NCBI GenBank assembly: GCA_013289765.1
Contig: JABCZI010000005.1
Location: forward strand, 62,001 to 126,000
Length of the DNA stretch: 64,000 bases
Direction: 5' to 3'
Source: Acidobacteriota bacterium
Lineage (GTDB): Bacteria; Acidobacteriota; Terriglobia; Terriglobales; Acidobacteriaceae
In this document: piece after piece, positions 1-64,000 of the stretch
Layout: every line of letters begins with the position of its first letter
Numbering within the stretch: the stretch's first letter is position 1
The notes under the pieces: model-generated
Databases searched by the model: none
Told to the model about the DNA's origin: nothing
Seen by the model: only the letters and a program-made list of their open reading frames with translations
Translations under genes and position numbers: made by a program

Positions 1-690
1 CGCTCCGGTGCCGGCCACGGAACGAATCCGTCCGGGAATTGGGGAACGGATCTCGATCGTTGAGCGTTGCGCAGAGCTTGGAGGTACGAGCGGCGTGACC
101 TTGGCGATCAGGCCGCCCTGGTGGATGGCGGTGCCGGGACGGTCTGAGTCGAGAACGCGCACGGATTCCGGAGAGGCAATTTGCGCGGGCTGCAGCAATG
201 CGAGAATCTGCGGACGTCCCGACGCATCTCCGAAACGAACCAGCGACAACGCCGCATTGCCTCGAACCATTTGCGAGGGGTCGGCGAGCATCTTCAGCAA
301 GGTCTCGTGGAATCCTGCGCTGGACGAGTCTTGTCCCATGACCCAGGCATCGGTGTTACGCACTTCTTCGACGGGATCGGCCGCCAGTTGCATCAGTTGC
401 GGATACCATTGTTTGGCGGTCGCATCCTGCCGCGTAATTCGCTCGCCAACTTGCACCAGCGCCTGCTGAATGTGGCGCGGCTTCTTCGTGTCGTGCAGAT
501 ATTCGGTTAATTGCTGATCGGAAAGTTTTCGTCCAAACCAGGTGTTCCACCAGAACAGGAAAGGCATGAGGCAGATCAACCACGCGGTGAGGAAGAAGAG
601 AAGTTTCTGGGCACGGGACATGCCGAGCTTGGGAACCGCTTGGTGAGCTGTTTCGGCCTTCATATCGATGCTTGCGCGGCTATTGGACAT
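1..690 (-). CDS. Membrane-anchored HEAT-repeat protein with a barrel-sandwich-like start (3' end cut)
   Basis: The reading frame is open from the ATG at 690 to the window edge (230 codons, no stop), so the C-terminus is missing. Residues about 30-50 form one hydrophobic anchor (KLLFFLTAWLICLMPFLFWW). After it come helical repeats of HEAT type, for example around LADPSQMVRGNAALSLVRFG, each with the usual hydrophobic and Arg pattern. The last visible residues (IEIRSPIPGRIRSVAGTGA) resemble the start of a lipoyl/HlyD-like barrel-sandwich domain; this part is inference. The start codon overlaps the end of the signal peptidase gene by 11 bases, which suggests translational coupling. The function is unknown; HEAT repeats usually bind proteins. 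Confidence 0.75.
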   Translation of the reverse strand, partial: MSNSRASIDMKAETAHQAVPKLGMSRAQKLLFFLTAWLICLMPFLFWWNTWFGRKLSDQQLTEYLHDTKKPRHIQQALVQVGERITRQDATAKQWYPQLMQLAADPVEEVRNTDAWVMGQDSSSAGFHETLLKMLADPSQMVRGNAALSLVRFGDASGRPQILALLQPAQIASPESVRVLDSDRPGTAIHQGGLIAKVTPLVPPSSAQRSTIEIRSPIPGRIRSVAGTGA

Positions 691-1534
691 GCTTGCCGAG
701 GCGACTCGAACCAAGGACATAAAGCGGCTTCCCTGCGACAGAATCCTTGTTGACGAGCCCAAAGGCTTGCCAACGGCTGTCTAGGCTGACGTCCCGGTTA
801 TCACCCATAACGAAGTATTTGCCGCTCCCCACTGTAACTGGTCCGAAGTCGACCATCCAGTTCGAGGGATTCCGTGAGGTATGCTGGACGTAGGGCTCGA
901 TGATCGTTTGACCATTAACAGATACATCGCCCGCGTTACCCTGAATAGTGTCACCGCCAGTCGCTATCACGCGCTTTACAAAGAATGTGCCATCTCTCTC
1001 GAAGATAATTACGTCTTGATGTTCGGGGGACCGTGAACGGTAATAACGCATGTCCGCCACAATCTGGTCGCCTTTCAGCACGGTATTCTCCATGGAAGTC
1101 GAAGGTATGGAGAAACTGCGGAACCCAGATGCACGCGCGAGTGCCGCCCCGGAAAGGCCGAGAGTCAGTAGGGTGGCCGGCACGATTGCGACCAACCACC
1201 AAACCGAGGGTCGAACCTCCGCTTCAAGGTTCCGGGCTAAGAGGGCACTGCAAGCAGCGTATACGTAGAGAACAATCCATCCCCAGCAGAGCAAAACAAA
1301 CGCCACGTAAAAGCGCGGAAATCGCAGGGGCCAGAAGCAAATCAGCAGAGTGGCAAAGATCAGGAGCAAGGTGATCGCTCTCCGCCACTGCCCAAGAAAA
1401 AGCTGTCCCGCTCCAGGCACGATGGCGGAGGACAGAGCACCCATTAGATGACGTTTCGTTTTGCGGGATGATCGCGCGGGCGCGGGCGGATCATCGTTTG
1501 GGGAAACGATCGGGATAGGTACTAATTCCGGCAC
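680..1534 (-). CDS. lepB: Signal peptidase I with extra N-terminal membrane segments
   Basis: This is an S26 family peptidase that removes signal peptides at the outer face of the inner membrane. The Ser-Lys dyad is visible as Ser147 in PSTSMENTV and Lys187 in FFVKRVIATGGD, followed by the conserved GDNRDVSLDSR box. At 284 residues it is longer than a minimal enzyme. Residues 30-130 hold about three hydrophobic helices before the catalytic domain, with a start (SSAIVPGAGQLFLGQWRRA) like TM2-type small membrane domains. The start is GTG and no clear Shine-Dalgarno is seen. It overlaps the downstream HEAT-repeat gene by 11 bases. A second, shorter signal peptidase lies at 59949. Confidence 0.93.
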   Translation of the reverse strand: MPELVPIPIVSPNDDPPAPARSSRKTKRHLMGALSSAIVPGAGQLFLGQWRRAITLLLIFATLLICFWPLRFPRFYVAFVLLCWGWIVLYVYAACSALLARNLEAEVRPSVWWLVAIVPATLLTLGLSGAALARASGFRSFSIPSTSMENTVLKGDQIVADMRYYRSRSPEHQDVIIFERDGTFFVKRVIATGGDTIQGNAGDVSVNGQTIIEPYVQHTSRNPSNWMVDFGPVTVGSGKYFVMGDNRDVSLDSRWQAFGLVNKDSVAGKPLYVLGSSRLGKHVQ

Positions 1535-1565
1535 GACTCAGCAATATAGCAGAAATGTAAGCGAG

Positions 1566-1835
1566 CTACTCTACGACATCGGCATCAAGTACGCGCTCTT
1601 GTTCCAGATAGTGCGAAACGGCGTACTGGGCGAGAAGCGGCGTGAGAACGCGGATTTCGGCTCCGATCCATTCACCCTTGGCGTGCGGGGCGTTGGGCGC
1701 GTGGTTGCAGCGGCCGCCGCTACCGAATTGGGGGCCAAAATCAGCGCTTTGAATCTGATCGAATTGCTTGATCTCGCGCCAGGCTTCGTCGCCGATGGTG
1801 CCGGCAACGTCGATTTTTAGGCGAACCAGAGGCAT
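1566..1835 (-). CDS. Small hypothetical protein, 89 residues
   Basis: No known family is recognised. The frame begins with ATG at 1835 and codes for a soluble, mildly acidic protein (starts MPLVRLKIDVAGTIGDEAWRE, ends VLDADVVE) with no signal peptide or membrane segment. It is collinear with the exporter genes upstream and lepB downstream, with a 31-base gap to lepB. The opposite strand also has an open frame here, but its product is Ala/Gly-rich and looks like a shadow. The ribosome site is weak, so the gene is plausible rather than certain. Confidence 0.5.
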   Translation of the reverse strand: MPLVRLKIDVAGTIGDEAWREIKQFDQIQSADFGPQFGSGGRCNHAPNAPHAKGEWIGAEIRVLTPLLAQYAVSHYLEQERVLDADVVE

Positions 1836-1943
1836 AGCAAAGTTGTTTTAATACAAAACCGTTCTAACACAGAGGACGCGGGGGAACACGGGGTAAAATT
1901 TTGTTCTTCTATTAATTGAGAATGTGTAGCATGGGCGCTCGGC

Positions 1944-2771
1944 TTACGCGGCCGGTTTCGTGCTGCGGCGATTGGCCATCAGGAACGCGAGGCCGAACAT
2001 TACCAGGGAAAACAAAAGCAACGTCGCGATCGCCGAGGGCAGTGGGAACGTTGCAGTCATCCCAGGATAAAGCAGAGCCCTCAGAGCTTCGACGCCGTAG
2101 GTCAGCGGATTCAGATACATGAGGACGCGAATCCAGCCGGAGGCGCCAGTCATCGGAAACAACGCGCCCGACAGGAGCCACAAAGGAATCAGAAATAAAT
2201 TGATGATGCCGTGGAAGGCTTGCGTGGAATCCATTGGCCACGCGATGGCGAAGCCGAGTGCGGTGAGCGCGAACGAAACCAGAAACACGACAACGCCCAC
2301 CAGCAAAACTTGCAGGGGATTAAGGTGCACGCCGGCGAACGGCGCGAAGACCAGAAAGATCATTCCCTGCACCGCGGAAAGCGTCGTGCCGCCGATGACC
2401 TTGCCGAGAACGATCGCGGAGCGCGGCACCGGCGCGACCATGACTGAGAGCAGAAATCCTTCTTTGCGGTCCTCAATCAGCGACATCATGGCGAAGATGG
2501 AGGTGAAGAGCACGATCATGATGAGAGCGCCGGGGTAGAAATAATCCATGTAGTGCTGCTGGCCCTGGGCTCCGCCGGAACGAAACGAGGTGCCGAATCC
2601 GGAGCCGATCACCACCCAGAATAAAAGCGGCGAAGCCAGCACGCCGACTACGCGCGTCTTCTGGCGATAGAAGCGCACGATCTCGCGCCACCAGAGCGTG
2701 AATGCGGGCAGCAGAATTCCTGTGGAGGCTGGGGCCAAGGGGCGAGATAATGCCGCCGTTTGAGTAGCCAT
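1944..2771 (-). CDS. ABC-2 type transporter permease
   Basis: This is a 275-residue integral membrane subunit with about six hydrophobic helices, matching the ABC-2 permease family that pairs with DrrA-type ATPases. The family signature regions are visible: the loop MSLIEDRKEGFLLSVMVAP after helix 2 and the re-entrant segment NPLTYGVEALRALLYPG near the C-terminus. The frame is open further upstream, but ATG 2771 is preferred because it follows the small membrane gene (stop at 2777) and gives a normal length. The cognate ATPase is at 3021. The substrate cannot be read from the sequence; the position beside ctaA and the cytochrome genes leaves heme-related export possible but unproven. Confidence 0.9.
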   Translation of the reverse strand: MATQTAALSRPLAPASTGILLPAFTLWWREIVRFYRQKTRVVGVLASPLLFWVVIGSGFGTSFRSGGAQGQQHYMDYFYPGALIMIVLFTSIFAMMSLIEDRKEGFLLSVMVAPVPRSAIVLGKVIGGTTLSAVQGMIFLVFAPFAGVHLNPLQVLLVGVVVFLVSFALTALGFAIAWPMDSTQAFHGIINLFLIPLWLLSGALFPMTGASGWIRVLMYLNPLTYGVEALRALLYPGMTATFPLPSAIATLLLFSLVMFGLAFLMANRRSTKPAA

Positions 2772-2776
2772 AAATA

Positions 2777-3019
2777 TTAAGTCGCTTTCACAGCGGGAGG
2801 TTTGGCGGCCGAAGCAACCGCTTTCTTCTTGCCGAGCATGCCCGAATCGCGCATCTCCCAGTACGCGTTCAGCATAAAGACTCCCGAAAGCGTAAGCAGG
2901 ATGAGGCTCATGAAGAGGCCGTCGACAGTAGTGATCATGCCGTTGGTTAAGGTCCACACAACTCCCAGCAAGGGGAGGATTCCGAGCACGAGAGAAAGAG
3001 CGAGCATCATGGAAAGCAC
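2777..3019 (-). CDS. Small two-helix membrane protein between the ABC subunits
   Basis: The product is about 80 residues with two hydrophobic segments (LSLVLGILPLLGVVWTL and LFMSLILLTLSGVFML), then a Lys/Ala/Pro-rich tail. A strong AGGAGG lies on the minus strand just before the ATPase stop. GTG 3019 is 4 bases from it and the paired ATGs at 3010/3007 are 13 or more away, so the exact start is open. It sits between the ATPase (stop at 3021) and the permease (start at 2771). It may be an accessory subunit of this exporter; no family is recognised. Confidence 0.7.
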   Translation of the reverse strand: MLSMMLALSLVLGILPLLGVVWTLTNGMITTVDGLFMSLILLTLSGVFMLNAYWEMRDSGMLGKKKAVASAAKPPAVKAT

Positions 3020-3020
3020 A

Positions 3021-4073
3021 TTACCTCCTGTGATTTTCGGAACTGGACTGCGCGTTCTCTTCGTTATTGTTATTGTTGTCTTCGCCACTACCTTCGCTCC
3101 AGAATTTATGTCCGGTGCGGCGAATGAAAACATCTTCCAATGAGGGCTTGCTTACCGAGAGCGCTGTGATCTCTCCGGGAAAGGCTTCGACGATTTCGGT
3201 CACAAATCGGTGGGCGCCCTCACGCTCCATGCGGACCTGATTTTGAAGAACCGTAGTTTCAACATGAAAACGCGCGCGGATGCGCTCGGCGAGCAATCCG
3301 GCGTCGCGCGCGGCATCGAGCAACACAACGTCGCCCCCGATTTCGGCCTTCAACTCGGCAGGCGTGCCCAGAGCTACCAGGTTGCCTTCGTTCATGATGG
3401 CAAGCCGGTCGCAGCGCTCCGCCTCTTCCATGAGATGAGTGGTAACGAGCACGGAAACGCGCTCTTCGTCGCGCAGCATCTGCAAGTATTGCCAGAGATC
3501 GCGGCGCGCTCCGGGATCAAGGCCGGTTGTGGGTTCATCCAGCAAGAGCACGGCGGGATGATGCAGTAATCCTTTTCCCAGCTCGATTCGCCGCTGCATT
3601 CCGCCGGAAAAAGTTTCTACCAGCTCTTTAGCGCGATCCGCGAGACCGACTCGCGAAAGAATCTCCTGAATCCGTTTCTTCAGGGCAGCGCCACGAAGAC
3701 CATAAAGATGTCCTTGATGCCACAGATTCTCATAGGCAGTGAGCTTTAGGTCGATGCTCTGAGCCTGGAAGACCACGCCGATTTGCCGCCGCAAGCGTGC
3801 CGGTTCCCGTACGACGTCGCAACCCATGATAGTGGCGCTGCCAGCGGTCGGAATCATCAAGGTAGAAAGAATCCGGAAGAGCGTCGTCTTGCCGCTGCCA
3901 TTCGGGCCCAGCAGACCAAAAAGTTCCGCGGGGCGGACCTGGAAGGAAACTCGGTTCAGGGCTGTGCGGTTTTCATAGCGATGCACCAGGTTCTCAACTG
4001 AAATGACGGAATCGAAGGAAGGAGTATTTGCTTCCGGAGATGCGTCGACGAATGCAGAAGCTTTCGAGGCCAA
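3021..4073 (-). CDS. ABC exporter ATP-binding protein, DrrA-like
   Basis: This is a 350-residue cytoplasmic ATPase of the DrrA/CcmA type. Walker A GPNGSGKTT is at residues 56-64, the signature is FSGGMQRR, Walker B is LLLDEPTTGLDPG and the H-loop is TTHLMEE. The C-terminal part (ITALSVSKPSLEDVFIRRTGH) is the usual DrrA-type extension. The start is TTG at 4073 with AGGAAA upstream, and ATGs further in would remove residues before the ATPase fold. An unusual tail after residue 325 is rich in Asn, Glu and Ser. Together with the genes at 2777 and 1944 it forms a complete exporter whose substrate is unknown. Confidence 0.92.
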   Translation of the reverse strand: MASKASAFVDASPEANTPSFDSVISVENLVHRYENRTALNRVSFQVRPAELFGLLGPNGSGKTTLFRILSTLMIPTAGSATIMGCDVVREPARLRRQIGVVFQAQSIDLKLTAYENLWHQGHLYGLRGAALKKRIQEILSRVGLADRAKELVETFSGGMQRRIELGKGLLHHPAVLLLDEPTTGLDPGARRDLWQYLQMLRDEERVSVLVTTHLMEEAERCDRLAIMNEGNLVALGTPAELKAEIGGDVVLLDAARDAGLLAERIRARFHVETTVLQNQVRMEREGAHRFVTEIVEAFPGEITALSVSKPSLEDVFIRRTGHKFWSEGSGEDNNNNNEENAQSSSENHRR

Positions 4074-4165
4074 GGGTTTCCTAAATCAATTCCTGAAGTC
4101 GATTTTCTGAGATCAATCCAATAACAGTGTACGTTGTTTCTGGCTCCGGCATTCTCGGACAAGGA

Positions 4166-5056
4166 TCATGCGGCCGAGACATCCTGCTGCGATTGGGGAA
4201 CGCGTTCTTCAAATGCGGCCGGGACGTGGCGCCAAACCTGAATCGCCAGGACTACCGTAGTAGCGAGCAGCAAAGCTCCAACTGCAACGTGTGCCACGGT
4301 CGCTACCACCATCGGCAGTTCTGGTTGTACCGCGCTTCGGCCCCAGGCAACGCGAGTTAAAAATGCCGTAAAGCCGAGACAGAGTTGCGTGATCAGAAGC
4401 GCGAGCATGACGATTGCGGGACGGCGCACGGCTTCAATATTCGAATATACCGAGATGGCACGCACAGCAGTCCAGGACAGAACCAATGACACAATGACTG
4501 CGTGCACCACGTGTGGCCACCAACTCATCCCGTGATGACGGAACATACCGCCAAGAATAAGTTGAACGTAGAGAACGAAGATGGAGAGCCAGGTAAGAGT
4601 GGTCAAGCTGGGGCGGCGCTGGTCGAACTCGATGCGCGGCTGTTCCTCGACCCACTTGCGTCCAGTGAAAAGAGCGATGGCGACTGCGATGCAGAAAAAT
4701 GTTTGAGCCACGGTAGCGTGCGCGGTGGACACTGCCGGCGGCTGGAAAAATAGGACGGTGAGTCCGCCCAGAATGGCCTGGGCAATGACCGTGCAGAATG
4801 CCCCTACGGCCAGCCAGCGCAGCCAGCGGCGTTTTTCTACTAACAGAGTCCAAATTGCGATTGCCAGGGTTAAAGAAACCAGCGTGCCGGCAACCATGCG
4901 ATGGCTCCATTCGTAGCGCACGCCTCCCACGAAGTGCGGCACCTTTACCAGGTAGCCGAATGACGTGGGCCAGTCAGGAACGGACAGGCCTGCGTCATTG
5001 CTCGTAACCAACGCTCCAGCGGTGATGACGACGAAGGTCGCACATGCCACGAACAC
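4166..5056 (-). CDS. ctaA: Heme A synthase, COX15/CtaA family
   Basis: This membrane enzyme hydroxylates and oxidises heme O to heme A for cytochrome oxidases. The product has about eight hydrophobic helices and the family hallmark VTSNDAGLSVPDWPTSFG in the first loop, with heme-region histidines at EWSHRMVAG, STAHATVAQ, RHHGMSWWPHVVH and VAHVAVG. The first in-frame standard start is GTG 5056, which leaves almost nothing before the first helix and has no ribosome site. A CTG at 5104, 8 bases after AGGGAG, would add 16 residues resembling the normal family N-terminus. The true start is therefore unsettled. It lies downstream of the respiratory operon on the same strand. Confidence 0.88.
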   Translation of the reverse strand: MFVACATFVVITAGALVTSNDAGLSVPDWPTSFGYLVKVPHFVGGVRYEWSHRMVAGTLVSLTLAIAIWTLLVEKRRWLRWLAVGAFCTVIAQAILGGLTVLFFQPPAVSTAHATVAQTFFCIAVAIALFTGRKWVEEQPRIEFDQRRPSLTTLTWLSIFVLYVQLILGGMFRHHGMSWWPHVVHAVIVSLVLSWTAVRAISVYSNIEAVRRPAIVMLALLITQLCLGFTAFLTRVAWGRSAVQPELPMVVATVAHVAVGALLLATTVVLAIQVWRHVPAAFEERVPQSQQDVSAA

Positions 5057-5255
5057 GGCAAATGTGTGATGTGCGTGGTTGTACTTTGCCGGAATGGCTT
5101 TCAGAAGTTTCTCCCTGGATCGGCGGGATGCTCCTCCCGCTTTCGAGCGCTGCGGGCTGCGCCGACTGGCCCAGCCCGCACTGTAAACACTTCATGTTAC
5201 CAGACGACGTTATGCCGGCACACCGTCGCACAGCGCTGTAACCGATCCGGCCCGG

Positions 5256-6047
5256 TTACTCGCCTCCGGCTTTGAAGTTCTGATCCACGGTCTTTGTTTC
5301 TTTCGCGGCAACCGTTACCTTCTGGTCCTGTTCGCCAAGTTTTTCGTGCACGAACGCGATGGTGTAATCGCCCGGAGGAAGTCCCTTGATTTCGTATTTT
5401 CCGGATTTGTCGGTGACCGCGTAGAACGGGTTCTTAACCACGCTGACGTACATCTTCATCCATGGGTGTTGATTGCACTTTACCGGAAGCATGATTTCTT
5501 CGCGGGCGAAATTCTTTTCGATGGCTGGCGACGATGGAGGTTGGGATTCATTCCACTCGCGGTTGTCTTTCGGCGTGGGATGGATGTTGTGCGTGGTCTG
5601 ATCGTCATTCTTAATCTGAACGGTTTGGCCAGCCATTACTCCCAACACGTGCGGATGATATTTGCAGCCGCTCTGGTCGAGAACGACAGGGTCTTTCGGA
5701 ACGTCAAAGGTGCGGTTTCCCAGTCCGTCTTTTACGTACACGAAAACGTTGGCCAGATCGCCGCCGCTGACTACGATATTCTCGGCTTCGTTTGAGCCCT
5801 TGCAGGCTGGGTCCTGGCTCATATCGATCTTCGAAGGCTTGGGAGCGGTGCCATCAAACTTAACGGAGCCGTTCACGGTTGCGACCGTGGCGGGATCAAT
5901 GGGTGTCGCCGCCGGAGCGGGAGCAGCTTCCTTGTCTGCCATTTTGTTAGTCGATTGCTCCGTATTCTTGTTGCAAGCCGTGGTCAGCAGCAGACTCGAT
6001 AAGGCCAGGGTGCCAACCAATATCCTCGAACTGATTTTCGTATTCAT
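5256..6047 (-). CDS. Lipoprotein with a cupredoxin-like copper site and a carboxypeptidase-regulatory-like fold
   Basis: The signal peptide ends in LTTAC with Cys25 as the likely lipidation site, so the 263-residue protein should be anchored in the periplasm. Type 1 copper ligands are suggested by His153 (TTHNIHPTP), Cys191, His194 and Met197 (CNQHPWMKMY). The C-terminal part (SGKYEIKGLPPGDYTIAFVHEKLG) is the beta-sandwich common in carboxypeptidase-regulatory-like proteins. It lies 74 bases downstream of the eight-heme cytochrome on the same strand, so it may carry electrons from that complex. This role is inferred from position and ligands only. Confidence 0.85.
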   Translation of the reverse strand: MNTKISSRILVGTLALSSLLLTTACNKNTEQSTNKMADKEAAPAPAATPIDPATVATVNGSVKFDGTAPKPSKIDMSQDPACKGSNEAENIVVSGGDLANVFVYVKDGLGNRTFDVPKDPVVLDQSGCKYHPHVLGVMAGQTVQIKNDDQTTHNIHPTPKDNREWNESQPPSSPAIEKNFAREEIMLPVKCNQHPWMKMYVSVVKNPFYAVTDKSGKYEIKGLPPGDYTIAFVHEKLGEQDQKVTVAAKETKTVDQNFKAGGE

Positions 6048-6121
6048 AATGTCGCCCTCTCTGTGAAAGTAGTTGAGAAACTGTTTGTATCTTCCTGCGG
6101 ATTTCCACCAAACCGGTCATT

Positions 6122-9100
6122 CTACCGCGAACCCCCGCTGGCCGCGGCTTCATGAGACTCCGCCGCAGCTTTGTTGCGGTTGCCAGGTTCCCGGATGCTG
6201 GCCGTCTTTGCTCGCGGCATGGACGATGCTACTTTCCGTTGTTCCTCGGGCGTCAACTGGAAGATGTAATCGGTGAGCAGTTTGCGATGATCGCCCGCAT
6301 AGCCCTGGAATGAGGGCGGCGTCGGCCCGGCGAAAACCCACTGATTATTCTGCTGCTTGAATAATCCCGACGGCATTGAAGTTCCCGGGCTGACCGCCTG
6401 AGGATCCGTAATCCAACGCTCGACCCAATCTGGTTTCAAGCGCTCTTTCGCGAGCAAGAAGTTCGGCGCAGTGGCGATTTTGTCGTGCGCGGGATCGCCG
6501 GTGGCGTGACACTTTAAACACGGCGCTGCCGTGCTTGAGAACAGGCTGCGGGCCATGTCATTTTCTTTGGTCGTAAGCACCGGCACCTGCTCAGGAATAT
6601 AGGGCAGAGGCTGCTGCGACAGGGCCTGGAAGAAACGCACCAGCTTGCGGAGTTCGTTGTCCGAGAACGAGAACGTGGGCATGCGGACTTTTAAGTAGGG
6701 CCGCACGCCGTTGCGGTTCGTGTCGGTGGTGCTCAGGGCGGGATTCGACAAAAACTTACGCAGCCACTCAGGATCGACGCGCGCTCCTTCGCTTAAGAGT
6801 TTCGGAGGCAACTGCTCCTGATTGTCCTGATACTGCGGCAATCCCATCAATATTGTTTGTTGGCCGGGGATGAACTGGTGGCAGCCCATGCAGTTATATT
6901 TCTTGACGATCCACCAGCCTTCTTGAATGTCGTGGCGGGCGTCGCCCGGCTTGTACTGGTAACTCGCGGGCAGGGAAGTTTCTTCGCTTCCCATCAGGAA
7001 AGTTGTGAGATCGCGCACCTGATCCTTGGTGAGGTGCACGTTGGGCATGCGGAGAGCCTCAGTCTCGCCCCGTACCTTGCCTTGGTCATAAATGTTCGGC
7101 TCGGCAAGCTTGTGTTCGAAAAAGCCTTTGTGGTCGTACCATGGCTCGGTGGCCGGGCCATCGGGCAGGCGCGCGAGATCTTCTTTGTCTTTGATTGGCT
7201 CAGCTTCTTTGCCGCCGCGTTGGGCGGTTTCGGTGAATAGCGCGAAGTCGAGACGTTCGATGGGCTTGCTGCCTTCGAACGTTAGTTCGGTACCGATGCG
7301 GCCTTCGTCCTCAAAGCCCGCGATTTCATGGCATCCAGAGCAGCCGAAGTGACGCACCCATTTTTTGCCTTCGGTTTTCAGATTCGGATCGTCCATGAAT
7401 GATGCGTCGGCATACGACGACGGGTCCTGTTTTTTCTGCGCCATCAGATAGGTTGCGATGTCTTCCGCATCTTCTGGAGCAAGGCGAAGGCTCGGCATCA
7501 CCGTCATGTTCTGCACTTGCAGTTCGTGGCCGTCGTTCGGGCATTGGCTGTGGTCGAGGTCGAACTTATACGGCAGGCCCTTCTTCGCGTAATCTTCCGG
7601 ACCGATATCTTTTTTCTCGTACGGACAATAGGGACGCGTGCGCTCGCGCGCGTTGTGAATCCAGCGAACCAGGTAATCGTAATTTGCCTTTTCGCCGACG
7701 CGGGTCAGATTTGCGGCGAAAGTTCCGCCATGCAACTGATCGCCTTCGCCGATGGAATGGCAGGCCATACAGCCGCGGGTCTCAAATAATTCTTTGCCAT
7801 GGGCGGCATTGCCGGGCTTGTGTTTGGGAATCGAATCGGTGAATCCCGACTGCCAGATATAGGCGGAGATCGCCTGAATTTGATGGTCGCTCAGGCGGAA
7901 ATTTGGCATCTTGGTGGTGGGGCGGAAATCCGTAGGCTTCTTCAGCCAAACCGGAATCCAGTTTTTATTCAGCTTGAGACGCGCGTCTTTCAGATTTGGC
8001 CCAACCTTCTTCATGTCCTGCATGAGGTTGTGCGACTGGAAATCGAGCTGCTGCAAGCGCCCGTCCAGCTTGCTGTTCGCGACCCTCAGGTCAACCGCCT
8101 GGCCGTTCAGGCGATTCGCTTCGTCGTTGGATTGGGCCGCATCCGCCTGCTTCATCAGATAAGCGGTTTGTTTTAGGTTGTCTTTTTTTTGCGTCTCGAT
8201 CTGCTTGAGCTGCTGCCCGACTGAGTTCAGGTCTTCGGGTTCTTTGTCATAGCCCTCATAGCGGTGGCAGCCCATGCAGCCGCGTTGACGAAACAGATCT
8301 TTGCCATCGTTGATCGTCTGCCACTGCACATCGCCGCTGGCCAGCACCATGTCGGCGGCGTGGCAATTCTGGCAACCTGCTTGCGCGTTCTCCTTGGGAA
8401 ACAGCGGCCACAGCCAGTGCTCATAATTTCCGTGCGCCTTCTCGACGCTGGTGGTCGCGCGGCCGTTGCCTTGATGGCAGGGTGAGCAGCCGAATTTCTC
8501 TGGATCATGAATGCTTAACAACTCAGGCTCGGGATGACTTCCGAGCGCTTCCGCATACTCGTCCGGCTTCTTCTCGTTCTTTCCGGTCATTGCGGCCGGT
8601 GTAATTTTGAGCGGCTCGCGGGCATTCATGTGGCAAGATTCGCAGCGGTCAACGATGTTGGCATCGGCCACGTTGATCTGCACAATCGCCGGAACCCATT
8701 CGGTGGCGCGCCGTTTCAATCCATCGATTTGCTGAGGCGTGAGGTCGACCATGTGGTCGGAGATGTATTCGTCCATCTTTGCCCTGGCTGCGGTGACGGG
8801 CTTCAACACATCGCCGAGTTCGAGACTCAGCTTGGTGCGTTCGTCGCGGATTTCGTTGTATTTTTCTTCGAGCTGAGGAAAATTGTATTTCTGTTTGCTC
8901 CCATCCGGAAATTCAACCGTGGCCTGCTCGCTCTTGTATTTGTCAATTTCTTTTCGCTTGCTGACCTTAGCGGAATCACTGGTGCTGGTTTCGTACTCGT
9001 AGGTCAGCGCGTTCACATAGGCGCGGCGGTCGGTGAAGATGCTCTGCACGGCCAGCAGGCGGGCGCTGGCGTCGTCGAGTTTCTTGCGGGATTCATCGGC

Positions 9101-9391
9101 CTGCGCTTTCGAATCCTGATAAGTTTTTTCGTAGGCTTGCTTGAGAGCGACGTAGTCTGGATTCTGCTCAACATCCTTTTCCGACGTGGAAGACTTCGAT
9201 CGGGAGGTATTCAGAAATGCAGTGTAGCGATCTTTCCAATGTTCCTGCAAGGCTTTCCACGGACGCTGGCCCCACGCCTCGTCCCACAAGGCCCAGAACA
9301 AAGTCGCCATCAGAATCACCGTCGCGATCAGGTAATACGCGGCGTACGATTTAGTCGTAATCGGGTCTTGCTCGAGGTTTGGTTCAGGCAC
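6122..9391 (-). CDS. Membrane-anchored eight-heme cytochrome c of the bc-type complex
   Basis: The 1089-residue product has one N-terminal membrane helix (residues about 15-35) and eight CxxCH heme sites near residues 249, 301, 340, 371, 540, 682, 832 and 957. The region between the anchor and the first heme is long, charged and likely coiled coil (KQAYEKTYQDSKAQADESRK). The first four hemes form one cluster, and the last four are separate mono-heme c modules. GTG 9391 has a strong GGAGGA 4 bases upstream. It follows the two cytochrome b genes, so it most likely replaces cytochrome c1 in a quinol:acceptor complex facing the periplasm. Confidence 0.9.
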   Translation of the reverse strand: MPEPNLEQDPITTKSYAAYYLIATVILMATLFWALWDEAWGQRPWKALQEHWKDRYTAFLNTSRSKSSTSEKDVEQNPDYVALKQAYEKTYQDSKAQADESRKKLDDASARLLAVQSIFTDRRAYVNALTYEYETSTSDSAKVSKRKEIDKYKSEQATVEFPDGSKQKYNFPQLEEKYNEIRDERTKLSLELGDVLKPVTAARAKMDEYISDHMVDLTPQQIDGLKRRATEWVPAIVQINVADANIVDRCESCHMNAREPLKITPAAMTGKNEKKPDEYAEALGSHPEPELLSIHDPEKFGCSPCHQGNGRATTSVEKAHGNYEHWLWPLFPKENAQAGCQNCHAADMVLASGDVQWQTINDGKDLFRQRGCMGCHRYEGYDKEPEDLNSVGQQLKQIETQKKDNLKQTAYLMKQADAAQSNDEANRLNGQAVDLRVANSKLDGRLQQLDFQSHNLMQDMKKVGPNLKDARLKLNKNWIPVWLKKPTDFRPTTKMPNFRLSDHQIQAISAYIWQSGFTDSIPKHKPGNAAHGKELFETRGCMACHSIGEGDQLHGGTFAANLTRVGEKANYDYLVRWIHNARERTRPYCPYEKKDIGPEDYAKKGLPYKFDLDHSQCPNDGHELQVQNMTVMPSLRLAPEDAEDIATYLMAQKKQDPSSYADASFMDDPNLKTEGKKWVRHFGCSGCHEIAGFEDEGRIGTELTFEGSKPIERLDFALFTETAQRGGKEAEPIKDKEDLARLPDGPATEPWYDHKGFFEHKLAEPNIYDQGKVRGETEALRMPNVHLTKDQVRDLTTFLMGSEETSLPASYQYKPGDARHDIQEGWWIVKKYNCMGCHQFIPGQQTILMGLPQYQDNQEQLPPKLLSEGARVDPEWLRKFLSNPALSTTDTNRNGVRPYLKVRMPTFSFSDNELRKLVRFFQALSQQPLPYIPEQVPVLTTKENDMARSLFSSTAAPCLKCHATGDPAHDKIATAPNFLLAKERLKPDWVERWITDPQAVSPGTSMPSGLFKQQNNQWVFAGPTPPSFQGYAGDHRKLLTDYIFQLTPEEQRKVASSMPRAKTASIREPGNRNKAAAESHEAAASGGSR

Positions 9392-9410
9392 CGCTTCCTC
9401 CGGGGAAACC

Positions 9411-9491
9411 GTCGTTAGTCGTTGGTCGTTTGTCGTTCGCGATTCATCTCTGAATATCAGCAGTCATGTGGGCTGGCCAACGACTAACGAC
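9411..9491. repeat. 15-bp inverted repeat in the gap between cytochrome b and cytochrome c genes
   Basis: GTCGTTAGTCGTTGG at 9411-9425 has its exact reverse complement at 9477-9491, separated by 51 bases. Both arms are extended by imperfect copies of the same GTCGTT unit. It fills most of the gap inside a same-strand operon. It could be a mobile extragenic repeat or a processing signal; neither is shown. Confidence 0.8.
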
Positions 9492-9510
9492 CAGCGACCA
9501 ATGACGCTTC

Positions 9511-10440
9511 TCACACATTGAACCAGGGCGTAATCCATACATACTTGATGTGCCACAGGAGGCGTAGTCCCATCTTCAGGGGCAATGCCACCATGCTCAG
9601 CAAAAGAAATTGGGTAATGGAAAATTGCAGCAGGCTCATCCGCTTGAAATCTTTTCCCATGTATCGCCGGAACAAGGAGTACACGAGAAAACCTCCGAGC
9701 AGATAGTAGCCTCCGACCACGATCGCGCCGAAAATAACCTTCGCTATGTTCGATGTGATCCCGAAAATATCCGGCAGATCGCGGTTCACTTCGTAGATCA
9801 GCCGGTTGTGATCCCAAGTTTGCCCCGGCCAAAACCATTGCCATCCAGGCCCGCGAATAAAAGTTCCGATGATGATCATCGCGATCCAGAGAATAATGAA
9901 GCCAAATAGAAACGTACCGATGGAAAACTTGCGCTGCTTCCACGTGTAATATCCGCTGCCAAGGGGGTTGGTATCGATGTAGGGAATGACCATCAGGCCG
10001 ACGATAATCATGGTGGGCATTACGACGCCGGCGATCCACGGATCAAAATAGACGAGCATCTCCTGCAGTCCGAGGAAGTACCACGGGGCCTTCGCCGGAT
10101 TCATCGTCAAGTTGGGATTGGCGGGCTCTTCGAGTGGAGCATTCAGCGTGATGGACCAAACCATCAGAATAATTGTGACGATGATGGCTGCAAGAAATTC
10201 AATGCGCAGCAGGAACGGCCAGACGTGAACTTCCTTCTGCCAGCCGGGTTTAAAGGGCCAGGTTTTGCGATGGTGGGTCTTGGCGAGCGCAGGGTCGCCC
10301 TCCAGTTGCGCGATCAACAGGTCGTTGGCGTGCGCCTGCTTCCAGGCAAGATAAATGTAGAAGCCCAGCAACGGGATCAGGCCTACGATTGGAACGTTAT
10401 CTGGAGCGGAGCAAATTTCCCAAAGTTGTCGCCAGTCCAT
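9511..10440 (-). CDS. Cytochrome b C-terminal subunit (subunit IV-like, extended)
   Basis: This is the C-terminal half of a split cytochrome b. The quinol-site motif appears as APWYFLGLQE at residues 118-127, in place of the PEWY of mitochondrial cytochrome b; variants of this kind are known in bacterial complexes. With 309 residues and about seven hydrophobic segments it is nearly twice as long as plant subunit IV. The extra helices at the N-terminus (VGLIPLLGFYIYLAW) and C-terminus are specific to it. It lies 89 bases downstream of the b6-like gene, so the two should form one membrane core. Confidence 0.92.
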   Translation of the reverse strand: MDWRQLWEICSAPDNVPIVGLIPLLGFYIYLAWKQAHANDLLIAQLEGDPALAKTHHRKTWPFKPGWQKEVHVWPFLLRIEFLAAIIVTIILMVWSITLNAPLEEPANPNLTMNPAKAPWYFLGLQEMLVYFDPWIAGVVMPTMIIVGLMVIPYIDTNPLGSGYYTWKQRKFSIGTFLFGFIILWIAMIIIGTFIRGPGWQWFWPGQTWDHNRLIYEVNRDLPDIFGITSNIAKVIFGAIVVGGYYLLGGFLVYSLFRRYMGKDFKRMSLLQFSITQFLLLSMVALPLKMGLRLLWHIKYVWITPWFNV

Positions 10441-10529
10441 AGTTATTCTCGCGTCAATTCAATTGCTTCAAGACTCTTGCCATTCCGAAACGGGCAAAGC
10501 CCGGTGAGGAATCTGTTCTTGTTGCGGAG

Positions 10530-11462
10530 CTATTCTCCTGCTGCTTTCGGTCCTCTTCTCGGTTTATCCGCTTCGGCTTCTAGCATTACCGGGGCTGGGC
10601 CGGAGATTCCGCCGTCTTTTCGCACGCGCCAGAAATGCACGATCATCAGGATCGAAGCGACGATTGGGATTCCGATGCAGTGCCAGATATAGGAACGCAG
10701 CAGCGCGTTCGCGTCCACGATCGAACCGCCGAGCAGACCGAAGCGTACGTCATTGTAAGGAGTCATGCCGAGCATCGAGCCGAACGGGCCTTCGTGTCCG
10801 AGTAGCGGCGTGGCTCGCGCCATGTTGGTGCCGACGGTTACGGCCCAGAAACCGAGTTGATCATCGGGAAGCAGATATCCGGTGAATGAGAGCAACAACG
10901 TGAACACAAGCAGCAAGACACCGATATTCCAGTTGAATTCGCGCGGCTTTTTGTACGAGCCCGTGAGAAAGACGCGGAACATATGCAGCCATACGCCGAT
11001 CACCATCAGGTGAGCGGCCCAGCGGTGCATGTTGCGCAGAATCTTTCCGAAAGGCACGTCATGTTCGAGATAGAGCACGTCGCGAAACGCCTGAACTTTG
11101 CTGGGATGGTAGTAGAACATCAGCAGCACGCCAGTGTAGGTAAGGATGATGAACAGAAAAAATGTGATTCCGCCCATGCCCCAGGTGTAGCTGTAGCGCA
11201 CTGCGTCGCGATTGATTTTCGCCGGATGCAAGTGCAGAAAGACGTTCGAGAGCACGCCGAGAGCGCGGTTGCGCGGCGTGTCGTCGTGCTTGTGGCGAAA
11301 GATGGAAGTGTAGACCTGGGTCTTGGTGGGATCTTTCAGGCCCTCGATCTGTTCTTTCGCCTTAGTGGGAATGTCGACCTTCATCGCCTGAATGTCTTCT
11401 TTGACGCGGTCGACTAATCCCACTTTGCCGTTCTTGCCGTTCGGTTTATTTTCGTCAGCCAT
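10530..11462 (-). CDS. Cytochrome b N-terminal subunit, b6-like
   Basis: This membrane subunit binds two b hemes and oxidises quinol. The ligands are His146 and His160 (RNMHRWAAH and VWLHMFRV) and His261 and His276 (YIWHCIG and IVHFWRV). The spacing of 13 and 14 intervening residues is the pattern of cytochrome b6. The Cys that holds the extra heme in b6f (in FYCLGGIT) is replaced by Gly in TWGMGGIT, so that heme should not be covalently attached. A charged 80-residue N-terminal tail precedes the first helix. The gene lies between the Rieske gene and the C-terminal cytochrome b gene. Confidence 0.94.
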   Translation of the reverse strand: MADENKPNGKNGKVGLVDRVKEDIQAMKVDIPTKAKEQIEGLKDPTKTQVYTSIFRHKHDDTPRNRALGVLSNVFLHLHPAKINRDAVRYSYTWGMGGITFFLFIILTYTGVLLMFYYHPSKVQAFRDVLYLEHDVPFGKILRNMHRWAAHLMVIGVWLHMFRVFLTGSYKKPREFNWNIGVLLLVFTLLLSFTGYLLPDDQLGFWAVTVGTNMARATPLLGHEGPFGSMLGMTPYNDVRFGLLGGSIVDANALLRSYIWHCIGIPIVASILMIVHFWRVRKDGGISGPAPVMLEAEADKPRRGPKAAGE

Positions 11463-11473
11463 TAGTGCCTCTT

Positions 11474-11554
11474 AATTACTTCTAAATTACTTCTAAAAAG
11501 CCGGCGGGACGCCGGCGCTACGCTTCTTGCTAAACGCGGGCGAGTCGCCCGCGT
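11474..11554. repeat. Tandem 11-mer and two GC-rich palindromes between the Rieske and cytochrome b genes
   Basis: AATTACTTCTA occurs twice in tandem at 11474-11495. Two hairpins follow: GCCGGCG-gga-CGCCGGC at 11500-11516 and ACGCGGGCGA-g-TCGCCCGCGT at 11534-11554. No T-run follows either stem on the minus strand, so they do not look like intrinsic terminators. They may be extragenic palindromic repeats or mRNA-stability structures inside the respiratory operon. Confidence 0.75.
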
Positions 11555-11566
11555 CCACGTGTTTCG

Positions 11567-12247
11567 CTACACTCCGGTTAGAAATGCTCCGGGATCGTTG
11601 AATTTGCTGGGCTGACCCTTCGGCCATTGGTATAGGCGCGAGGTGTCGACGATGATCTGTCCGTCCGGCGCCAGTTCGACATGCGCGCGGTCCATTGGGC
11701 GAGGGGCTGGGCCTTCGAAATTGATTCCTTCGCTGTCATAACCACTGCCGTGACAAGGGCACTTGAATTTGTTTTCGCTGGGCTTCCAGTCGGGCGTGCA
11801 ACCGAGATGCGTGCAGCGCGCATAGATTACGAATACGCGGTCAGGCGAGCGATCCACCCAGATGCGATATTTTTGCTGGAACTTCGTGTCGACACCAAGC
11901 GCAAATTCCGAGGGATATCCAATCTTGAAAACTGAGTTGGGTTCGAAAAGAGTGCGGGGAAGAAAGAATCGGAAGAAGGCCAGGAACCACGCGGTAAGAA
12001 AAGCCGTTACGCCAACCCACACCAGACGGCGGCGGCGGCGGTCAATGTCGGTATTGGAAGGGCCGGAGGAAGAAAGTCCCGCGGAAGCCGCTGCCTTTGA
12101 GGTTCCCACCGCCGGCGTGCCTACATATTTCGTGGCATCGACTTTCGTGGCATCTACCGCGCTCTGCGGCGCGGGTTGCGTCGCATCTGGACTCGGACTC
12201 GGGTTCGGTTGATCGTTCTTCGGTTGATCGCTGCCCGGTACCGCCAT
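11567..12247 (-). CDS. Rieske 2Fe-2S protein of the cytochrome bc complex
   Basis: The 226-residue protein carries the Rieske cluster that takes the first electron from quinol. Cluster ligands are Cys145 and His147 (CTHLGC) and Cys163 and His166 (CPCHGSGY), with Cys150 and Cys165 placed for the stabilising disulfide. One membrane helix lies at residues about 75-97. Before it is an unusual 70-residue cytoplasmic tail rich in Pro, Ala, Ser and Thr. The hinge lacks the long Gly-rich linker of b6f proteins. It starts 26 bases after the ferrochelatase stop and precedes the cytochrome b gene. Confidence 0.95.
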   Translation of the reverse strand: MAVPGSDQPKNDQPNPSPSPDATQPAPQSAVDATKVDATKYVGTPAVGTSKAAASAGLSSSGPSNTDIDRRRRRLVWVGVTAFLTAWFLAFFRFFLPRTLFEPNSVFKIGYPSEFALGVDTKFQQKYRIWVDRSPDRVFVIYARCTHLGCTPDWKPSENKFKCPCHGSGYDSEGINFEGPAPRPMDRAHVELAPDGQIIVDTSRLYQWPKGQPSKFNDPGAFLTGV

Positions 12248-12273
12248 GAGTGCCTCCTGCTATTAAGTCTTGA

Positions 12274-13320
12274 CTAATCTCCCGCAGCCGCCAGAACTTC
12301 TGGCGACGCTTGCCTCCCAGACAAACGAATCGGAATACAGGAATGAACTGCTTCGCCCAGGGCCTCTCGAACCAACTGGGCCAGTGCCGAAATAAATTTT
12401 GGAGAATCGTTCAACCCCGCGCTCATCTCGAACTGTGTAATACCCAAGCGGTACGCTTCCTCGCGCGCTTCATGGTCGATTTCACCGAGCGTCTCCACGT
12501 GGTCGGAGACAAAAGCCACAGGCACGATGCAAACCTCCCGCACATTCTCGGCCGCCAGATCGTGCAGTCCGCGATGCAGCGAAGGCTGCAGCCATTTGCT
12601 GGCGCCGACCTTACTTTGGTAGCAAAGCCGATGACGGTTTTTCCATCCGCCGCGTTGCATGAGAAGCCGCACTGTGTCTTCAATCTGTCGCTGGTAAGGA
12701 TCGCCCTTCACGATCACAGAAACGGGGACGCTATGCGCGCTGAATACAATTTCCGCGCGTTCGGGCACCGGAAATCGCGCCAGCGCATCTTCGATTTTTT
12801 CGATGACCGCGTCTAAATACATCGGATGTTGGTAGAAATGCGCGACGGTGCGTACGGGAAAGTCGCCGTGAAACAAACGATTCCACTCGTTCAGGCTGCT
12901 GCCGACAGTGGTGGACGAATACTGCGGATACAAGGGGAGCAGTACCAACTCGTCGCATCGCGCCGCCTCAAGTTGAGTTATCGCCTCGCCGGTAAACGGA
13001 TGCCAGTAACGCATCGCTACAAAGCAGCGCGCATCTACTCCTTGATTTTCAAGTTCCGCCTGCAGTGCCCGCGCCTGCCGCTCGGTGAAACGGCGGATGG
13101 GCGACCCTCCACCAATGGTTGCGTAATGATGCTGCACTCTACGGGCGCGAGTGGTGGAAATTAATTTAGCGAGTGGTTTGCGACCCAGACGGGCGAAAGG
13201 GAAGTCAATAATATCGGGATCGCAAAAGAGGTTATAAAGGAAAGGCTCTATCGCAGCCAGCGTATCAGGCCCGCCCAGCTGAAACAGAACTACCCCAACA
13301 CGGCGCGTTGGATTCGCCAT
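12274..13320 (-). CDS. hemH: Ferrochelatase
   Basis: The enzyme inserts Fe2+ into protoporphyrin (or coproporphyrin) to make heme. The 348-residue product has the family start VGVVLFQLGGPDTL, the LPLYPQYS motif, the active-site region FSAHSVPVS and the conserved SDHVETLGEID. The frame is open far upstream into the isocitrate dehydrogenase gene, but ATG 13320 gives normal length and the family N-terminus. A Rieske-cytochrome operon follows after only 26 bases, so heme production and cytochrome assembly are probably co-expressed. Which porphyrin it uses cannot be told from the sequence. Confidence 0.93.
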   Translation of the reverse strand: MANPTRRVGVVLFQLGGPDTLAAIEPFLYNLFCDPDIIDFPFARLGRKPLAKLISTTRARRVQHHYATIGGGSPIRRFTERQARALQAELENQGVDARCFVAMRYWHPFTGEAITQLEAARCDELVLLPLYPQYSSTTVGSSLNEWNRLFHGDFPVRTVAHFYQHPMYLDAVIEKIEDALARFPVPERAEIVFSAHSVPVSVIVKGDPYQRQIEDTVRLLMQRGGWKNRHRLCYQSKVGASKWLQPSLHRGLHDLAAENVREVCIVPVAFVSDHVETLGEIDHEAREEAYRLGITQFEMSAGLNDSPKFISALAQLVREALGEAVHSCIPIRLSGRQASPEVLAAAGD

Positions 13321-13466
13321 CCCTTCAGATTCCCCAGAACGGGCGAATTTACTCTCATCCGAGGCGAGAGTCAATGGCGGAATTAAGACGCGCCGAAATT
13401 TGGCACACGCCGCAGAGAAGATTGCGTAACCGTGCGTGACGTCGAAGCAGGGGAAATGAAAATAAT

Positions 13467-14498
13467 TTAATGGACCGCGGCAGTGGCGCTCTTTGCTTTG
13501 TCCATCTCTTCGATAACTGCGTCTGCGAATTGAGATGTTCCCGCCTCGCCGCCAACATCTTTTGTCAGCTTTTCGCGATGGCGATAGACTTTTTCGAGTG
13601 CGTTGCGAATTTGAGTCGATGCATCGAACTCGCCTAAATGCCGCAGCATGAGTAATGAAGAACGCAGGAGCGCCGTTGGATTCGCCAGATTCTTGCCCGC
13701 GATGTCTGGGGCTGAGCCGTGGACGGCTTCGAAAATCGCGCAGTGATCGCCCAGGTTTGCGCTGGGCACAAATCCCAGGCCGCCGACGAAGGCGGCGCAC
13801 AAATCCGAGATAATATCGCCATACAAGTTTTCCATTACCAGCATGTCGTACTGGTAGGGATTCATTACGAGCTGCATGCAGGTGTTGTCTACGATGTGCT
13901 CGCCGTAAGTGATCTCGGGAAAGCCTTTGGCCACAGTGCGGCAGCAGCGCAGGAATAAGCCATCCGAAAGTTTCATGATGTTGGCTTTGTGAATGGCATG
14001 GATCTTTTTGCGTTGATTCTTGCGGGCGTACTCGAAGGCAAATTTGGCGATGCGGGTAGAAGCTTTTTCCGTGATGATCTTTAAACTTTCGACGACGCCG
14101 GGGACAACTTCATGTTCGAGCCCGGAGTACAAACTCTCGGTGTTCTCGCGCACGATGATGAGATCCACGTCGGGATAGCGCGTGGGGATGTGCGGCAAGT
14201 TTCGTATAGGACGGAAGTTAGCGTAAAGCTCAAATTTCTGGCGAAGCGCGACGTTGATGCTGGAGAAGCCGCCCCCGATGGGCGTCGACACGGGACCCTT
14301 TAGTCCGACGTGAGTGCGCTCGATGGATTCGATGGCCTCTTTTGGAATGTATTCGCCGTATTTTTCGAAGGCCTCGGCGCCCACCTGGAACGATTCCCAT
14401 TCAAACTTCACACCGGTCGCTTCGAGAATGCGCACCGTGGCTTTAGTGACTTCGGGACCGATGCCGTCGCCGGGAATTAGGGTTACTTTATGACTCAT
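13467..14498 (-). CDS. NAD-dependent isocitrate dehydrogenase (IDH3-like)
   Basis: The 343-residue protein belongs to the isocitrate/isopropylmalate dehydrogenase family. It starts with HKVTLIPGDGIGPEVTKAT and has the substrate box SSINVALRQKF and the nucleotide loop FEAVHGSAPDIAGKNLANP. The SxNVALR box and length fit the NAD-type isocitrate dehydrogenases better than LeuB, but homoisocitrate or isopropylmalate activity cannot be excluded. It would supply 2-oxoglutarate and NADH in the TCA cycle. A 146-base gap separates it from hemH downstream, and tandem repeats occupy its upstream region. Confidence 0.85.
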   Translation of the reverse strand: MSHKVTLIPGDGIGPEVTKATVRILEATGVKFEWESFQVGAEAFEKYGEYIPKEAIESIERTHVGLKGPVSTPIGGGFSSINVALRQKFELYANFRPIRNLPHIPTRYPDVDLIIVRENTESLYSGLEHEVVPGVVESLKIITEKASTRIAKFAFEYARKNQRKKIHAIHKANIMKLSDGLFLRCCRTVAKGFPEITYGEHIVDNTCMQLVMNPYQYDMLVMENLYGDIISDLCAAFVGGLGFVPSANLGDHCAIFEAVHGSAPDIAGKNLANPTALLRSSLLMLRHLGEFDASTQIRNALEKVYRHREKLTKDVGGEAGTSQFADAVIEEMDKAKSATAAVH

Positions 14499-14511
14499 TG
14501 TAATGCGCTGC

Positions 14512-14570
14512 TTTCTAAGATCAGTATTTCTAAGATCAGTGTTTCCAAGATCAGTGTTTCGAGATCAGTC
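14512..14570. repeat. Four tandem 15-base repeats upstream of the isocitrate dehydrogenase gene
   Basis: The unit TTTCTAAGATCAGTG recurs at 14512, 14527, 14542 and 14557. The copies differ by single substitutions and the last is one base shorter. GGTGGCC repeats follow up to about 14594. The array lies 14 bases before the start codon of the isocitrate dehydrogenase gene, so it would be in or next to its promoter or leader. Confidence 0.85.
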
Positions 14571-14642
14571 GCCGGTGGCCAAGTGACCGGTGGCCGGTAA
14601 AACCTTCGTTTAAGTTGGTGTTGACTCGGCCCGGACTACTTG

Positions 14643-15134
14643 TTACTGGCCAGTTTTCTTTGCCTTGATTTCTACGACTTCTTTAGCTTTTACTAAATCT
14701 CTCAACTCATCCATGAACTCTTTTACGTCCTTGAAATCCAGATACACCGAAGCGAAGCGTACATAGGCCACTTTGTCGTACCGGCGCAGGCGGTTCATGA
14801 TCAGTTCGCCCAGTTCGCTGGTTTTGCGCTCGCGTTCCTGTGACTCGATAACGAATGATTCCGCTTCGTTCACAATCTGTTCCAATTTTCCAATCGGTAC
14901 CGGACGCTTTTCACAGGCACGCAGCAGACCGTTCAGAACTTTCTGGCGATCGAATTTTTCGCGGCGTCCGTCCTTTTTGACCACCATGTATGGGATTTCG
15001 TCGATGCGCTCGTACGTGGTAAAGCGCTTGCCGCATTTAAGACATTCGCGGCGGCGGCGGATGGACTCCGCCTCTTTGCTCTCGCGCGAGTCAACTACCT
15101 TATCATTTGCAAATCCGCAAAAAGGACATTTCAT
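14643..15134 (-). CDS. nrdR: Transcriptional repressor NrdR
   Basis: NrdR represses ribonucleotide reductase genes in response to ATP/dATP. The 163-residue product has the N-terminal zinc ribbon (MKCPFCG and CLKCGKRF), the DSRESKEAESIRRRRECLKCG stretch typical of the family, and an ATP-cone domain from about residue 48. Length matches the family (about 150-160). No ribonucleotide reductase gene or obvious NrdR box is found in the window. The C-terminal VEIKAKKTGQ is a small extension. Confidence 0.97.
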   Translation of the reverse strand: MKCPFCGFANDKVVDSRESKEAESIRRRRECLKCGKRFTTYERIDEIPYMVVKKDGRREKFDRQKVLNGLLRACEKRPVPIGKLEQIVNEAESFVIESQERERKTSELGELIMNRLRRYDKVAYVRFASVYLDFKDVKEFMDELRDLVKAKEVVEIKAKKTGQ

Positions 15135-15259
15135 GGGCGCTGATGTTGGTCGAGGCGAATCTTCACAGCTAAATCAAATGTTGGGAGTCAATAAAGAAAT
15201 TGTAACAGGGGAGTGAGATTGCGCTGCGAGGCCAGGTACCTACGTAATAGACAGCCCAC

Positions 15260-16327
15260 TCAAGTTGGCGGACGAACGATTTCAGCTTCTTCTGCCTGAT
15301 GGCTTTCCTTGGACAACTTGCGCAGAGATAATCTCTCATGGTGTGCCAACGCCAAGCCCAGCGGCACGACCGCAACGAAAGTCACTAACCAGAGCAGAAT
15401 TCCGCAGCTTGCGGCCATCTCTGGAGGAACGTCGAAGATGGCAGTGAGGGCCTTGATGGTCGCAACCTGCGACCCTCCGCCAATGCCAGGAAGTTGCAGC
15501 ATGGAACCGAAGATGCTGGCTCCCATCAGGAGCAGCACTTGAGGGCGCGTAATCTCCAGTGCATCGGTGCCGTAGGCATGGGTTACCTCCTGATAGGCCA
15601 CAGCGATGACAAACCACATGGCGACTGAAACAACGATCGATAGGGTCAGAGAGATCGGGCCGTGTACGGTATGTAAGCCGGCGCCGAACTCGCGAACCCG
15701 CTCAGCGATGCGGTGGCCTAGATTGGCGGCCAGATGGGCAAAGCGCTTCTCCACCCAGGCGGCAATTGCTTCTCCGCTACGGCTTATTACCACGGCAGCG
15801 GCCGCAAGCAGGGCCACGAGGCCCATGATGACAAATCCCAGGACACGAAACTTCTCGTAGTACTCGGGATGGGGGATTGATTGCATCGCGGCGGGAAGAA
15901 AGAAGATCGCGAAAACCATCAGGACGGTGAAGGCTCCGAAATCAAATATTCTCTCCACTGCCCATACGCCCAACTGCGAAGAGAATGGAAGGTTCTCGCG
16001 CTTCGCGATCAGATAGGGACGAATGAGTTCGCCCGGGCGACCGAGTAATGCCAAGCCTGCGAACCCGATCAGCGTCGGGGCGATTAATCCCGTGTACGAG
16101 GCTTTTGGACGAACTGGAAGCAGGAAAAGTTTCCACCGGATGGCTCGCAGCACATATCCAAAATATATCCAGGCAACGGCGTGGAGCACATGAATCCATC
16201 GGATTTGCCTGCTAAGGTTGCCAAACTTGCTCCAGTCGAAAGCTCTCCATTCGCGAAACTGAAAATAAACTAACAGGGCGAGGATTAAAAAAATCACCGA
16301 ACTGGCAATGATGCGCTTTTTATCCAT
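15260..16327 (-). CDS. Flippase-like integral membrane protein (UPF0104 / LPG synthase TM region family)
   Basis: The 355-residue product has about eight hydrophobic helices. Family features are FGYVLRAIRWKLFL near helix 2, LLGRPGELIRPYLIA, WAVERIFDFGAF and the LPGIGGGSQVATIKAL segment. Homologous domains occur in lysyl-phosphatidylglycerol synthases and in putative lipid-glycan flippases; there is no synthase domain here. ATG 16327 is chosen because the residues upstream (from 16411) look like a spurious extension. No clear ribosome site supports either start. It is divergent from the SDR gene. Confidence 0.85.
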   Translation of the reverse strand: MDKKRIIASSVIFLILALLVYFQFREWRAFDWSKFGNLSRQIRWIHVLHAVAWIYFGYVLRAIRWKLFLLPVRPKASYTGLIAPTLIGFAGLALLGRPGELIRPYLIAKRENLPFSSQLGVWAVERIFDFGAFTVLMVFAIFFLPAAMQSIPHPEYYEKFRVLGFVIMGLVALLAAAAVVISRSGEAIAAWVEKRFAHLAANLGHRIAERVREFGAGLHTVHGPISLTLSIVVSVAMWFVIAVAYQEVTHAYGTDALEITRPQVLLLMGASIFGSMLQLPGIGGGSQVATIKALTAIFDVPPEMAASCGILLWLVTFVAVVPLGLALAHHERLSLRKLSKESHQAEEAEIVRPPT

Positions 16328-16492
16328 GAAAGGAATGAGTTCGCGCCGCAACCCCTGCAACACGAGCGGGAACGGCACTCCCAAGGTAAATGAGAGTACG
16401 TGGAGGGTCAAACATCAAACCAACATAGTCAACCGCGGAGTTAACCGAAGTGCGACGCTGAATCACTTTTCTTTCGTTCACATCCAATCTTC

Positions 16493-17287
16493 ATGAACTT
16501 GGAACTGGCAGGGAAGCGCGCACTCATCAGTGGATCAACAGCAGGCATCGGATACGCCATCGCGGAAAGGCTGGCGCTGGAAGGCGCTTCGGTCATCATC
16601 AACGGGCGCACGCAGCAACGCGTGGATCAGGCTCTTGCAAAGTTGAGCAAGGCGGGAGGGCGCGGCTTCGTTAAAGGACTTGCCGCGGACCTGGGCACGG
16701 CTGATGGAGTGCGCCGAGCGGTTGAGCAGTTTCCAGACATCGATGTGCTCGTCAACAATCTCGGTATCTTTGAGCCGAAGGCGTTCGAGGAAATCCCGGA
16801 CGCGGATTGGCTACGATTTTTCGAGGTTAATGTGATGAGCGGCGTGCGGCTCAGCCGTCATCATCTTCCCCGCATGAAGCAGCGCAACTGGGGGCGGATC
16901 ATCTTTATTTCCAGCGAATCGGCGGTGCAGATTCCCGCCGAGATGATTCACTACGGGATGACCAAGACCGCGCAGCTTGCGGTTGCGCGCGGAATGGCGG
17001 AGACAACTGCGGGCACAAATGTGACGGTCAACAGCGTATTGGTAGGGCCGACGGGCTCCGAGGGCGTGATCGACTTTGTCGATCAGTTGGCGGCGCAGCA
17101 GAAAAAGGATCGCTCTTCTGTGGAGAAGGAATTCTTTCAGATCATGCGGCCGACGTCCTTGTTGAAGCGTTTGATCGATCCGAAAGAGATCGGAGCGTTC
17201 GTGGCATTTCTCGCCAGTCCGCTGGCATCGGCGATCAACGGAGCGGCGCTGCGAGCCGATGGTGGCGTGGTGCGATCGATCCTCTAG
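16493..17287 (+). CDS. SDR family oxidoreductase
   Basis: This is a 264-residue classical short-chain dehydrogenase. The cofactor motif is SGSTAGIGYAIAERL, the NNLG motif (VLVNNLGIF) is present, and the catalytic Ser and Tyr-x-x-x-Lys are visible in FISSESAVQ and HYGMTKTAQ. The NGR after strand 2 (IINGRTQQR) suggests NADPH. The loop before the C-terminus (EGVIDFVDQLAAQQKKD) is longer than in FabG, so the substrate is not assigned. It is flanked by a divergent flippase-like gene and a convergent lytic transglycosylase. Confidence 0.9.
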   Translation: MNLELAGKRALISGSTAGIGYAIAERLALEGASVIINGRTQQRVDQALAKLSKAGGRGFVKGLAADLGTADGVRRAVEQFPDIDVLVNNLGIFEPKAFEEIPDADWLRFFEVNVMSGVRLSRHHLPRMKQRNWGRIIFISSESAVQIPAEMIHYGMTKTAQLAVARGMAETTAGTNVTVNSVLVGPTGSEGVIDFVDQLAAQQKKDRSSVEKEFFQIMRPTSLLKRLIDPKEIGAFVAFLASPLASAINGAALRADGGVVRSIL

Positions 17288-17306
17288 TTTGATTAAAGAA
17301 TCGAAA

Positions 17307-18152
17307 TTAGTTCGATGCGGTGGTTGGGGCGGGAGTAGCTTTCGCGGGCGTTTCCGGGGTCTTAGGCTTGGTGGGTGGCAGATCCGTTGCAGTTGATTTG
17401 TTTGCTGCTTTCTTTGGAAGCACCTTCGGGACAACCTTCTTTGGAACGACCGGCTGGGCGGCGACATTTGCGGCAAGTTTCTTTTTGTTGAAGTCACGCA
17501 CAATACGCGCGATGTAGGCCTTTGTCTCGTAATAAGGGGGCACGCCGCCGTATTGCTCGACTCGTTGTGGGCCGGCGTTATAGGCGGCGAGCGCCTTGAT
17601 CAGATCGAAGTTGTAGCGCTCCAGCAGTTCGCGAAGATAGCGCGTCCCACCCTCGACGTTCGATTGCGGATCAAAAGCGTTTTGTACGCCGAGTTGCGAA
17701 GATGTCTGCGGCATCAACTGCATCAGGCCTTGCGCCCCTTTAGGCGAAACTGCGCGCACGTTGAAGCCGCTCTCAGCGCGGATGACGCTGTTCACCAGAT
17801 CGGGATCGAGACGGTAGGTTCCACTCGCGGTTTTTACCAGTTCGTTCAGATCGACCTTGTTCAAACCTGGCGGATGGATAGCCTGTTTGTCCGAAGCTTC
17901 TGGCGTCAGGTGGAGAGGGGCTTCTTCAGGTACGGCCTCGAAGTGGTCGATCTCAATAGTGGGAATGTCGACGAAACTCGAAGCGCCATCGACGTAGAGG
18001 CGTGTGATGGCACCAATGATTTCACGACGCTGGTGGCGGATGGCGAATCCATTGCGCAGGACGGCGGAGTCGGCCGCCAGGCAGGGATTAGCAGACATCG
18101 CGACGAGAGCGATGACTGCTGCCCACGCAATTGTTTGGAGCGACTTCCTCAT
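17307..18152 (-). CDS. Lytic transglycosylase, SLT domain
   Basis: The 281-residue protein should be secreted to the periplasm, with signal peptide MRKSLQTIAWAAVIALVAM cleaved near NPCLAADS. The SLT fold spans about residues 105-215: the catalytic Glu lies in SVIRAESGFN, followed by GAQGLMQLMPQT and KALAAYNAGPQRVEQYGG. It cleaves peptidoglycan glycan strands and forms anhydro-muropeptides. The C-terminal tail is Lys/Pro/Ala-rich and probably disordered or wall-binding. It sits 6 bases after the HAD phosphatase gene and is likely co-transcribed with it. Confidence 0.93.
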   Translation of the reverse strand: MRKSLQTIAWAAVIALVAMSANPCLAADSAVLRNGFAIRHQRREIIGAITRLYVDGASSFVDIPTIEIDHFEAVPEEAPLHLTPEASDKQAIHPPGLNKVDLNELVKTASGTYRLDPDLVNSVIRAESGFNVRAVSPKGAQGLMQLMPQTSSQLGVQNAFDPQSNVEGGTRYLRELLERYNFDLIKALAAYNAGPQRVEQYGGVPPYYETKAYIARIVRDFNKKKLAANVAAQPVVPKKVVPKVLPKKAANKSTATDLPPTKPKTPETPAKATPAPTTASN

Positions 18153-18158
18153 ATCATT

Positions 18159-19067
18159 CTAGCGGCTGACCACTTCTCCAATTGCTGCTGCCACACCGCA
18201 CGCATCGTTGCCGAGTGTGACGCTCCAGCCGCGCGCGCGCAGTTCCTCGCAGGCATTCCCCATGATAACCGGATGGCCGGCGAACTCAAGCATTTCCACA
18301 TCGTTGTGGTTGTCACCGATGGCCATGACCTCCTCGCGCTGAAAACCTCGATGCGCGGCCCATCGTTCCAGCGCGTGACCCTTGGAGCATCCCGCATTCA
18401 AGACGTCGATCATGGAAAGATCGCGCTCAGGATATTCGGTGCGGAGCACGGTGACGCGGTTGCCCATCCCGCTGCTTTTCAGCGCCTTCAGGGCCTCGAC
18501 CATACGGGCCGTCGAACCGCAGAACATCGCTTGCACCGGATCGCTAGTGAGAGCATTCTCGATGGGCGCGACGAAGTCGATGTAGGCCATATTCTTCTCC
18601 AGCCAACGGCGGATGCTGGTGTTCAGATCGTCCAAATGTTCAAGGACGATTGCGCCTTTAGTTTCATTATCGAATGTAAGAACGGTGTTGCCGCGGAAGT
18701 CTTGCATCGAGCCGACCAGTTCGCGGCATATTTCGAGCGGCATCAGGTCGCGATGGAAAGTCTCACCGGCGAGCGAGCGAGTTACCGCTCCGTTCGAACT
18801 GATGAGCCACAAATCAAAGCCTAGTTGCTGGGCAATGGGGACTGCGAAGGTATGGCGTCGTCCAGTAACCAATACGATTTCAATGCCCGAATCATTGGCG
18901 TGGCGCAAGGCGGCGAGATCATTGGATGAAATCTGAAACTGCGGATTGAGCAGCGTGCCGTCGATATCGGAGGCGATCAGGCGGATGGAATCAGACTTCG
19001 GGCTTCGGCTCTCGGGCTTCCGGGCTTCACTTAGCAGGCTGACGCCTTTTACACTCGCGTTTGTCAC
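18159..19067 (-). CDS. HAD superfamily phosphatase, Cof type
   Basis: This is a 302-residue cytoplasmic phosphatase. Motif I is ASDIDGTLLNP with the nucleophile Asp, motif II is VTGRRH, and motif IV is AIGDNHNDVEML, which places it in the Cof/IIB group that dephosphorylates sugar phosphates or similar compounds. The first 28 residues (ARKPESRSPKSDS) are encoded by a low-complexity repeat like the extragenic GGGCTTCGG repeats nearby, so this N-terminal extension may not be functional. It ends 6 bases before the lytic transglycosylase. Confidence 0.9.
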   Translation of the reverse strand: MTNASVKGVSLLSEARKPESRSPKSDSIRLIASDIDGTLLNPQFQISSNDLAALRHANDSGIEIVLVTGRRHTFAVPIAQQLGFDLWLISSNGAVTRSLAGETFHRDLMPLEICRELVGSMQDFRGNTVLTFDNETKGAIVLEHLDDLNTSIRRWLEKNMAYIDFVAPIENALTSDPVQAMFCGSTARMVEALKALKSSGMGNRVTVLRTEYPERDLSMIDVLNAGCSKGHALERWAAHRGFQREEVMAIGDNHNDVEMLEFAGHPVIMGNACEELRARGWSVTLGNDACGVAAAIGEVVSR

Positions 19068-19071
19068 TCTT

Positions 19072-19524
19072 TCATTGTGACATACATAACTGCGGTCTCA
19101 GGATACAGGATCGCGTCGCCGGCGCGGAGCCTGTAGTCCGGAGTCCGAAGCGTGCAATCCAGGCCGCCGGTTTTCGCACCGATCTGATAAGGCCGTTCAG
19201 GAGCCGGCCAACCTCGCCGCACCGTTTAAGTAGTTCCCGACCTTGAGGTTCGGCAAGAAACCCAAGTCCCTCAGCGATTGCGATCTGAGTCTCGATCTCG
19301 AAGACCGAACCGCGAGCCACAGCCAGAAATTGACTAAGTTCACGATCAGAAAAACGGCCCTTGCCCTCTGCGATATTGCTGGCTACGGATACAGCGGCTC
19401 TTCGGAGTTGGCTCGTGAGACCAAACATTTCATCTCTGGGAAACTTTGCGGTGCTTCGGTAGATTTCCTGTACGAGCGTCATCGCGTACTGCCACGCCTC
19501 GAGGTCTTTGTAAGTTCCGCTCAT
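19072..19524 (-). CDS. Four-helix-bundle protein (S23/Avd-like)
   Basis: The product is 150 residues. It matches the family first seen in 23S rRNA intervening sequences and in Avd of diversity-generating retroelements: YKDLEAWQYAMTLVQEIY, then SQLRRAAVSVASNIAEG and a third helix with FLAVARGSVFEIETQ. ATG 19524 is chosen because GGAGGA lies 8 bases upstream; the longer frame from 19581 has no support. The last 30 residues are poorly conserved in type and overlap repeat-like DNA. No reverse transcriptase or rRNA is nearby, so the role is unknown. Confidence 0.85.
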   Translation of the reverse strand: MSGTYKDLEAWQYAMTLVQEIYRSTAKFPRDEMFGLTSQLRRAAVSVASNIAEGKGRFSDRELSQFLAVARGSVFEIETQIAIAEGLGFLAEPQGRELLKRCGEVGRLLNGLIRSVRKPAAWIARFGLRTTGSAPATRSCILRPQLCMSQ

Positions 19525-19666
19525 TTTTGTGGTCCTCCGCCCCTGGAGGTTAGGCTTTCTGTTGCGAAGCCGCTGTGACATCCGTCACAACAAGAGTAAA
19601 GGAAGGCGGAATCTCTAATTGAGCCCGAAGCCCGCAGCCCGAAGCCCGTGCTATATTCCCCTGACG

Positions 19667-20404
19667 ATGGGATCGCTTCTTTTTTTTCTGGGCGGGTGGG
19701 GCTTCGCGCTGCAGGCGATTGCGATTGTGCATTTCATCCGCCGGCGTCCGGACACGTATTGGTTGTTTATCATCCTGTTCCTGGGATGGGTGGGGGCGCT
19801 GATTTATATTGTCGCGGAAGTGATTCCTGACGCCGGGTTGTTGCGAACATCGTTTCAAATGTTTCCGCGGCGACGGCGAATTCACGAGTTGGAGGGGGCG
19901 ATCCTCGACAATCCTTCGGCGGGGAACTACGAAGAACTTGGATTGCTCTATCTTGACAACGGCGATTATGGACGCGCCCGCGCCAGCTATGACAAGGCGA
20001 TCGCGTCGCGAACCGATTCGGTTGATGCGTTCTATCGGAGGGGCATCGCAGAAGTAGAGTTGGGAGATTTCGCCGCGGCTGTGCCCGATCTGGAGCGCGC
20101 CGTTAATGCCGACTCTAACTACGACTTTCACCGCGCGAAAGGATTGCTGGCTCACGCTTACGCGCAAACCGGAAAGCCGGACAAAGCCGAGGCCTTGTTT
20201 CAGCAGGCCACCAAGATTTCCACGAACTCGGAGACTTATTACAACTACGCGCTTTTCTTGCAGGCGCAGGGACGCGTGGACGAAGCGCGGCAGTGGGCGC
20301 AGAGAATTCTGGATCAGCGCCGGACCATGCCAGGCTACCAGCGCCGGCGGGAACGGGTGTGGTTTCGCAAAACGTATGCGCTGCTGGCGCGGCTAAGACT
20401 GTAG
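19667..20404 (+). CDS. Membrane-anchored TPR protein
   Basis: The 245-residue product begins with two hydrophobic helices (LLFFLGGWGFALQAIAIVHF and YWLFIILFLGWVGALIYIV), then an Arg-rich turn (FPRRRRIHELE). Four tetratricopeptide-like repeats follow at about residues 85-215, for example NYEELGLLYLDNGDYGRARA. The helix pair resembles phospholipase D N-terminal (PLDc_N-like) membrane domains; this is inference. A TTG frame opens upstream at 19619, but that part is encoded by AGCCCGAAG repeats and is rejected. The function is unknown; TPRs usually bind partners. Confidence 0.8.
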   Translation: MGSLLFFLGGWGFALQAIAIVHFIRRRPDTYWLFIILFLGWVGALIYIVAEVIPDAGLLRTSFQMFPRRRRIHELEGAILDNPSAGNYEELGLLYLDNGDYGRARASYDKAIASRTDSVDAFYRRGIAEVELGDFAAAVPDLERAVNADSNYDFHRAKGLLAHAYAQTGKPDKAEALFQQATKISTNSETYYNYALFLQAQGRVDEARQWAQRILDQRRTMPGYQRRRERVWFRKTYALLARLRL

Positions 20405-20457
20405 ATCAATAAAGCCGATTCATTCCCGATTGTCGCTACACTCATTAGCGAGGTCGT

Positions 20458-22998
20458 TTAGTAGCGGTCGTTGGTGTCGATGTTGAATCCGAGGATGGCG
20501 TTTACTTCAACCGGCTGCTCACCGCGCATGGCCGGACGGAACTTCCAGCTGGGCAGCGCGGCCATAAGTTTTGCGGTCATGGAGGCCGGGCCGGGTTCGA
20601 GCACTTTAAGATCTCTGAGGTTACCGGACGCATCGAGTTTGCATTTGATCACGATGCGCGCATGGGGAAGATCCGCAGGCAGATTGGTGCGAAGGCCCTG
20701 CGGTCCGGTGAGCGCTCCAGCGTGCGCGGGTGCGGTATCGGGATTGGCTTCGGCGAACTGCATTACGACTGTGCCGATGGGGGTATCCACGTATACGGTG
20801 TAATTGTCGCCGGGAAGCTTTCCGTAGAAATCAAACGCTCCGCCGGATCGCGACGTTGCGACCACGGTGATGGATGGGCCTTGCTGGGCCTTCACCGAGG
20901 AACGTCCGGGAAGATTTGGTGCACTGCCTCCTTCCGCTCCAAAGCTAGGCAGCGTGACAGTGGTGCTGCCGCCACGAACGTCCACTCCGGGCACCGCCGG
21001 GGAGCCTGTGGGCGCGTCTCCAGCACCGCCAGTGCCAGGGGCGGGAGAAATTCCGCCACGCGAGTTCAGGTCGGCAGCGTGGCCAGTTCCAGGTTTGCCC
21101 GCGCCTGCGCCTGCTCCCGTCACGCTGCTGCCAGGCCCGTCGCCGTTGACCAGACCTTTGCCTCCTCCGGAACCACCGAGTCCCGGGTCCCCGCTGCCGG
21201 AAGGCGACATCGCCAGCGATCCCTTGACGCCGTTGCCTGGAACGCCGACGCTCGATCCGGGTTGCGCTGAGACAACAACTCCGGAGGTGTCGCGACTCCC
21301 TCCTGCGCCTTTGGGAGGAGCGAGGGCTGAGCCAGCATCGCCGGAAGATCCGAGGCCGATGCCTTTCCTTCCAAAGCCCGACGAACCGGATTCCGAGCCA
21401 ACCGACGGAGGCGGCGGAACGATATTGCTTGCAAGTGGGCTCCCTAAACCGGTGCTGCTCCGGATGCGACTTCCATCCGTACCGGAACCTGCTCCCACTG
21501 ACGGTGGTGGTGGAACAACACTGGCGATCAGCGAATTGCGGCGGGAAGTTCCATTGCCTGGCGCGACGGCTGCGTCTGACGCGGATGGGGGCGGCGGAAC
21601 GATGCTTGTATTTGAGGCAAGCGAATTGCGACGCGAAGTTCCCGAAGCCGCGTTCGCGGCTACTCCTGAAGCGGATGGAGGAGGTGGAACCACGTTGGCA
21701 GCAAGCCCGGCAGGAACTGCACTGCGGGTTCCCGAAGCGACGGAGGGTGGAGGCGGCACCACATCCTGTGTGCCAAAAAGTTTACCGATGATGCTGCTAA
21801 CGAATGATCCGCTTGGGGCTTGCGAGGGTGGTGGCGGAACTACATTTGGCGATGACGAACTCATGCTGCCACTTTCTAGTCTGCGCAGATCACGCGCTGA
21901 ATCAGCGGACGGAGGAGGCGCGACCACTGAGGGTGCGGGCATGCTGAGTTTCGAATTGCGTGCGCTGGCACGCTCCGGCGCCGACACTGGAGGAGGGACG
22001 ACCGAGACGTTGTTCATCTGCACTCGCGACGGCGAGACCTCGCGGCTCACGGATGCGGATGCGGGCGGAATCACGCTGGTCCGGAGAGCCGGGGTTGAGC
22101 GCACCTGATCGCGGGAAACTTGTGTGGAAGCAGGACCGATGATAGTCGCATTCAACGATGGCGCGGCCCAAGTGCGTTCCCGCGACAGATTGGGTGCGGG
22201 AGCGATGATGCTGGTGTTCAACGATGGCGCGACGAGCCGGTGCTCGGATTGAACACTTGGGGCGGGGGGCACAACCGTTGAATTCAGAGCAGGGGCGCTG
22301 CGAGACGTGGACGAATTGATCGCGGGAGCGGGCGGCACGATGGAATTGAAAGCGACCGCGTTGCGAGATTGATCGCGTATCACGGTCGGCGCAGGAGCAA
22401 TTACGTTCGCGGTGAGACGGGGCGCTGTGAGCGAAGAATGCAGATCCCCTTCCAATGGTGGCGGTCCTGGGTTGGACTGGCTTGGATCGGACTTGAACGC
22501 GAGCAGGTTAGCGACTGCGCTACTGGAAGAGGGAAGCCGGAGATTAGGAGCGTCCACGACCTGTGCTGCGAGCGAACTGCCTCGAGCAATACGAATGGTC
22601 TGGGTTCGATGATGGGCTTCCTGGCCGCCGGCCTGGCCACTCGCACCCGCCTGAGCGCCGCCCAGATCCTCAGTGCGCGGCAATTCGTCGGCCGAGTAGT
22701 AAATGACTTCGTCAGGGGTTAATTTCGGAGCGGCGTAAGGGCGAAGGCGATCAATCTGCCGCGGAAGAAACATGACGACGAACAGCATGAAAGATTCCAG
22801 CAGGAACGAAGCCAGCATTCCGCGGTACGGAAAAATTCCGGTCTGAGCTTCACCTGCGAGTCGCGGACGGGAACGGGCAAATGCGGGACCGATGGAGGTG
22901 ACGAAGTTGTCCCATCGCGAAGACCATTCCACTAGCAGTTTCGGCGCGTCATGGATCTCGATGATCGCTATGGTTCCGACTTGGAGAGATTCAATCAA
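20458..22998 (-). CDS. Large proline-repeat TonB-like energy transducer
   Basis: The 846-residue product has a C-terminal TonB-type domain (from about residue 760; HARIVIKCKLDASGNLRDL, PSWKFRPAMRGEQPVEV). One membrane helix lies at residues 61-78. Between them is a roughly 500-residue spacer with six exact VPPPPS motifs and about eight degenerate relatives such as VPPAPS and IAPAPN, spaced about 20-40 residues, then a Gly/Ser-rich stretch. TonB proteins pass inner-membrane energy to outer-membrane receptors. The start is TTG 22998, right after an in-frame stop. ATG would only be possible at residue 61. It lies downstream of the pilus genes. Confidence 0.85.
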   Translation of the reverse strand: MIESLQVGTIAIIEIHDAPKLLVEWSSRWDNFVTSIGPAFARSRPRLAGEAQTGIFPYRGMLASFLLESFMLFVVMFLPRQIDRLRPYAAPKLTPDEVIYYSADELPRTEDLGGAQAGASGQAGGQEAHHRTQTIRIARGSSLAAQVVDAPNLRLPSSSSAVANLLAFKSDPSQSNPGPPPLEGDLHSSLTAPRLTANVIAPAPTVIRDQSRNAVAFNSIVPPAPAINSSTSRSAPALNSTVVPPAPSVQSEHRLVAPSLNTSIIAPAPNLSRERTWAAPSLNATIIGPASTQVSRDQVRSTPALRTSVIPPASASVSREVSPSRVQMNNVSVVPPPVSAPERASARNSKLSMPAPSVVAPPPSADSARDLRRLESGSMSSSSPNVVPPPPSQAPSGSFVSSIIGKLFGTQDVVPPPPSVASGTRSAVPAGLAANVVPPPPSASGVAANAASGTSRRNSLASNTSIVPPPPSASDAAVAPGNGTSRRNSLIASVVPPPPSVGAGSGTDGSRIRSSTGLGSPLASNIVPPPPSVGSESGSSGFGRKGIGLGSSGDAGSALAPPKGAGGSRDTSGVVVSAQPGSSVGVPGNGVKGSLAMSPSGSGDPGLGGSGGGKGLVNGDGPGSSVTGAGAGAGKPGTGHAADLNSRGGISPAPGTGGAGDAPTGSPAVPGVDVRGGSTTVTLPSFGAEGGSAPNLPGRSSVKAQQGPSITVVATSRSGGAFDFYGKLPGDNYTVYVDTPIGTVVMQFAEANPDTAPAHAGALTGPQGLRTNLPADLPHARIVIKCKLDASGNLRDLKVLEPGPASMTAKLMAALPSWKFRPAMRGEQPVEVNAILGFNIDTNDRY

Positions 22999-23022
22999 GG
23001 GCGATTACCCTGCTCCGGTTGC

Positions 23023-23032
23023 GGGGGGGGGG
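23023..23032. repeat. Ten-base G homopolymer before the TonB-like gene
   Basis: A run of ten G (C on the coding strand) lies 24 bases upstream of the TTG start of the TonB-like gene, in the 53-base gap after the DUF192 gene. Runs of this length are prone to slippage. It is outside both reading frames, so a change would affect spacing rather than frame. The run could also be a sequencing artefact. Confidence 0.7.
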
Positions 23033-23051
23033 ATTGGATCGAAACGAGTCC

Positions 23052-23435
23052 CTAGCCAGTTTCCTTCATTTTGATTTCAATACTGTCGCCTGAAGCGGTC
23101 CCGGTTCTGGCCACGGTGTGGCTGGGTAACTCCAGAACTGAGGCTGCCTGCATGCGGACGGGGGAGAAGCGCCAGGGTTGGAGGTTGTGCTCAACGTGCA
23201 CCACCGTCCCCGCGCGGTTTAGATAGACTACGTCAATCGGGAAGCGCATGGCAAGAGTGTGAACACCACGGCAGGGGCGAATCCAGAGGCCGGAGCCGTT
23301 ACGGAAGTCATCTTCGGAAACTCCCAGGAGACCACGCAGCCGGGACCAGTGCGTGTGCGCCAACGCAAGTTCTGTGGAGAGATAGAGTTGCCGCGTTCGA
23401 TTGAAAGCTTGACCGCAAGGAGTGAGTCCTGGCAT
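23052..23435 (-). CDS. DUF192 family protein
   Basis: The 127-residue product matches the DUF192 family: the start of the domain is RLRGLLGVSEDDFRNGSGLW, followed by GVHTLAMRFPIDVVYLN and the end VLELPSHTVARTGTASGD. Biochemical function of this family is not established. ATG 23435 follows AGGAA by 7 bases and lies 31 bases after the tadC stop, so it is probably the last cargo of the pilus operon. DUF192 genes are seen near Tad clusters in related genomes as I recall, but this could not be checked here. Confidence 0.85.
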   Translation of the reverse strand: MPGLTPCGQAFNRTRQLYLSTELALAHTHWSRLRGLLGVSEDDFRNGSGLWIRPCRGVHTLAMRFPIDVVYLNRAGTVVHVEHNLQPWRFSPVRMQAASVLELPSHTVARTGTASGDSIEIKMKETG

Positions 23436-23466
23436 TCTGCGTTTCCTATAGGCCCGCCTCAAATTC

Positions 23467-24369
23467 TTATTTGCCGACAAGCGAGTGATAAGCCTGAATG
23501 AGCGCAGGGCCAATCGTGACGAATAGGAACGGTACCAGAATGAATAAAACCAGGGGAGGAACCATCTTGATGGTGGTCTTAGCGGCCTGCTCTTCGGCAC
23601 GCTGGCGGCGAGCGGTGCGCAAAGAGTCCGAGTGAACGCGCAGAGCTTGCGCCACACTGGTGCCAAAGCGATCGGTCTGGATCAGCGTGCCCACCAGAGA
23701 CTTGATGTCATCGACGCCAGTGCGGTCGACGAGATTGCGCAGGGCTTCGGCGCGAGGCTTGCCGGCGCGCATTTCGAGGTTGACGAGGTGAAATTCGTCG
23801 CTCAAGTCGGGATGCGCATGATGCAGGTCTTTGCCTACGCGCATTAACGCCTGATCCAGCGCCAGGCCGGCTTCTACGCAGATCACAGTCAGATCGAGAG
23901 CGTCGGGCAACGCGATCGTTATGCGCTGCTGGCGGTCTTTAATCATTCGCTTCAGAAAAAAACGAGGAATGAAGAAACCCAGCGCGGGCACGCAGATCAG
24001 CAAAGACAAGCTGGTGAAGCCGGAAAAAGCAACTACTCCGGCGAATCCCAGACCCGCTAGAAGAAGGCGGGATCCGAAATAATAAGTGGTGTGACGGGGC
24101 TCGCGAAGTCCGGCCTGGATCATCCAGGCGCGGGTGCGAGTAACATCGGAGGGCGAAAGCGGAATCGCCTTGCTGATGGGGTCGAGAGCCTGCTCGAGCC
24201 GCTCGCGCACTTTCAGCGCAGTTTTTTCGGGGACCTGAGTGTGCTGCCCACCCAGCGCCCGCAGACGCGATCCCAGTACGGAACTAGGAGTAGCCGCAGC
24301 AGCGCCGAATGCAAATACCACCAGCACGACGGTCACAAACACGACAATAGTGAGAATGATTAACGGCAT
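23467..24369 (-). CDS. tadC: Tad pilus inner-membrane protein TadC
   Basis: This is one of two type II secretion F-domain proteins that form the inner-membrane platform of the Tad/Flp pilus. The 300-residue product has an N-terminal helix (LIILTIVVFVTVVLVVFAFG), a middle pair of helices and a C-terminal one, with the F-domain stretch ALPDALDLTVICVEAGLALD and the Arg-rich ARRQRAEEQAAKTTIKM. It lies 15 bases after tadB and is followed by the DUF192 gene. Confidence 0.93.
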   Translation of the reverse strand: MPLIILTIVVFVTVVLVVFAFGAAAATPSSVLGSRLRALGGQHTQVPEKTALKVRERLEQALDPISKAIPLSPSDVTRTRAWMIQAGLREPRHTTYYFGSRLLLAGLGFAGVVAFSGFTSLSLLICVPALGFFIPRFFLKRMIKDRQQRITIALPDALDLTVICVEAGLALDQALMRVGKDLHHAHPDLSDEFHLVNLEMRAGKPRAEALRNLVDRTGVDDIKSLVGTLIQTDRFGTSVAQALRVHSDSLRTARRQRAEEQAAKTTIKMVPPLVLFILVPFLFVTIGPALIQAYHSLVGK

Positions 24370-24384
24370 TGCTATACCTGATCG

Positions 24385-25356
24385 CTATACCTGGATCTTG
24401 ATAATCTTCCGGATCACAAAATATCCAATCGTTTGCAAGGCGATGCTGGCCACCAGCAAGGTGTGACCAATGGGATCATAGAACAGAGGCCGCACGAACT
24501 CAGGGCTGAATACCGAAAGAATCGCGACTACCGTTGGCGGCATGCCCATCAGCAGGGCCATCGTAAGACGGCCTTGAGCGGTGTGCACGCGGACCTGACG
24601 CTGGATTTTGAAACGCTCGCGAATGACGTAGGACAGATTGTCCAGGATTTCAGCGAGGTTGCCCCCGGTTTCGCGCTGCAGCATGACGGCGGTGACGAAG
24701 AACTTTACATCCACCAGCGGCACACGCTCGGTAAGATTCATGAGGGCATCGCGGACTGGCATGCCGAACTTCTGCTCCTCATAGAGTTGGCGGAATTCAC
24801 CAGCCAGCGGCTCGGAAACTTCATTGGAAATCATTTCCAGGGCGGTGGTGAAAGCATGCCCGGCACGGACCGCACGGGCTAAAGTGTCGATGGCCTCGGG
24901 GAAAAGCGCTTCGATATTTTCAAAACGCTTCTGGCGGCGGTACGAGACAAAAGAGTAAGGAAGGAATGCGCCGATGATCAGAGCGACCCATGCAATGGCG
25001 GGATTTCTGGTCCAGAGTAGAACGATAAATGCAGCCAGCCCGCCACAGACCAGACAGATCACAAGAAAGTTGCCGGCGCGAAATTTCAGTCCGGCCTGCA
25101 CGAGCGAGTCCTGGATGGCTGAAACTCGCGCTGATCGCCGAAGAATAGTGTCGAGAGCGGGGATCTTGCTGAGTTGCTCGTCGCGCAGCAGGGCAAGTTC
25201 TTCGTTAGGGTCGCGTTCCGGCGCTTTCTGCACTGTGGCCAGACGGTCTTTGATAAGCCGAGCCTGGGCTCGGCGCTGGTCGACCAGGGACGCGCCGACG
25301 AAGGTTGCGAGAGCAACCACCACAAACACGAGCAGCGCAATTAAGAGTGAGGACAT
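24385..25356 (-). CDS. tadB: Tad pilus inner-membrane protein TadB
   Basis: This F-domain platform protein pairs with TadC and the CpaF ATPase. From ATG 25356 the product is 323 residues with an N-terminal helix (SSLLIALLVFVVVALATFVG) and the family motif FPEAIDTLARAVRAGHAFTTAL, then QRETGGNLAEILDNL. The frame runs open for 60 more codons upstream into cpaF, but those residues look like read-through of an empty frame. The gap to cpaF is 37 bases. Confidence 0.93.
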   Translation of the reverse strand: MSSLLIALLVFVVVALATFVGASLVDQRRAQARLIKDRLATVQKAPERDPNEELALLRDEQLSKIPALDTILRRSARVSAIQDSLVQAGLKFRAGNFLVICLVCGGLAAFIVLLWTRNPAIAWVALIIGAFLPYSFVSYRRQKRFENIEALFPEAIDTLARAVRAGHAFTTALEMISNEVSEPLAGEFRQLYEEQKFGMPVRDALMNLTERVPLVDVKFFVTAVMLQRETGGNLAEILDNLSYVIRERFKIQRQVRVHTAQGRLTMALLMGMPPTVVAILSVFSPEFVRPLFYDPIGHTLLVASIALQTIGYFVIRKIIKIQV

Positions 25357-25393
25357 AAAACAAAGTGCTGATTCCAGAACTATGGCAGCGGTT

Positions 25394-26689
25394 TCAAATT
25401 TCGGTCTTCGATTCAAATAATACGGGGCGTATGCGCGCCCCACCTGTTCCCAGGCGCTCGGCAAATTGAGGACGGATTCCGGTGGCGCGGAAGGTCCCGC
25501 GTACTTTGCCGTTCTCATCAGTGGCGCGACGTTCAAACACGAAAATATCCTGCATTGCGATGGATTCGCCGTCCAGGCCGGTGACTTCCGAAATTGAGAT
25601 GACTTTACGGGTTCCGTCCGATAAGCGCGCGACTTGCACCACGGCGTGAATGGCGGACGCTATTTGGTGACGCACGGCGCGCTCGGGGATATTGAGATTC
25701 GCCATGGAAACCATATTCTCCACGCGGGCTAATGCATCGCGCACGGAGTTAGCGTGCACCGTGGTCATGGAACCCTCATGGCCGGTATTCATGGCCTGCA
25801 ACATATCGAAGGCTTCCTCGCCGCGGACTTCGCCGACCACGATGCGGTCGGGCCGCATACGCAAGCTGTTAATGACCAACTGCCGTTGCCTGACCGCGCC
25901 TTTGCCTTCGATGTTAGGGGCGCGAGTCTCAAGGCGTACGACGTGCTCTTGCTTCAGTTGCAATTCGGCCGCGTCTTCGATGGTAACGATCCGCTCGACG
26001 TTAGGAATGTATCCGGAAAGTACATTGAGCAAAGTAGTTTTGCCGGAGCCTGTGCCGCCCGAGATCAACAGATTCAATCGTCCTTTCACCATGATGGAAA
26101 GCAGTTCGAGCATGGCTTCGGTCAGGGTGTGGTTTTCGATCATGTTGCGGGCCGTGACCGGGTCACGCCCGAAACGCCGGATGGAAAGGCAGGCGCCATC
26201 CAGTGCGAGCGGGGGAATAATGGCGTTTACGCGCGAACCATCGGCCAGCCTGGCGTCGACCATGGGAGAAGATTCATCGACCCGGCGGCCCACTCGCGAA
26301 ACGATTCGCTCGATGATCTGCATGAGGTGCTGGTTGTCCTTGAAGGACAAGCCCGTCAACTCCAGCTTACCGGCGCGCTCGATGTATACCTTGTCGAAGC
26401 GGTTCACCAGGATGTCGGAAATGGTGTGATCCTTAAGCAGAGGTTCGAGCGGACCGAGGCCGAAGATTTCGTCAAGGATTTCGCGCGACAGGCGCTCGCG
26501 CTCGGCAAAGCTTAAGGGAACAACCTCGGCGTTGACCGAATTGCGGATGAGGATGAGAACTTCTTCGCGGGCTGTGTCGCCGGTTTTACGGCCCAGTTTC
26601 TCCAGATCAAGACGGTCAAGGATCTTGCGGTGCAGGTCCGCCTTAACCTGCTGGTACTCACTGCGCTCGAAGGTTTGAAGATTAGCCAT
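25394..26689 (-). CDS. cpaF: Tad pilus secretion ATPase CpaF/TadA
   Basis: This hexameric ATPase drives Tad pilus assembly and probably retraction. Walker [11 protein letters not shown] starts at residue 211. The Asp box is [10 protein letters not shown], the GE motif is [26 protein letters not shown], and the His-box follows in TTVHANS. At 431 residues it is normal length for CpaF. It starts 6 bases after cpaE stops, which suggests coupled translation, and is followed by tadB. Confidence 0.96.
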
Positions 26690-26695
26690 AAAATC

Positions 26696-27868
26696 CTATA
26701 CCGTCTTGAATATTGACCAGGCGGCACGCTTCACGTCGACGTCGTTGCGAGTCAGTTCATTCGCCAGCCCGGAAAAGCAACGGGCAATTTCGGTGTGACT
26801 TTGTTCCATGACTGGTGCGCCCCGGTCAATGGCGGAAGAGATAGCGAAGTATTGATTGGGAACGCGCCACAGCAATTTTACTCCTGCGGCATTTTCCGCT
26901 TCGGCCTCGCTGAATCCCGGCACTTTGCGAAAGCGGTTTAGGACCAGCCGCAAGCGTTCGCGATTGCCCGTCTCTCCTAAATAGTGTTGCACGCGAGCCG
27001 CGCTCCAGAGAGAAGCAACATCGGTGCAGGCCACAAGCAGCACACACTCGGACAAGTTTCCGACCAGACGGCTTGTGGCATCAAGCCGCGAGGAATTGTC
27101 CACCACCACATAGCGGTAGTGCGCCGCCAGCATATCGAACAAGCGGATAAACTCCGCAGTCGATGGCTCGATGGTGGCAGGGGAGTTGGTTCCCGCCAGC
27201 AACTGCAATCCGCCGCTGTGCCGGGTCATAAAACTTTCGAGCAAGGAACTGTCCATGCGGTGAAGGTTGCGGGTAGCGTCGGCCAGGGTGAACAATGGCT
27301 TGAGATTCAGATGTAGAGATGTGTGCCCGATCGGTGCGAGATCCACGAGGGCGGTGTTGCCGTGAGCGGACTGAAGGGCGAGAGCAAGATTGACTGCCAC
27401 CGTGGTTGCTCCGCTTCCTCCCTTGGCATTAACTATGGAAAACACTTTGCCGCGCGGACCCTCTCTCTGCACCCGGCGTTGGGCAGTAGTGAGGCGGACG
27501 AATGCCTCCAGAAGATCGGTGGTCGTGGTGGGCCGCTCGATGAACTCACGAGCCCCGGCGCGCATAGCGCTCACGATGATTTGAGGATGGTTCAGATTTC
27601 CGATGGCGAACACCGAAACTTCGGGCAGTTCCTGGTGCAAAAGTTCGATGGCGCGCATGGCCCCAGCGGGATTGTCGCCGGGAATGTCGACGAGGAGCAC
27701 GTCGGGATTGGTTCCTTGCACGCGACGCGTAATCTGATCTGAGGCGGCGACCGGAAAACTAGCGCACGTATGAACCGTGCGGGCTACGCTGGTGCCATCC
27801 ACCAACACCTGAAGTACGGTGCGTTGTTCATTGTCGGTGGCCACAATAACTACTGAAAGCTCGGCCAT
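26696..27868 (-). CDS. cpaE: Pilus localisation ATPase CpaE/TadZ
   Basis: The 390-residue protein has an N-terminal receiver-like domain (residues 1-125, core LLVDIP and VSAMRAGAREFIERP) and a MinD/ParA-like domain. The P-loop is KGGSGATT at residues 149-156. The first Lys of a deviant Walker A is present but the second (GKT) is replaced by Ala, as is typical of TadZ/CpaE proteins. It probably places the pilus machine at a cell pole or site. It lies between cpaC and cpaF. Confidence 0.9.
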   Translation of the reverse strand: MAELSVVIVATDNEQRTVLQVLVDGTSVARTVHTCASFPVAASDQITRRVQGTNPDVLLVDIPGDNPAGAMRAIELLHQELPEVSVFAIGNLNHPQIIVSAMRAGAREFIERPTTTTDLLEAFVRLTTAQRRVQREGPRGKVFSIVNAKGGSGATTVAVNLALALQSAHGNTALVDLAPIGHTSLHLNLKPLFTLADATRNLHRMDSSLLESFMTRHSGGLQLLAGTNSPATIEPSTAEFIRLFDMLAAHYRYVVVDNSSRLDATSRLVGNLSECVLLVACTDVASLWSAARVQHYLGETGNRERLRLVLNRFRKVPGFSEAEAENAAGVKLLWRVPNQYFAISSAIDRGAPVMEQSHTEIARCFSGLANELTRNDVDVKRAAWSIFKTV

Positions 27869-27939
27869 GTCCTATACCGTTTTCAAATTCCCTGATTCGA
27901 ATTTCAGTTGCCTTGTTGTTCCACTACTTCGTCGTTTCA

Positions 27940-29352
27940 CTACTTCCCCGAAGGTTTCTTTCCGTCGAACTTTCCGTTGTCGATAAAAGGCTGAGGATTT
28001 TTAGGCCCAGGAGGCGCTGCGGTACTGGGAGAGATCCGATGCACCGTGCACAAGACCATCAGTTCGGAATTACTCTTTTGCGCGCTCTTGCTTTTAAAGA
28101 AATTACCCAGAATCGGAATATCGCCAAGCCCAGGAATCTTGTTCCAGATATCGGTGACACGATTGTCGATCAAGCCGGCGATTACGAAGCTTTGTCCATC
28201 CTGCAATTCGAATTCAGTTTCTGCTTTACGCGTACTCAAGGCGGGTACGGTAAAGCCGGAGATCGTGAGAGCGTTTGCGAAATCCAGCGTACTCACCTCA
28301 GGGGCGACTACGAGGTGGATATTGCCGTTGGGCATAATTACCGGAGTGAACTCCAGCTTCACACCGAACTCTTTAAATGAAATGGTAACGGCGGTAAATC
28401 CCGCGCCGGGCTGGACGATGGGAAAAGGAAACTGTCCGCCCGCCAGGAAGCTTGCCTTCTTCCCGTTGACCGCGATGAGGTTGGGTTCGGCTAAAATCTG
28501 CAGAAGGTTCTTACTCTGGAGCGCCTCGATGACGGCGCCGAAGTGAATGTCGGGACGGAACAAAAACAGGTTCAAGACATTGTTGATCGTTTCGGTAGCG
28601 GCACCCGACCCACTCTGTCCCGGAACTTGTGTAATCTGCTGGGGGCCGACGCCGCCGTACTGGCCGGTACCGGTCGTTCCAATAAAATTGCCGGCGCCGG
28701 TAGAAAAGAAGTTAGATCCCAGTTGGGTGAGAGCGCTCCGGTCAACCTCTGCAAATTTAACTTCCAGCAGCACTTCCTGTGCGCCTACCGGTCCAAAGGT
28801 GAGCACGTTCACAACATTCTTCGAATAAGCAGCGGCAAGTTCGCCTGCACGCTTGGCAACATCTTCTGTAGTAACGTGGCCGGAGAGAACAATGGCGGAA
28901 CGCGACGGCGTAACGGAAATTTGTTCCTCAGGGAATACGCGGTGCTCCTCTTCGGCGGCGGCGCTGACGTCGACATCGACGCGAAGATCGAAACTGCGCG
29001 AACGCTCGAGCTCATCCCAAATAAGCAGAGAGACTTCGCCGGGTGATCGCCCGTGGACCAGAATTTGGGTGGGCGTAATTACGGTTGCATAGGCCACAGT
29101 GGGGTCGGTTACCGAAATGCGTTTCAGCCGCTCTGTCGTATTGATGAGCAGAGACTTATCGACCATCACGCGCAATGGGGCCGCACCTTGCGGCTGGGCA
29201 GACGGCGGCGGGAGCGTGGTCTGGGTGGCGGCGGGGGCTGCCGGCTCGTGCGGCGCTGCCTCCTGAGCATAGGCCTCGGCTAAAGCGAACCCTGGCAGTG
29301 CCAGCGCCAAAAACGGCAACGCCACCGCCAAAAATGTCGTGCAAACCTTCAT
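27940..29352 (-). CDS. cpaC: Outer-membrane secretin CpaC/RcpA
   Basis: This secretin forms the outer-membrane channel of the Tad pilus. The 470-residue protein has a signal peptide (MKVCTTFLAVALPFLALAL, cleaved near ALAEAYA), a pilus N-terminal domain (LLINTTERLKRISVTDP), a BON-like domain (AIVLSGHVTTEDVAKRAGEL) and a C-terminal secretin domain with LAEPNLIAVNGKKASFLAGG and FVIAGLIDNRVTD. ATG 29352 is favoured over ATG 29370, since GAGG lies about 9 bases before it. A Pro-rich insert separates the signal peptide from the first domain. Confidence 0.93.
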   Translation of the reverse strand: MKVCTTFLAVALPFLALALPGFALAEAYAQEAAPHEPAAPAATQTTLPPPSAQPQGAAPLRVMVDKSLLINTTERLKRISVTDPTVAYATVITPTQILVHGRSPGEVSLLIWDELERSRSFDLRVDVDVSAAAEEEHRVFPEEQISVTPSRSAIVLSGHVTTEDVAKRAGELAAAYSKNVVNVLTFGPVGAQEVLLEVKFAEVDRSALTQLGSNFFSTGAGNFIGTTGTGQYGGVGPQQITQVPGQSGSGAATETINNVLNLFLFRPDIHFGAVIEALQSKNLLQILAEPNLIAVNGKKASFLAGGQFPFPIVQPGAGFTAVTISFKEFGVKLEFTPVIMPNGNIHLVVAPEVSTLDFANALTISGFTVPALSTRKAETEFELQDGQSFVIAGLIDNRVTDIWNKIPGLGDIPILGNFFKSKSAQKSNSELMVLCTVHRISPSTAAPPGPKNPQPFIDNGKFDGKKPSGK

Positions 29353-29415
29353 CGTGTCATTCCTCTCCACATGAGGAGGCTTGCGATTCGAAAACGCAAG
29401 CGGCGTGCTCTTCAG

Positions 29416-30285
29416 CTACTTGGACTCTTGACAACCCTCGTCAGTACACTTGACCACGTCCGGCTTCTTATCGCCCTGGTACACCTCGACGCTGAGGACT
29501 GAAGGAGCTGGAGGCGGTTGCTCAGCCTTATGCTGTTTTACAGGATGGACGGGAGCACGCGGCGGAGTTACAACCGGCGTGCCACTTTTGTAAAGACCCT
29601 TGGCGTTTGCTGCTTCCACGCCATCCTGATGGGTGTCGAGGGGGTTGCGCAGTGAGAGCTGAATCTTCCCCTCGGCGCTGGCCAGGGTAAGACGCTCGGC
29701 ATCTTCTGGCGACGTAAGAAGCGTGATTACCGGAGTGTTTTGCGCGTCCCCGGAGGCATTACGCTCGAGAGTATGGCCCGACGCAATCACTGCCACATTC
29801 TGCAAGACAGTAGTGGTTTGATTCTCCGAGCTCCCGTTGGGCGTTCCGGTAAGAAGTATATCGACGCGGGTCCCGGGGCCGACAAAACCAGCGACAGAAA
29901 CCACTTCATTCACCCGCACTGAGACGGCGCGCATTCCCGGCGGAATCAAAGAGGGCAAACCGGATCCGGAATTTTCCGGCGCCAGCTTGCTGGGCAGAAT
30001 AAATTCGCCTTTGGAAACGGGAATGATTACGCCACGTCCCAATACCTGGGACCTTTTGCCATAAGCTCCGGGTGGAATGCCGGAGGAGGGGAACTTGGCA
30101 GTGCGCACGTCGTGCTCTTCGATTCTTGCTCCTACCTGAATGTCATTAGCAGCCACCACTACGTCGGCGCCAGCCTCGTTATCCGAGGACCCTCTCCCTT
30201 GCAGATTCTTGTAGACGAGGACGCTGACGAAGGCACCCAAGGCCAACGCCACAACCCCGATCATCAACAAACGGCTTCGATTCAT
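29416..30285 (-). CDS. cpaB: Tad pilus assembly protein CpaB/RcpC
   Basis: The 289-residue protein has an N-terminal membrane anchor (RLLMIGVVALALGAFVSVLV) and an SAF domain (VVAANDIQVGARIEEHDVRT and GRGVIIPVSKGEFILPSKL). The RcpC core follows (GMRAVSVRVNEVVSVAGFVGPG and VDILLTG). CpaB works with the secretin in the periplasm. The C-terminus is Pro/Lys-rich and ends in two Cys (VVKCTDEGCQESK), which may pair. It is the second gene of the pilus operon, 84 bases after the pilin. Confidence 0.92.
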   Translation of the reverse strand: MNRSRLLMIGVVALALGAFVSVLVYKNLQGRGSSDNEAGADVVVAANDIQVGARIEEHDVRTAKFPSSGIPPGAYGKRSQVLGRGVIIPVSKGEFILPSKLAPENSGSGLPSLIPPGMRAVSVRVNEVVSVAGFVGPGTRVDILLTGTPNGSSENQTTTVLQNVAVIASGHTLERNASGDAQNTPVITLLTSPEDAERLTLASAEGKIQLSLRNPLDTHQDGVEAANAKGLYKSGTPVVTPPRAPVHPVKQHKAEQPPPAPSVLSVEVYQGDKKPDVVKCTDEGCQESK

Positions 30286-30369
30286 AAAATTCCATCCAAG
30301 CAAAAAAAGGCTGTTATCCTCGCCCGCATTAAGCGAGAACTGCCTCTGTTGCCGCGTCCTGCAGATGCT

Positions 30370-30546
30370 TTACTGAATAGAACTAGCGACGTTGGAGAAA
30401 ACGTTGTTGGCGTTAGAGCCGATCAGCCGAACTGTGCCCACGACGATTACGAGGATTACGGCCAGCATCACCGCATATTCGGCTATATCCTGTCCGCCTT
30501 CCTCGCGCCACAATCTCTCGCGACACAATCCAAAGAGATGATCCAT
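30370..30546 (-). CDS. flp: Flp-type pilin (short gene)
   Basis: The 58-residue product is a type IVb Flp pilin. It has a basic, short leader (MDHLFGLCRERLWREEGG) and the processing site GG before QDIAEYAVML, with Glu5 and Tyr6 of the mature protein conserved. A single hydrophobic stretch (AVMLAVILVIVVGTVRL) and a short Asn/Ser-rich tail follow. AGGAGGGG lies 8 bases before ATG 30546, a very strong ribosome site. It heads the Tad operon. No prepilin peptidase gene is in the window. Confidence 0.93.
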   Translation of the reverse strand: MDHLFGLCRERLWREEGGQDIAEYAVMLAVILVIVVGTVRLIGSNANNVFSNVASSIQ

Positions 30547-30682
30547 GGTTCTCGCCCCTCCTAGACAGATTCAAATTCTCGAAACAGCCTCCAGAGCAGG
30601 CTACAAGGCCCATTAGGCCTCTGGGGACTGACGGCCCGTGTTCACACGTGCTGCGGGGAGATTAATCCTAAACATAATAACC

Positions 30683-30699
30683 TGCAAGATGCCGTCCAG
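30683..30699 (-). promoter_or_regulatory. Possible sigma-54 promoter of the pilus operon
   Basis: The minus strand reads CTGGACGGCATCTTGCA. GG and GC are spaced as in the -24/-12 consensus (YTGGCACGNNNNTTGCW), with a mismatch at three central bases. The start point would lie near 30670, leaving a leader of about 125 bases before flp. This is a pattern match only. Confidence 0.3.
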
Positions 30700-30745
30700 G
30701 TTGTATTTTCTTGCATAGTCGCGGGAATGACCATCGAGGGTTTGG

Positions 30746-32239
30746 TTACTGACGCGGGCTTGCCCCGGCGGGGATGTCGGGAGCGGCCTCAAGATGAGTC
30801 CGGTTCGCCTCGGTCAGTACCACTGCCTGCTCATCTTCGTAAGACACTATCCAGCCAGGGTAGCTTCGCAAGCCAGTAGCGAGGGCTGAATCCTTAGGGA
30901 TGAGGACCGTTCCGATGCTCCACTGCTGCAGGGTTTGCCTCCAGTCGTCTCTGAACTGATAAGTGTTTGCGAACTCATCAAGAAGCTGGTTGTCGTAAAG
31001 ATCGGCCCGCCCATCAATAAAAACACGAGTGGAGGGATAAAGCTTCCAGATCAAGTAACCCCCCCAGTCATAGGAATTAAAAAGTGGACTTGCGGCAGGG
31101 TTTGCCTGAAGAAAAGCCGCTGCACGGGCAGGAAAGTGTTCCTCCTCGGCTTGGGACTGGCGCTGAAGGACGCGTGTGGTGTGGACTCCGACGAAGGTTA
31201 CCATTGCCAGGATGATGGTGCCGTGGATGAAACTTTGAGCCGCAGTTTGATCTGCATGATTCGGAGTGCTTTTAGGCCAGGTCCCGAGCCGCTTTGAGAG
31301 AAGCGGCACAGCGATCAAAACGAACAAAGGAATCATGCGGATGGAACAGAGGCCGGCGTACAAGCTAACGAGCAGAAGAAGCAGATCTCGCGGTCGTATC
31401 TGGCGCTGAGACCAACTAGAGGCCGCGAGCAGGCTCAATAATAGGAATAAGAAGGGCCAATACTCGGCAAAATGGAAGTTTGGCGAAGCCCATTCCTTGA
31501 TGTACTGCTGCATAGTTGTAGAACGGATAGTTTCGATTGGGTAGGAGAACAGCCGTAGTCCGTTGGGGTTAACCGGTACAAGCAGAAAGTCGAGTAACAG
31601 GATCAGTGCAGAAGTTCTGAAGTGTCGATCTTGCTCCGGCGAAAATGATCGGAACGCTCGTTCCACCCATTCGCCCGCGAGGAACAATGCCGAAAGCGCA
31701 AGTCCGACAGCGAAGCCGGCGTGCAGATTCACCCAGAGAAGCGTCAAAGGGATGGTCCACCAAAGAAGTTTTGAATTCCTCTCGGAGCGCTCCAGCAGCA
31801 GAAGCCACAGACTGGTCAAAAGCAATGACAGCACCTGTGGGCGCACTCCCCAGACAGGTGCTGTAGCCCAAGCTGCGACGAGCGTGGATAGGCCGGCGAC
31901 GTAGGGAGCAGGGCCGCAGCGCAAGTAAAGTAAAAAGAACGTTGCGCTCAAAATCGCGGCAAATATCACGATCAATCCGCCCCATCCTACGATGCGATAA
32001 ATCTGATGTAGAAACACCTCGGTCAGCCACTCATGTGCGACCCAGGGTTGACCGGCGCGGGTGTACGAAAAGGGATCCGTCCGGGGAACGTTTTTGTGCG
32101 CGGCGATGTACTCTCCGGTCCTGAGGTGCCACCAGACGTCAGGATCGGCGACATTACGCGCCGCCATGGCAAACAGGCCAAGGAAGAGGATCGCGAGAAA
32201 GACGCGGGAAGTGCTGAGCAGGCGCTTCATAGCGGTCAT
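30746..32239 (-). CDS. GT-C-like multi-membrane protein
   Basis: The 497-residue protein has about ten hydrophobic helices. The first outside loop has NVADPDVWWHLRTGEYI, an acidic DPD motif as in GT-C glycosyltransferases that use lipid-linked sugars, and the C-terminal soluble part begins near LFNSYDWGGYLIWKLYP with FIDGRADLYD. The exact family is not recognised and no activity is assigned. Starts at 32239 and 32230 are both possible. It is 53 bases from the next gene upstream and closes a five-gene membrane cluster. Confidence 0.8.
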   Translation of the reverse strand: MTAMKRLLSTSRVFLAILFLGLFAMAARNVADPDVWWHLRTGEYIAAHKNVPRTDPFSYTRAGQPWVAHEWLTEVFLHQIYRIVGWGGLIVIFAAILSATFFLLYLRCGPAPYVAGLSTLVAAWATAPVWGVRPQVLSLLLTSLWLLLLERSERNSKLLWWTIPLTLLWVNLHAGFAVGLALSALFLAGEWVERAFRSFSPEQDRHFRTSALILLLDFLLVPVNPNGLRLFSYPIETIRSTTMQQYIKEWASPNFHFAEYWPFLFLLLSLLAASSWSQRQIRPRDLLLLLVSLYAGLCSIRMIPLFVLIAVPLLSKRLGTWPKSTPNHADQTAAQSFIHGTIILAMVTFVGVHTTRVLQRQSQAEEEHFPARAAAFLQANPAASPLFNSYDWGGYLIWKLYPSTRVFIDGRADLYDNQLLDEFANTYQFRDDWRQTLQQWSIGTVLIPKDSALATGLRSYPGWIVSYEDEQAVVLTEANRTHLEAAPDIPAGASPRQ

Positions 32240-32292
32240 ATCATAGCTGGTAGCTCACACAGAGATAATCTCCTGCCAGGAATGCAGTCCAA

Positions 32293-33579
32293 TCATCGAG
32301 ACAACAGATGGAGCGGATCACTTGTGGTCCAGGTGCGGATTCTAACTAGGCAACTCAACGCAAATACAACGGTTAGCGGCAGTAGCGGGCTAGTGTACAA
32401 CGGGACGAGCCACCAAGCGAGTAACGCGCGTGGAGAAAACAGGACTGCGGCTAAAGCCAAACCCGTCGCGGCGACCCACTCCCATGCCAGCACTAGCCAA
32501 ACTGCGAGAATCGCTATCCGGGCTAACGGCGTCGAACTAGAAATGACGCCACGGTATCGGTAAATACACAAGAACCCGGGCAACAGCAGAAGTTGCACGT
32601 GAGGAGCCAGTGTAGGGATAACTGTAAGAGTCGCAGCCAGCGTGAGACTGATAGCCAGGAAAAAACCTGGTGAGTCTACGGGATGACGCAAGTATTGCCA
32701 GCAGCGTGTCAGTAGCGCCAGAAGCAGGATGGCAGCTGCAAACGGACCTACGCGGGGAGTAAACCAAACGTCAAGCAAAGAGCGGCCAAAAGTGTACTGT
32801 CTATAAACCTGAACGACCCTCAGGAAATCTCCGATCCAGCCGGGTCGTAGCCACTCGCTCAGCCCAATCAGCAGAGACATGGATGCGAAGAAGCTCCAGG
32901 CAAGCGACTGCCGTCGCCGCCAATCATGCACCGTCCAAAAGCCGAGCCAGGGCACAAGCAGAATCGTGAACTGCGGCTTGAAGCTGCAAATCGCGAGGAA
33001 TAAGCCGGCGAGAAACAGATGTCCGGAGGTAAGCAGAACCACTGACAGAGCCAGGCAGCCTGCAGCAATCAAACTCAAGTTCTGCAGTTGGATTCCCTGC
33101 AACACAGGGAAGCTGCCCAACGTAAAAAGCGCAAGGGTAAGCATTTCGGTTGGCGGCCCGCGGAAATGAAGCGCGCGAAGCCACATCACAAGACTTCCCA
33201 TTGTCAGCAATATCGATGCAAAAAAGAAAAGGATTTGTACAGTTGAAAACGGCATGTGAACCGTAGGCCACAGCAAAAAGGCCGCATAAAGGGGATAGGC
33301 GAACCCTCCTGCGACCTGGGAGGGGTCCTCGCGATATGCCGATACGAGGGGCGCACCGTAGATTACAGATTGAATTTCGTGCGCGACCGCGGGTGCATAC
33401 GGATTGCGGCCCTGCACGAAGAGTGCATGTGCGCCCCACCAGGGGGCGTAAAGGTCGGAGAAGTGCGCTGGCTGTCCGGCGCTCCAGATCCTCGCCGTAT
33501 AGAACTCCATGGAGGTCAGCGAGATGATCGACAGCACCAGCCACACAGCAGGTCGGAAAATGCGTTGTGAGTCTTTCAT
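32293..33579 (-). CDS. GT87-like (DUF2029) membrane glycosyltransferase
   Basis: The 428-residue product has about ten hydrophobic helices and resembles GT87 enzymes, which add mannose from polyprenyl-phosphate-mannose to lipids or glycans. The visible signature is the first-loop stretch HFSDLYAPWWGAHALFVQG and RNPYAPAVAHEIQ, which closely parallels the protein at 35711. FSFKPQ-like positions (ICSFKPQFTILLVPW) recur in the family. ATG 33579 overlaps the stop of the PAP2-like gene (ATGA), so the two are translationally coupled. The substrate is unknown. Confidence 0.82.
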   Translation of the reverse strand: MKDSQRIFRPAVWLVLSIISLTSMEFYTARIWSAGQPAHFSDLYAPWWGAHALFVQGRNPYAPAVAHEIQSVIYGAPLVSAYREDPSQVAGGFAYPLYAAFLLWPTVHMPFSTVQILFFFASILLTMGSLVMWLRALHFRGPPTEMLTLALFTLGSFPVLQGIQLQNLSLIAAGCLALSVVLLTSGHLFLAGLFLAICSFKPQFTILLVPWLGFWTVHDWRRRQSLAWSFFASMSLLIGLSEWLRPGWIGDFLRVVQVYRQYTFGRSLLDVWFTPRVGPFAAAILLLALLTRCWQYLRHPVDSPGFFLAISLTLAATLTVIPTLAPHVQLLLLPGFLCIYRYRGVISSSTPLARIAILAVWLVLAWEWVAATGLALAAVLFSPRALLAWWLVPLYTSPLLPLTVVFALSCLVRIRTWTTSDPLHLLSR

Positions 33580-34724
33580 CCGGCGGAAAGCGGTCCTTCC
33601 CGGATGGGGGTTTTGGAACCGGCCCGAATCCTGCCATTTCGCAAACCCAAACCATCCGTGATGGCTATCGCAATCATCGCCACCAGGAGTCCTGCGATGA
33701 TATCGACAAGGTAATGCCACTCCAGCAGCAAAATGGAGCCAATTAGGATCGCGTCATACAAGCACAAAGCAAACAGCATCCGTCTCCAGCGGCGTAAGAA
33801 CCACATGACGATGAGGGGCTGCGCGATATGCATGCAGGGAAAAGCGATGAAGTAGTCAGTCGAAAGGCGACCGACCGGAACGTGGTTCCAAAGCGCGAGC
33901 GCACGCGCGATTAGAACTTTTTGGATGGAGTAAGTCTGCAGAGCACTGGGAAATCGCGAGAAGTGACCGGGACATAAATAATACGGACCTTGACTAGGCC
34001 ACAGATAAAACAAGACTAGCGAGAGATAGTACGCCATGAGGATTGTGCCCACGAACTGCAAGCCGGGACTCCTACCCTCGTAGAGGCTGACGAGGATGAT
34101 GGCAGCTCCGATCTGCGGAAACATGCCGAAGTAAATGAACTCCAGAAATTGAAACAGGGAAAGTGGGAAGGCGCGAACCGCCCAGTGCGACAGGTCGGAA
34201 ACCGACCATCCGCGCAGGATCCACTTGTCAATCGCGTTGAACGTTGGATCATAAGCGAAGTTGAAATGAACCGAGACAATGATGTCGTTGTAAGCGAGGA
34301 CCAGCAGAAAACCTGCAAACAAATAAGCGGCGGGCATAAGGATGGTGCCTGCCGCTTGTTGCAGGCGGCGCATGGTTCCTCTTTCCATATATTCGAGTAT
34401 TACAACGGCATCGACGGTTAGAACCAGCGCCTTCATCCCGGTGAAGGCCCAACTCAGAATGCTGAGATAGATCAGCACAAGAACCACGCGAAGCGGCTCG
34501 CGCCGGTAACGTTCAGCAAGAGGTTTCAGACTCTCGCTGCCCGGGAGACCGATCATGCACAGCACTGCGGCAACGAAGATGGACTGAGCTGCCAAGACGA
34601 ACCAGTAAGCACTAACAAGGGGGATCCAATCGAACTGGACGGGAAGATGCAATCTTCGCAGAATGGGTATGAGGGCAATTCCCAGGACCGATGTGATGCA
34701 GTAATGCCAGTAACGGGTTTTCAT
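33576..34724 (-). CDS. PAP2-like integral membrane phosphatase/transferase
   Basis: The 382-residue protein has about nine helices. The C-terminal half carries a PAP2 motif set: AFPCMHIAQPL with the His of C2, and LEWHYLVDIIAG with the His and Asp of C3. The first PAP2 box (KxxxxxxRP) is not evident, and Cys takes the usual Ser place before Met-His, a pattern closer to Aur1/inositol-phosphoceramide-synthase-like PAP2 enzymes. A head-group exchange or dephosphorylation of a lipid-linked sugar is a possible role. It overlaps both neighbours by 4 bases (ATGA). Confidence 0.75.
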   Translation of the reverse strand: MKTRYWHYCITSVLGIALIPILRRLHLPVQFDWIPLVSAYWFVLAAQSIFVAAVLCMIGLPGSESLKPLAERYRREPLRVVLVLIYLSILSWAFTGMKALVLTVDAVVILEYMERGTMRRLQQAAGTILMPAAYLFAGFLLVLAYNDIIVSVHFNFAYDPTFNAIDKWILRGWSVSDLSHWAVRAFPLSLFQFLEFIYFGMFPQIGAAIILVSLYEGRSPGLQFVGTILMAYYLSLVLFYLWPSQGPYYLCPGHFSRFPSALQTYSIQKVLIARALALWNHVPVGRLSTDYFIAFPCMHIAQPLIVMWFLRRWRRMLFALCLYDAILIGSILLLEWHYLVDIIAGLLVAMIAIAITDGLGLRNGRIRAGSKTPIREGPLSAG

Positions 34725-35677
34725 CGAGCTCTCATCCTTCCGCGTAGGAATGATGGGACGCGAAGCCATGAGGCCAGTGCAAGGCAACTGGCGGCGAGCA
34801 ATCGATGTACCGATTCCTGATAGTTATCTTCTCGCCACAGCACGATCACCAGCATCGGCAGATAAATAAAAATGACGGTCCACCTTCCAACCTGGCTGAA
34901 GCTGTGAGGCGTGTGGTACCAGCGCCAGATGCCGGCGCCCCAACTGACGCCTGCGGTCAGCACAATCTCGCGTCGCGACTTCGGAATCAACCACAGAGTG
35001 AAGCTGTCGAAGAACCACCGCTGGGGCATAAGAGCGGCGAGCAGCAACAGCCATGCGTCGCGATCGCGATATCGAAACATAGCCAGCAAGAGAAGGGGGC
35101 CGGGAAAAACCAACAGAGGAATGAAGTGGTCGTAATAATGCGCTTGCCGAAGCCACAACAGGGGCCATCTCGGCAACAGCGCGAGGCTTAACCCGGCTAC
35201 TACAAAGCAAGCGAGCACTCCGCGGCGCGACAGTCGCGTTAAAAAGACCGGCAGCCCAATTTGCGGCTTCATCATGGTTGCTGGGAGCAATAAGGGAAAG
35301 AACGCGCTGGCGGCAATCATCGCCGACCATTGCGCCGTGAAAAGCCCAGCCCAGTAGGGATAAGCAAGAAAAATCCGCAGCCTGACGTAGTTTTGCCGGG
35401 TGAGCCCGAGAGCTAGAAAGAACGTGCTGATCCCGTAAAAGCAGCCTGCTGCAATTTCAGGTTTCATGCGCAAAAACGGCAAAGCGAAAAATGCAGCCGG
35501 CAGCGGATACTGCTCGAACGGCGTGTCGTAAGGGTTTTGGCGTGCGACCAGTCGTTGCGCCAGATGCAGCGCCCAGCGGAAGTCGGCGGCATCCTGATGC
35601 AGATGCCTAAGCAGGAACCAGCAGAATGCGCCTGCACTCAGGCCCATCGTCCCCGCCACTGTGATTCGCATTCGCAT
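34721..35677 (-). CDS. GT87-like membrane protein
   Basis: The 318-residue product has about eight hydrophobic helices and a DUF2029/GT87-type layout: an early loop (RQNPYDTPFEQYPLPAAFF), a helix-turn PYWAGLFTAQWSAM and a helix with MMKPQIGLPVFL (the KPQ position shared with its neighbours). It lacks part of the C-terminal region found in the longer paralogs. Its stop overlaps the start of the PAP2-like gene by 4 bases. It is divergent from the GT87 gene at 35711. Confidence 0.72.
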   Translation of the reverse strand: MRMRITVAGTMGLSAGAFCWFLLRHLHQDAADFRWALHLAQRLVARQNPYDTPFEQYPLPAAFFALPFLRMKPEIAAGCFYGISTFFLALGLTRQNYVRLRIFLAYPYWAGLFTAQWSAMIAASAFFPLLLPATMMKPQIGLPVFLTRLSRRGVLACFVVAGLSLALLPRWPLLWLRQAHYYDHFIPLLVFPGPLLLLAMFRYRDRDAWLLLLAALMPQRWFFDSFTLWLIPKSRREIVLTAGVSWGAGIWRWYHTPHSFSQVGRWTVIFIYLPMLVIVLWREDNYQESVHRLLAASCLALASWLRVPSFLRGRMRAR

Positions 35678-35710
35678 CGCGGACAGTTTGACCCACCAGT
35701 TGTAACATGG

Positions 35711-37090
35711 GTGCGGCCTGTCTCTGGTGTTCGCCGCAGAGAGGTGCCTTTACCTCACGTGCAGCCCCGCCCGCAATTCGTCGTTCTATTCGCCGCTGTG
35801 CTGTCTGCGGCCAGCATGTGGTTTTACGCCGATCAAATCCTGGTGGCCTATCAGCGCGCGGATGCAGCGACGCACCAGCGCCCGCGTGGCAATCTCTCCG
35901 ATCTCTATCCGCGCTGGCTGGGCGCGCGCGAATTACTGCTGCACCACCGTAATCCTTATGGCGACGACATCACGAGAGAAATTCAAAAAGGCTATTACGG
36001 ACGCGCACTCGATCCGACTCGGCCCAACGATCCCACAGATCAGAATGGATTCGCCTATCCAGTGTATGTGGTGTTTTTGTTGTCGCCTCTGATTGCTATA
36101 CCATTCCCGCTACTGATGGTGACGTTTTATTGGTTTCTTGCGGTCTTAACGGCGGCCAGCGTTTGGTTTTGGCTGCGTGCACTATGCTGGCCGCTGCCGC
36201 TGATTGATATCGCCAATTGCATCCTGTTCACGATTGGCAGTTTTTCGGTGGTGCAGGGGATCAAACTGCAGCAACTGAGCCTGCTAGTAGCGGCGTTGCT
36301 GGCGGCATCGCTGGCAGCAACAGTGAGCGGTTCGCTGTTTGCTGGGGGAGCTCTTCTAGCTCTGGCCACAATCAAACCGCAATTGGCGTGGCCGTCCGTG
36401 GCTTGGTTGCTAATGTGGGCGGCGAGCGACTGGCGGGCGCGACGAAAGTTGGTGTTTAGTTTCGCGTTGGTAATGGCTTCGCTGCTGGCGGGCGCCGAAG
36501 CCATTCTTCCAGGTTGGTGGCGAATGTTTGCGGGTGCCGTTGCGCGATACAGCCAGTATACGGAGAGCCAATCGGTGATCGAAGTCATGCTCGACCAACT
36601 GTGGCCGGTCGCTGGCGGAATCGTCGGCCGCCTCGGCGGACGAATTCTCGCAGCCGCCGCAGTGCTCGCCTGTACAGCGGTACTTTGGAGGTTGCGACGG
36701 GAGGCGGCTGACACTCCAGGATTTGCCAGTGGGACGGCGCTAGTGCTCGCACTGACTGTGCTAGTGGTGCCTAGGTATTCACCCTACAACCAAATTCTCC
36801 TGCTTCCCGCAATTCTGCTGCTGGTGCGTGAGCGAGCGGCGCTGCCCTCGCAGTCACGGGTTCGCCGCTTGGCATATTCGTTAGGTGTCCTCATGGTCGG
36901 CTGGCAGTGGGCCGCAAGCCTTTGCCTGACGGTGGCTTACCTGATTGGTTTTCGCATGTGGGCCTTGAAGGGCTGGCAGTGGCCGTTCTACGCGACATTT
37001 GCATTGCCGGTGTGGGTGTTCGCATTGGTTTTCTTTTATGCGCAGAGCGAGTCGCGCCGGTCTGCCCAGCCGCCGCTCCCTAAAAATTAG
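35711..37090 (+). CDS. GT87-like (DUF2029) membrane glycosyltransferase
   Basis: The 459-residue product has about ten helices and a first loop GNLSDLYPRWLGARELLLH with RNPYGDDITREIQ, almost a match in layout to the loop of the protein at 32293. TIKPQLAWPSVAW and VVPRYSPYNQILLL are further family marks. The start is uncertain: the open frame runs back to 35537 over the divergent neighbour, so GTG 35711 or GTG 35744 is likely, and neither has a good ribosome site. It faces the opposite way to the other cluster members. Confidence 0.8.
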   Translation: MRPVSGVRRREVPLPHVQPRPQFVVLFAAVLSAASMWFYADQILVAYQRADAATHQRPRGNLSDLYPRWLGARELLLHHRNPYGDDITREIQKGYYGRALDPTRPNDPTDQNGFAYPVYVVFLLSPLIAIPFPLLMVTFYWFLAVLTAASVWFWLRALCWPLPLIDIANCILFTIGSFSVVQGIKLQQLSLLVAALLAASLAATVSGSLFAGGALLALATIKPQLAWPSVAWLLMWAASDWRARRKLVFSFALVMASLLAGAEAILPGWWRMFAGAVARYSQYTESQSVIEVMLDQLWPVAGGIVGRLGGRILAAAAVLACTAVLWRLRREAADTPGFASGTALVLALTVLVVPRYSPYNQILLLPAILLLVRERAALPSQSRVRRLAYSLGVLMVGWQWAASLCLTVAYLIGFRMWALKGWQWPFYATFALPVWVFALVFFYAQSESRRSAQPPLPKN

Positions 37091-37339
37091 CTCATGCTTG
37101 AGGCGCATCTTTTGTTGACGATCGCACAGCGCAGGTCACTCCTCGTAAAAACCCCTATGCACTTCAGAATCAGGGCGTAGGAGACCGAGCCTTATCAACC
37201 AAGCGTTATAAAATGACTCGTCTTGCCGAAAATGATTGCATTCCGTGCCGCTCCTGGCAATTCGCGTACGACCCATTCCTTTTTCTTGGAAGTACGACGC
37301 GAGCAACGAACAGATTCATGTGTAGAAACGGAACCGTTG

Positions 37340-38620
37340 CTAAAGGAGCGGAGCGGCTTCGATTTGTCGAGTTCTGGAAGCTGCGGTTAGGAACAACGTA
37401 AGCATGGGCAGACCGACGAGAGCGTACACACTCGCTCTGAGCGTCCACAGATGGAGCGGTGGCAGAAATAGAATGGCCACCAAGGTCACCGTCATCCAAC
37501 TCTCAGTACTCCGGAGGCGGGGCGTCGGCGCAAAAAATTGCCCCAGCAGCAGAAAAAGTGGCAGTAACAGAAGGGTGAGGTCGTGTGGATTCAGGTGATA
37601 ACTTGCCAGCAAAGCAAACAACACGGTATCGGCGAAGGCGAGATCAAATTCGTCGCGGTTCTGGGCTGCAGGGTTTTGACAGGATGCGAGGTGCGCGCGC
37701 TTCCAGTTCTTTACAGCGCCGAATAGTGTCAGGGCGGAGCAGACTGCCACAGTCAGCACAACCCATAGCGCGCCATCTCGATGAAAGAAGAGGTAGCTTA
37801 ATCCACGAAAGTTAGCCATCGCTTGCGGGAAAATTCCGGCAAGAAGCTGTGCCTGCAGATGCAGCAGAAATCTCGGATAAATGCTGAAGACCGACCACCC
37901 AGAAACCGCTGCCGAGACTGCGGCGAGGGATAGCGCCACCAGACCGAATCCTTTCGCAATTGTCCGCCTGGCGCTTCTGCTTTGAGTCAAGACAAGCACC
38001 AGGGTCAGTGGCAGCACCAGTTCAAATTTGAACAGTCCGAGGCCAAGCCAACAACCGCAAGCAAAATCTCGGCCGTGTCTGAGGGCAGTGAAAGCCAGAA
38101 CCACTAGCAACAGCAGGAGCATCGAATCCTGACCCTGCAAAAAACAAAGCAAACACGGTACGAAGGTGAGAGAAGCCACGACTAAGACGCGCCAATCCCA
38201 TGTCAACTGGGTTTGCTTAACTAGAAGGCGCATGGCAATGACGAGTGCGGCATAGTTAAAAAACCACCAGAGAACGTAAGCAAGTTTCAAGGGAAGCCAA
38301 GTCAAGCCGGCATGGAGAACAGCCTCGAAGGGCGGATGGATGTAGAGCGTGCCCACTCTTCCGGCGTAGCGCGCCTGATATTCGCGCTGCAGTTCTGGAT
38401 CGTAGAGTTGGTGTCCATGGCCATCGGCCAGCATGCGCCCGGCGCAATAGAAGTCAGGGAAATCCGTGCCTTTCAGCGAGTCCGGGGGGCGCATGCCAAC
38501 GAGCAGGGCCAAGCTGCAGAGAAAAGTAAGAAAACTGTAGGTCTTGGCGCGATAAGTGGTTTTCGGCTTGCGAGTTGTTTCCTGGAGGGGCACGTCGCCG
38601 AAGTTTATCGAAGGTGGCAC
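37340..38620 (-). CDS. GT87-like (DUF2029) membrane glycosyltransferase
   Basis: The 426-residue protein starts with a helix (SFLTFLCSLALLVGM) and then TDFPDFYCAGRMLADGHGHQLYD, the GT87-type first loop with an acidic pair. GLGLFKFELVLPLTLVLV stands at the position where relatives have KPQ. About ten hydrophobic segments follow in total. It ends the membrane cluster; an intergenic gap of 249 bases to 37090 on the left holds nothing I recognise. The right neighbour, an FHA-PP2C gene, is divergent. Confidence 0.8.
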   Translation of the reverse strand: MPPSINFGDVPLQETTRKPKTTYRAKTYSFLTFLCSLALLVGMRPPDSLKGTDFPDFYCAGRMLADGHGHQLYDPELQREYQARYAGRVGTLYIHPPFEAVLHAGLTWLPLKLAYVLWWFFNYAALVIAMRLLVKQTQLTWDWRVLVVASLTFVPCLLCFLQGQDSMLLLLLVVLAFTALRHGRDFACGCWLGLGLFKFELVLPLTLVLVLTQSRSARRTIAKGFGLVALSLAAVSAAVSGWSVFSIYPRFLLHLQAQLLAGIFPQAMANFRGLSYLFFHRDGALWVVLTVAVCSALTLFGAVKNWKRAHLASCQNPAAQNRDEFDLAFADTVLFALLASYHLNPHDLTLLLLPLFLLLGQFFAPTPRLRSTESWMTVTLVAILFLPPLHLWTLRASVYALVGLPMLTLFLTAASRTRQIEAAPLL

Positions 38621-38734
38621 GGAATCGCTAGCGGCGGCCTCGACAAAGCCCTTCCCGCTGGGGCCTGATTCCTGTCATTATTCTTATGAGCGCGGCTCCA
38701 GGAACAGGCTTAACATGAAGTCGCACTACTTCCC

Positions 38735-40426
38735 ATGGTTCTGAATTCCATAATATCTTCGCAGTCGTCGAGTTCCGGCGTTTTTCCTGCCCTGGTGCTG
38801 GTGCAGGGCAACGAACAGAAAAGCATTGTCCTCAACCGGACGCCTTTCAGTGTGGGCCGCAAAGTCGATAAGGACCTGGTGATCGCGGATCCCCGCGTGT
38901 CGCGCGATCACGCGCTCATTGTGTTGGAAGCGGAAGGTTTTTTTCTGATCGACCAGGGGAGCAAGCATGGAACTTTCGTCAACGGGGAGCGCGTTCAGCG
39001 GCAGCGGTTGGAGCGAAACGACCGTCTGGAATTTGGCGCGCGCGATTCGACGTATGCCATCTTCAATCCGGCGCACGGTAATACTTCGAACACGGCTCGC
39101 GAGTTCCTGAGCCAAATTTCCGGGATTCAGATTTCGCAGGAAGGGACCACGGATCTCGAGAAATTAACTTTGTTTCTGGAAGCAGCGCGTAAGTTGAACA
39201 CGGCCGGCGTGCTCGACGAAATTCTGATGACCATGCTGGAAGTGACGTTGCGGCTTACCCGCGCCGAGAGGGGCTACGTTTTTCTCAAAGATGACGAGGG
39301 CAAGCTTCGACTGGCCGCGGGGCGCAATAGCAAGGGCGAACCTTTACTCGACGATAAGACTATTTCGCATTCGGCGCTGGAAGAATCGTTGCGTTCGAAT
39401 TCAGAATTCCTGCTTACCGATACTGGCAGTTCAATGGACCTGGCAGCGCGGCAAAGCATTGTCGCCTACGACCTGCGTACGGTGATTTGCATCCCTCTTC
39501 GTAAGCGCCATGTGCAGGCTGCGCGCGACCAGCAGACTCCGGCCCCAGGCGCCGCATCTTCGGAAGTGACTGGAGTCCTTTATGTAGATTCGCGCTTTGC
39601 CTCGCGAGAGTTTTCCGGCGTTGGCCACGATATTCTGCGGGCCATTGCGACAGAAGCCGGGTCGCTGATTGAGAATGCGCGGCTGGTCCAGGCTGAGGAA
39701 GAATCGCGGCGCTACCAGCAGGAGTTGACGATTGCCGCAGGCATTCAGCAGCGGCTGATGCAGGTAAAGATTCCAGAAGTGCCGTTTGCCACGCTGCGCG
39801 GGAAGAATTTGTCTTGCAAAGAAATCGGCGGGGACTTCTTCGATGCCGTGATTACTAAAGAAGGTCTTGCCGTGGTCCTGGCGGATGTAAGTGGCAAAGG
39901 TGTTTCAGCGGCGTTGCTCGCTTCCACTTTGCAGGGCATGGTTATATCGCAATTAATTTCGGGCACGCCGTTGCTTGAGGTTGTGTTCGCCGTGAACCGT
40001 TTTTTTACCGAAAAGCTAGTGGGAGAGAAATACGCCACGGTGTTGCTGGCACGTCTTCGCAGTGACGGCGATCTGGAATATGTTAATTGTGGTCACGTGC
40101 AGCCGCTGCTGGTTTGCGGAGGAGAAGTGATCCGTCCGTCGCACGGCAATGTGCCGGTCGGTCTGCTTCCCGACGCGACGTTTGAGAGCGACCATTGCCA
40201 GCTTCATTCCGGTGATCGCTTTATTCTTGTAACGGATGGCGTAACCGAAGCGGAGAATGCCATGGGCGACTTCTTCGAAGATTCCCGGCTCGAAGCGGCG
40301 GCAATTAAGACTCCCACGCTGGAAGGAATTTTTTCGGCAGTCTCGGAGTTTTGTGCTGGAAATCCATTGAACGACGACTGCACGGTCGTGGAACTGGTCT
40401 ATTCGACCACTGGCGCGCAGGCGTAG
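38735..40426 (+). CDS. FHA-GAF-PP2C (SpoIIE-type) phosphatase
   Basis: The 563-residue regulator has three parts. An FHA domain at residues about 20-105 binds phosphothreonine (SVGRKVDKDLVIADPRVSRDH and GSKHGTFVNG). A GAF domain at about 145-315 senses a ligand. A PP2C-like Ser phosphatase domain follows at about 340-555, with metal-binding Asp in CKEIGGDFFDA, LADVSGKGVSAA, LVTDGVTEAEN and NDDCTVVEL. Such proteins control anti-sigma-factor systems or stress signalling. A small anchored protein follows after 35 bases, so the two may be one operon. Confidence 0.92.
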   Translation: MVLNSIISSQSSSSGVFPALVLVQGNEQKSIVLNRTPFSVGRKVDKDLVIADPRVSRDHALIVLEAEGFFLIDQGSKHGTFVNGERVQRQRLERNDRLEFGARDSTYAIFNPAHGNTSNTAREFLSQISGIQISQEGTTDLEKLTLFLEAARKLNTAGVLDEILMTMLEVTLRLTRAERGYVFLKDDEGKLRLAAGRNSKGEPLLDDKTISHSALEESLRSNSEFLLTDTGSSMDLAARQSIVAYDLRTVICIPLRKRHVQAARDQQTPAPGAASSEVTGVLYVDSRFASREFSGVGHDILRAIATEAGSLIENARLVQAEEESRRYQQELTIAAGIQQRLMQVKIPEVPFATLRGKNLSCKEIGGDFFDAVITKEGLAVVLADVSGKGVSAALLASTLQGMVISQLISGTPLLEVVFAVNRFFTEKLVGEKYATVLLARLRSDGDLEYVNCGHVQPLLVCGGEVIRPSHGNVPVGLLPDATFESDHCQLHSGDRFILVTDGVTEAENAMGDFFEDSRLEAAAIKTPTLEGIFSAVSEFCAGNPLNDDCTVVELVYSTTGAQA

Positions 40427-40461
40427 GGCTGCAGCGGAGGAGTGTTTGCGGAGAGAAGACG

Positions 40462-41031
40462 ATGGCGAAAATGGCCGGAAAGCGCCTACTGATAGTGATT
40501 CCGGCTTTCACTGCAGTTTTGGTGGTAGCGGGGTGGACTTTCTGCTATCACTCCTTTGAGTTCAAAGGTGGTATAAGCATCCACGATTCCGGATTTTTCT
40601 CTTATCCTCGCTTTCGCGCTGAGTTAGCAAAGGTGCCCTTATGGAAGGATGGAGAATATCGGCTCACCGTGAGCGGCTTACCTTCCGAGTCTTTAGATTT
40701 GGAGTTGCAAGTAGTCGATGCAACCTATGCCGACACAACGGCACTAACTTCATCGTCCGCCTCGGTGGCTATTTCAATAGCTGATACTTCTGGTCATCCG
40801 CTCTGTACAGTGAGCGGCAAGCTATCCGATGCAAGGCTCCGGGGTTTAGAAAGCTGGGTTCTAGAATCGAGCAGCTCGTACGCTGCATTTTGGCATTCCA
40901 GCTGCCAACAGCTGCCCATCAGCCGATTCAGAACCTATGTAGTGAGTGTGACGGTGTCGGGTGCAGACGATCGCGAACCTCACCGCTCGCTTGTGGCTGT
41001 GCTTCGAGGAGGCGGAAACGAGTTGCCTTGA
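40462..41031 (+). CDS. Small anchored periplasmic protein, DSGxFSYPR/GGGNELP family, copy 1
   Basis: No known family is recognised. The 189-residue product has one N-terminal membrane helix (residues about 8-26), then an outside domain. It shares with the product at 60548 the motif DSGFFSYPR, then GEYRLTVSGLPSE, the Cys in HPLCTVSG, a second Cys in WHSSCQQL, and an identical GGGNELP end. The two Cys probably form a disulfide. ATG 40462 follows GGAGAG by 7 bases. It lies 35 bases after the FHA-PP2C gene and stops 20 bases from the convergent glucoamylase. Confidence 0.85.
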   Translation: MAKMAGKRLLIVIPAFTAVLVVAGWTFCYHSFEFKGGISIHDSGFFSYPRFRAELAKVPLWKDGEYRLTVSGLPSESLDLELQVVDATYADTTALTSSSASVAISIADTSGHPLCTVSGKLSDARLRGLESWVLESSSSYAAFWHSSCQQLPISRFRTYVVSVTVSGADDREPHRSLVAVLRGGGNELP

Positions 41032-41051
41032 TCGAAGCAGCATTGCTCGTC

Positions 41052-43460
41052 CTATTCCACAACCACGCTGTAGTCCTTACCCTCCCAGCGATTCTCCTGC
41101 GGCCAATAAAACGTGAAAACCACTTTGCTGCCGCCGGGTAACGAGGCGGTTGGCAAGTCGAGCGTGTAGATGCCCAGTCCGGTGTCGCGGGTGTTGGTAT
41201 CATGCGAACTCTTCCAGTCGTCAATGCTCCAGTGAACCAGCGCGGGAGTGAGCAGAACGATGCGGAGTTTCTTGTAGCGCGGCACGGATCGCGTCTTGTT
41301 GTTGAACCTCCAACCAAAGACTTGGCGCGCCGGTTTCTCCACCAGGTATCGCTGCACCGTCTGCGGAGGCTGATCAAAAATCTTGCCGTCGCGCAAAGAG
41401 CGGCGCAGCTTCACATACTCGGAATGCGCCCACACCAGCGGACACGCGGACCCGGTGGGCTTGCCGCGAAATAGTTCGAGCGATGGGATGTCGTCCGCAT
41501 CCCAGACTTGTTCAGGGAGCAAGCGGCTTTGGCCCGTGGTGGAGTTCTCGATCATCGAGAGCAACGCTTCGGCCTCTTTGGGCCGACCGGCGGCAAGCTC
41601 GTAGTGGGCGCGCTCGCCCGCGAGCAGCGGCCACGGACGCCCGATGCCGGTGCCGTCAAAAGGCGATCCGTCCTTGTGCTCGCCGTAACCGTCGCCGTTG
41701 TAGCGATACCAGCAGGGCCCCTGTGGAAGTTGCACGCGGAGCAGCGCGTCGATCACGCGAATCGTGTTCAAGATGCGGGGATCATCTGGCGCCCGCAATC
41801 CGAAGCGCACAAGCGCCAGCGAATCCGGACTCACAATTTGAAAGGCACGTTGCGGATCTTGCCCGGGCGGCCGATTTTTTATGGGAACGAATCCCTGCGT
41901 GGGCGAGGCAGCAGCGTCATCGACGTCGGGCGGGGCGATGCGCACGTAGTAACCTTCCACGCCGATCTGCTGAGCCAGGTCGCCGCCGGTGGCATAGACC
42001 CAGCGCTCGATATTGTCATTCCAGGCATCGGCGGCGTCGCGCAGCGTGGAGCAGACATCGCTGTGTCCGGTGAGTTCTGCAATGTCCGCCGCAGCCAGCA
42101 GCGCGGAGATTTCTGCCGCCAAGGTAAATGGAGAATATCCTCCATCCTCTTCCCAACGGTCCTGTTGTGTGACCGGACCGTTGCGCAGAATGAAACTCGC
42201 GGCGTTGCGCACCATGGGCCACCAGCGCTCCAGTTTGCCCAGGCCTGGTGCCGATTCCCGGCGCAACAGATCCAACAACAAGATGGGGAAGGCGGTTTCG
42301 TCCATCTGGATGCCGCTCCAATAAGGACGGCCGTCCAGCCATAAATTCTGCGCCCAGTTGCCGGCGGCCTCCTGCGTAGCCTCAAGATAGCGAAGGACTC
42401 TCACAGCGTCGGCGGCGGCGCCGGAGGCTAGAAGCGCTCCCGCGGTTTCCACCAAATCGCGCGGCCATACCAGGTGATAGCCGCCGAGATCTTCATCACC
42501 TTTATTGAATCCCCAAGGAATCGAGAGGCTGGCGATAATGCCGCCCAGAAAATCTTTGGACTCGTGCGTGCGCAAGACGCCCATTGACGCGCGGTATAAA
42601 TCATTTTCGCGTCGCGGTTCATCCAGCTTGAGCAAGGTGTCCTGCCAGTTTTTCCAATGCATCACATAATGTTTACGAAGGTCGCTATAGTCTTCGAGCA
42701 AGGTAGATCGCACTTGCTGGCCGGCCTCGGTGCAGATGGAGCCGAAGCCCAAGGCCAGCACGAACTCTCCGTTGCAGGACGCCAGATCGATCTCTCCAGT
42801 GCAAGCGATGTTGCCGTTTTCCGCGCGCTGGTATTCCCACTCCATCTGAAAATGTGCCGAGAGATCCTGCCATCCATCCGAGGTGCCGACGAATCCGACT
42901 GACATCTTTTTCCACGGCGCCGAACAGGCCAGTGCCAGCGCTGTGCCGTCATGCTCGGCGAGAAACATGGATAGGCCTTTGTAATCGCCGACCCATCCCG
43001 TGTTAGCGTTGCCAAAATTGGCCAGGTGCGGCGACAGCAAGGCGTAAAGGCGATAATCGGAAAGCTGACCCTGAAGCGGTTCGAAGCGAATCTTCTGCAG
43101 CACCACGTTCCGATAAGGATCGGTGAAGATTTCCTTGTGAATGCGGTACCGGCCCGAGTTCTCAGTATTGATGAGCTCGAACGCCGGAACGCCGGGCTCG
43201 AAAGGCCGGTTCTCAAACGTGCAATGCCGCTTTTCCTCCGAGAAATAAGAGCGGCCATCGGTGACCATGAAGCCGAGATCGCGAGTGCAGGCCTGGTCAA
43301 CGCGCGGAAAGTAGACTTCATTCAAAATGCCATGACTGATGGTGAACCAGACCTTGCTATGCTGGTTCAATGCTGTGCCCGCACCAGTCTTGGCGCTCGA
43401 AGTCCAGCGAGGTGGAATCCCCGGCCAGCCGGGGGCAAAACGCACGGGAGAATCGCTCAT
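41052..43460 (-). CDS. Glucoamylase-type glycoside hydrolase, GH15
   Basis: The 802-residue enzyme fits GH15 glucan 1,4-alpha-glucosidases with an N-terminal beta-sandwich (about residues 15-270) and an alpha/alpha barrel. Hallmarks are GGYHLVWPRDLVETAG at the barrel start, WEEDGGYSPFTLAAEI, YRYNGDGYGEHKDGSPFDG and the late catalytic region LLPEQVWDADDIP. No signal peptide is visible, so it probably acts on intracellular glucans such as glycogen or trehalose-like compounds. A C-terminal beta domain follows (about residue 690 on). It is convergent with the small anchored gene. Confidence 0.93.
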   Translation of the reverse strand: MSDSPVRFAPGWPGIPPRWTSSAKTGAGTALNQHSKVWFTISHGILNEVYFPRVDQACTRDLGFMVTDGRSYFSEEKRHCTFENRPFEPGVPAFELINTENSGRYRIHKEIFTDPYRNVVLQKIRFEPLQGQLSDYRLYALLSPHLANFGNANTGWVGDYKGLSMFLAEHDGTALALACSAPWKKMSVGFVGTSDGWQDLSAHFQMEWEYQRAENGNIACTGEIDLASCNGEFVLALGFGSICTEAGQQVRSTLLEDYSDLRKHYVMHWKNWQDTLLKLDEPRRENDLYRASMGVLRTHESKDFLGGIIASLSIPWGFNKGDEDLGGYHLVWPRDLVETAGALLASGAAADAVRVLRYLEATQEAAGNWAQNLWLDGRPYWSGIQMDETAFPILLLDLLRRESAPGLGKLERWWPMVRNAASFILRNGPVTQQDRWEEDGGYSPFTLAAEISALLAAADIAELTGHSDVCSTLRDAADAWNDNIERWVYATGGDLAQQIGVEGYYVRIAPPDVDDAAASPTQGFVPIKNRPPGQDPQRAFQIVSPDSLALVRFGLRAPDDPRILNTIRVIDALLRVQLPQGPCWYRYNGDGYGEHKDGSPFDGTGIGRPWPLLAGERAHYELAAGRPKEAEALLSMIENSTTGQSRLLPEQVWDADDIPSLELFRGKPTGSACPLVWAHSEYVKLRRSLRDGKIFDQPPQTVQRYLVEKPARQVFGWRFNNKTRSVPRYKKLRIVLLTPALVHWSIDDWKSSHDTNTRDTGLGIYTLDLPTASLPGGSKVVFTFYWPQENRWEGKDYSVVVE

Positions 43461-43610
43461 GAATGCTTACTAGGAGTTGCCGAAAAGGCTAGGAACCTCG
43501 CCTCGAATTGCTTTTCCGTTTGGGCGATTGAACGGATCCAAGTACACGGCGCGAAAACAGCGATTGCACGTACCGGAAACGGAATGATAATAGAATCACT
43601 CGAAGCAGGC

Positions 43611-43853
43611 ATGCTAAGAACCATCCAATTTCGCAAGTTCTTACTCTTCGGTATGGTAGCAGCCTTGTGGTCGGTTCAGGGGATGAACGGCGAGACCGGA
43701 TCCCTTATAGCGCTCGACGCGACTGCCGGCACGCCATTGGACCGCCGATATTTCGGCCTGTACAATCTGGATTTTTCCGGAGCGGCGCCGGCAACCAAAA
43801 AGTTCGGCTCATTAATCAGAAATTCACTCGTCTGTAACTGTCCTGTAACATAG
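43611..43853 (+). CDS. Possible small secreted ORF upstream of pstS (doubtful)
   Basis: The gap 43461-43909 is 449 bases without a clear gene. This frame could give 80 residues with a signal-like start (RKFLLFGMVAALWSVQG) and no family match. The end runs through the Pho box and stops only there, which suggests the frame is accidental or a gene remnant. No good ribosome site is seen. The rest of the gap holds the Pho box and pstS promoter; nothing else is recognised in it. Confidence 0.2.
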   Translation: MLRTIQFRKFLLFGMVAALWSVQGMNGETGSLIALDATAGTPLDRRYFGLYNLDFSGAAPATKKFGSLIRNSLVCNCPVT

Positions 43854-43865
43854 CGCCCATAAAAG
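43832..43865 (+). promoter_or_regulatory. Pho box and promoter of pstS
   Basis: Two identical 7-mers, CTGTAAC at 43832-43838 and at 43843-43849, are separated by 4 bases (TGTC). This is the 7-4-7 layout of a PhoB box, with CTGTAAC in place of the E. coli CTGTCAT. TAAAAG at 43860-43865, 10 bases after the box, fits a -10 element at the spacing seen in PhoB-activated promoters. pstS starts at 43910. Confidence 0.75.
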
Positions 43866-43909
43866 TAAAGATATATATTCCCGAGCTATTCCGAGGAGAA
43901 CATCGAGCG

Positions 43910-44914
43910 ATGCGCAGACTCATCCTGCTTTTATTGTGCGCTTTTGCAGCTCTACCACTGGCGGCACAGACCACCTTGAACGGTGCCGGCGCTACATTCC
44001 CGTACCCTATGTACTCCAAGTGGTTCAGCGAATACCACAATCTGCATCCTGACATCCAGATTAATTATCAATCCATTGGCAGCGGCGGCGGAATCCGCCA
44101 GGTGATTGCCGGTACAGTCGACTTCGGCGCCAGCGATGGCCCCATGACTGACGATCAACTCAAAGAAGCCAAAATTAAAATTCTTCACCTTCCCACCGTG
44201 CTGGGAGCGGACGTTCCCGCTTACAACATCCCGGGAGTCACGACTGAATTGAAGTTCACTCCCGACGTCTTGGCGGGAATTTTTCTGGGAAAGATTACCA
44301 AGTGGAACGACAAAGCGATTGCCGGTCCCAATCCAGGCGTGAGTCTTCCAGACAGGGACATTATCGTCGTGCACCGCTCCGACGGTAGTGGCACCACCTA
44401 CATCTGGACGGACTATCTCTCGAAGGTAAGCTCAGACTGGCAGGGCACCGCCGGTAAAGGCACTTCCGTGAAGTGGCCGATCGGCTTAGGAGGAAAAGGG
44501 AATGAAGGCGTAGCCGGAATGATTCGGCAGTTGCCGGGCTCGATCGGGTACGTCGAACTGATCTACGCCGTGCAGAACAACATTCCTTACGGCGCCGTGA
44601 AGAATGCCGCAGGAAATTTTGTGAAAGCTTCGCTCGAAAGCGTTACAGCCGCGGCCGCTTCATCTCCCAAGATGCCGCCGGACTTTCGTGTCTCGATTAC
44701 GAACGCACCCGGCAAGGACGCTTATCCCATTTCCAGTTTCACATGGCTGCTGATTCCGCAGCAGTCGAAAGATCCAGCCAAAGGGAAAATCCTGGCTGAT
44801 TTTCTGAACTGGATGGTGACCGACGGACAGAAGATGACTGCAGCTCTCAGCTATGCCCCGTTGCCTGAGGGCGTTGTCGAGAAGGAAAAAGAGGCCATCA
44901 AGCAAGTCCACTGA
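43910..44914 (+). CDS. pstS: Phosphate ABC transporter, substrate-binding protein PstS
   Basis: PstS binds phosphate in the periplasm for the PstCAB permease. The 334-residue product has a signal peptide (MRRLILLLLCAFAALPLAAQ) and no lipobox. Phosphate-site stretches are GAGATFPYPMYSKW, SIGSGGGIRQV, DFGASDGPM and HRSDGSGTTYIW. GAGGAG lies 11 bases before ATG. Unlike E. coli the permease genes are not next to it but follow at 50434, after the polyphosphate genes. The Pho box directly upstream indicates PhoB control. Confidence 0.97.
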   Translation: MRRLILLLLCAFAALPLAAQTTLNGAGATFPYPMYSKWFSEYHNLHPDIQINYQSIGSGGGIRQVIAGTVDFGASDGPMTDDQLKEAKIKILHLPTVLGADVPAYNIPGVTTELKFTPDVLAGIFLGKITKWNDKAIAGPNPGVSLPDRDIIVVHRSDGSGTTYIWTDYLSKVSSDWQGTAGKGTSVKWPIGLGGKGNEGVAGMIRQLPGSIGYVELIYAVQNNIPYGAVKNAAGNFVKASLESVTAAAASSPKMPPDFRVSITNAPGKDAYPISSFTWLLIPQQSKDPAKGKILADFLNWMVTDGQKMTAALSYAPLPEGVVEKEKEAIKQVH

Positions 44915-45044
44915 GCGCTGCCGATAGCGGCACTTCACCATGTCGTAGCTGTCTCAATATTTTTTGGCTGGTTCGTGGGTTAATCAGCGAGTTTCCGTCT
45001 CGCTCCTCAACATCCTGCGACTTCTCCGCGAATGTCTTATACTG

Positions 45045-45073
45045 GGTATGGCTGACCCTCCATCAGCCATACC
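45045..45073 (+). other. Perfect hairpin upstream of ppk
   Basis: GGTATGGCTGA at 45045-45055 and its exact complement TCAGCCATACC at 45063-45073 form an 11-bp stem with a 7-base loop, 31 bases before the ppk start. ACTG/CAGT outside extend it with a one-base bulge. No T-run follows, so it is not a typical terminator. It may be an operator or a leader structure. Confidence 0.7.
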
Positions 45074-45104
45074 AGTTGTATTAAGGATCGCGTAAGACTC
45101 TCGC

Positions 45105-47261
45105 ATGGCTCGTGTTTCGCTGGAAAACCCTGAATATTACCTCGACCGCGATACTTCCTGGCTCGCGTTTAATGGACGTGTGCTTGAGGAAGCCGAGGAT
45201 CAGGGTAATCCGATTCTGGAGCGACTCAAGTTTCTCGCCATCTCTGCCAGCAACCTCGATGAGTTTTTCGAGATCCGCGTTGCGGCCATGGTGCAGCAGA
45301 TCGAGGATGGTTACAACGAAGCGGGGCCGGACGGCCGGACGCTGTCAGAAAAGCGCGACACTCTGGCGCGGCTTACCCACAACTTTGTGGATGACCAATA
45401 CGAGTGCTGGAACTCGATGCGCCCGGAACTGGCGGAGCATGGTATCCGCGTGCTTGGTTTGCACGAGTTGGACGCGGAAGCCCGCCGTTTCGTCGACGAA
45501 TATTGCGAAAAAGAATTAGATCCTCTGCTGACGCCGGTCACAGTCGATCCCACACACCCGTTTCCTCGAGTCATCAATAAAGCGCTGTGTCTCGGCTTGC
45601 TTTTGCGGCGGCGGCGGCGCTCCGCGCTCACCTATACTGGGGTTATTTCCGTGCCGCGGGGCCTGCCGCGGCTCGTGCATCTGCCGTCCGATAAGACTAC
45701 CGACTTCATCTTTCTGGCGGATCTGGTGGCGCACCATGCCCAGAACATGTATCACGGCTACGACATCGTCTCCTCCGCTCCATTCCGAGTCACGCGGAAC
45801 AGCAACCTCTATCTGCAGGAGGAAGAAGCGCGCAATCTTCTCGAATCTGTCCGAGCCGAACTCCATAACCGGCGTAAAGGGGATGCCGTCCGCATGGAGA
45901 TTGAAGCTGACGCTGATCCCGAGATCATCGAACGTCTGCGCACGGTGTTTGAGCTGGATCCGTGGCAAGTTTTCCCGGTGAATGGTCCAGTCAATCTTTC
46001 GCGGTTGTTCAACATATATGAGCAGACCAAGCGCCCGGAGCTGAAGTTCCCAAGCTTTGCGCCGCGGGAATTGCGGCTTACCGCCAAATCGCAAAATCTA
46101 TTCGAGGAATTGCAGCGGCACGATATCCTGCTGCACCATCCGTTCGACTCTTACGATGCAGTCGTGTCGTTTATCGAGTCGGCGGCCGAAGACGACAAAG
46201 TTCTATCCATCAAGCAGACCCTGTATCGCACCAACGAGCATTCCCTGATTGTTCCTTCCCTGATCGACGCCGCTTCGCGGAAGGAAGTTACGGCGGTGGT
46301 CGAGTTGAAAGCGCGCTTTGACGAAGCTTCCAACATCCGCTGGGCCCGCGACCTCGAAGATGCGGGCGTACAAGTCTTTCACGGCTTGGTCGGACTGAAG
46401 ACGCATTGCAAACTCTCTTTACTCGTACGCCGCGACCCTGATGGAGTGCGCAGCTACGCTCACATCGGAACTGGAAACTATAACGCCACCACGGCGCGCT
46501 TTTATACCGATCTCAGCCTGTTCACGGCGAATCCCGAAGTGACGCGCGCCGTGCATGATGTGTTCAGTTTTTTGACGGCATACGCTGAAAACCCTAGTTA
46601 CGATCCGTTGTTGGTCGCCCCGCTTGATCTGGCTGAGAAGATGATCGCGCTCATCGATCGTGAGGCTGAGCACGCCCGCCAGGGTCGATCCGGACGCATC
46701 ATTGCCAAGATGAACGCCCTGCTCGACAAGAATGTGGTGCAAGCCTTGTATCGGGCTTCGCAGGCGGGAGTGGAGATCGATCTTATTGTGCGCGGCATCT
46801 GCGCTCTGCGTCCCGGCGTTCGTGGCTTGAGCGATCGCATCCGCGTGCGCAGCATTGTCGGACGCTTTCTCGAACACAGCCGCATCTATTACTTCGGGAA
46901 TGGTGGCGACGATGAGATTTACATTGGCAGTGCCGATTGGATGCCGCGCAATCTTTATGAACGCGTCGAAGTCCTGGTGCCCTTGCGCGACGAATTTCTG
47001 CGCGAACGCGTACACCGCGAAATTCTCGACGCCTATCTCGCAGATAATCGCAAGGCCCGCATCCTGCTGCGCGATGCCAGTTACATTCGCGCATGGCAGC
47101 CGGTGCATGGCAAACGAAATCGCAAACCGCCGAAGGGGGCAGCCGCCTTCAGTGCGCAGGATTACTTAATAAGCGTAGCGGAAGGGAAGCAGGCAGCGGG
47201 TTTTGCTCTACCGCCGGTTCCGCCAAGAAAACACAAAGCTCCGGTCGGAAGGGAACGATAA
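45105..47261 (+). CDS. ppk1: Polyphosphate kinase 1
   Basis: Ppk1 makes polyphosphate from ATP through a phosphohistidine. The 718-residue protein has the N-terminal domain (ASNLDEFFEIRVAAMVQQI) and the two catalytic domains, with the active His in GLKTHCKLSLLVRR and the phosphate loop YAHIGTGNYNATTARFYTDL. The ATP-binding helix is also present early (YLDRDTSWLAFNGRVLEEA). Length is normal. It lies between pstS and a SixA-like phosphatase, with the hairpin upstream and a 6-base gap to the next gene. Confidence 0.97.
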   Translation: MARVSLENPEYYLDRDTSWLAFNGRVLEEAEDQGNPILERLKFLAISASNLDEFFEIRVAAMVQQIEDGYNEAGPDGRTLSEKRDTLARLTHNFVDDQYECWNSMRPELAEHGIRVLGLHELDAEARRFVDEYCEKELDPLLTPVTVDPTHPFPRVINKALCLGLLLRRRRRSALTYTGVISVPRGLPRLVHLPSDKTTDFIFLADLVAHHAQNMYHGYDIVSSAPFRVTRNSNLYLQEEEARNLLESVRAELHNRRKGDAVRMEIEADADPEIIERLRTVFELDPWQVFPVNGPVNLSRLFNIYEQTKRPELKFPSFAPRELRLTAKSQNLFEELQRHDILLHHPFDSYDAVVSFIESAAEDDKVLSIKQTLYRTNEHSLIVPSLIDAASRKEVTAVVELKARFDEASNIRWARDLEDAGVQVFHGLVGLKTHCKLSLLVRRDPDGVRSYAHIGTGNYNATTARFYTDLSLFTANPEVTRAVHDVFSFLTAYAENPSYDPLLVAPLDLAEKMIALIDREAEHARQGRSGRIIAKMNALLDKNVVQALYRASQAGVEIDLIVRGICALRPGVRGLSDRIRVRSIVGRFLEHSRIYYFGNGGDDEIYIGSADWMPRNLYERVEVLVPLRDEFLRERVHREILDAYLADNRKARILLRDASYIRAWQPVHGKRNRKPPKGAAAFSAQDYLISVAEGKQAAGFALPPVPPRKHKAPVGRER

Positions 47262-47267
47262 TTCGCA

Positions 47268-47798
47268 ATGATCATTTATTTCCTGCGTCACGCCAGTGCC
47301 GGCGAACACTTGGTAAACCCGAAGAAAGACGAGAAGCGTGCCTTGGACAAAGAAGGGATCGAACAGTGCGGCTATATAGGTCGCGCCCTGGCTTCGCTTG
47401 AGGCGCAGGTCGATGTTGTCATTTCGAGTCCGCTGAAACGCGCAACTCAGACTGCGTCACTGGTCGGAAACGAGATGGGTTATGAAGGCAAGTTGCAAAT
47501 CGAGACCGGGCTTCGTCCTGAAGCGAGCTTCGCCGACTTCCGACGCATCCTTGAAAAATATGCCCGTCAGGAATCCATCATGGTGGTCGGACACAATCCC
47601 AATCTCAGCCAGTTCCTCGGCACCGTGATCAGCGAGTCCGGCTGCGAAGCTTCTGTAGAACTGAAAAAGGGAGCCGTCGCGCGAGTCGATATGCGCCGAA
47701 CTTCCGGCACGCTGCAATGGTGTCTCACGCCGAAGGCGCTGCGCACTCTCTATACCGCTGCCGTAGAGAGTTCACGTCCAAAGACTTCGCGGAAGTAA
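47268..47798 (+). CDS. sixA: Phosphohistidine phosphatase SixA-like
   Basis: The 176-residue protein belongs to the histidine phosphatase superfamily, with RHASAGEH carrying the catalytic His and VVGHNPNLSQ the second. SixA enzymes remove phosphate from phosphohistidine on signalling or PTS proteins. Here the neighbour is Ppk1, which works through phosphohistidine, so a link is possible but unproven. It starts 6 bases after ppk1. The 3' end overlaps the convergent ppx gene by 49 bases. Confidence 0.9.
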   Translation: MIIYFLRHASAGEHLVNPKKDEKRALDKEGIEQCGYIGRALASLEAQVDVVISSPLKRATQTASLVGNEMGYEGKLQIETGLRPEASFADFRRILEKYARQESIMVVGHNPNLSQFLGTVISESGCEASVELKKGAVARVDMRRTSGTLQWCLTPKALRTLYTAAVESSRPKTSRK

Positions 47799-49279
47799 GC
47801 GGCGTCTTTCTCGATCGCCCACAGTTCAAGGTCCACGCCCATCCGTCGCCGCGGGATCAGGGTCAGTTTTACTTTGCCTGGCCTCTGGCTGACGCGAACT
47901 TTTTCGACGGCACGGCTACGTCCCAAATTCAGCGAGCGCGCCAGCCTTAGCAGCAGAATTGCTTTCTGCACTCCTGCCCGGTCCGCTGGGTCAATCGCTT
48001 TCATCGGAGCTTCTTCAATCGAAGGCCGCGATTTTCCCAGATAACGCGCAATGGCCGCGATAATGCGGCGCTGCTGCGGCGTATAGCCTAGGATTTCCGA
48101 GTTCGAAACAATGTAATAGGTGTGGCGATGATGGCCGTTTCGATTGACGTAGTCTCCAACCTCGTAAAGCATCGCCGCCGCCGAGAGCCACTCGCGAAAA
48201 TCCGGCGCCAGGCCGTGTACTGAACGCAGTGCCGAGAACAAAAACATTGCGGACTCCCTCACATCGAGCGCGTGCTTCATATCCACCCGATAGTGAGCGA
48301 CGGCTCTGGTGATCGATTCCCAACGTTCCGATTCAATCTGCTTCCCCGAGCGCGTACTGCGGTCGTGTTCGGCGGCCATTTGCGCCAGCAGGCCGTCACG
48401 CAGGCCGAGCGGCGAATAGCGAAAGCCCTTCAGCTTGCAACGATCGAGTAGTTCGTAGTACACCACGGCTCCGGCGACAATAATTTCCGCCCGGCGCAGG
48501 CCGATGCCCTGAATCTTGCGCCTTTCGTCCACTGGCAGGCGCGCCAGCCGTTTCGCAATTCGGCTCATCTCTGCACAGGAGACCACGGTTCGCTGACGAG
48601 TGCCGCCTTTCCGCAGATGGCTGGCCACCGCTGCCAACGCCGCCGCCGTGCCGGAGGTAGCAATTACATTTTTGACTTTCGCTGCGACGACGCGAGGCGC
48701 GATTCGGTTTACCTCGCGGGCGACGAATCCTTGCAGGCGTTTGAGTTCGCCTTTGCGCGGCGGATCGTGCGGCAAGAATTCGTCAGTCAGGCGCACGGCC
48801 CCTAACGGCAAGCTCACCGTATCGCGTATTTGCCCTCGGCTGGAAACCGTAAGCTCGCAGCTTCCGCCACCCAGATCCATCATTAACGTGGGCGCGCTGT
48901 CGACTCGCAAGTTGGAGATGAGACCCAGGTGAATGAGACGGGCTTCTTCCAGGCCGGAAATAATTTCTACTTTCCAACCAGTGGCGGATCGTACCCACTC
49001 CAGAAACGCTTGGGAATTGCGTGCGTCTCGCAGTGCGCTTGTCGCGACGACTCGGACTGGATCCGTGACCACCTGTTGGGTAGCCCGATGAAAACGGCGC
49101 AATACTTTCACCGTTTCGGCAATCGATTCAGGAGTAAGAAAGCCGGAACGAAACACGCCTTCGCCCAGGCGCGTCACTTCACGGTCTTCGTGAATGGGAC
49201 GAAGGTGGCCGCGGGTGAGGCGTGCGATCTTCAAGCGAACTGAGTTGGAACCGATATCAACCGCGGCAAAAGTCGGCAT
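47750..49279 (-). CDS. ppx: Exopolyphosphatase / guanosine pentaphosphatase, Ppx/GppA
   Basis: The enzyme removes terminal phosphates from polyphosphate or pppGpp. The 509-residue product has the actin-like phosphate loops AAVDIGSNSVRLKIARL and LMMDLGGGSCELTVSS, and a C-terminal HD-like helical domain (HALDVRESAMFLF and NRNGHHRHTYYIVSNSEI). ATG 49279 is favoured over 49291 because the family starts close to FAAVDIGSNS. It faces ppk1-sixA with overlapping 3' ends. A specific activity cannot be read from the sequence. Confidence 0.93.
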   Translation of the reverse strand: MPTFAAVDIGSNSVRLKIARLTRGHLRPIHEDREVTRLGEGVFRSGFLTPESIAETVKVLRRFHRATQQVVTDPVRVVATSALRDARNSQAFLEWVRSATGWKVEIISGLEEARLIHLGLISNLRVDSAPTLMMDLGGGSCELTVSSRGQIRDTVSLPLGAVRLTDEFLPHDPPRKGELKRLQGFVAREVNRIAPRVVAAKVKNVIATSGTAAALAAVASHLRKGGTRQRTVVSCAEMSRIAKRLARLPVDERRKIQGIGLRRAEIIVAGAVVYYELLDRCKLKGFRYSPLGLRDGLLAQMAAEHDRSTRSGKQIESERWESITRAVAHYRVDMKHALDVRESAMFLFSALRSVHGLAPDFREWLSAAAMLYEVGDYVNRNGHHRHTYYIVSNSEILGYTPQQRRIIAAIARYLGKSRPSIEEAPMKAIDPADRAGVQKAILLLRLARSLNLGRSRAVEKVRVSQRPGKVKLTLIPRRRMGVDLELWAIEKDAAYFREVFGRELSTAAV

Positions 49280-49474
49280 GAGGCAAGGCAAACAGTTTAC
49301 ATGCCAAACGCCGCCCGGTCATCCCGTGCTCGGAGGTCGGAAGTGTCCCAAACTTGCGTTGTTAATCTTCCCGCGGTTCCGTCCAGCGAGTGTTCGCTGC
49401 TTTGGGGGCGTGGCTAGGTAACAGGTTGGGTTAGGAAATCAAAAAGAGGAGTTTAAGTAGGAAAAATCCAACTT

Positions 49475-50320
49475 CTATGCTGCTGAGGTAAGCGCAGGGG
49501 TTTCTTTCGCCGCAGTCCGAGTCGGCGCTTGCGTGGGATGTTTAGGCCCCGCAGCTGATTTGGGCTGCAATTGTAAAAGCACTGCGACCGCACGGCGAAA
49601 CTTCGCTCCGGTCACATTGTGCAGTTCCGCGACCAGGGATGAATCGCGCACCTCGCCTAAGTGCTTGCTTGCGGTCTGCGTAAGAGTCAGCCAATCGTGC
49701 CAGTCGCCCAAAGCGTCCTGAATACCCTTGAGCGTAGCGATAAACTGCCCGGCTTCAGCGGACGGGGCGGCAAACTCTGCCGCATAACGCGCCCGCTTGG
49801 TGACGATGCGGTACTGATGCAGCAATGCTTCGGTAAGCGGGGCGCCTTGGCGGTTGATTCGTTCCAGCATCTCTTTCGCGACCACCAAAGGATCCCGGGT
49901 CGCTTTCGGATCAAAGTTCTTGCCGGCCCGCTTCAAGCGCTTGCGAATTTCACGAACCGTGTCCTCATCGGCCGTATTACGCAGCTTTCTTTCTTGCTCT
50001 TCGCGGAGTTCAATCAACTCGTTTATCAGCTGAGTTTTGCGGCGTGGCTCTCGCGGAATCTTTAAGCTGCGCAAGGCAGCCAACTGCACGTCCAGATCGC
50101 GCACCTTGCCCGCGCGCTTGCGGAGCCGACTCAAAAGCTTTAGAAGTTTTTTCTGGCTGCCGTTCAGTTGCGGAGAAAGATCTCTGAGCAATATCTGCAA
50201 GCGGCGCGTGCCCGTCCGCAGGCGGTGAACATTTTCCGCCCGGGGCTTCGACGACAGCTTGACCAGGTCCTGCTCAAGCTTTCTAAAGACGGCGCGGCTG
50301 CGCTGGGGTGCAATCGACAT
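49475..50320 (-). CDS. CHAD domain protein
   Basis: CHAD domains are helical, rich in conserved His and Arg/Lys, and bind inorganic polyphosphate. The 281-residue product has VHRLRTGTRRLQILLRDL, KRAGKVRDLDVQLAALRSL and HQYRIVTKRARYAAEF, which carry the positively charged ligand set. A Pro/Ala tail follows. ATG 50320 is preferred; the longer frame to 50392 would begin inside the Pho-like box. It is divergent from pstC and next to ppx, so a role at polyphosphate granules is likely. Confidence 0.9.
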   Translation of the reverse strand: MSIAPQRSRAVFRKLEQDLVKLSSKPRAENVHRLRTGTRRLQILLRDLSPQLNGSQKKLLKLLSRLRKRAGKVRDLDVQLAALRSLKIPREPRRKTQLINELIELREEQERKLRNTADEDTVREIRKRLKRAGKNFDPKATRDPLVVAKEMLERINRQGAPLTEALLHQYRIVTKRARYAAEFAAPSAEAGQFIATLKGIQDALGDWHDWLTLTQTASKHLGEVRDSSLVAELHNVTGAKFRRAVAVLLQLQPKSAAGPKHPTQAPTRTAAKETPALTSAA

Positions 50321-50393
50321 GATAGAGAATCGAATCGGGAGAAGAAAAATACAGGGTTGTCGGCGAAAAAGCAATCCTGAAAGCTTTGCCATT

Positions 50394-50411
50394 TTAACAC
50401 TCTATTAACAG
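50394..50411 (-). promoter_or_regulatory. Pho-box-like element between CHAD and pstC
   Basis: The minus strand reads CTGTTAA-TAGA-GTGTTAA, two related 7-mers 4 bases apart, the same 7-4-7 layout as the pstS box. It is 22 bases before the pstC start and 73 bases from the CHAD start. Its orientation would favour the CHAD gene. The match is weaker than at pstS. Confidence 0.4.
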
Positions 50412-50433
50412 CTTTCTGCTACGGTGAATTCGC

Positions 50434-51474
50434 ATGGCCATTCCTTCGTTGCCGCGGCCTAACATGCGTGGACCTCAACCTGTTGAATCGACAAAGGTTA
50501 ACGACGCCACGCCGGCGGCAAAGCATAGCGCGTATCTGCAGCAGGGTGGTAGCGCGGAAGTCGGGGATCGTGCCTTCAAGTTTCTCATGCTAGTGTGCGG
50601 TTTGGCCGTGCTGGCCATCCTGTTTCTGATTGTCTACCAGTTAGTTTTGCGTTCTGCTCTCTCCTGGCACTCCTTTGGGTTTAAGTTTTTTGCCGGACAT
50701 GACTGGGATCCGGTGAATGAGAGATTCGGTGCAATGCCGTTTATTTACGGGACTCTGGTCTCATCATTCCTCGCTTTACTGATCGCCGTGCCTTTAGCCA
50801 TCGGAGTTGCCGTATTTACAACCGAGATGTGTCCTGTCAAGTTACGCGGCCCGCTATCGTTTTTCGTGGAACTGCTGGCGGCAATTCCAAGTGTGGTTTA
50901 CGGATTGTGGGCGATCTTCGTGCTGGTGCCGCTTCTGAGCAACTACATAGAACCATTCTTGTCCAGTACACTGGGCTGGACCGGATTTTTTACCGGTGCT
51001 CCCTACGGCATCAGCATGCTTGCTGCCGGGATCATTCTGGCGATCATGATCATCCCGATCATTTCGTCGATTGCACGGGAAGTTCTGATGGTCGTGCCTC
51101 AACATCAGCGGGAAGGAGTACTCGCGCTCGGCGCGACCCGTTGGGAAATGATCCGCGTCGGGGTCCTGCGCAACGCGCGCGCCGGAATCATGGGTGGAAT
51201 TATTCTCGGATTGGGCCGCGCTCTGGGAGAAACCATGGCAGTGACCATGGTGATTGGAAACCGGCCGGAGATTGCGAAGTCCCTGTTTGCGCCGGGATAT
51301 ACCATGGCTAGCGTGCTCGCCAACGAGTTCAGCGAAGCCACAGGGGATGTCTACCTGTCAGCTCTTATCGAAATTGGCCTGGCTCTTTTTCTGGTCACGA
51401 TCGTGGTCAATGCTCTAGCTCGATTGCTAGTCTGGACCGTTACTCGCGGCCAGTCTGCGGGGGCACATGCCTGA
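50434..51474 (+). CDS. pstC: Phosphate ABC transporter permease PstC
   Basis: This is the first permease subunit of the phosphate importer. The 346-residue protein has six hydrophobic helices and the binding-protein-dependent loop SIAREVLMVVPQHQREGVLALGATRWE with GGIILGLGRALGETMA after it. A 60-residue cytoplasmic N-terminus rich in Pro and charged residues precedes helix 1. Its end overlaps pstA by 8 bases. Divergence from the CHAD gene puts a shared control region at 50321-50433. Confidence 0.96.
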   Translation: MAIPSLPRPNMRGPQPVESTKVNDATPAAKHSAYLQQGGSAEVGDRAFKFLMLVCGLAVLAILFLIVYQLVLRSALSWHSFGFKFFAGHDWDPVNERFGAMPFIYGTLVSSFLALLIAVPLAIGVAVFTTEMCPVKLRGPLSFFVELLAAIPSVVYGLWAIFVLVPLLSNYIEPFLSSTLGWTGFFTGAPYGISMLAAGIILAIMIIPIISSIAREVLMVVPQHQREGVLALGATRWEMIRVGVLRNARAGIMGGIILGLGRALGETMAVTMVIGNRPEIAKSLFAPGYTMASVLANEFSEATGDVYLSALIEIGLALFLVTIVVNALARLLVWTVTRGQSAGAHA

Positions 51475-52351
51475 AACAAGGACCATGGCAGCGGGTCAGT
51501 CGGTCCGGCCCATCGCTTTGGGGCGCAGGATTACCGACCATGTCATGACGGGCGTGGCTATTCTTACGGTTGTTCTCGTGTTGGTGCCGTTGTTTGCGAT
51601 ATTCGCCTATCTCGTCTACCGAGGCGTAGGATCCATCAACTGGGCCTTTCTCACGCAGACCCCGAAACCCGTGGGGGAAGCGGGGGGCGGCATGGCAAAC
51701 GCGATCGTGGGTTCGGCATTCATCCTCGCCCTGGCCAGTATTCTCGGAGTTCCCCTCGGCGTGGGCGCAGGCATCTATCTAGCGGAGTTCGGCCGCAATC
51801 GCTTCGGAGACGTCATTCGCTTTACCGCCGACGTGCTGAATGGAGTGCCTTCCATCGTCATCGGCATTGTGGCCTACTCCATCGTCGTTCTATCGCAAAA
51901 ACATTTCTCCGCATTGGCTGGTGGAGTGGCGCTGGCCATCATGATGATTCCCACGATTACGCGCACCACAGAAGAAATGCTTCTCCTGGTTCCGCAGGCT
52001 TTACGCGAGGCGGCGTACGGGTTGGGTATTCCGCGCTGGCGGACTACCATCTCCATCACCCTGCGCACCGCAACGTCCGGAGTGATTACCGGAATCATGC
52101 TGGCATTTGCGCGAGTTGCCGGCGAAACTGCGCCGTTGCTGTTCACTGCATTCGGCAATCAATTCTGGAATCTGCGTGCCAACCAGCCCACCGCCGCGTT
52201 GCCCTTGCAGATTTTCAACTACGCCATTTCTCCATATGACGAATGGCATCGCCAGGCATGGGCCGGCGCGCTCGTGCTCATCATTCTCATTGTCACCGCG
52301 GTCGCGGCCGTGCGCTTCGCTGTTCGCCGTGGTACTTTCGGAGCGGCATAG
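51467..52351 (+). CDS. pstA: Phosphate ABC transporter permease PstA
   Basis: The second permease subunit has 294 residues and six helices. Its coupling loop TTEEMLLLVPQALREAAYGLGIPRW and the following FARVAGETAPLLFTAFGNQFW are typical of PstA. ATG 51467 lies inside the end of pstC (8-base overlap), showing coupled translation. pstB starts 3 bases after its stop. Confidence 0.96.
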   Translation: MPETRTMAAGQSVRPIALGRRITDHVMTGVAILTVVLVLVPLFAIFAYLVYRGVGSINWAFLTQTPKPVGEAGGGMANAIVGSAFILALASILGVPLGVGAGIYLAEFGRNRFGDVIRFTADVLNGVPSIVIGIVAYSIVVLSQKHFSALAGGVALAIMMIPTITRTTEEMLLLVPQALREAAYGLGIPRWRTTISITLRTATSGVITGIMLAFARVAGETAPLLFTAFGNQFWNLRANQPTAALPLQIFNYAISPYDEWHRQAWAGALVLIILIVTAVAAVRFAVRRGTFGAA

Positions 52352-52354
52352 CAT

Positions 52355-53113
52355 ATGGGCGTAGGAATCAAGGTCGAAAACCTGAATGCCTGGTACGGCA
52401 AGACACAGGCGCTGTTCGACGTCCGTTTGACGGTGGCAGCGAACCGCGCCACGGCGCTGATTGGCCCTTCTGGCTGCGGCAAGTCGACATTCATTCGCTG
52501 CCTGAACCGCATGCATGAAACCATTCCTGAAGCGCGGGTCACGGGAAACGTTTGCATCGGCGACATTGATGCCTATAACGGAACGTCGCCCACACAACTG
52601 CGCCGCCGGGTTGGAATGGTGTTTCAAAAGGCGAACCCATTCCCGACTATGTCGATTTACGACAACGTCGCCTCTGGCCTGAAGCTCAACGGTTTCAGCG
52701 ATCGCCGCAAACTCGATGAGATTGTGAAGCAGTCGCTTGATTCCGCAGCTCTGTGGGACGAAGTAAAAGATCACGTTCACAAAAAGTCTGGCGCCAGCCT
52801 TTCCGGTGGGCAGCAGCAGCGCCTCTGCATCGCCCGCGCTCTGGCCGTTGAGCCGGAAGTGTTGCTCATGGACGAGCCCTGTTCCGCTCTCGATCCCATC
52901 TCCACCGGAAAGATCGAAGAATTGATCTTTCAACTCAAAGAGCGGTATACGATAGTGATCGTCACCCACAACATGCAGCAAGCGGCGCGGGTGGCCGAGT
53001 TCACGGGATTCTTTCTGCTGGGCAAGATGATCGAATTCGACAAGACGGAAAAAATCTTCACCAAACCGTCCGACAAGAAGACGGAAGACTATATTACGGG
53101 CAGATTTGGATAA
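52355..53113 (+). CDS. pstB: Phosphate ABC transporter ATPase PstB
   Basis: This is the ATPase of the phosphate importer. The 252-residue protein has Walker [10 protein letters not shown] at residues 37-45, the signature [16 protein letters not shown], Walker [17 protein letters not shown] and the H-loop [10 protein letters not shown]. Length matches PstB. It follows pstA after 3 bases and precedes phoU after 14. Confidence 0.97.
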
Positions 53114-53127
53114 GGAAGGTTCGGATA

Positions 53128-53835
53128 ATGCGCACGCGTTTTCAGCAGGGCCTCGACGATTTGCGCGAGAAATTGCTGCGTATGGGAGGACTGGCGGAGC
53201 AGGCGGTTGATCGAGCCCGGCAGGCCTATATTGATCGCGATCTCAACCGTTGCCATATGGTTCTTGAAGGCGAAACCCTCATCAACCAGTCGGAACGCGA
53301 AATCGATGAGGCGGCCTTCGATCTTCTGGCTATGCAGCAGCCAATGGCCGTTGATCTGCGTTTCATCCTCGCTGTAACCAAGATCAACTCTGATCTGGAA
53401 CGCGTTGGGGATCAGGCGGTCAACATCGCCGAGCGCGTCATGGACATGGTCGATCTTCCAGAGGTAGATCTGCCCATCGACATAGCGCGCATGGGCGCCG
53501 CCGTTAGCGCCATGGTACGCCGCGCATTGGAAGCATTCATCGAAGGCAAAGCAGAGTTGGCGCAGGCTGTCCTCGAAATGGATAACGTGGTCGATCGCAT
53601 GAAGGATGATGCGTTCATCCAACTAGTAAAAACTATGAACCAGCACCCTGAAGTTGTGCGGCAATCTCTGGACGCGCTGCTGATAGCGCGTAATTTGGAG
53701 CGCGTCGCAGACCATGCCACTAATATTGCCGAGGACGTAATCTTCTGGGTGCAGGGCGCAGACGTTCGCCACAACATCACCGAAGAGCATGCCGATCCCG
53801 GACACCAAGCCCCGACCAGCGCTTCGGGATCCTAA
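53128..53835 (+). CDS. phoU: Phosphate signalling protein PhoU
   Basis: PhoU links PstB to the PhoR/PhoB system and limits phosphate uptake. The 235-residue product has the two PhoU three-helix repeats; each carries the metal-binding box, ERVGDQAVNIAERV in the first and ERVADHATNIAEDVIFW in the second. It ends the pstCAB-phoU operon. No phoR or phoB gene is in the window. Confidence 0.97.
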   Translation: MRTRFQQGLDDLREKLLRMGGLAEQAVDRARQAYIDRDLNRCHMVLEGETLINQSEREIDEAAFDLLAMQQPMAVDLRFILAVTKINSDLERVGDQAVNIAERVMDMVDLPEVDLPIDIARMGAAVSAMVRRALEAFIEGKAELAQAVLEMDNVVDRMKDDAFIQLVKTMNQHPEVVRQSLDALLIARNLERVADHATNIAEDVIFWVQGADVRHNITEEHADPGHQAPTSASGS

Positions 53836-54044
53836 ACGAAACTGTCATCTTTCTCGAAGCGCGCTAAGCTACGAAGCCAAGCGGTTCGTGCAGGATCGCT
53901 TGCGCGATTACTCTGGCATTGGCTCAGGAAGATGTTTTTATCGACGGTTGCGTCTATGGAATATATTTCGTTTGACCGCGGATGGCGGCTCAATTACGTT
54001 CATCTCTCTTTACTTTACTTGTAACTCTTTTGCGTGGAGGTCCC

Positions 54045-56858
54045 GTGACCAGATTCTTCCGCATTGTTTTCGTGTCCGCACTCTTGGCGCTTCCGATTGT
54101 GGTCTTAGGCCAGGATCGTCATCCCGATAGCTCTTCGATCTCGCTTCCGACCAGCAAAACATTAACAATTCCCGCGCCCGGCCACATCGCCAGAACCAAC
54201 AGTTTCCCCGCCACCATCGCCATCAGCCCGGATAGCCGCTACGCCGCGCTCCTGAACGGCGGCTACGGTACGCAGGAAACTTTGGCCACGCAGTCGATTG
54301 CGATATTAGATCTCAAGACCAATCAACTGTTCGATTATCCAGACAAGCGTTTCGGAGAAGATGTCCATCAAAGTTATTTCCTCGGCTTGGTCTTTGGGTC
54401 GGACGGCAAGCACCTTTACGCCTCGGTCGGCTCAATCACTGATGCTACCGGCCAGAAAACGGGAGACACCGGCAACGGCATTGCCGTTTACACATTCATA
54501 AACGGCAAGGTTGTGCCCGAACGATTCATCGCCATCGCCCCGCAATCTCTCGCTGCGGAAAAAGAAGTCGCGATCGCTTTGCAGAAAACTCCCCCGGGAA
54601 CGGCCATTTCGTATCCTGCGGGACTCGCGCTGGTCTCTGCTGAAGGCAGCGACCGCCTGCTCGTTGCCAACAACCTTTCCGACAATGTAGTGCTGCTCGA
54701 CGTGGCAAACGGTAAAGTTCTCCAGCGCTTCGATCTCAGCACCGACAATCTGGTCCCCTCATCTTTTCCTTACACAGTGGTGGCAACGCGGGACGGCCGG
54801 CGCGCATGGTGCAGCTTGTGGAATGCGTCCCGGATTGCGGAACTTGATCTCGCCAACGGCCGAGTTGCACGTTGGATCAAGCTAAAATTACCGGACGATC
54901 CGCTGGCGCCCGGTTCCCATCCGACTGCGTTGCTGTTGAGCCCCGATGAAAAACATCTCTATGTGGCTTTGTCGAACGCGGATTCAGTTGCGGTGGTTTC
55001 AACCGAGGGCGGCAGCATCGACGCTTTACTGAACACCACCGTTCGCAATCAAGAATCCGCAGGAACCTACCCCAGCGCGCTGGCTCAATCGGCTGACGGA
55101 AAGAAAATCTTCGTCGCCGACGCCTCCGCCAATGCCGTGGCAGTATTCGATACGCCGAACTTGAACCCCAACCATTCGTCGGAACCCATAGTTTCACAGG
55201 CGCTCGGCTTTATCCCCACCGACTGGTATCCCAGCGCGCTCGCGGTGCAGGGCGACGACCTGCTAATCACCACCGCCAAAGGCCAGAGCACAGGGCCGAA
55301 CAACTCCATGGGCAAGACATTACACGAGCTCAAGCACCACGGCCATCCCTACATTCCGACGCTGCTCCGCGGCTCGGTGGCGCGGCTCAACATTCCCTCC
55401 ACCCTCGGTAAACTCGATGAATTCACCCGGACTGTAGAGCACGACAATTTGCTGCACAACGATCCTGGAAAGATACAATTCGCCGGCGGCAAAAATCCCG
55501 TCAAGCACGTGATCTATGTCATCAAGGAGAATCGCACCTATGACCAGGTGCTCGGCGATTTGAAGAGCGGCGACGGCGATCCCTCGTTGACGCTTTACGG
55601 CGCGGAAATCACTCCCAACGAACACAAGCTTGCTTTGCAGTTCGGCATACTCGACAATTTTTACGACAGCGGAGAAGTTTCCGGTGATGGCCATCTTTGG
55701 TCAACTGCCGCTATCACCAGCGACTACAACGAAAAAACCTGGCAGATTGCCTACCGCGGCAAGGAGCGAACCTACGACTTCCAGGGCACGGTCGCGGATG
55801 AATATCCGCTCGATCACAACCAGCCCGATATCGACGATCCTGCCACGGGTTTTCTTTGGGACAATGTCGCTCATCACGGCTTGAGTTATCGCGATTACGG
55901 CGAATTCGTGAGCGCCGCATGGTGCAACAAAAGCCGCAAAGCCGCATCACCCAAGCAGGGAACTCCATCCGCGCAGGAAGTCGCTTGCCCGCGAACCGAA
56001 GTCCACAAGGGGGAGGCTCTGGCACCCAATGTCGGTGAGCCCCACGCCGGACCTAGCCCTTGGCCTTGGGCCGTCCCGCTCTTCAAGCAGGTGAAGGCGA
56101 CAAAGGCCGTGCTGCGGGATCACTTCGATCCGTTGTATCCCGATTTCAACACTGATTATCCCGATCAACTCCGAGCCGATGAATTTCTGAACGAATTCGC
56201 CGCCTACGCGCGCGCCCGCGAGTCGAACGAGAGTCCTGAGTTCCAGCTGCCGGCATTCGTCCTGCTCTACTTGCCTGACGACCACACGGGGGGCACGCGT
56301 CCGGAACGTCCGCGGCCGGAAGCCTCAGTTGCCGACAACGATCTTGCTCTTGGACGCGTCGTAGACGCCGTGTCGCACAGTCTCTACTGGGATGACACTG
56401 CGATCTTTGTACTCGAGGACGACGCCCAAAACGGGGCCGACCACGTTGACGCCCACCGCTCCATCGCCTTCGTGATCAGCAAATATTCGCCCGGTATCGT
56501 CACCGAGCCCTATGTAGATCACCGCTTCTATACCACGGTGAACATGATTCACACGCTGGAAATGCTGCTGGGGCTGCCTGCCATGAATCAGAATGACACT
56601 TATGCCCCCGCGATGGGACCTATGTTCTCAGGCGCGGGCAACCAGCCCGCCTTTCAGACCGACTATCGCAATCTCAAGAATGGGATGATTTACGAGACCA
56701 ACAAACGCGACGCTCAAGGAGCAGCCGAGTCGGTGAAGATGGATTTTTCGCGACCCGACGCCGCCGGAGCTGCGCGTCTGAACCAGGTTCTTTGGCGCGA
56801 CCAAAAAGGCGACGCCCCCTTGCCATCTCCAGCGAACCCGCAGAGTGGGGCACACTGA
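54045..56858 (+). CDS. Secreted beta-propeller plus phosphoesterase protein
   Basis: The 937-residue protein has a signal peptide (TRFFRIVFVSALLALPIVVL, cleaved near GQ). Residues about 40-450 are propeller-like repeats (FPATIAISPDSRYAALLNGG, HPTALLLSPDEKHLYVALSN). The phosphoesterase/phospholipase C family domain follows, with KHVIYVIKENRTYDQVLGDL, DSGEVSGDGHLW and DDTAIFVLEDDAQNGADHVD. It probably releases phosphate from organic esters outside the cytoplasm, which suits its place after phoU. GTG 54045 follows GGAGG by 4 bases; an ATG at 53982 has no such site. Confidence 0.88.
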   Translation: MTRFFRIVFVSALLALPIVVLGQDRHPDSSSISLPTSKTLTIPAPGHIARTNSFPATIAISPDSRYAALLNGGYGTQETLATQSIAILDLKTNQLFDYPDKRFGEDVHQSYFLGLVFGSDGKHLYASVGSITDATGQKTGDTGNGIAVYTFINGKVVPERFIAIAPQSLAAEKEVAIALQKTPPGTAISYPAGLALVSAEGSDRLLVANNLSDNVVLLDVANGKVLQRFDLSTDNLVPSSFPYTVVATRDGRRAWCSLWNASRIAELDLANGRVARWIKLKLPDDPLAPGSHPTALLLSPDEKHLYVALSNADSVAVVSTEGGSIDALLNTTVRNQESAGTYPSALAQSADGKKIFVADASANAVAVFDTPNLNPNHSSEPIVSQALGFIPTDWYPSALAVQGDDLLITTAKGQSTGPNNSMGKTLHELKHHGHPYIPTLLRGSVARLNIPSTLGKLDEFTRTVEHDNLLHNDPGKIQFAGGKNPVKHVIYVIKENRTYDQVLGDLKSGDGDPSLTLYGAEITPNEHKLALQFGILDNFYDSGEVSGDGHLWSTAAITSDYNEKTWQIAYRGKERTYDFQGTVADEYPLDHNQPDIDDPATGFLWDNVAHHGLSYRDYGEFVSAAWCNKSRKAASPKQGTPSAQEVACPRTEVHKGEALAPNVGEPHAGPSPWPWAVPLFKQVKATKAVLRDHFDPLYPDFNTDYPDQLRADEFLNEFAAYARARESNESPEFQLPAFVLLYLPDDHTGGTRPERPRPEASVADNDLALGRVVDAVSHSLYWDDTAIFVLEDDAQNGADHVDAHRSIAFVISKYSPGIVTEPYVDHRFYTTVNMIHTLEMLLGLPAMNQNDTYAPAMGPMFSGAGNQPAFQTDYRNLKNGMIYETNKRDAQGAAESVKMDFSRPDAAGAARLNQVLWRDQKGDAPLPSPANPQSGAH

Positions 56859-56914
56859 GCTCCACGCAGCGTATCGGTAGCCTGCGCGGGTGTGTTACGG
56901 TTTCCGGATTTTGA

Positions 56915-57385
56915 CTATTGGGGTTTTGCGTTTGGATCGGCCGGCGGGGACTTGTCGTCTTTTTTCTCTTCCTTTTTCTCTTCAGGGTGGTCCTGATAAA
57001 TCGAGTACTGTCCCTGCGGGCGTTTTAAACGGACAGTAAATTCCATCTTTGCCTGACCGATATCGTAGTCTTCACCGAAGGTCTGGAATCCCGACGCAAG
57101 TACTTGAACCCGCAGTTTGCCGTAAGGTATGCCATCAAAACTGGTTTTACCGTCGGCGTCAGTCTTGAGTTCCAGTCCTCCCCGCTCTTGCTTGCCGTGA
57201 GTGACCGGATGCATGATTACGGCGGCGTTGCGGACTGGTTTGCCGTTATCCTCCTTCACGACGATAAAATTCAGGACCGCCGTCGGTTCCTCGTTCTTGT
57301 CCCGCTGTGCATGGGCTTCGCCGAGAAGGGCAAAGGTAGACAGCAACGCCGCAATCGTCCACGTTGTTATGCGTGCCATTTTCAT
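56915..57385 (-). CDS. Secreted carboxypeptidase-regulatory-like domain protein
   Basis: The 156-residue product has a signal peptide (MKMARITTWTIAALLSTFAL, cut near AHA) and one beta-sandwich of the carboxypeptidase-regulatory type (NFIVVKEDNGKPVRNAAVIM, DADGKTSFDGIPYGKLRVQV). A Lys/Glu/Asp/Pro-rich tail follows. This family is widespread in Acidobacteria and has no set function. The start could also be ATG 57394. It is convergent with the phosphoesterase gene. Confidence 0.82.
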   Translation of the reverse strand: MKMARITTWTIAALLSTFALLGEAHAQRDKNEEPTAVLNFIVVKEDNGKPVRNAAVIMHPVTHGKQERGGLELKTDADGKTSFDGIPYGKLRVQVLASGFQTFGEDYDIGQAKMEFTVRLKRPQGQYSIYQDHPEEKKEEKKDDKSPPADPNAKPQ

Positions 57386-57458
57386 ATAGGACATTCTAGC
57401 GACTACAAATGGTGTGTGGGAAAGAAAAGGAGTGAATGCTTGCAGGCATTAAACCCTT

Positions 57459-58529
57459 TCAGACCGGGCTCTTGCGTTCCGGACCGGCGGCTGCACGCAG
57501 GTGCATCAGATCGCTCGCAACACGGGCATTATTGTGCCGGGCCACGCCAGCCTCTTCCAGATAATCTCCCAGAACCGGGATTACGCCGAGGGCCGCGATG
57601 ACGTCGAGATCAGCAACGATCTGGCATGCACCCTCAAGCGCGTACTTGGCCTTGAGTTCGTTGGAAATCGGAGTACGGTTAATCAATGCGTAGTCAAAGA
57701 TCTGTTGTCGGGCATGGCGGTTCAAAGCGCGGATGTGATCGGCGGCGGTAAGCCCCAAACTTTCGTTCGCCTGAGTCATCAGATTGCAAATGTAAACCTT
57801 GGTGGCGGGTGAGTTGACGATGGCGTCCGAGATGCCATGCACCAGCAGGTTGGGGATAAGGCTGGTGAACAGAGACCCGGGACCGATGCTAATGACATCG
57901 GCGCTGGCGATGGCATCGAGCGTCTGCGGCAGAGGGTCGACGTTCGGTGGAACGAGAAAAAGTTCCTGAATACGTACTTTGCTGGCAGTGATCTCGGTTT
58001 CGCCGCGCACGCGCGTGCCGTCTACCATCAGGGCCTCCAGTTCGATATTAGAAGTGGTGGCGGGATGAATGTGGCCGCGTGTAACCAGAATCTCCGAAGA
58101 TAGGCGAACCGCTTCGGAGAAGTCTTGCGTGATGTCGGTTAATGCTGCCAGAAAGAGATTGCCGAAGCTGTGGCCTTCAAGTCCTGAACCTTTTGCGAAG
58201 CGATGTTGGAAAAGTTGGGAGAGCAGAGCTTCATCCTCGCTGAGGGCAACAATACAGTTGCGGATATCCCCAGGCGGAAGCATGTTGAGTTCTTTGCGCA
58301 GGCGACCGCTGGAACCGCCATCGTCGCTGACCGTCACCACGGCGCACAGGTCGCGGATGACAGGCGTCCCGGCAGGTGCCGCGGCCATCTCCGCAGGGGT
58401 GAGGGCGAAACGTTTGAGACCTTTGAGAAGAGTAGAGAGGCCGGTGCCCCCACCAATGGCGACAACGCGGAGTCCGCGCTCGCGCGTGGCCTTCTCCGAG
58501 GACGACCGATCGGCGATTCTGGTTTCCAT
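57459..58529 (-). CDS. yvcK: YvcK/CofD-like protein (gluconeogenesis factor)
   Basis: YvcK proteins bind UDP-sugars and are needed for growth and cell shape on gluconeogenic carbon sources in Bacillus. The 356-residue product has the family start RVVAIGGGTGLSTLLKGLK and VVTVSDDGGSSGRLRKEL, then PPGDIRNCIVALS and SIGPGSLFTSLIPNLLV. The N-terminal 20 residues are variable. Related CofD enzymes use the same fold, but the GGSSGRLR loop fits YvcK. The TPR gene upstream at 58550 is only 20 bases away, so the pair is probably an operon. Confidence 0.93.
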   Translation of the reverse strand: METRIADRSSSEKATRERGLRVVAIGGGTGLSTLLKGLKRFALTPAEMAAAPAGTPVIRDLCAVVTVSDDGGSSGRLRKELNMLPPGDIRNCIVALSEDEALLSQLFQHRFAKGSGLEGHSFGNLFLAALTDITQDFSEAVRLSSEILVTRGHIHPATTSNIELEALMVDGTRVRGETEITASKVRIQELFLVPPNVDPLPQTLDAIASADVISIGPGSLFTSLIPNLLVHGISDAIVNSPATKVYICNLMTQANESLGLTAADHIRALNRHARQQIFDYALINRTPISNELKAKYALEGACQIVADLDVIAALGVIPVLGDYLEEAGVARHNNARVASDLMHLRAAAGPERKSPV

Positions 58530-58549
58530 CCGAGAATCTCGTATGCCGA

Positions 58550-59128
58550 TTAAAACGATTCGTCTTCGCGGAAAGAGCCTTGCGGCACCGAAAGGTCGGC
58601 GGCCGGATCAGGATACAAGAGTTCGGTGAAGCGAGGATCCTCAGCCAGGTTATGAAAATCAGAGTCGTTCCGGGCCTGGTAGCGCAGGCTGGGATTCAGT
58701 TGAAGAGCCTCCTCAAGATGCTTGAGAGAATCTTCGACGTGACTGGTCAAGCAATCGAGCGCGGCTAGGCCATAGACAACGAAGTCGGTTTTCGGGGACT
58801 GCTTCAGTAACTTTTCTATGTGTTCGCGGGCGGTCACGTAATCCCCGACGTTCATCAGCGAGACGGCGTAATCATAGTGCTCTTCGACGCTCTTGAATTG
58901 CGTGGTCGTCGAGCGCTCGAGGTGCTGGTTGCAGATGCTCAGGTGAATGGCGGCGCGGTCCGTGAGTTCTTTACTCGGACCGGCGAGCACCTTCTGAAAT
59001 AGGGGCTTCGCCTTTTCGAACTTATGCTCCTGCAACGCGCGCAGCCCGGTTTCGTAATTCTGCAGCGCCTGCGCGACCCGCGGATCCTCGGGGATGGAAG
59101 CTTTCTTGGGGGTAACCTTCTGAGCCAT
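58550..59128 (-). CDS. TPR-repeat protein
   Basis: The 192-residue cytoplasmic protein has helical repeats (LQNYETGLRALQEHKFEKAKPLF, read as two helices; VSLMNVGDYVTAREHIEKLL) with TPR-type spacing, and a C-terminal region with FHNLAEDPRFTELLYPD. No membrane segment or enzyme motif is present. It precedes yvcK in the same direction with 20 bases between. A partner role is likely; none is known. Confidence 0.82.
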   Translation of the reverse strand: MAQKVTPKKASIPEDPRVAQALQNYETGLRALQEHKFEKAKPLFQKVLAGPSKELTDRAAIHLSICNQHLERSTTTQFKSVEEHYDYAVSLMNVGDYVTAREHIEKLLKQSPKTDFVVYGLAALDCLTSHVEDSLKHLEEALQLNPSLRYQARNDSDFHNLAEDPRFTELLYPDPAADLSVPQGSFREDESF

Positions 59129-59247
59129 GTGAAGAATTTTTCCTGTGCTCGTCGTAATGGGGGACTCCTTGGTTCCTTAAACTCGAAGAGCGAATGCTCA
59201 AGTATGACTCAAAAGGTAGGTGTAGGGCAATCGATAGAGGCAGTATC

Positions 59248-59330
59248 TAGTCCCTAGTTGGGACTACCGAGCAACAACGGAGCGACTGGGCCCTGTGAAT
59301 GCGCTCCGGTACTCGGTACTCCTTACTCGG
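59248..59330. repeat. Short hairpin and direct repeats between the TPR and PCYCGC genes
   Basis: TAGTCCC at 59248-59254 and GGGACTA at 59260-59266 form a 7-bp stem with a 5-base loop. CGGTACT occurs twice near 59307-59320 and a related ACTCGG follows. It fills the 205-base gap. No T-run makes it a terminator. Confidence 0.5.
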
Positions 59331-59333
59331 CTG

Positions 59334-59825
59334 CTAGTTGACCGTCGCCGCCGATTGCAGATCGATCTGCTTCCACTCCCCTTTAATGATGCCGGCGCGA
59401 ATCTGGGCTGCGGTCTTGCCCTTCTTGCTCTGCTGATAAGAGTAGTACAGCTCTTTCAGGCAGGTGGAGCAGCGGGCTCCGTGCGAGGTTTCAAAGCAGC
59501 TATGCAGGCTGTTGTGACCCATTCGGTCGCAATAGCAATAGCAAGGCTGCTGGTGAAGCACCGCTGGAATCTTCGACGCCAGATCGTAGGCATGTGTCTG
59601 ATAGGGATATTGCGCATCTGCTCCCCAAAGGTCGGCCTTGGTGAGGGTGGCGGGAAGCTTAGTGCCTTTTGGCGGCGGACCGGCGTTATAGGCGGGAATA
59701 CCGCCTTCTTCCTCCATCTGCGGAGTCCATTCGGCCGACATGGTGAGCGTCACCGCGAAAAGAAAAATCAGTGTCAGAGCGCGGTGGGCGAATTTGTTTC
59801 GCAACGGGCGAGTCGGCCTCATCAA
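59334..59825 (-). CDS. PCYCGC-motif protein
   Basis: The 163-residue protein has a signal-anchor near residues 15-30 (ALTLIFLFAVTLTM) and a Cys cluster HQQPCYCYCDRMGH, with HSCFETSHGARCSTCLKE after it. This resembles PCYCGC-motif proteins, whose function is not established; here the central Gly is Tyr. The Cys and His could bind metal. GGAG lies 6 bases before the start ATG 59825. It is divergent from the signal peptidase gene at 59949. Confidence 0.85.
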   Translation of the reverse strand: MMRPTRPLRNKFAHRALTLIFLFAVTLTMSAEWTPQMEEEGGIPAYNAGPPPKGTKLPATLTKADLWGADAQYPYQTHAYDLASKIPAVLHQQPCYCYCDRMGHNSLHSCFETSHGARCSTCLKELYYSYQQSKKGKTAAQIRAGIIKGEWKQIDLQSAATVN

Positions 59826-59948
59826 TATCTCCAGTATAGAATTATTTTAACCCGCTTTTGGGTGGAATGGGTAACAGGGAGTGTCTTAAACGGCTGCAGC
59901 ATATAACTCGCAGCCGAGGTCAGGCGATCTGTATACAATAGAAATCGA

Positions 59949-60551
59949 ATGCCGGAAATCACAAGCAAGGAACCTGGAAACAGGCAGGTCCCGCCGACGC
60001 AGCGACTCGAAACTCCTGATTCAAGCGCAGCGGTGCGCTTGCGTCCGGCGTTAGGAGTCTGGCTGCGCGACCTGATCGTTTCTCTGGCAATCTCGGCGTT
60101 CATCATAGTATTCATCTACCAGCCAGTTAAGGTCGAAGGCACGAGCATGATGCCCTCGCTTGAAGACCAGGAAAGAATTTTCGTAAACAAGTTCGTTTAC
60201 CGCCTGGAGCCGATTTCGCGGGGGGATATTGTGGTGTTCCGGTATCCCCGCGATCCCTCGAAAAGTTACATCAAGCGCGTGATCGGTGCGGCCGGGGATC
60301 GAATCCGTATCGACAGCGGCCAAGTCTATGTGAATAGCGAGGCGATCGAGGAGGATTATGTTCCACCGGTGTACGCCGATGCACGTTCTTATCCGGAGAT
60401 GGTAGTGCCGCCGGAGTGCTACTTCGTTCTTGGAGACCATCGCTCCATGTCGAACGACAGCCGCGACTTCGGACCAGTGAATCAGAGTTATATTTATGGC
60501 AAGGCCGTATTTGGATACTGGCCGATGGATAAGCTGGGCCGGGTAAGGTGA
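59949..60551 (+). CDS. lepB: Signal peptidase I (second copy)
   Basis: This is a 200-residue S26 peptidase with a single membrane helix (residues 40-58), a more standard layout than the copy at 680. The Ser-Lys dyad is Ser66 in EGTSMMPSL and Lys109 in SYIKRVIGAAGD, and VLGDHRSMSNDSRDFG is the conserved late box. The N-terminus has a 38-residue cytoplasmic tail. Its stop overlaps the GTG start of the next gene (GTGA). A 7-bp hairpin at 59891-59916 lies in the divergent control region. Confidence 0.95.
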   Translation: MPEITSKEPGNRQVPPTQRLETPDSSAAVRLRPALGVWLRDLIVSLAISAFIIVFIYQPVKVEGTSMMPSLEDQERIFVNKFVYRLEPISRGDIVVFRYPRDPSKSYIKRVIGAAGDRIRIDSGQVYVNSEAIEEDYVPPVYADARSYPEMVVPPECYFVLGDHRSMSNDSRDFGPVNQSYIYGKAVFGYWPMDKLGRVR

Positions 60552-61114
60552 GCGGCGAAAGCGACCCTCAGAACCAGAGGGCACCCTTTCGCTTCGTATT
60601 CGTTGCGATTGCTCTTGGGCTGATCGCCTGCTGGTACTTATTGTCTTATCATTCGCGAGCATTCCATGAAGCTGGCGCGATTCGGGACTCCGGCGTATTC
60701 AGCTATCCACGCTATCACGTCGAGCTCGACCAAATCCCGTTTTCCGAAGGTGGCGAGCATCGCTTTGCTTTCACGGGCGCTCCGTCTGAGGAGATGTGGC
60801 TGCAATTCGACGTTGTCGGAAAGACCGCCCGGGATGCCCAAATACTTGAACGCCTCACAACTCAGCTCGATGTGTTGTTAAGCGACGATCAAGGAAAAGT
60901 TCTCTGTGCGGCATCCGGTACCCCGGCAACGAGAGCGTGGATTCTGACTTACTCCGCCGACTACGCTGGTTTTTACAGCCTCTCTTGCACAAACCTGCAA
61001 ATAAATAGGCGAAGCTCATATATCCTTAGAGTGGAATTGAAAGATGCAGACGCTCATTCGCCGAATATATTCCTCAGGCCCACGCTTCTCGGCGGTGGCA
61101 ATGAGCTTCCTTGA
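60548..61114 (+). CDS. Small anchored periplasmic protein, DSGxFSYPR/GGGNELP family, copy 2
   Basis: No known family is recognised. The 188-residue product has one helix (residues about 15-33) and an outside domain. It aligns with the product at 40462 across its length: DSGVFSYPRYHVEL, GEHRFAFTGAPSE, KVLCAASG, YSLSCTNLQI and the identical C-terminal GGGNELP. The two Cys are at matching places. The GTG start overlaps the stop of lepB by four bases, so the two are translationally coupled. This suggests a role tied to protein export or envelope proteins, which is inference. Confidence 0.85.
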   Translation: MSGESDPQNQRAPFRFVFVAIALGLIACWYLLSYHSRAFHEAGAIRDSGVFSYPRYHVELDQIPFSEGGEHRFAFTGAPSEEMWLQFDVVGKTARDAQILERLTTQLDVLLSDDQGKVLCAASGTPATRAWILTYSADYAGFYSLSCTNLQINRRSSYILRVELKDADAHSPNIFLRPTLLGGGNELP

Positions 61115-61163
61115 CTCAGTTGACTGCTTCGAAATAAAATTTCGCTGAAGACCAGCTCCGCCC

Positions 61164-61192
61164 TTGGTCCTTGAGCCAATCCCTGATAAAAT
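61164..61192 (+). promoter_or_regulatory. Possible sigma-70 promoter of carA
   Basis: TTGGTC at 61164-61169 and TAAAAT at 61187-61192 are separated by 17 bases. The start of carA is at 61220. The -35 is a 4/6 and the -10 a 5/6 match to the consensus. Confidence 0.4.
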
Positions 61193-61219
61193 TCTTCAAA
61201 TCCACACATTGGAGCGAGA

Positions 61220-62350
61220 ATGCAGGCTATCCTTGCGCTGGAAGACGGGCGAGTCTTCCGAGGCAAAGGCTACGGCGCCAAAGGCGAGTGCTACGGCGAA
61301 GTCGTTTTTAATACTTCCATTACTGGCTACCAGGAAATCTTCACCGATCCTTCTTATTCAGGGCAGATCGTTGTCCTGACCAATCCTCAGATCGGCAACT
61401 ACGGAACCAATCAGGAAGACAACGAAGCCACGCGTCCGTGGATCGAAGGCCTCATCGTGCGCGAGTTTTCGAAAGTGAGTTCGAATTGGCGCTCGCAGCA
61501 GGTGACGGATGAATACCTGGAACAGTTCAAGGTGCCGGTGCTTTCGGATATCGACACGCGGGCGCTGGTGCGGCATCTGCGCGACCACGGCGTGATGCGG
61601 GGAGTGGTCTCAACCATCGAGAACGATGTTGAGAAGTTGGTGGCTAAAGCCAACTCGATTCCTAAGATGGACGGCACGGACTTGGCGAAGGTGGTTAGCA
61701 CCAAAGGCCCCTATGTGTGGGAAGTAGGCGAGCGGTCGCATGAACCTGTCGCGATGGTTGGAGTGAAGGACGAGCCCGCTCGCTTTCATGTAGTGGCTTA
61801 TGACTTCGGTATTAAGCAAAACATTCTACGTAAGTTACGCGGAGAGGGATGCCGGGTGACCGTAGTGCCTGCGCAGACCACTTCCGAAGATGTTCTCGCT
61901 TTGAAGCCCGATGGAGTATTCCTATCGAACGGCCCCGGCGATCCCGAGCCGTGTACGTACGCAGTGGATTCGATTCGACGTCTCATGGGCCGGCAGCCGA
62001 TTTTTGGAATTTGTTTGGGGCATCAGCTAACTGGGATTGCGCTCGGCGGGAAGACTTTCAAGTTGAAGTTTGGACATCACGGCGGGAATCATCCCGTGAA
62101 GCAGTTGAAGACGGGGAAGATCGAGATCACGGCGCACAACCATAACTTCGCCGTCGATCCTGATTCGCTGCCGCAGAGCGAAGTGGAGTTTACGCACATC
62201 GATTTGAACGACTCCACTTTGGAAGGCCTGAGGCACCGCAATCTGCCGCTGTTCAGCGTGCAGTATCACCCGGAAGCTGCGCCGGGGCCGCATGATTCGC
62301 ATTATCTGTTCAAGGATTTCGTGAAGATGATGGAGGAGTGGAAAGGGTGA
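61220..62350 (+). CDS. carA: Carbamoyl-phosphate synthase small subunit
   Basis: CarA is the glutaminase subunit that supplies ammonia to CarB for carbamoyl phosphate (arginine and pyrimidine synthesis). The 376-residue protein has the N-terminal domain (ALEDGRVFRGKGYGAKGE, VFNTSITGYQEI) and the class I amidotransferase domain with the catalytic Cys265 in FGICLGHQLTGIALGG and His/Glu in VQYHPEAAPGPHD. GGAG lies 5 bases before ATG. carB is not next to it; a methyltransferase gene overlaps its stop (GTGA). Confidence 0.96.
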   Translation: MQAILALEDGRVFRGKGYGAKGECYGEVVFNTSITGYQEIFTDPSYSGQIVVLTNPQIGNYGTNQEDNEATRPWIEGLIVREFSKVSSNWRSQQVTDEYLEQFKVPVLSDIDTRALVRHLRDHGVMRGVVSTIENDVEKLVAKANSIPKMDGTDLAKVVSTKGPYVWEVGERSHEPVAMVGVKDEPARFHVVAYDFGIKQNILRKLRGEGCRVTVVPAQTTSEDVLALKPDGVFLSNGPGDPEPCTYAVDSIRRLMGRQPIFGICLGHQLTGIALGGKTFKLKFGHHGGNHPVKQLKTGKIEITAHNHNFAVDPDSLPQSEVEFTHIDLNDSTLEGLRHRNLPLFSVQYHPEAAPGPHDSHYLFKDFVKMMEEWKG

Positions 62351-63345
62351 GCGCTCGGGCCATTCCGAAGATAGATTTGCCTAGCCATCTCGATCTGGCA
62401 AAGTTCGTGCCGGAAGAGCTGCGCCGCCTCGGAGATCTCCAAAGCGCAATCCCGGAGGTTGCAAAGAATGAAGCCTACTTAACCCTTATTGAACGAGCAG
62501 TGAAAGAGATTCCGACAAGGCATGTTCTTGTTCATGGCGACGCCAGAAAGATGTCGAAGGAAAAGGTTGGCAAGGCGCACCTTGTTTTGACCTCTCCTCC
62601 CTATTGGACCCTAAAAAAGTATCGCGACAGCTCAGGCCAACTTGGTCACATCGTCGACTACGACGACTTCATCGAGGAGTTGGACCGAGTGTGGCAGAGA
62701 TGTTTTGACTCGCTCGTTGTGGGCGGCAGACTTGTGTGCGTAGTTGGGGACGTCTGCCTCTCGCGCCGCAAAAATGAAGGGCGGCATACTGTGGTTCCCC
62801 TCCATGCCACCATTCAAGAGCATTGCCGGAAAATCGGCTTCGATAATTTGTCTCCAATCATCTGGCACAAAATTGCCAATGCGGCTTACGAAGTAGAGAA
62901 CGGTGGAGGCTTCCTGGGAAAGCCCTACGAGCCAAATGCAGTCATCAAGAACGACGTCGAGTTCATCCTGATGCAGCGAAAGCCAGGCGGCTACAGAACT
63001 CCCCAAGATGGTGCAAGAATTTTGAGCGTGATTTCGGCGAAGGACTATCAGAAATGGTTTCAGCAGATCTGGAATGGAGTGACAGGTGCGTCAACGAAGG
63101 ATCACCCTGCGCCGTACCCAGTCGAATTGGCTGAGCGTCTCATTCGCATGTTCAGTTTTGTTGGCGATACGGTGCTGGACCCATTCATGGGTACAGGCAC
63201 AACGGCCCTGGCTGCCTCGAAGTGGGGCAGGAATAGTGTCAATTTCGAAATCGACGCCGACTATTTGAGCTTTGCGGCCCAGCGACTAGAAAGGGAGCTC
63301 TCATCACTGTTCGCCAATCCTGTTTTAGTTATGGAGCAAGAGTAA
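62347..63345 (+). CDS. Type II DNA methyltransferase, beta-type layout
   Basis: The 332-residue enzyme should methylate adenine N6 or cytosine N4 in DNA. Motif IV SPPY is at residues 83-86, before the cofactor motif DPFMGTGTT at about 278, so the motif order is that of the beta class. GTG 62347 overlaps the carA stop and follows a GGAGG about 10 bases earlier; GTG 62338 is an alternative. The endonuclease gene follows after 4 bases, so the two are a restriction-modification pair. The base methylated cannot be told from the motif alone. Confidence 0.9.
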   Translation: MSARAIPKIDLPSHLDLAKFVPEELRRLGDLQSAIPEVAKNEAYLTLIERAVKEIPTRHVLVHGDARKMSKEKVGKAHLVLTSPPYWTLKKYRDSSGQLGHIVDYDDFIEELDRVWQRCFDSLVVGGRLVCVVGDVCLSRRKNEGRHTVVPLHATIQEHCRKIGFDNLSPIIWHKIANAAYEVENGGGFLGKPYEPNAVIKNDVEFILMQRKPGGYRTPQDGARILSVISAKDYQKWFQQIWNGVTGASTKDHPAPYPVELAERLIRMFSFVGDTVLDPFMGTGTTALAASKWGRNSVNFEIDADYLSFAAQRLERELSSLFANPVLVMEQE

Positions 63346-63349
63346 GCAA

Positions 63350-64000
63350 GTGAATTCTGAAATAGATCTCAAGCTCAAGAGCGCGGTGGCTCAATTCTGG
63401 TCGAGTCGCGAAACTCAGGCGCAGAAGCAGGGAGCTAAGTCAGGCGTTCGCGACGCCGGCGCGAGGACCGCAGTCACTGGCGGAACTCAGATGGACGGTT
63501 TTGTGGCATTGGTTCGGGACCTATTGGAAGAGTCGGGCGTGGACAGGCCAGTGGTGTACTGCGAAAGGCACATCGAGTTGCCCGGATGGTTTCGGCCTGA
63601 AAAGAAATGGGATCTGCTTGTTGTCGTCGAGGGCTGTTTGATTGCAGCCATTGAATTCAAATCACAGGTCGGTTCTTTCGGAAACAATTTCAATAACAGA
63701 ACTGAAGAAGCGCTAGGCAGCGCGGCGGATTTGTGGGCAGCGTACCGGGAAGGGGCTTTTAAGCCCTCTGCTCGTCCTTGGTTGGGCTACTTAATGCTGC
63801 TGGAGGACGCTCCCGGTTCGACCCGGCCAGTTAAAGCGCAGGAGCCGCACTTCAGGGTGTTTGAAGAATTCAAGTCAGCTTCCTACGCGAGGCGCTACGA
63901 AATTCTCCTGACGAAGTTGGTCCGCGAAAGGCTTTACGACGCGACTTGCTTTCTGATGTCCAATAGTGCCGATGGTCTCAGGGGACAATACTCGGAGCCG
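63350..64000 (+). CDS. Type II restriction endonuclease, XhoI/PaeR7I-like (3' end cut)
   Basis: The frame from GTG 63350 is open to the window end (217 codons). The visible product begins NSEIDLKLKSAVAQFWSSR, then VTGGTQMDGFVALVRDL, and fits the XhoI/PaeR7I restriction family (CTCGAG) by recall. A PD-(D/E)xK-like site is visible: Asp88 in KWDLLVV and Glu102 and Lys104 in AAIEFKSQ. It starts 4 bases after the methyltransferase stop. Similarity was judged by eye, so the recognition site is tentative. Confidence 0.75.
   Translation, partial: MNSEIDLKLKSAVAQFWSSRETQAQKQGAKSGVRDAGARTAVTGGTQMDGFVALVRDLLEESGVDRPVVYCERHIELPGWFRPEKKWDLLVVVEGCLIAAIEFKSQVGSFGNNFNNRTEEALGSAADLWAAYREGAFKPSARPWLGYLMLLEDAPGSTRPVKAQEPHFRVFEEFKSASYARRYEILLTKLVRERLYDATCFLMSNSADGLRGQYSEP

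Follow-up and report, generated by a model that had tools for sequence, protein, structure and literature searches.

The immunity gene of an Rhs toxin is located immediately downstream of the toxin, according to a study that covers Serratia RhsI1 (PMC10539506). Immunity genes can also occur as orphans, and work on Vibrio T6SS arrays (PMC5361080) and on Bacteroidales rAID arrays (PMC12247911) indicates that such genes can protect. A 2012 survey of polymorphic toxins describes many immunity families and includes Acidobacteria among the hosts (PMC3482391). Here we describe a family of small anchored proteins encoded twice in the window, by which we mean the whole 64,000-nucleotide stretch of Acidobacteriota DNA that was analysed. 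Like Rhs immunity proteins, two relatives of the window proteins are encoded by small same-strand genes, one behind an Rhs-core frame (genome G360) and one in an Rhs-core array (genome G1014), but the family has no significant match in Pfam or NCBIfam, is predicted to be exported, and in the window has no adjoining toxin. The window copies share with orphan immunity genes that they are stand-alone, patchy and divergent from the toxin-side copies. Whereas the Vibrio and Bacteroidales genes form arrays, the window copies are single genes in separate intergenic slots, and protection by them is a proposal.

Copy 1 is encoded on the forward strand at 40462..41031 (ATG start, 189 amino acids) and its paralogue, copy 2, on the same strand at 60548..61114 (GTG start, 188 amino acids); these are the only two family copies in the 4.8-Mb window genome (G000). 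The program-listed open frame at the place of copy 1 is longer, starting from a TTG at 40351 and encoding 226 amino acids, and a Shine-Dalgarno-like stretch, GGAGAGAAG, lies ahead of the ATG at 40462. The two proteins share 63 of 179 aligned residues (35%) with a BLASTP E value of 9e-37, which excludes a chance likeness. Both carry the motif DSG[FV]FSYPR (in copy 1 as DSGFFSYPR, residues 42–50, 40585..40611; in copy 2 as DSGVFSYPR, 60686..60712), the segments GE[YH]R and G[LA]PSE, a matching pair of cysteines (C115/C148 in copy 1, C120/C147 in copy 2) and an identical GGGNELP C-terminus (41008..41028 and 61091..61111). Kyte–Doolittle profiles place a single hydrophobic helix at each N-terminus, the best 19-residue means being 2.31 for copy 1 and 2.20 for copy 2, against 0.83 and 0.72 for the best segments further downstream. 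The helix spans residues 8–27 of copy 1 (40483..40542; a low-confidence helix in the structure model, with the hydrophobicity peak at residues 9–27) and residues 14–37 of copy 2 in its AlphaFold model (60587..60658). The first-pass annotation had reported the lengths, the single N-terminal helix, the named motifs, the matching cysteines and the common end, and the open frames, hydrophobicity profiles and translations agree with it on all of these; its description of a two-member family proved too narrow, as eight further loci occur in other genomes.

The same annotation had recognised no described family, and this held in each library searched. Pfam returned no family for either window protein up to an E value of 10, and a table without a cut-off for 10 members gave four families, each for one member, the best at E 0.012 (V-set). 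Searches of NCBIfam and PHROG with three members returned one chance-level row each (E 0.13 and 0.36), PADLOC returned no match for 10 members, and a profile search of PDB sequences gave chance-level rows only, none better than E 0.14. A literature search for GGGNELP, DSGFFSYPR or FSYPRY found one walnut paper, unrelated judging by its title, and we found no account of the family in the literature searched.

The eight further loci lie in genomes G024, G687, G635, G592, G187, G126, G360 and G1014; beyond these, G1040 yields a weak match and G024 also retains a remnant of the C-terminal part. Homologs outside close strains thus exist, but they are rare and scattered. Within the genus, members occur in 2 of 45 genomes, namely the window genome and G024. 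The phylum sample yielded 3 of 396 genomes with a three-row profile and 4 of 396 with a nine-row profile, the latter after the rejection of one of five matches. The class of the window genome yielded 4 of 399, and one family within it 3 of 89, the same three genomes. Among 193 genomes of the class to which G126 belongs, G126 itself was the one match, and in the class that includes G360, three of 148 genomes matched at E ≤ 0.01 (G360, G1014 and the weak G1040). These samples overlap, and the genus, phylum and class samples of G000 include the window genome; the phylum and class searches scored the first eight candidates per genome, so that their counts are lower bounds. Genome contigs beyond the phylum were scanned by narrow patterns only. 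Plasmids gave no match with four different members as queries. The match rejected from the nine-row phylum search, in G357, is a frame that crosses the open frame of another gene, presumably DUF2071-like. A match in a phage record (H1), obtained with copy 2 as the sole query, had an E value of 2 and was not accepted, and three matches in viral contigs were rejected, two of the three having been inspected and found to be a chance frame of 60 residues.

The weak match in G1040 (L127:2426-3559, G1040:C90; E 4.7e-6) belongs to a frame of 377 residues that has one hydrophobic stretch at its start and another in its middle. It lies near genes that we take to be CPBP-protease-like and may represent the domain in another architecture. 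Being too weak and differently built, it was kept out of the alignment and tree, as was the G024 remnant.

The members in G360 and G1014 lie among Rhs genes. The G360 member is a lipoprotein-like protein of 204 amino acids whose gene (L092:271-885, reverse strand) starts 12 nt after the stop codon of an open frame on the same strand, and that frame carries an Rhs core (TIGR03696, E 9.2e-22) followed by a C-terminal region of its own. The gene is therefore immediately downstream of a putative Rhs C-terminal toxin region, the location of a cognate immunity gene; further upstream, oriented likewise, is another module with an Rhs core. Membership of this protein in the family is indicated by an E value of 1.8e-4 in a profile search of one genome and by a score of 24.7 bits against profile A3, where 2000 shuffled copies reached at most 3.5. 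The putative toxin region has no Pfam domain beyond a weak Rhs repeat, and in tblastn only its tail matches elsewhere; neither the window nor the remaining neighbourhoods supplied to that search contain a match. The G1014 member, also lipoprotein-like (E 1.3e-8 with profile A5), is on a 4127-base contig where small genes lie between two fragments of Rhs core, one scoring above the TIGR03696 cut-off (E 2.4e-11) and the other below it (1.6e-5). Its ATG overlaps, as ATGA, the stop codon of an upstream frame of 138 residues, measured stop to stop, that has no Rhs core. Near its end this frame reads GPVPGWGDPIQI, where the putative toxin region of G360 reads GWVPGWNDPVKL; the two agree at 12 of 30 residues with 29.6 bits, a score reached by none of 1000 shuffles (best 24.6). 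In tblastn over 18 sources the G360 tail matched G1014 with 27.7 bits (E 0.038) and the other G360 Rhs module with 28.5 bits (E 0.024), and we count the G1014 match as weak because of this E value and the equal match inside the other module.

In a tree of ten members, a branch with support 97/97 separates G360 and G1014 from the other eight (midpoint root; the G1014 branch is long). The G126 protein entered the tree by its N-terminal piece alone, and the deeper order is partly open. The G1014 member is 21% identical to copy 2 over 201 residues, and the two Rhs-linked proteins end in GGGFKI or AGGKRI, not GGGNELP. The cysteine pair is kept throughout the clade of eight, on two separate pieces in G126, and is absent from the alignment rows of G360 and G1014. 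No Rhs gene or other recognised delivered toxin adjoins any of the eight loci of this clade, the window's included (read by eye, with 19 genes scanned against Pfam; the G187 gene is at a contig end), and a single G360 query gave no Rhs match in 4 of 8 member genomes. The window copies are not downstream of a toxin gene, and the one Rhs match of their genome is elsewhere, with two DUF2019 genes rather than a family member behind it.

The membrane anchor varies among the members, being a hydrophobic helix in six and a lipobox-like end, judged by eye, in four (LSGC in G187, LTSC in G635, ALSC in G360 and FSAC in G1014). That the type of membrane anchor has been exchanged between members suggests that the domain acts outside the cytoplasm. 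AlphaFold models of the window proteins, built with three aligned sequences only, show one helix followed by about eleven strands, with mean pLDDT 76.5 and pTM 0.70 for copy 1 and 78.6 and 0.69 for copy 2. In copy 1 the ten-residue blocks across residues 51–180 score 82–91, apart from one at 70, and in both models the tail ends in three or four residues that score below 50. Read together with the fold matches, the strands predict a beta-sandwich, with fair confidence in the fold, over residues 39–183 of copy 1 (40576..41010) and 43–182 of copy 2 (60674..61093). The first-pass annotation had argued for a real conserved function outside the membrane; the export-type anchors and the predicted extracytoplasmic domain favour the location, but "conserved" is weakened, the family being rare and patchy and some copies looking broken. 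Unless these are assembly errors, the G126 gene is frameshifted, the G592 gene has an altered end, and G024 holds the remnant mentioned above.

The top fold match of both models is 3nkg_A, an uncharacterised protein of Sulfurospirillum deleyianum (Z 9.1, rmsd 3.0 and 121 aligned residues for one model; Z 8.6, rmsd 3.1 and 120 for the other), with Foldseek TM-scores of 0.45 and 0.49 for copy 2. It is the closest solved structure to both models, yet the identity is 12% and its title states no function; a literature search found no paper that names 3nkg. Further down come p24 GOLD domains (Z 7.7), subtilase C-terminal domains (7.4–7.5), which we take to be PPC-type, collagen-binding domains (7.0–7.4) and carbohydrate-binding modules (6.0–7.1). 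The GOLD, subtilase and carbohydrate-binding sandwiches have the same general arrangement, but at Z of about 6–7.7 they are tied with many unrelated rows, and the family has no significant Pfam match. Together with the row for the lysozyme inhibitor PliG, considered below, these tied matches say only that the predicted sandwich is a common one.

A toxin that acts in the periplasm calls for an immunity protein that is exported. Given this need and the Rhs-immunity position, the G360 member is most simply read as a cognate immunity lipoprotein, as probably is the G1014 member; the members of the other clade would then be orphans. From homology, predicted fold, anchors, patchiness, congener slots free of the family and the Rhs location of two distant members we infer, with a probability of about 0.4, that the family consists of exported immunity proteins and that the window copies are orphan members. 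The window copies are homologous to the G360 and G1014 members, a separate clade with a putative immunity role, and that role would extend across the branch to them. Mechanistically, the compact beta-sandwich would attach to toxin domains that arrive in the periplasm and block them, being tethered either through a single helix to the inner membrane's outer face or through a lipid anchor to a membrane. Foremost among the candidate toxins are the C-terminal domains of Rhs polymorphic toxins, and the G360 member, perhaps also that of G1014, would neutralise the module that directly precedes it. The window copies may be orphan immunity genes that were acquired singly, inserted behind the PP2C gene and lepB, transcribed with them and kept for protection against the toxins of competitors. 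Several observations count against immunity: the toxin-free surroundings of the larger clade, the DUF2019 genes behind the window genome's own Rhs gene, the four member genomes in which the single Rhs query had no match, the divergence of the Rhs-linked proteins, the weak tail match of G1014 and the broken-looking copies. More tentatively, we propose that an antidote family arose beside Rhs toxins and has since spread over the Acidobacteriota as solitary genes behind house-keeping genes, at least once together with conjugation genes, giving one-gene protection against periplasm-acting toxins.

The two window slots bear on how the copies arrived. A spacer of 35 bases separates copy 1 from the preceding gene, which the first-pass annotation had named as a PP2C-type regulator (38735..40426, forward strand); the right border of this slot is a presumably glucoamylase-like gene on the reverse strand (41052..43460). 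The GTG of copy 2 overlaps the stop codon of a gene (59949..60551, forward strand) that, following the earlier name, we take to be signal-peptidase-I-like (lepB), and a gene that we take to be carA-like follows on the forward strand (61220..62350). Each copy is so close behind its upstream neighbour that it could share that gene's transcript. The earlier annotation had proposed a check of how often family members adjoin lepB or PP2C genes, and this adjacency did not extend to relatives. The PP2C gene occurs in 40 of 45 genus genomes, the window genome included (E ≤ 1e-100). A lepB match was present in 44 genomes and a PP2C match in 40, and from each set 30 loci were taken, counting the window's own; the 58 congener loci (29 per slot, some cut by contig ends) hold no member. 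In a profile search, none of the 21 congener lepB–carA gaps and none of the 26 PP2C–glucoamylase gaps contained a member. Twelve of the lepB–carA gaps, at 103–224 bases, could not accommodate a member, and the other nine measure 540–1409; for PP2C–glucoamylase, 22 measure 26–254 bases and four 401–830. A conserved partnership with signal peptidase or the PP2C regulator, to which the position in the window genome would speak, is made highly improbable by these gaps and by the other genes that members adjoin elsewhere. Both copies were accordingly either added in the window lineage or lost in all the relatives examined. Across the genus the lepB–carA gap (60552–61219 in the window) varies, being short or holding another gene, in some of the longer congener gaps presumably an isoprenylcysteine-methyltransferase-like or serine-hydrolase-like one.

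Judging from sequence features, the window copies were probably acquired horizontally. Their third-position GC (0.521 for copy 1, 0.561 for copy 2) is the lowest among 11 window genes, the others ranging from 0.595 to 0.705. The proteins of G000 and G024, from the same genus, are 30–36% identical, while in the tree the G024 protein pairs with that of G687 from another family (support 100/99, 67% identity) and the G592 protein with that of G126 from another class (90/92, 54% over 136 residues). The G024–G687 pairing taken alone could equally reflect vertical descent. The frameshifted G126 gene is on a 15.6-kb contig (L083, G126:C112:1-15645) with conjugation-type genes (a TraG/TraD C-terminal domain, a T2SSE ATPase and a topoisomerase), AbiEi/AbiEii genes lie about 2.4 kb from the G592 member, and an IS200-like transposase gene is in the neighbourhood of the G635 member.

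The main rival to immunity holds that the family is a general ligand-binding beta-sandwich of the envelope, for carbohydrate or protein, carried as accessory cargo, with the Rhs neighbourhoods a coincidence or a side branch of changed role. We regard this as a serious possibility, if one that falls short of even odds: many kinds of binding domain appear among the fold matches at tied scores, and a toxin neighbour was seen at none of the loci read in the larger clade. It sits less well with the Rhs arrays around both members of the other clade, one directly behind an Rhs-core frame and one overlapping the frame before it, and all ten aligned members lack a fused enzyme or other module. A narrower version of binding, a periplasmic inhibitor that blocks peptidoglycan hydrolases of predators, phages or hosts in the manner of PliG, would overlap with immunity if the toxin were a wall hydrolase. 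Its predicted location and size fit, and PliG (4dzg), like the predicted copy 1 a small periplasmic protein, appears in the fold list for copy 1 (Z 6.9, rmsd 4.0, 108 aligned residues); at 6% identity and rank 22, tied with unrelated domains, and with PliG not among the 50 fold matches listed for copy 2, we consider an inhibitor of this kind unlikely. Quite unlikely, too, is an envelope protein that acts against phages, by superinfection exclusion or otherwise, and is borne on mobile elements. Patchy single genes, one of them on the conjugation-type contig, and export-type anchors would suit such a protein, but PADLOC recognised none of the 10 members, and neither the phage records, queried with copy 2 alone, nor the viral contigs gave an accepted relative.

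As exported immunity proteins, the family would probably belong to the known toxin–immunity conflicts rather than to a new kind of system. To our knowledge, interbacterial warfare in Acidobacteriota has been little studied at the bench. If the immunity reading is right, the family adds a new antidote fold for Rhs toxins, G360 offers a directly testable toxin–antidote pair, and orphan immunity would be spreading gene by gene and not as arrays. Should it be wrong, what remains is an exported family that none of the libraries searched describes, its fold predicted with fair confidence, and neither lepB nor PP2C is its partner in the genus.

Two Rhs loci deserve mention in their own right. The 2.7-Mb Acidobacteriota genome G360 has 17 Rhs-core matches, and in the four contigs read (C8, C11, C24 and C43) many form tandem core/tip modules with a different small gene behind each. 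The window genome's own Rhs gene (G000:C6:73494-79855) encodes 1843 amino acids with an Rhs core (E 1.1e-15) and is followed by two tandem DUF2019 paralogues, likely a toxin with duplicated immunity genes.
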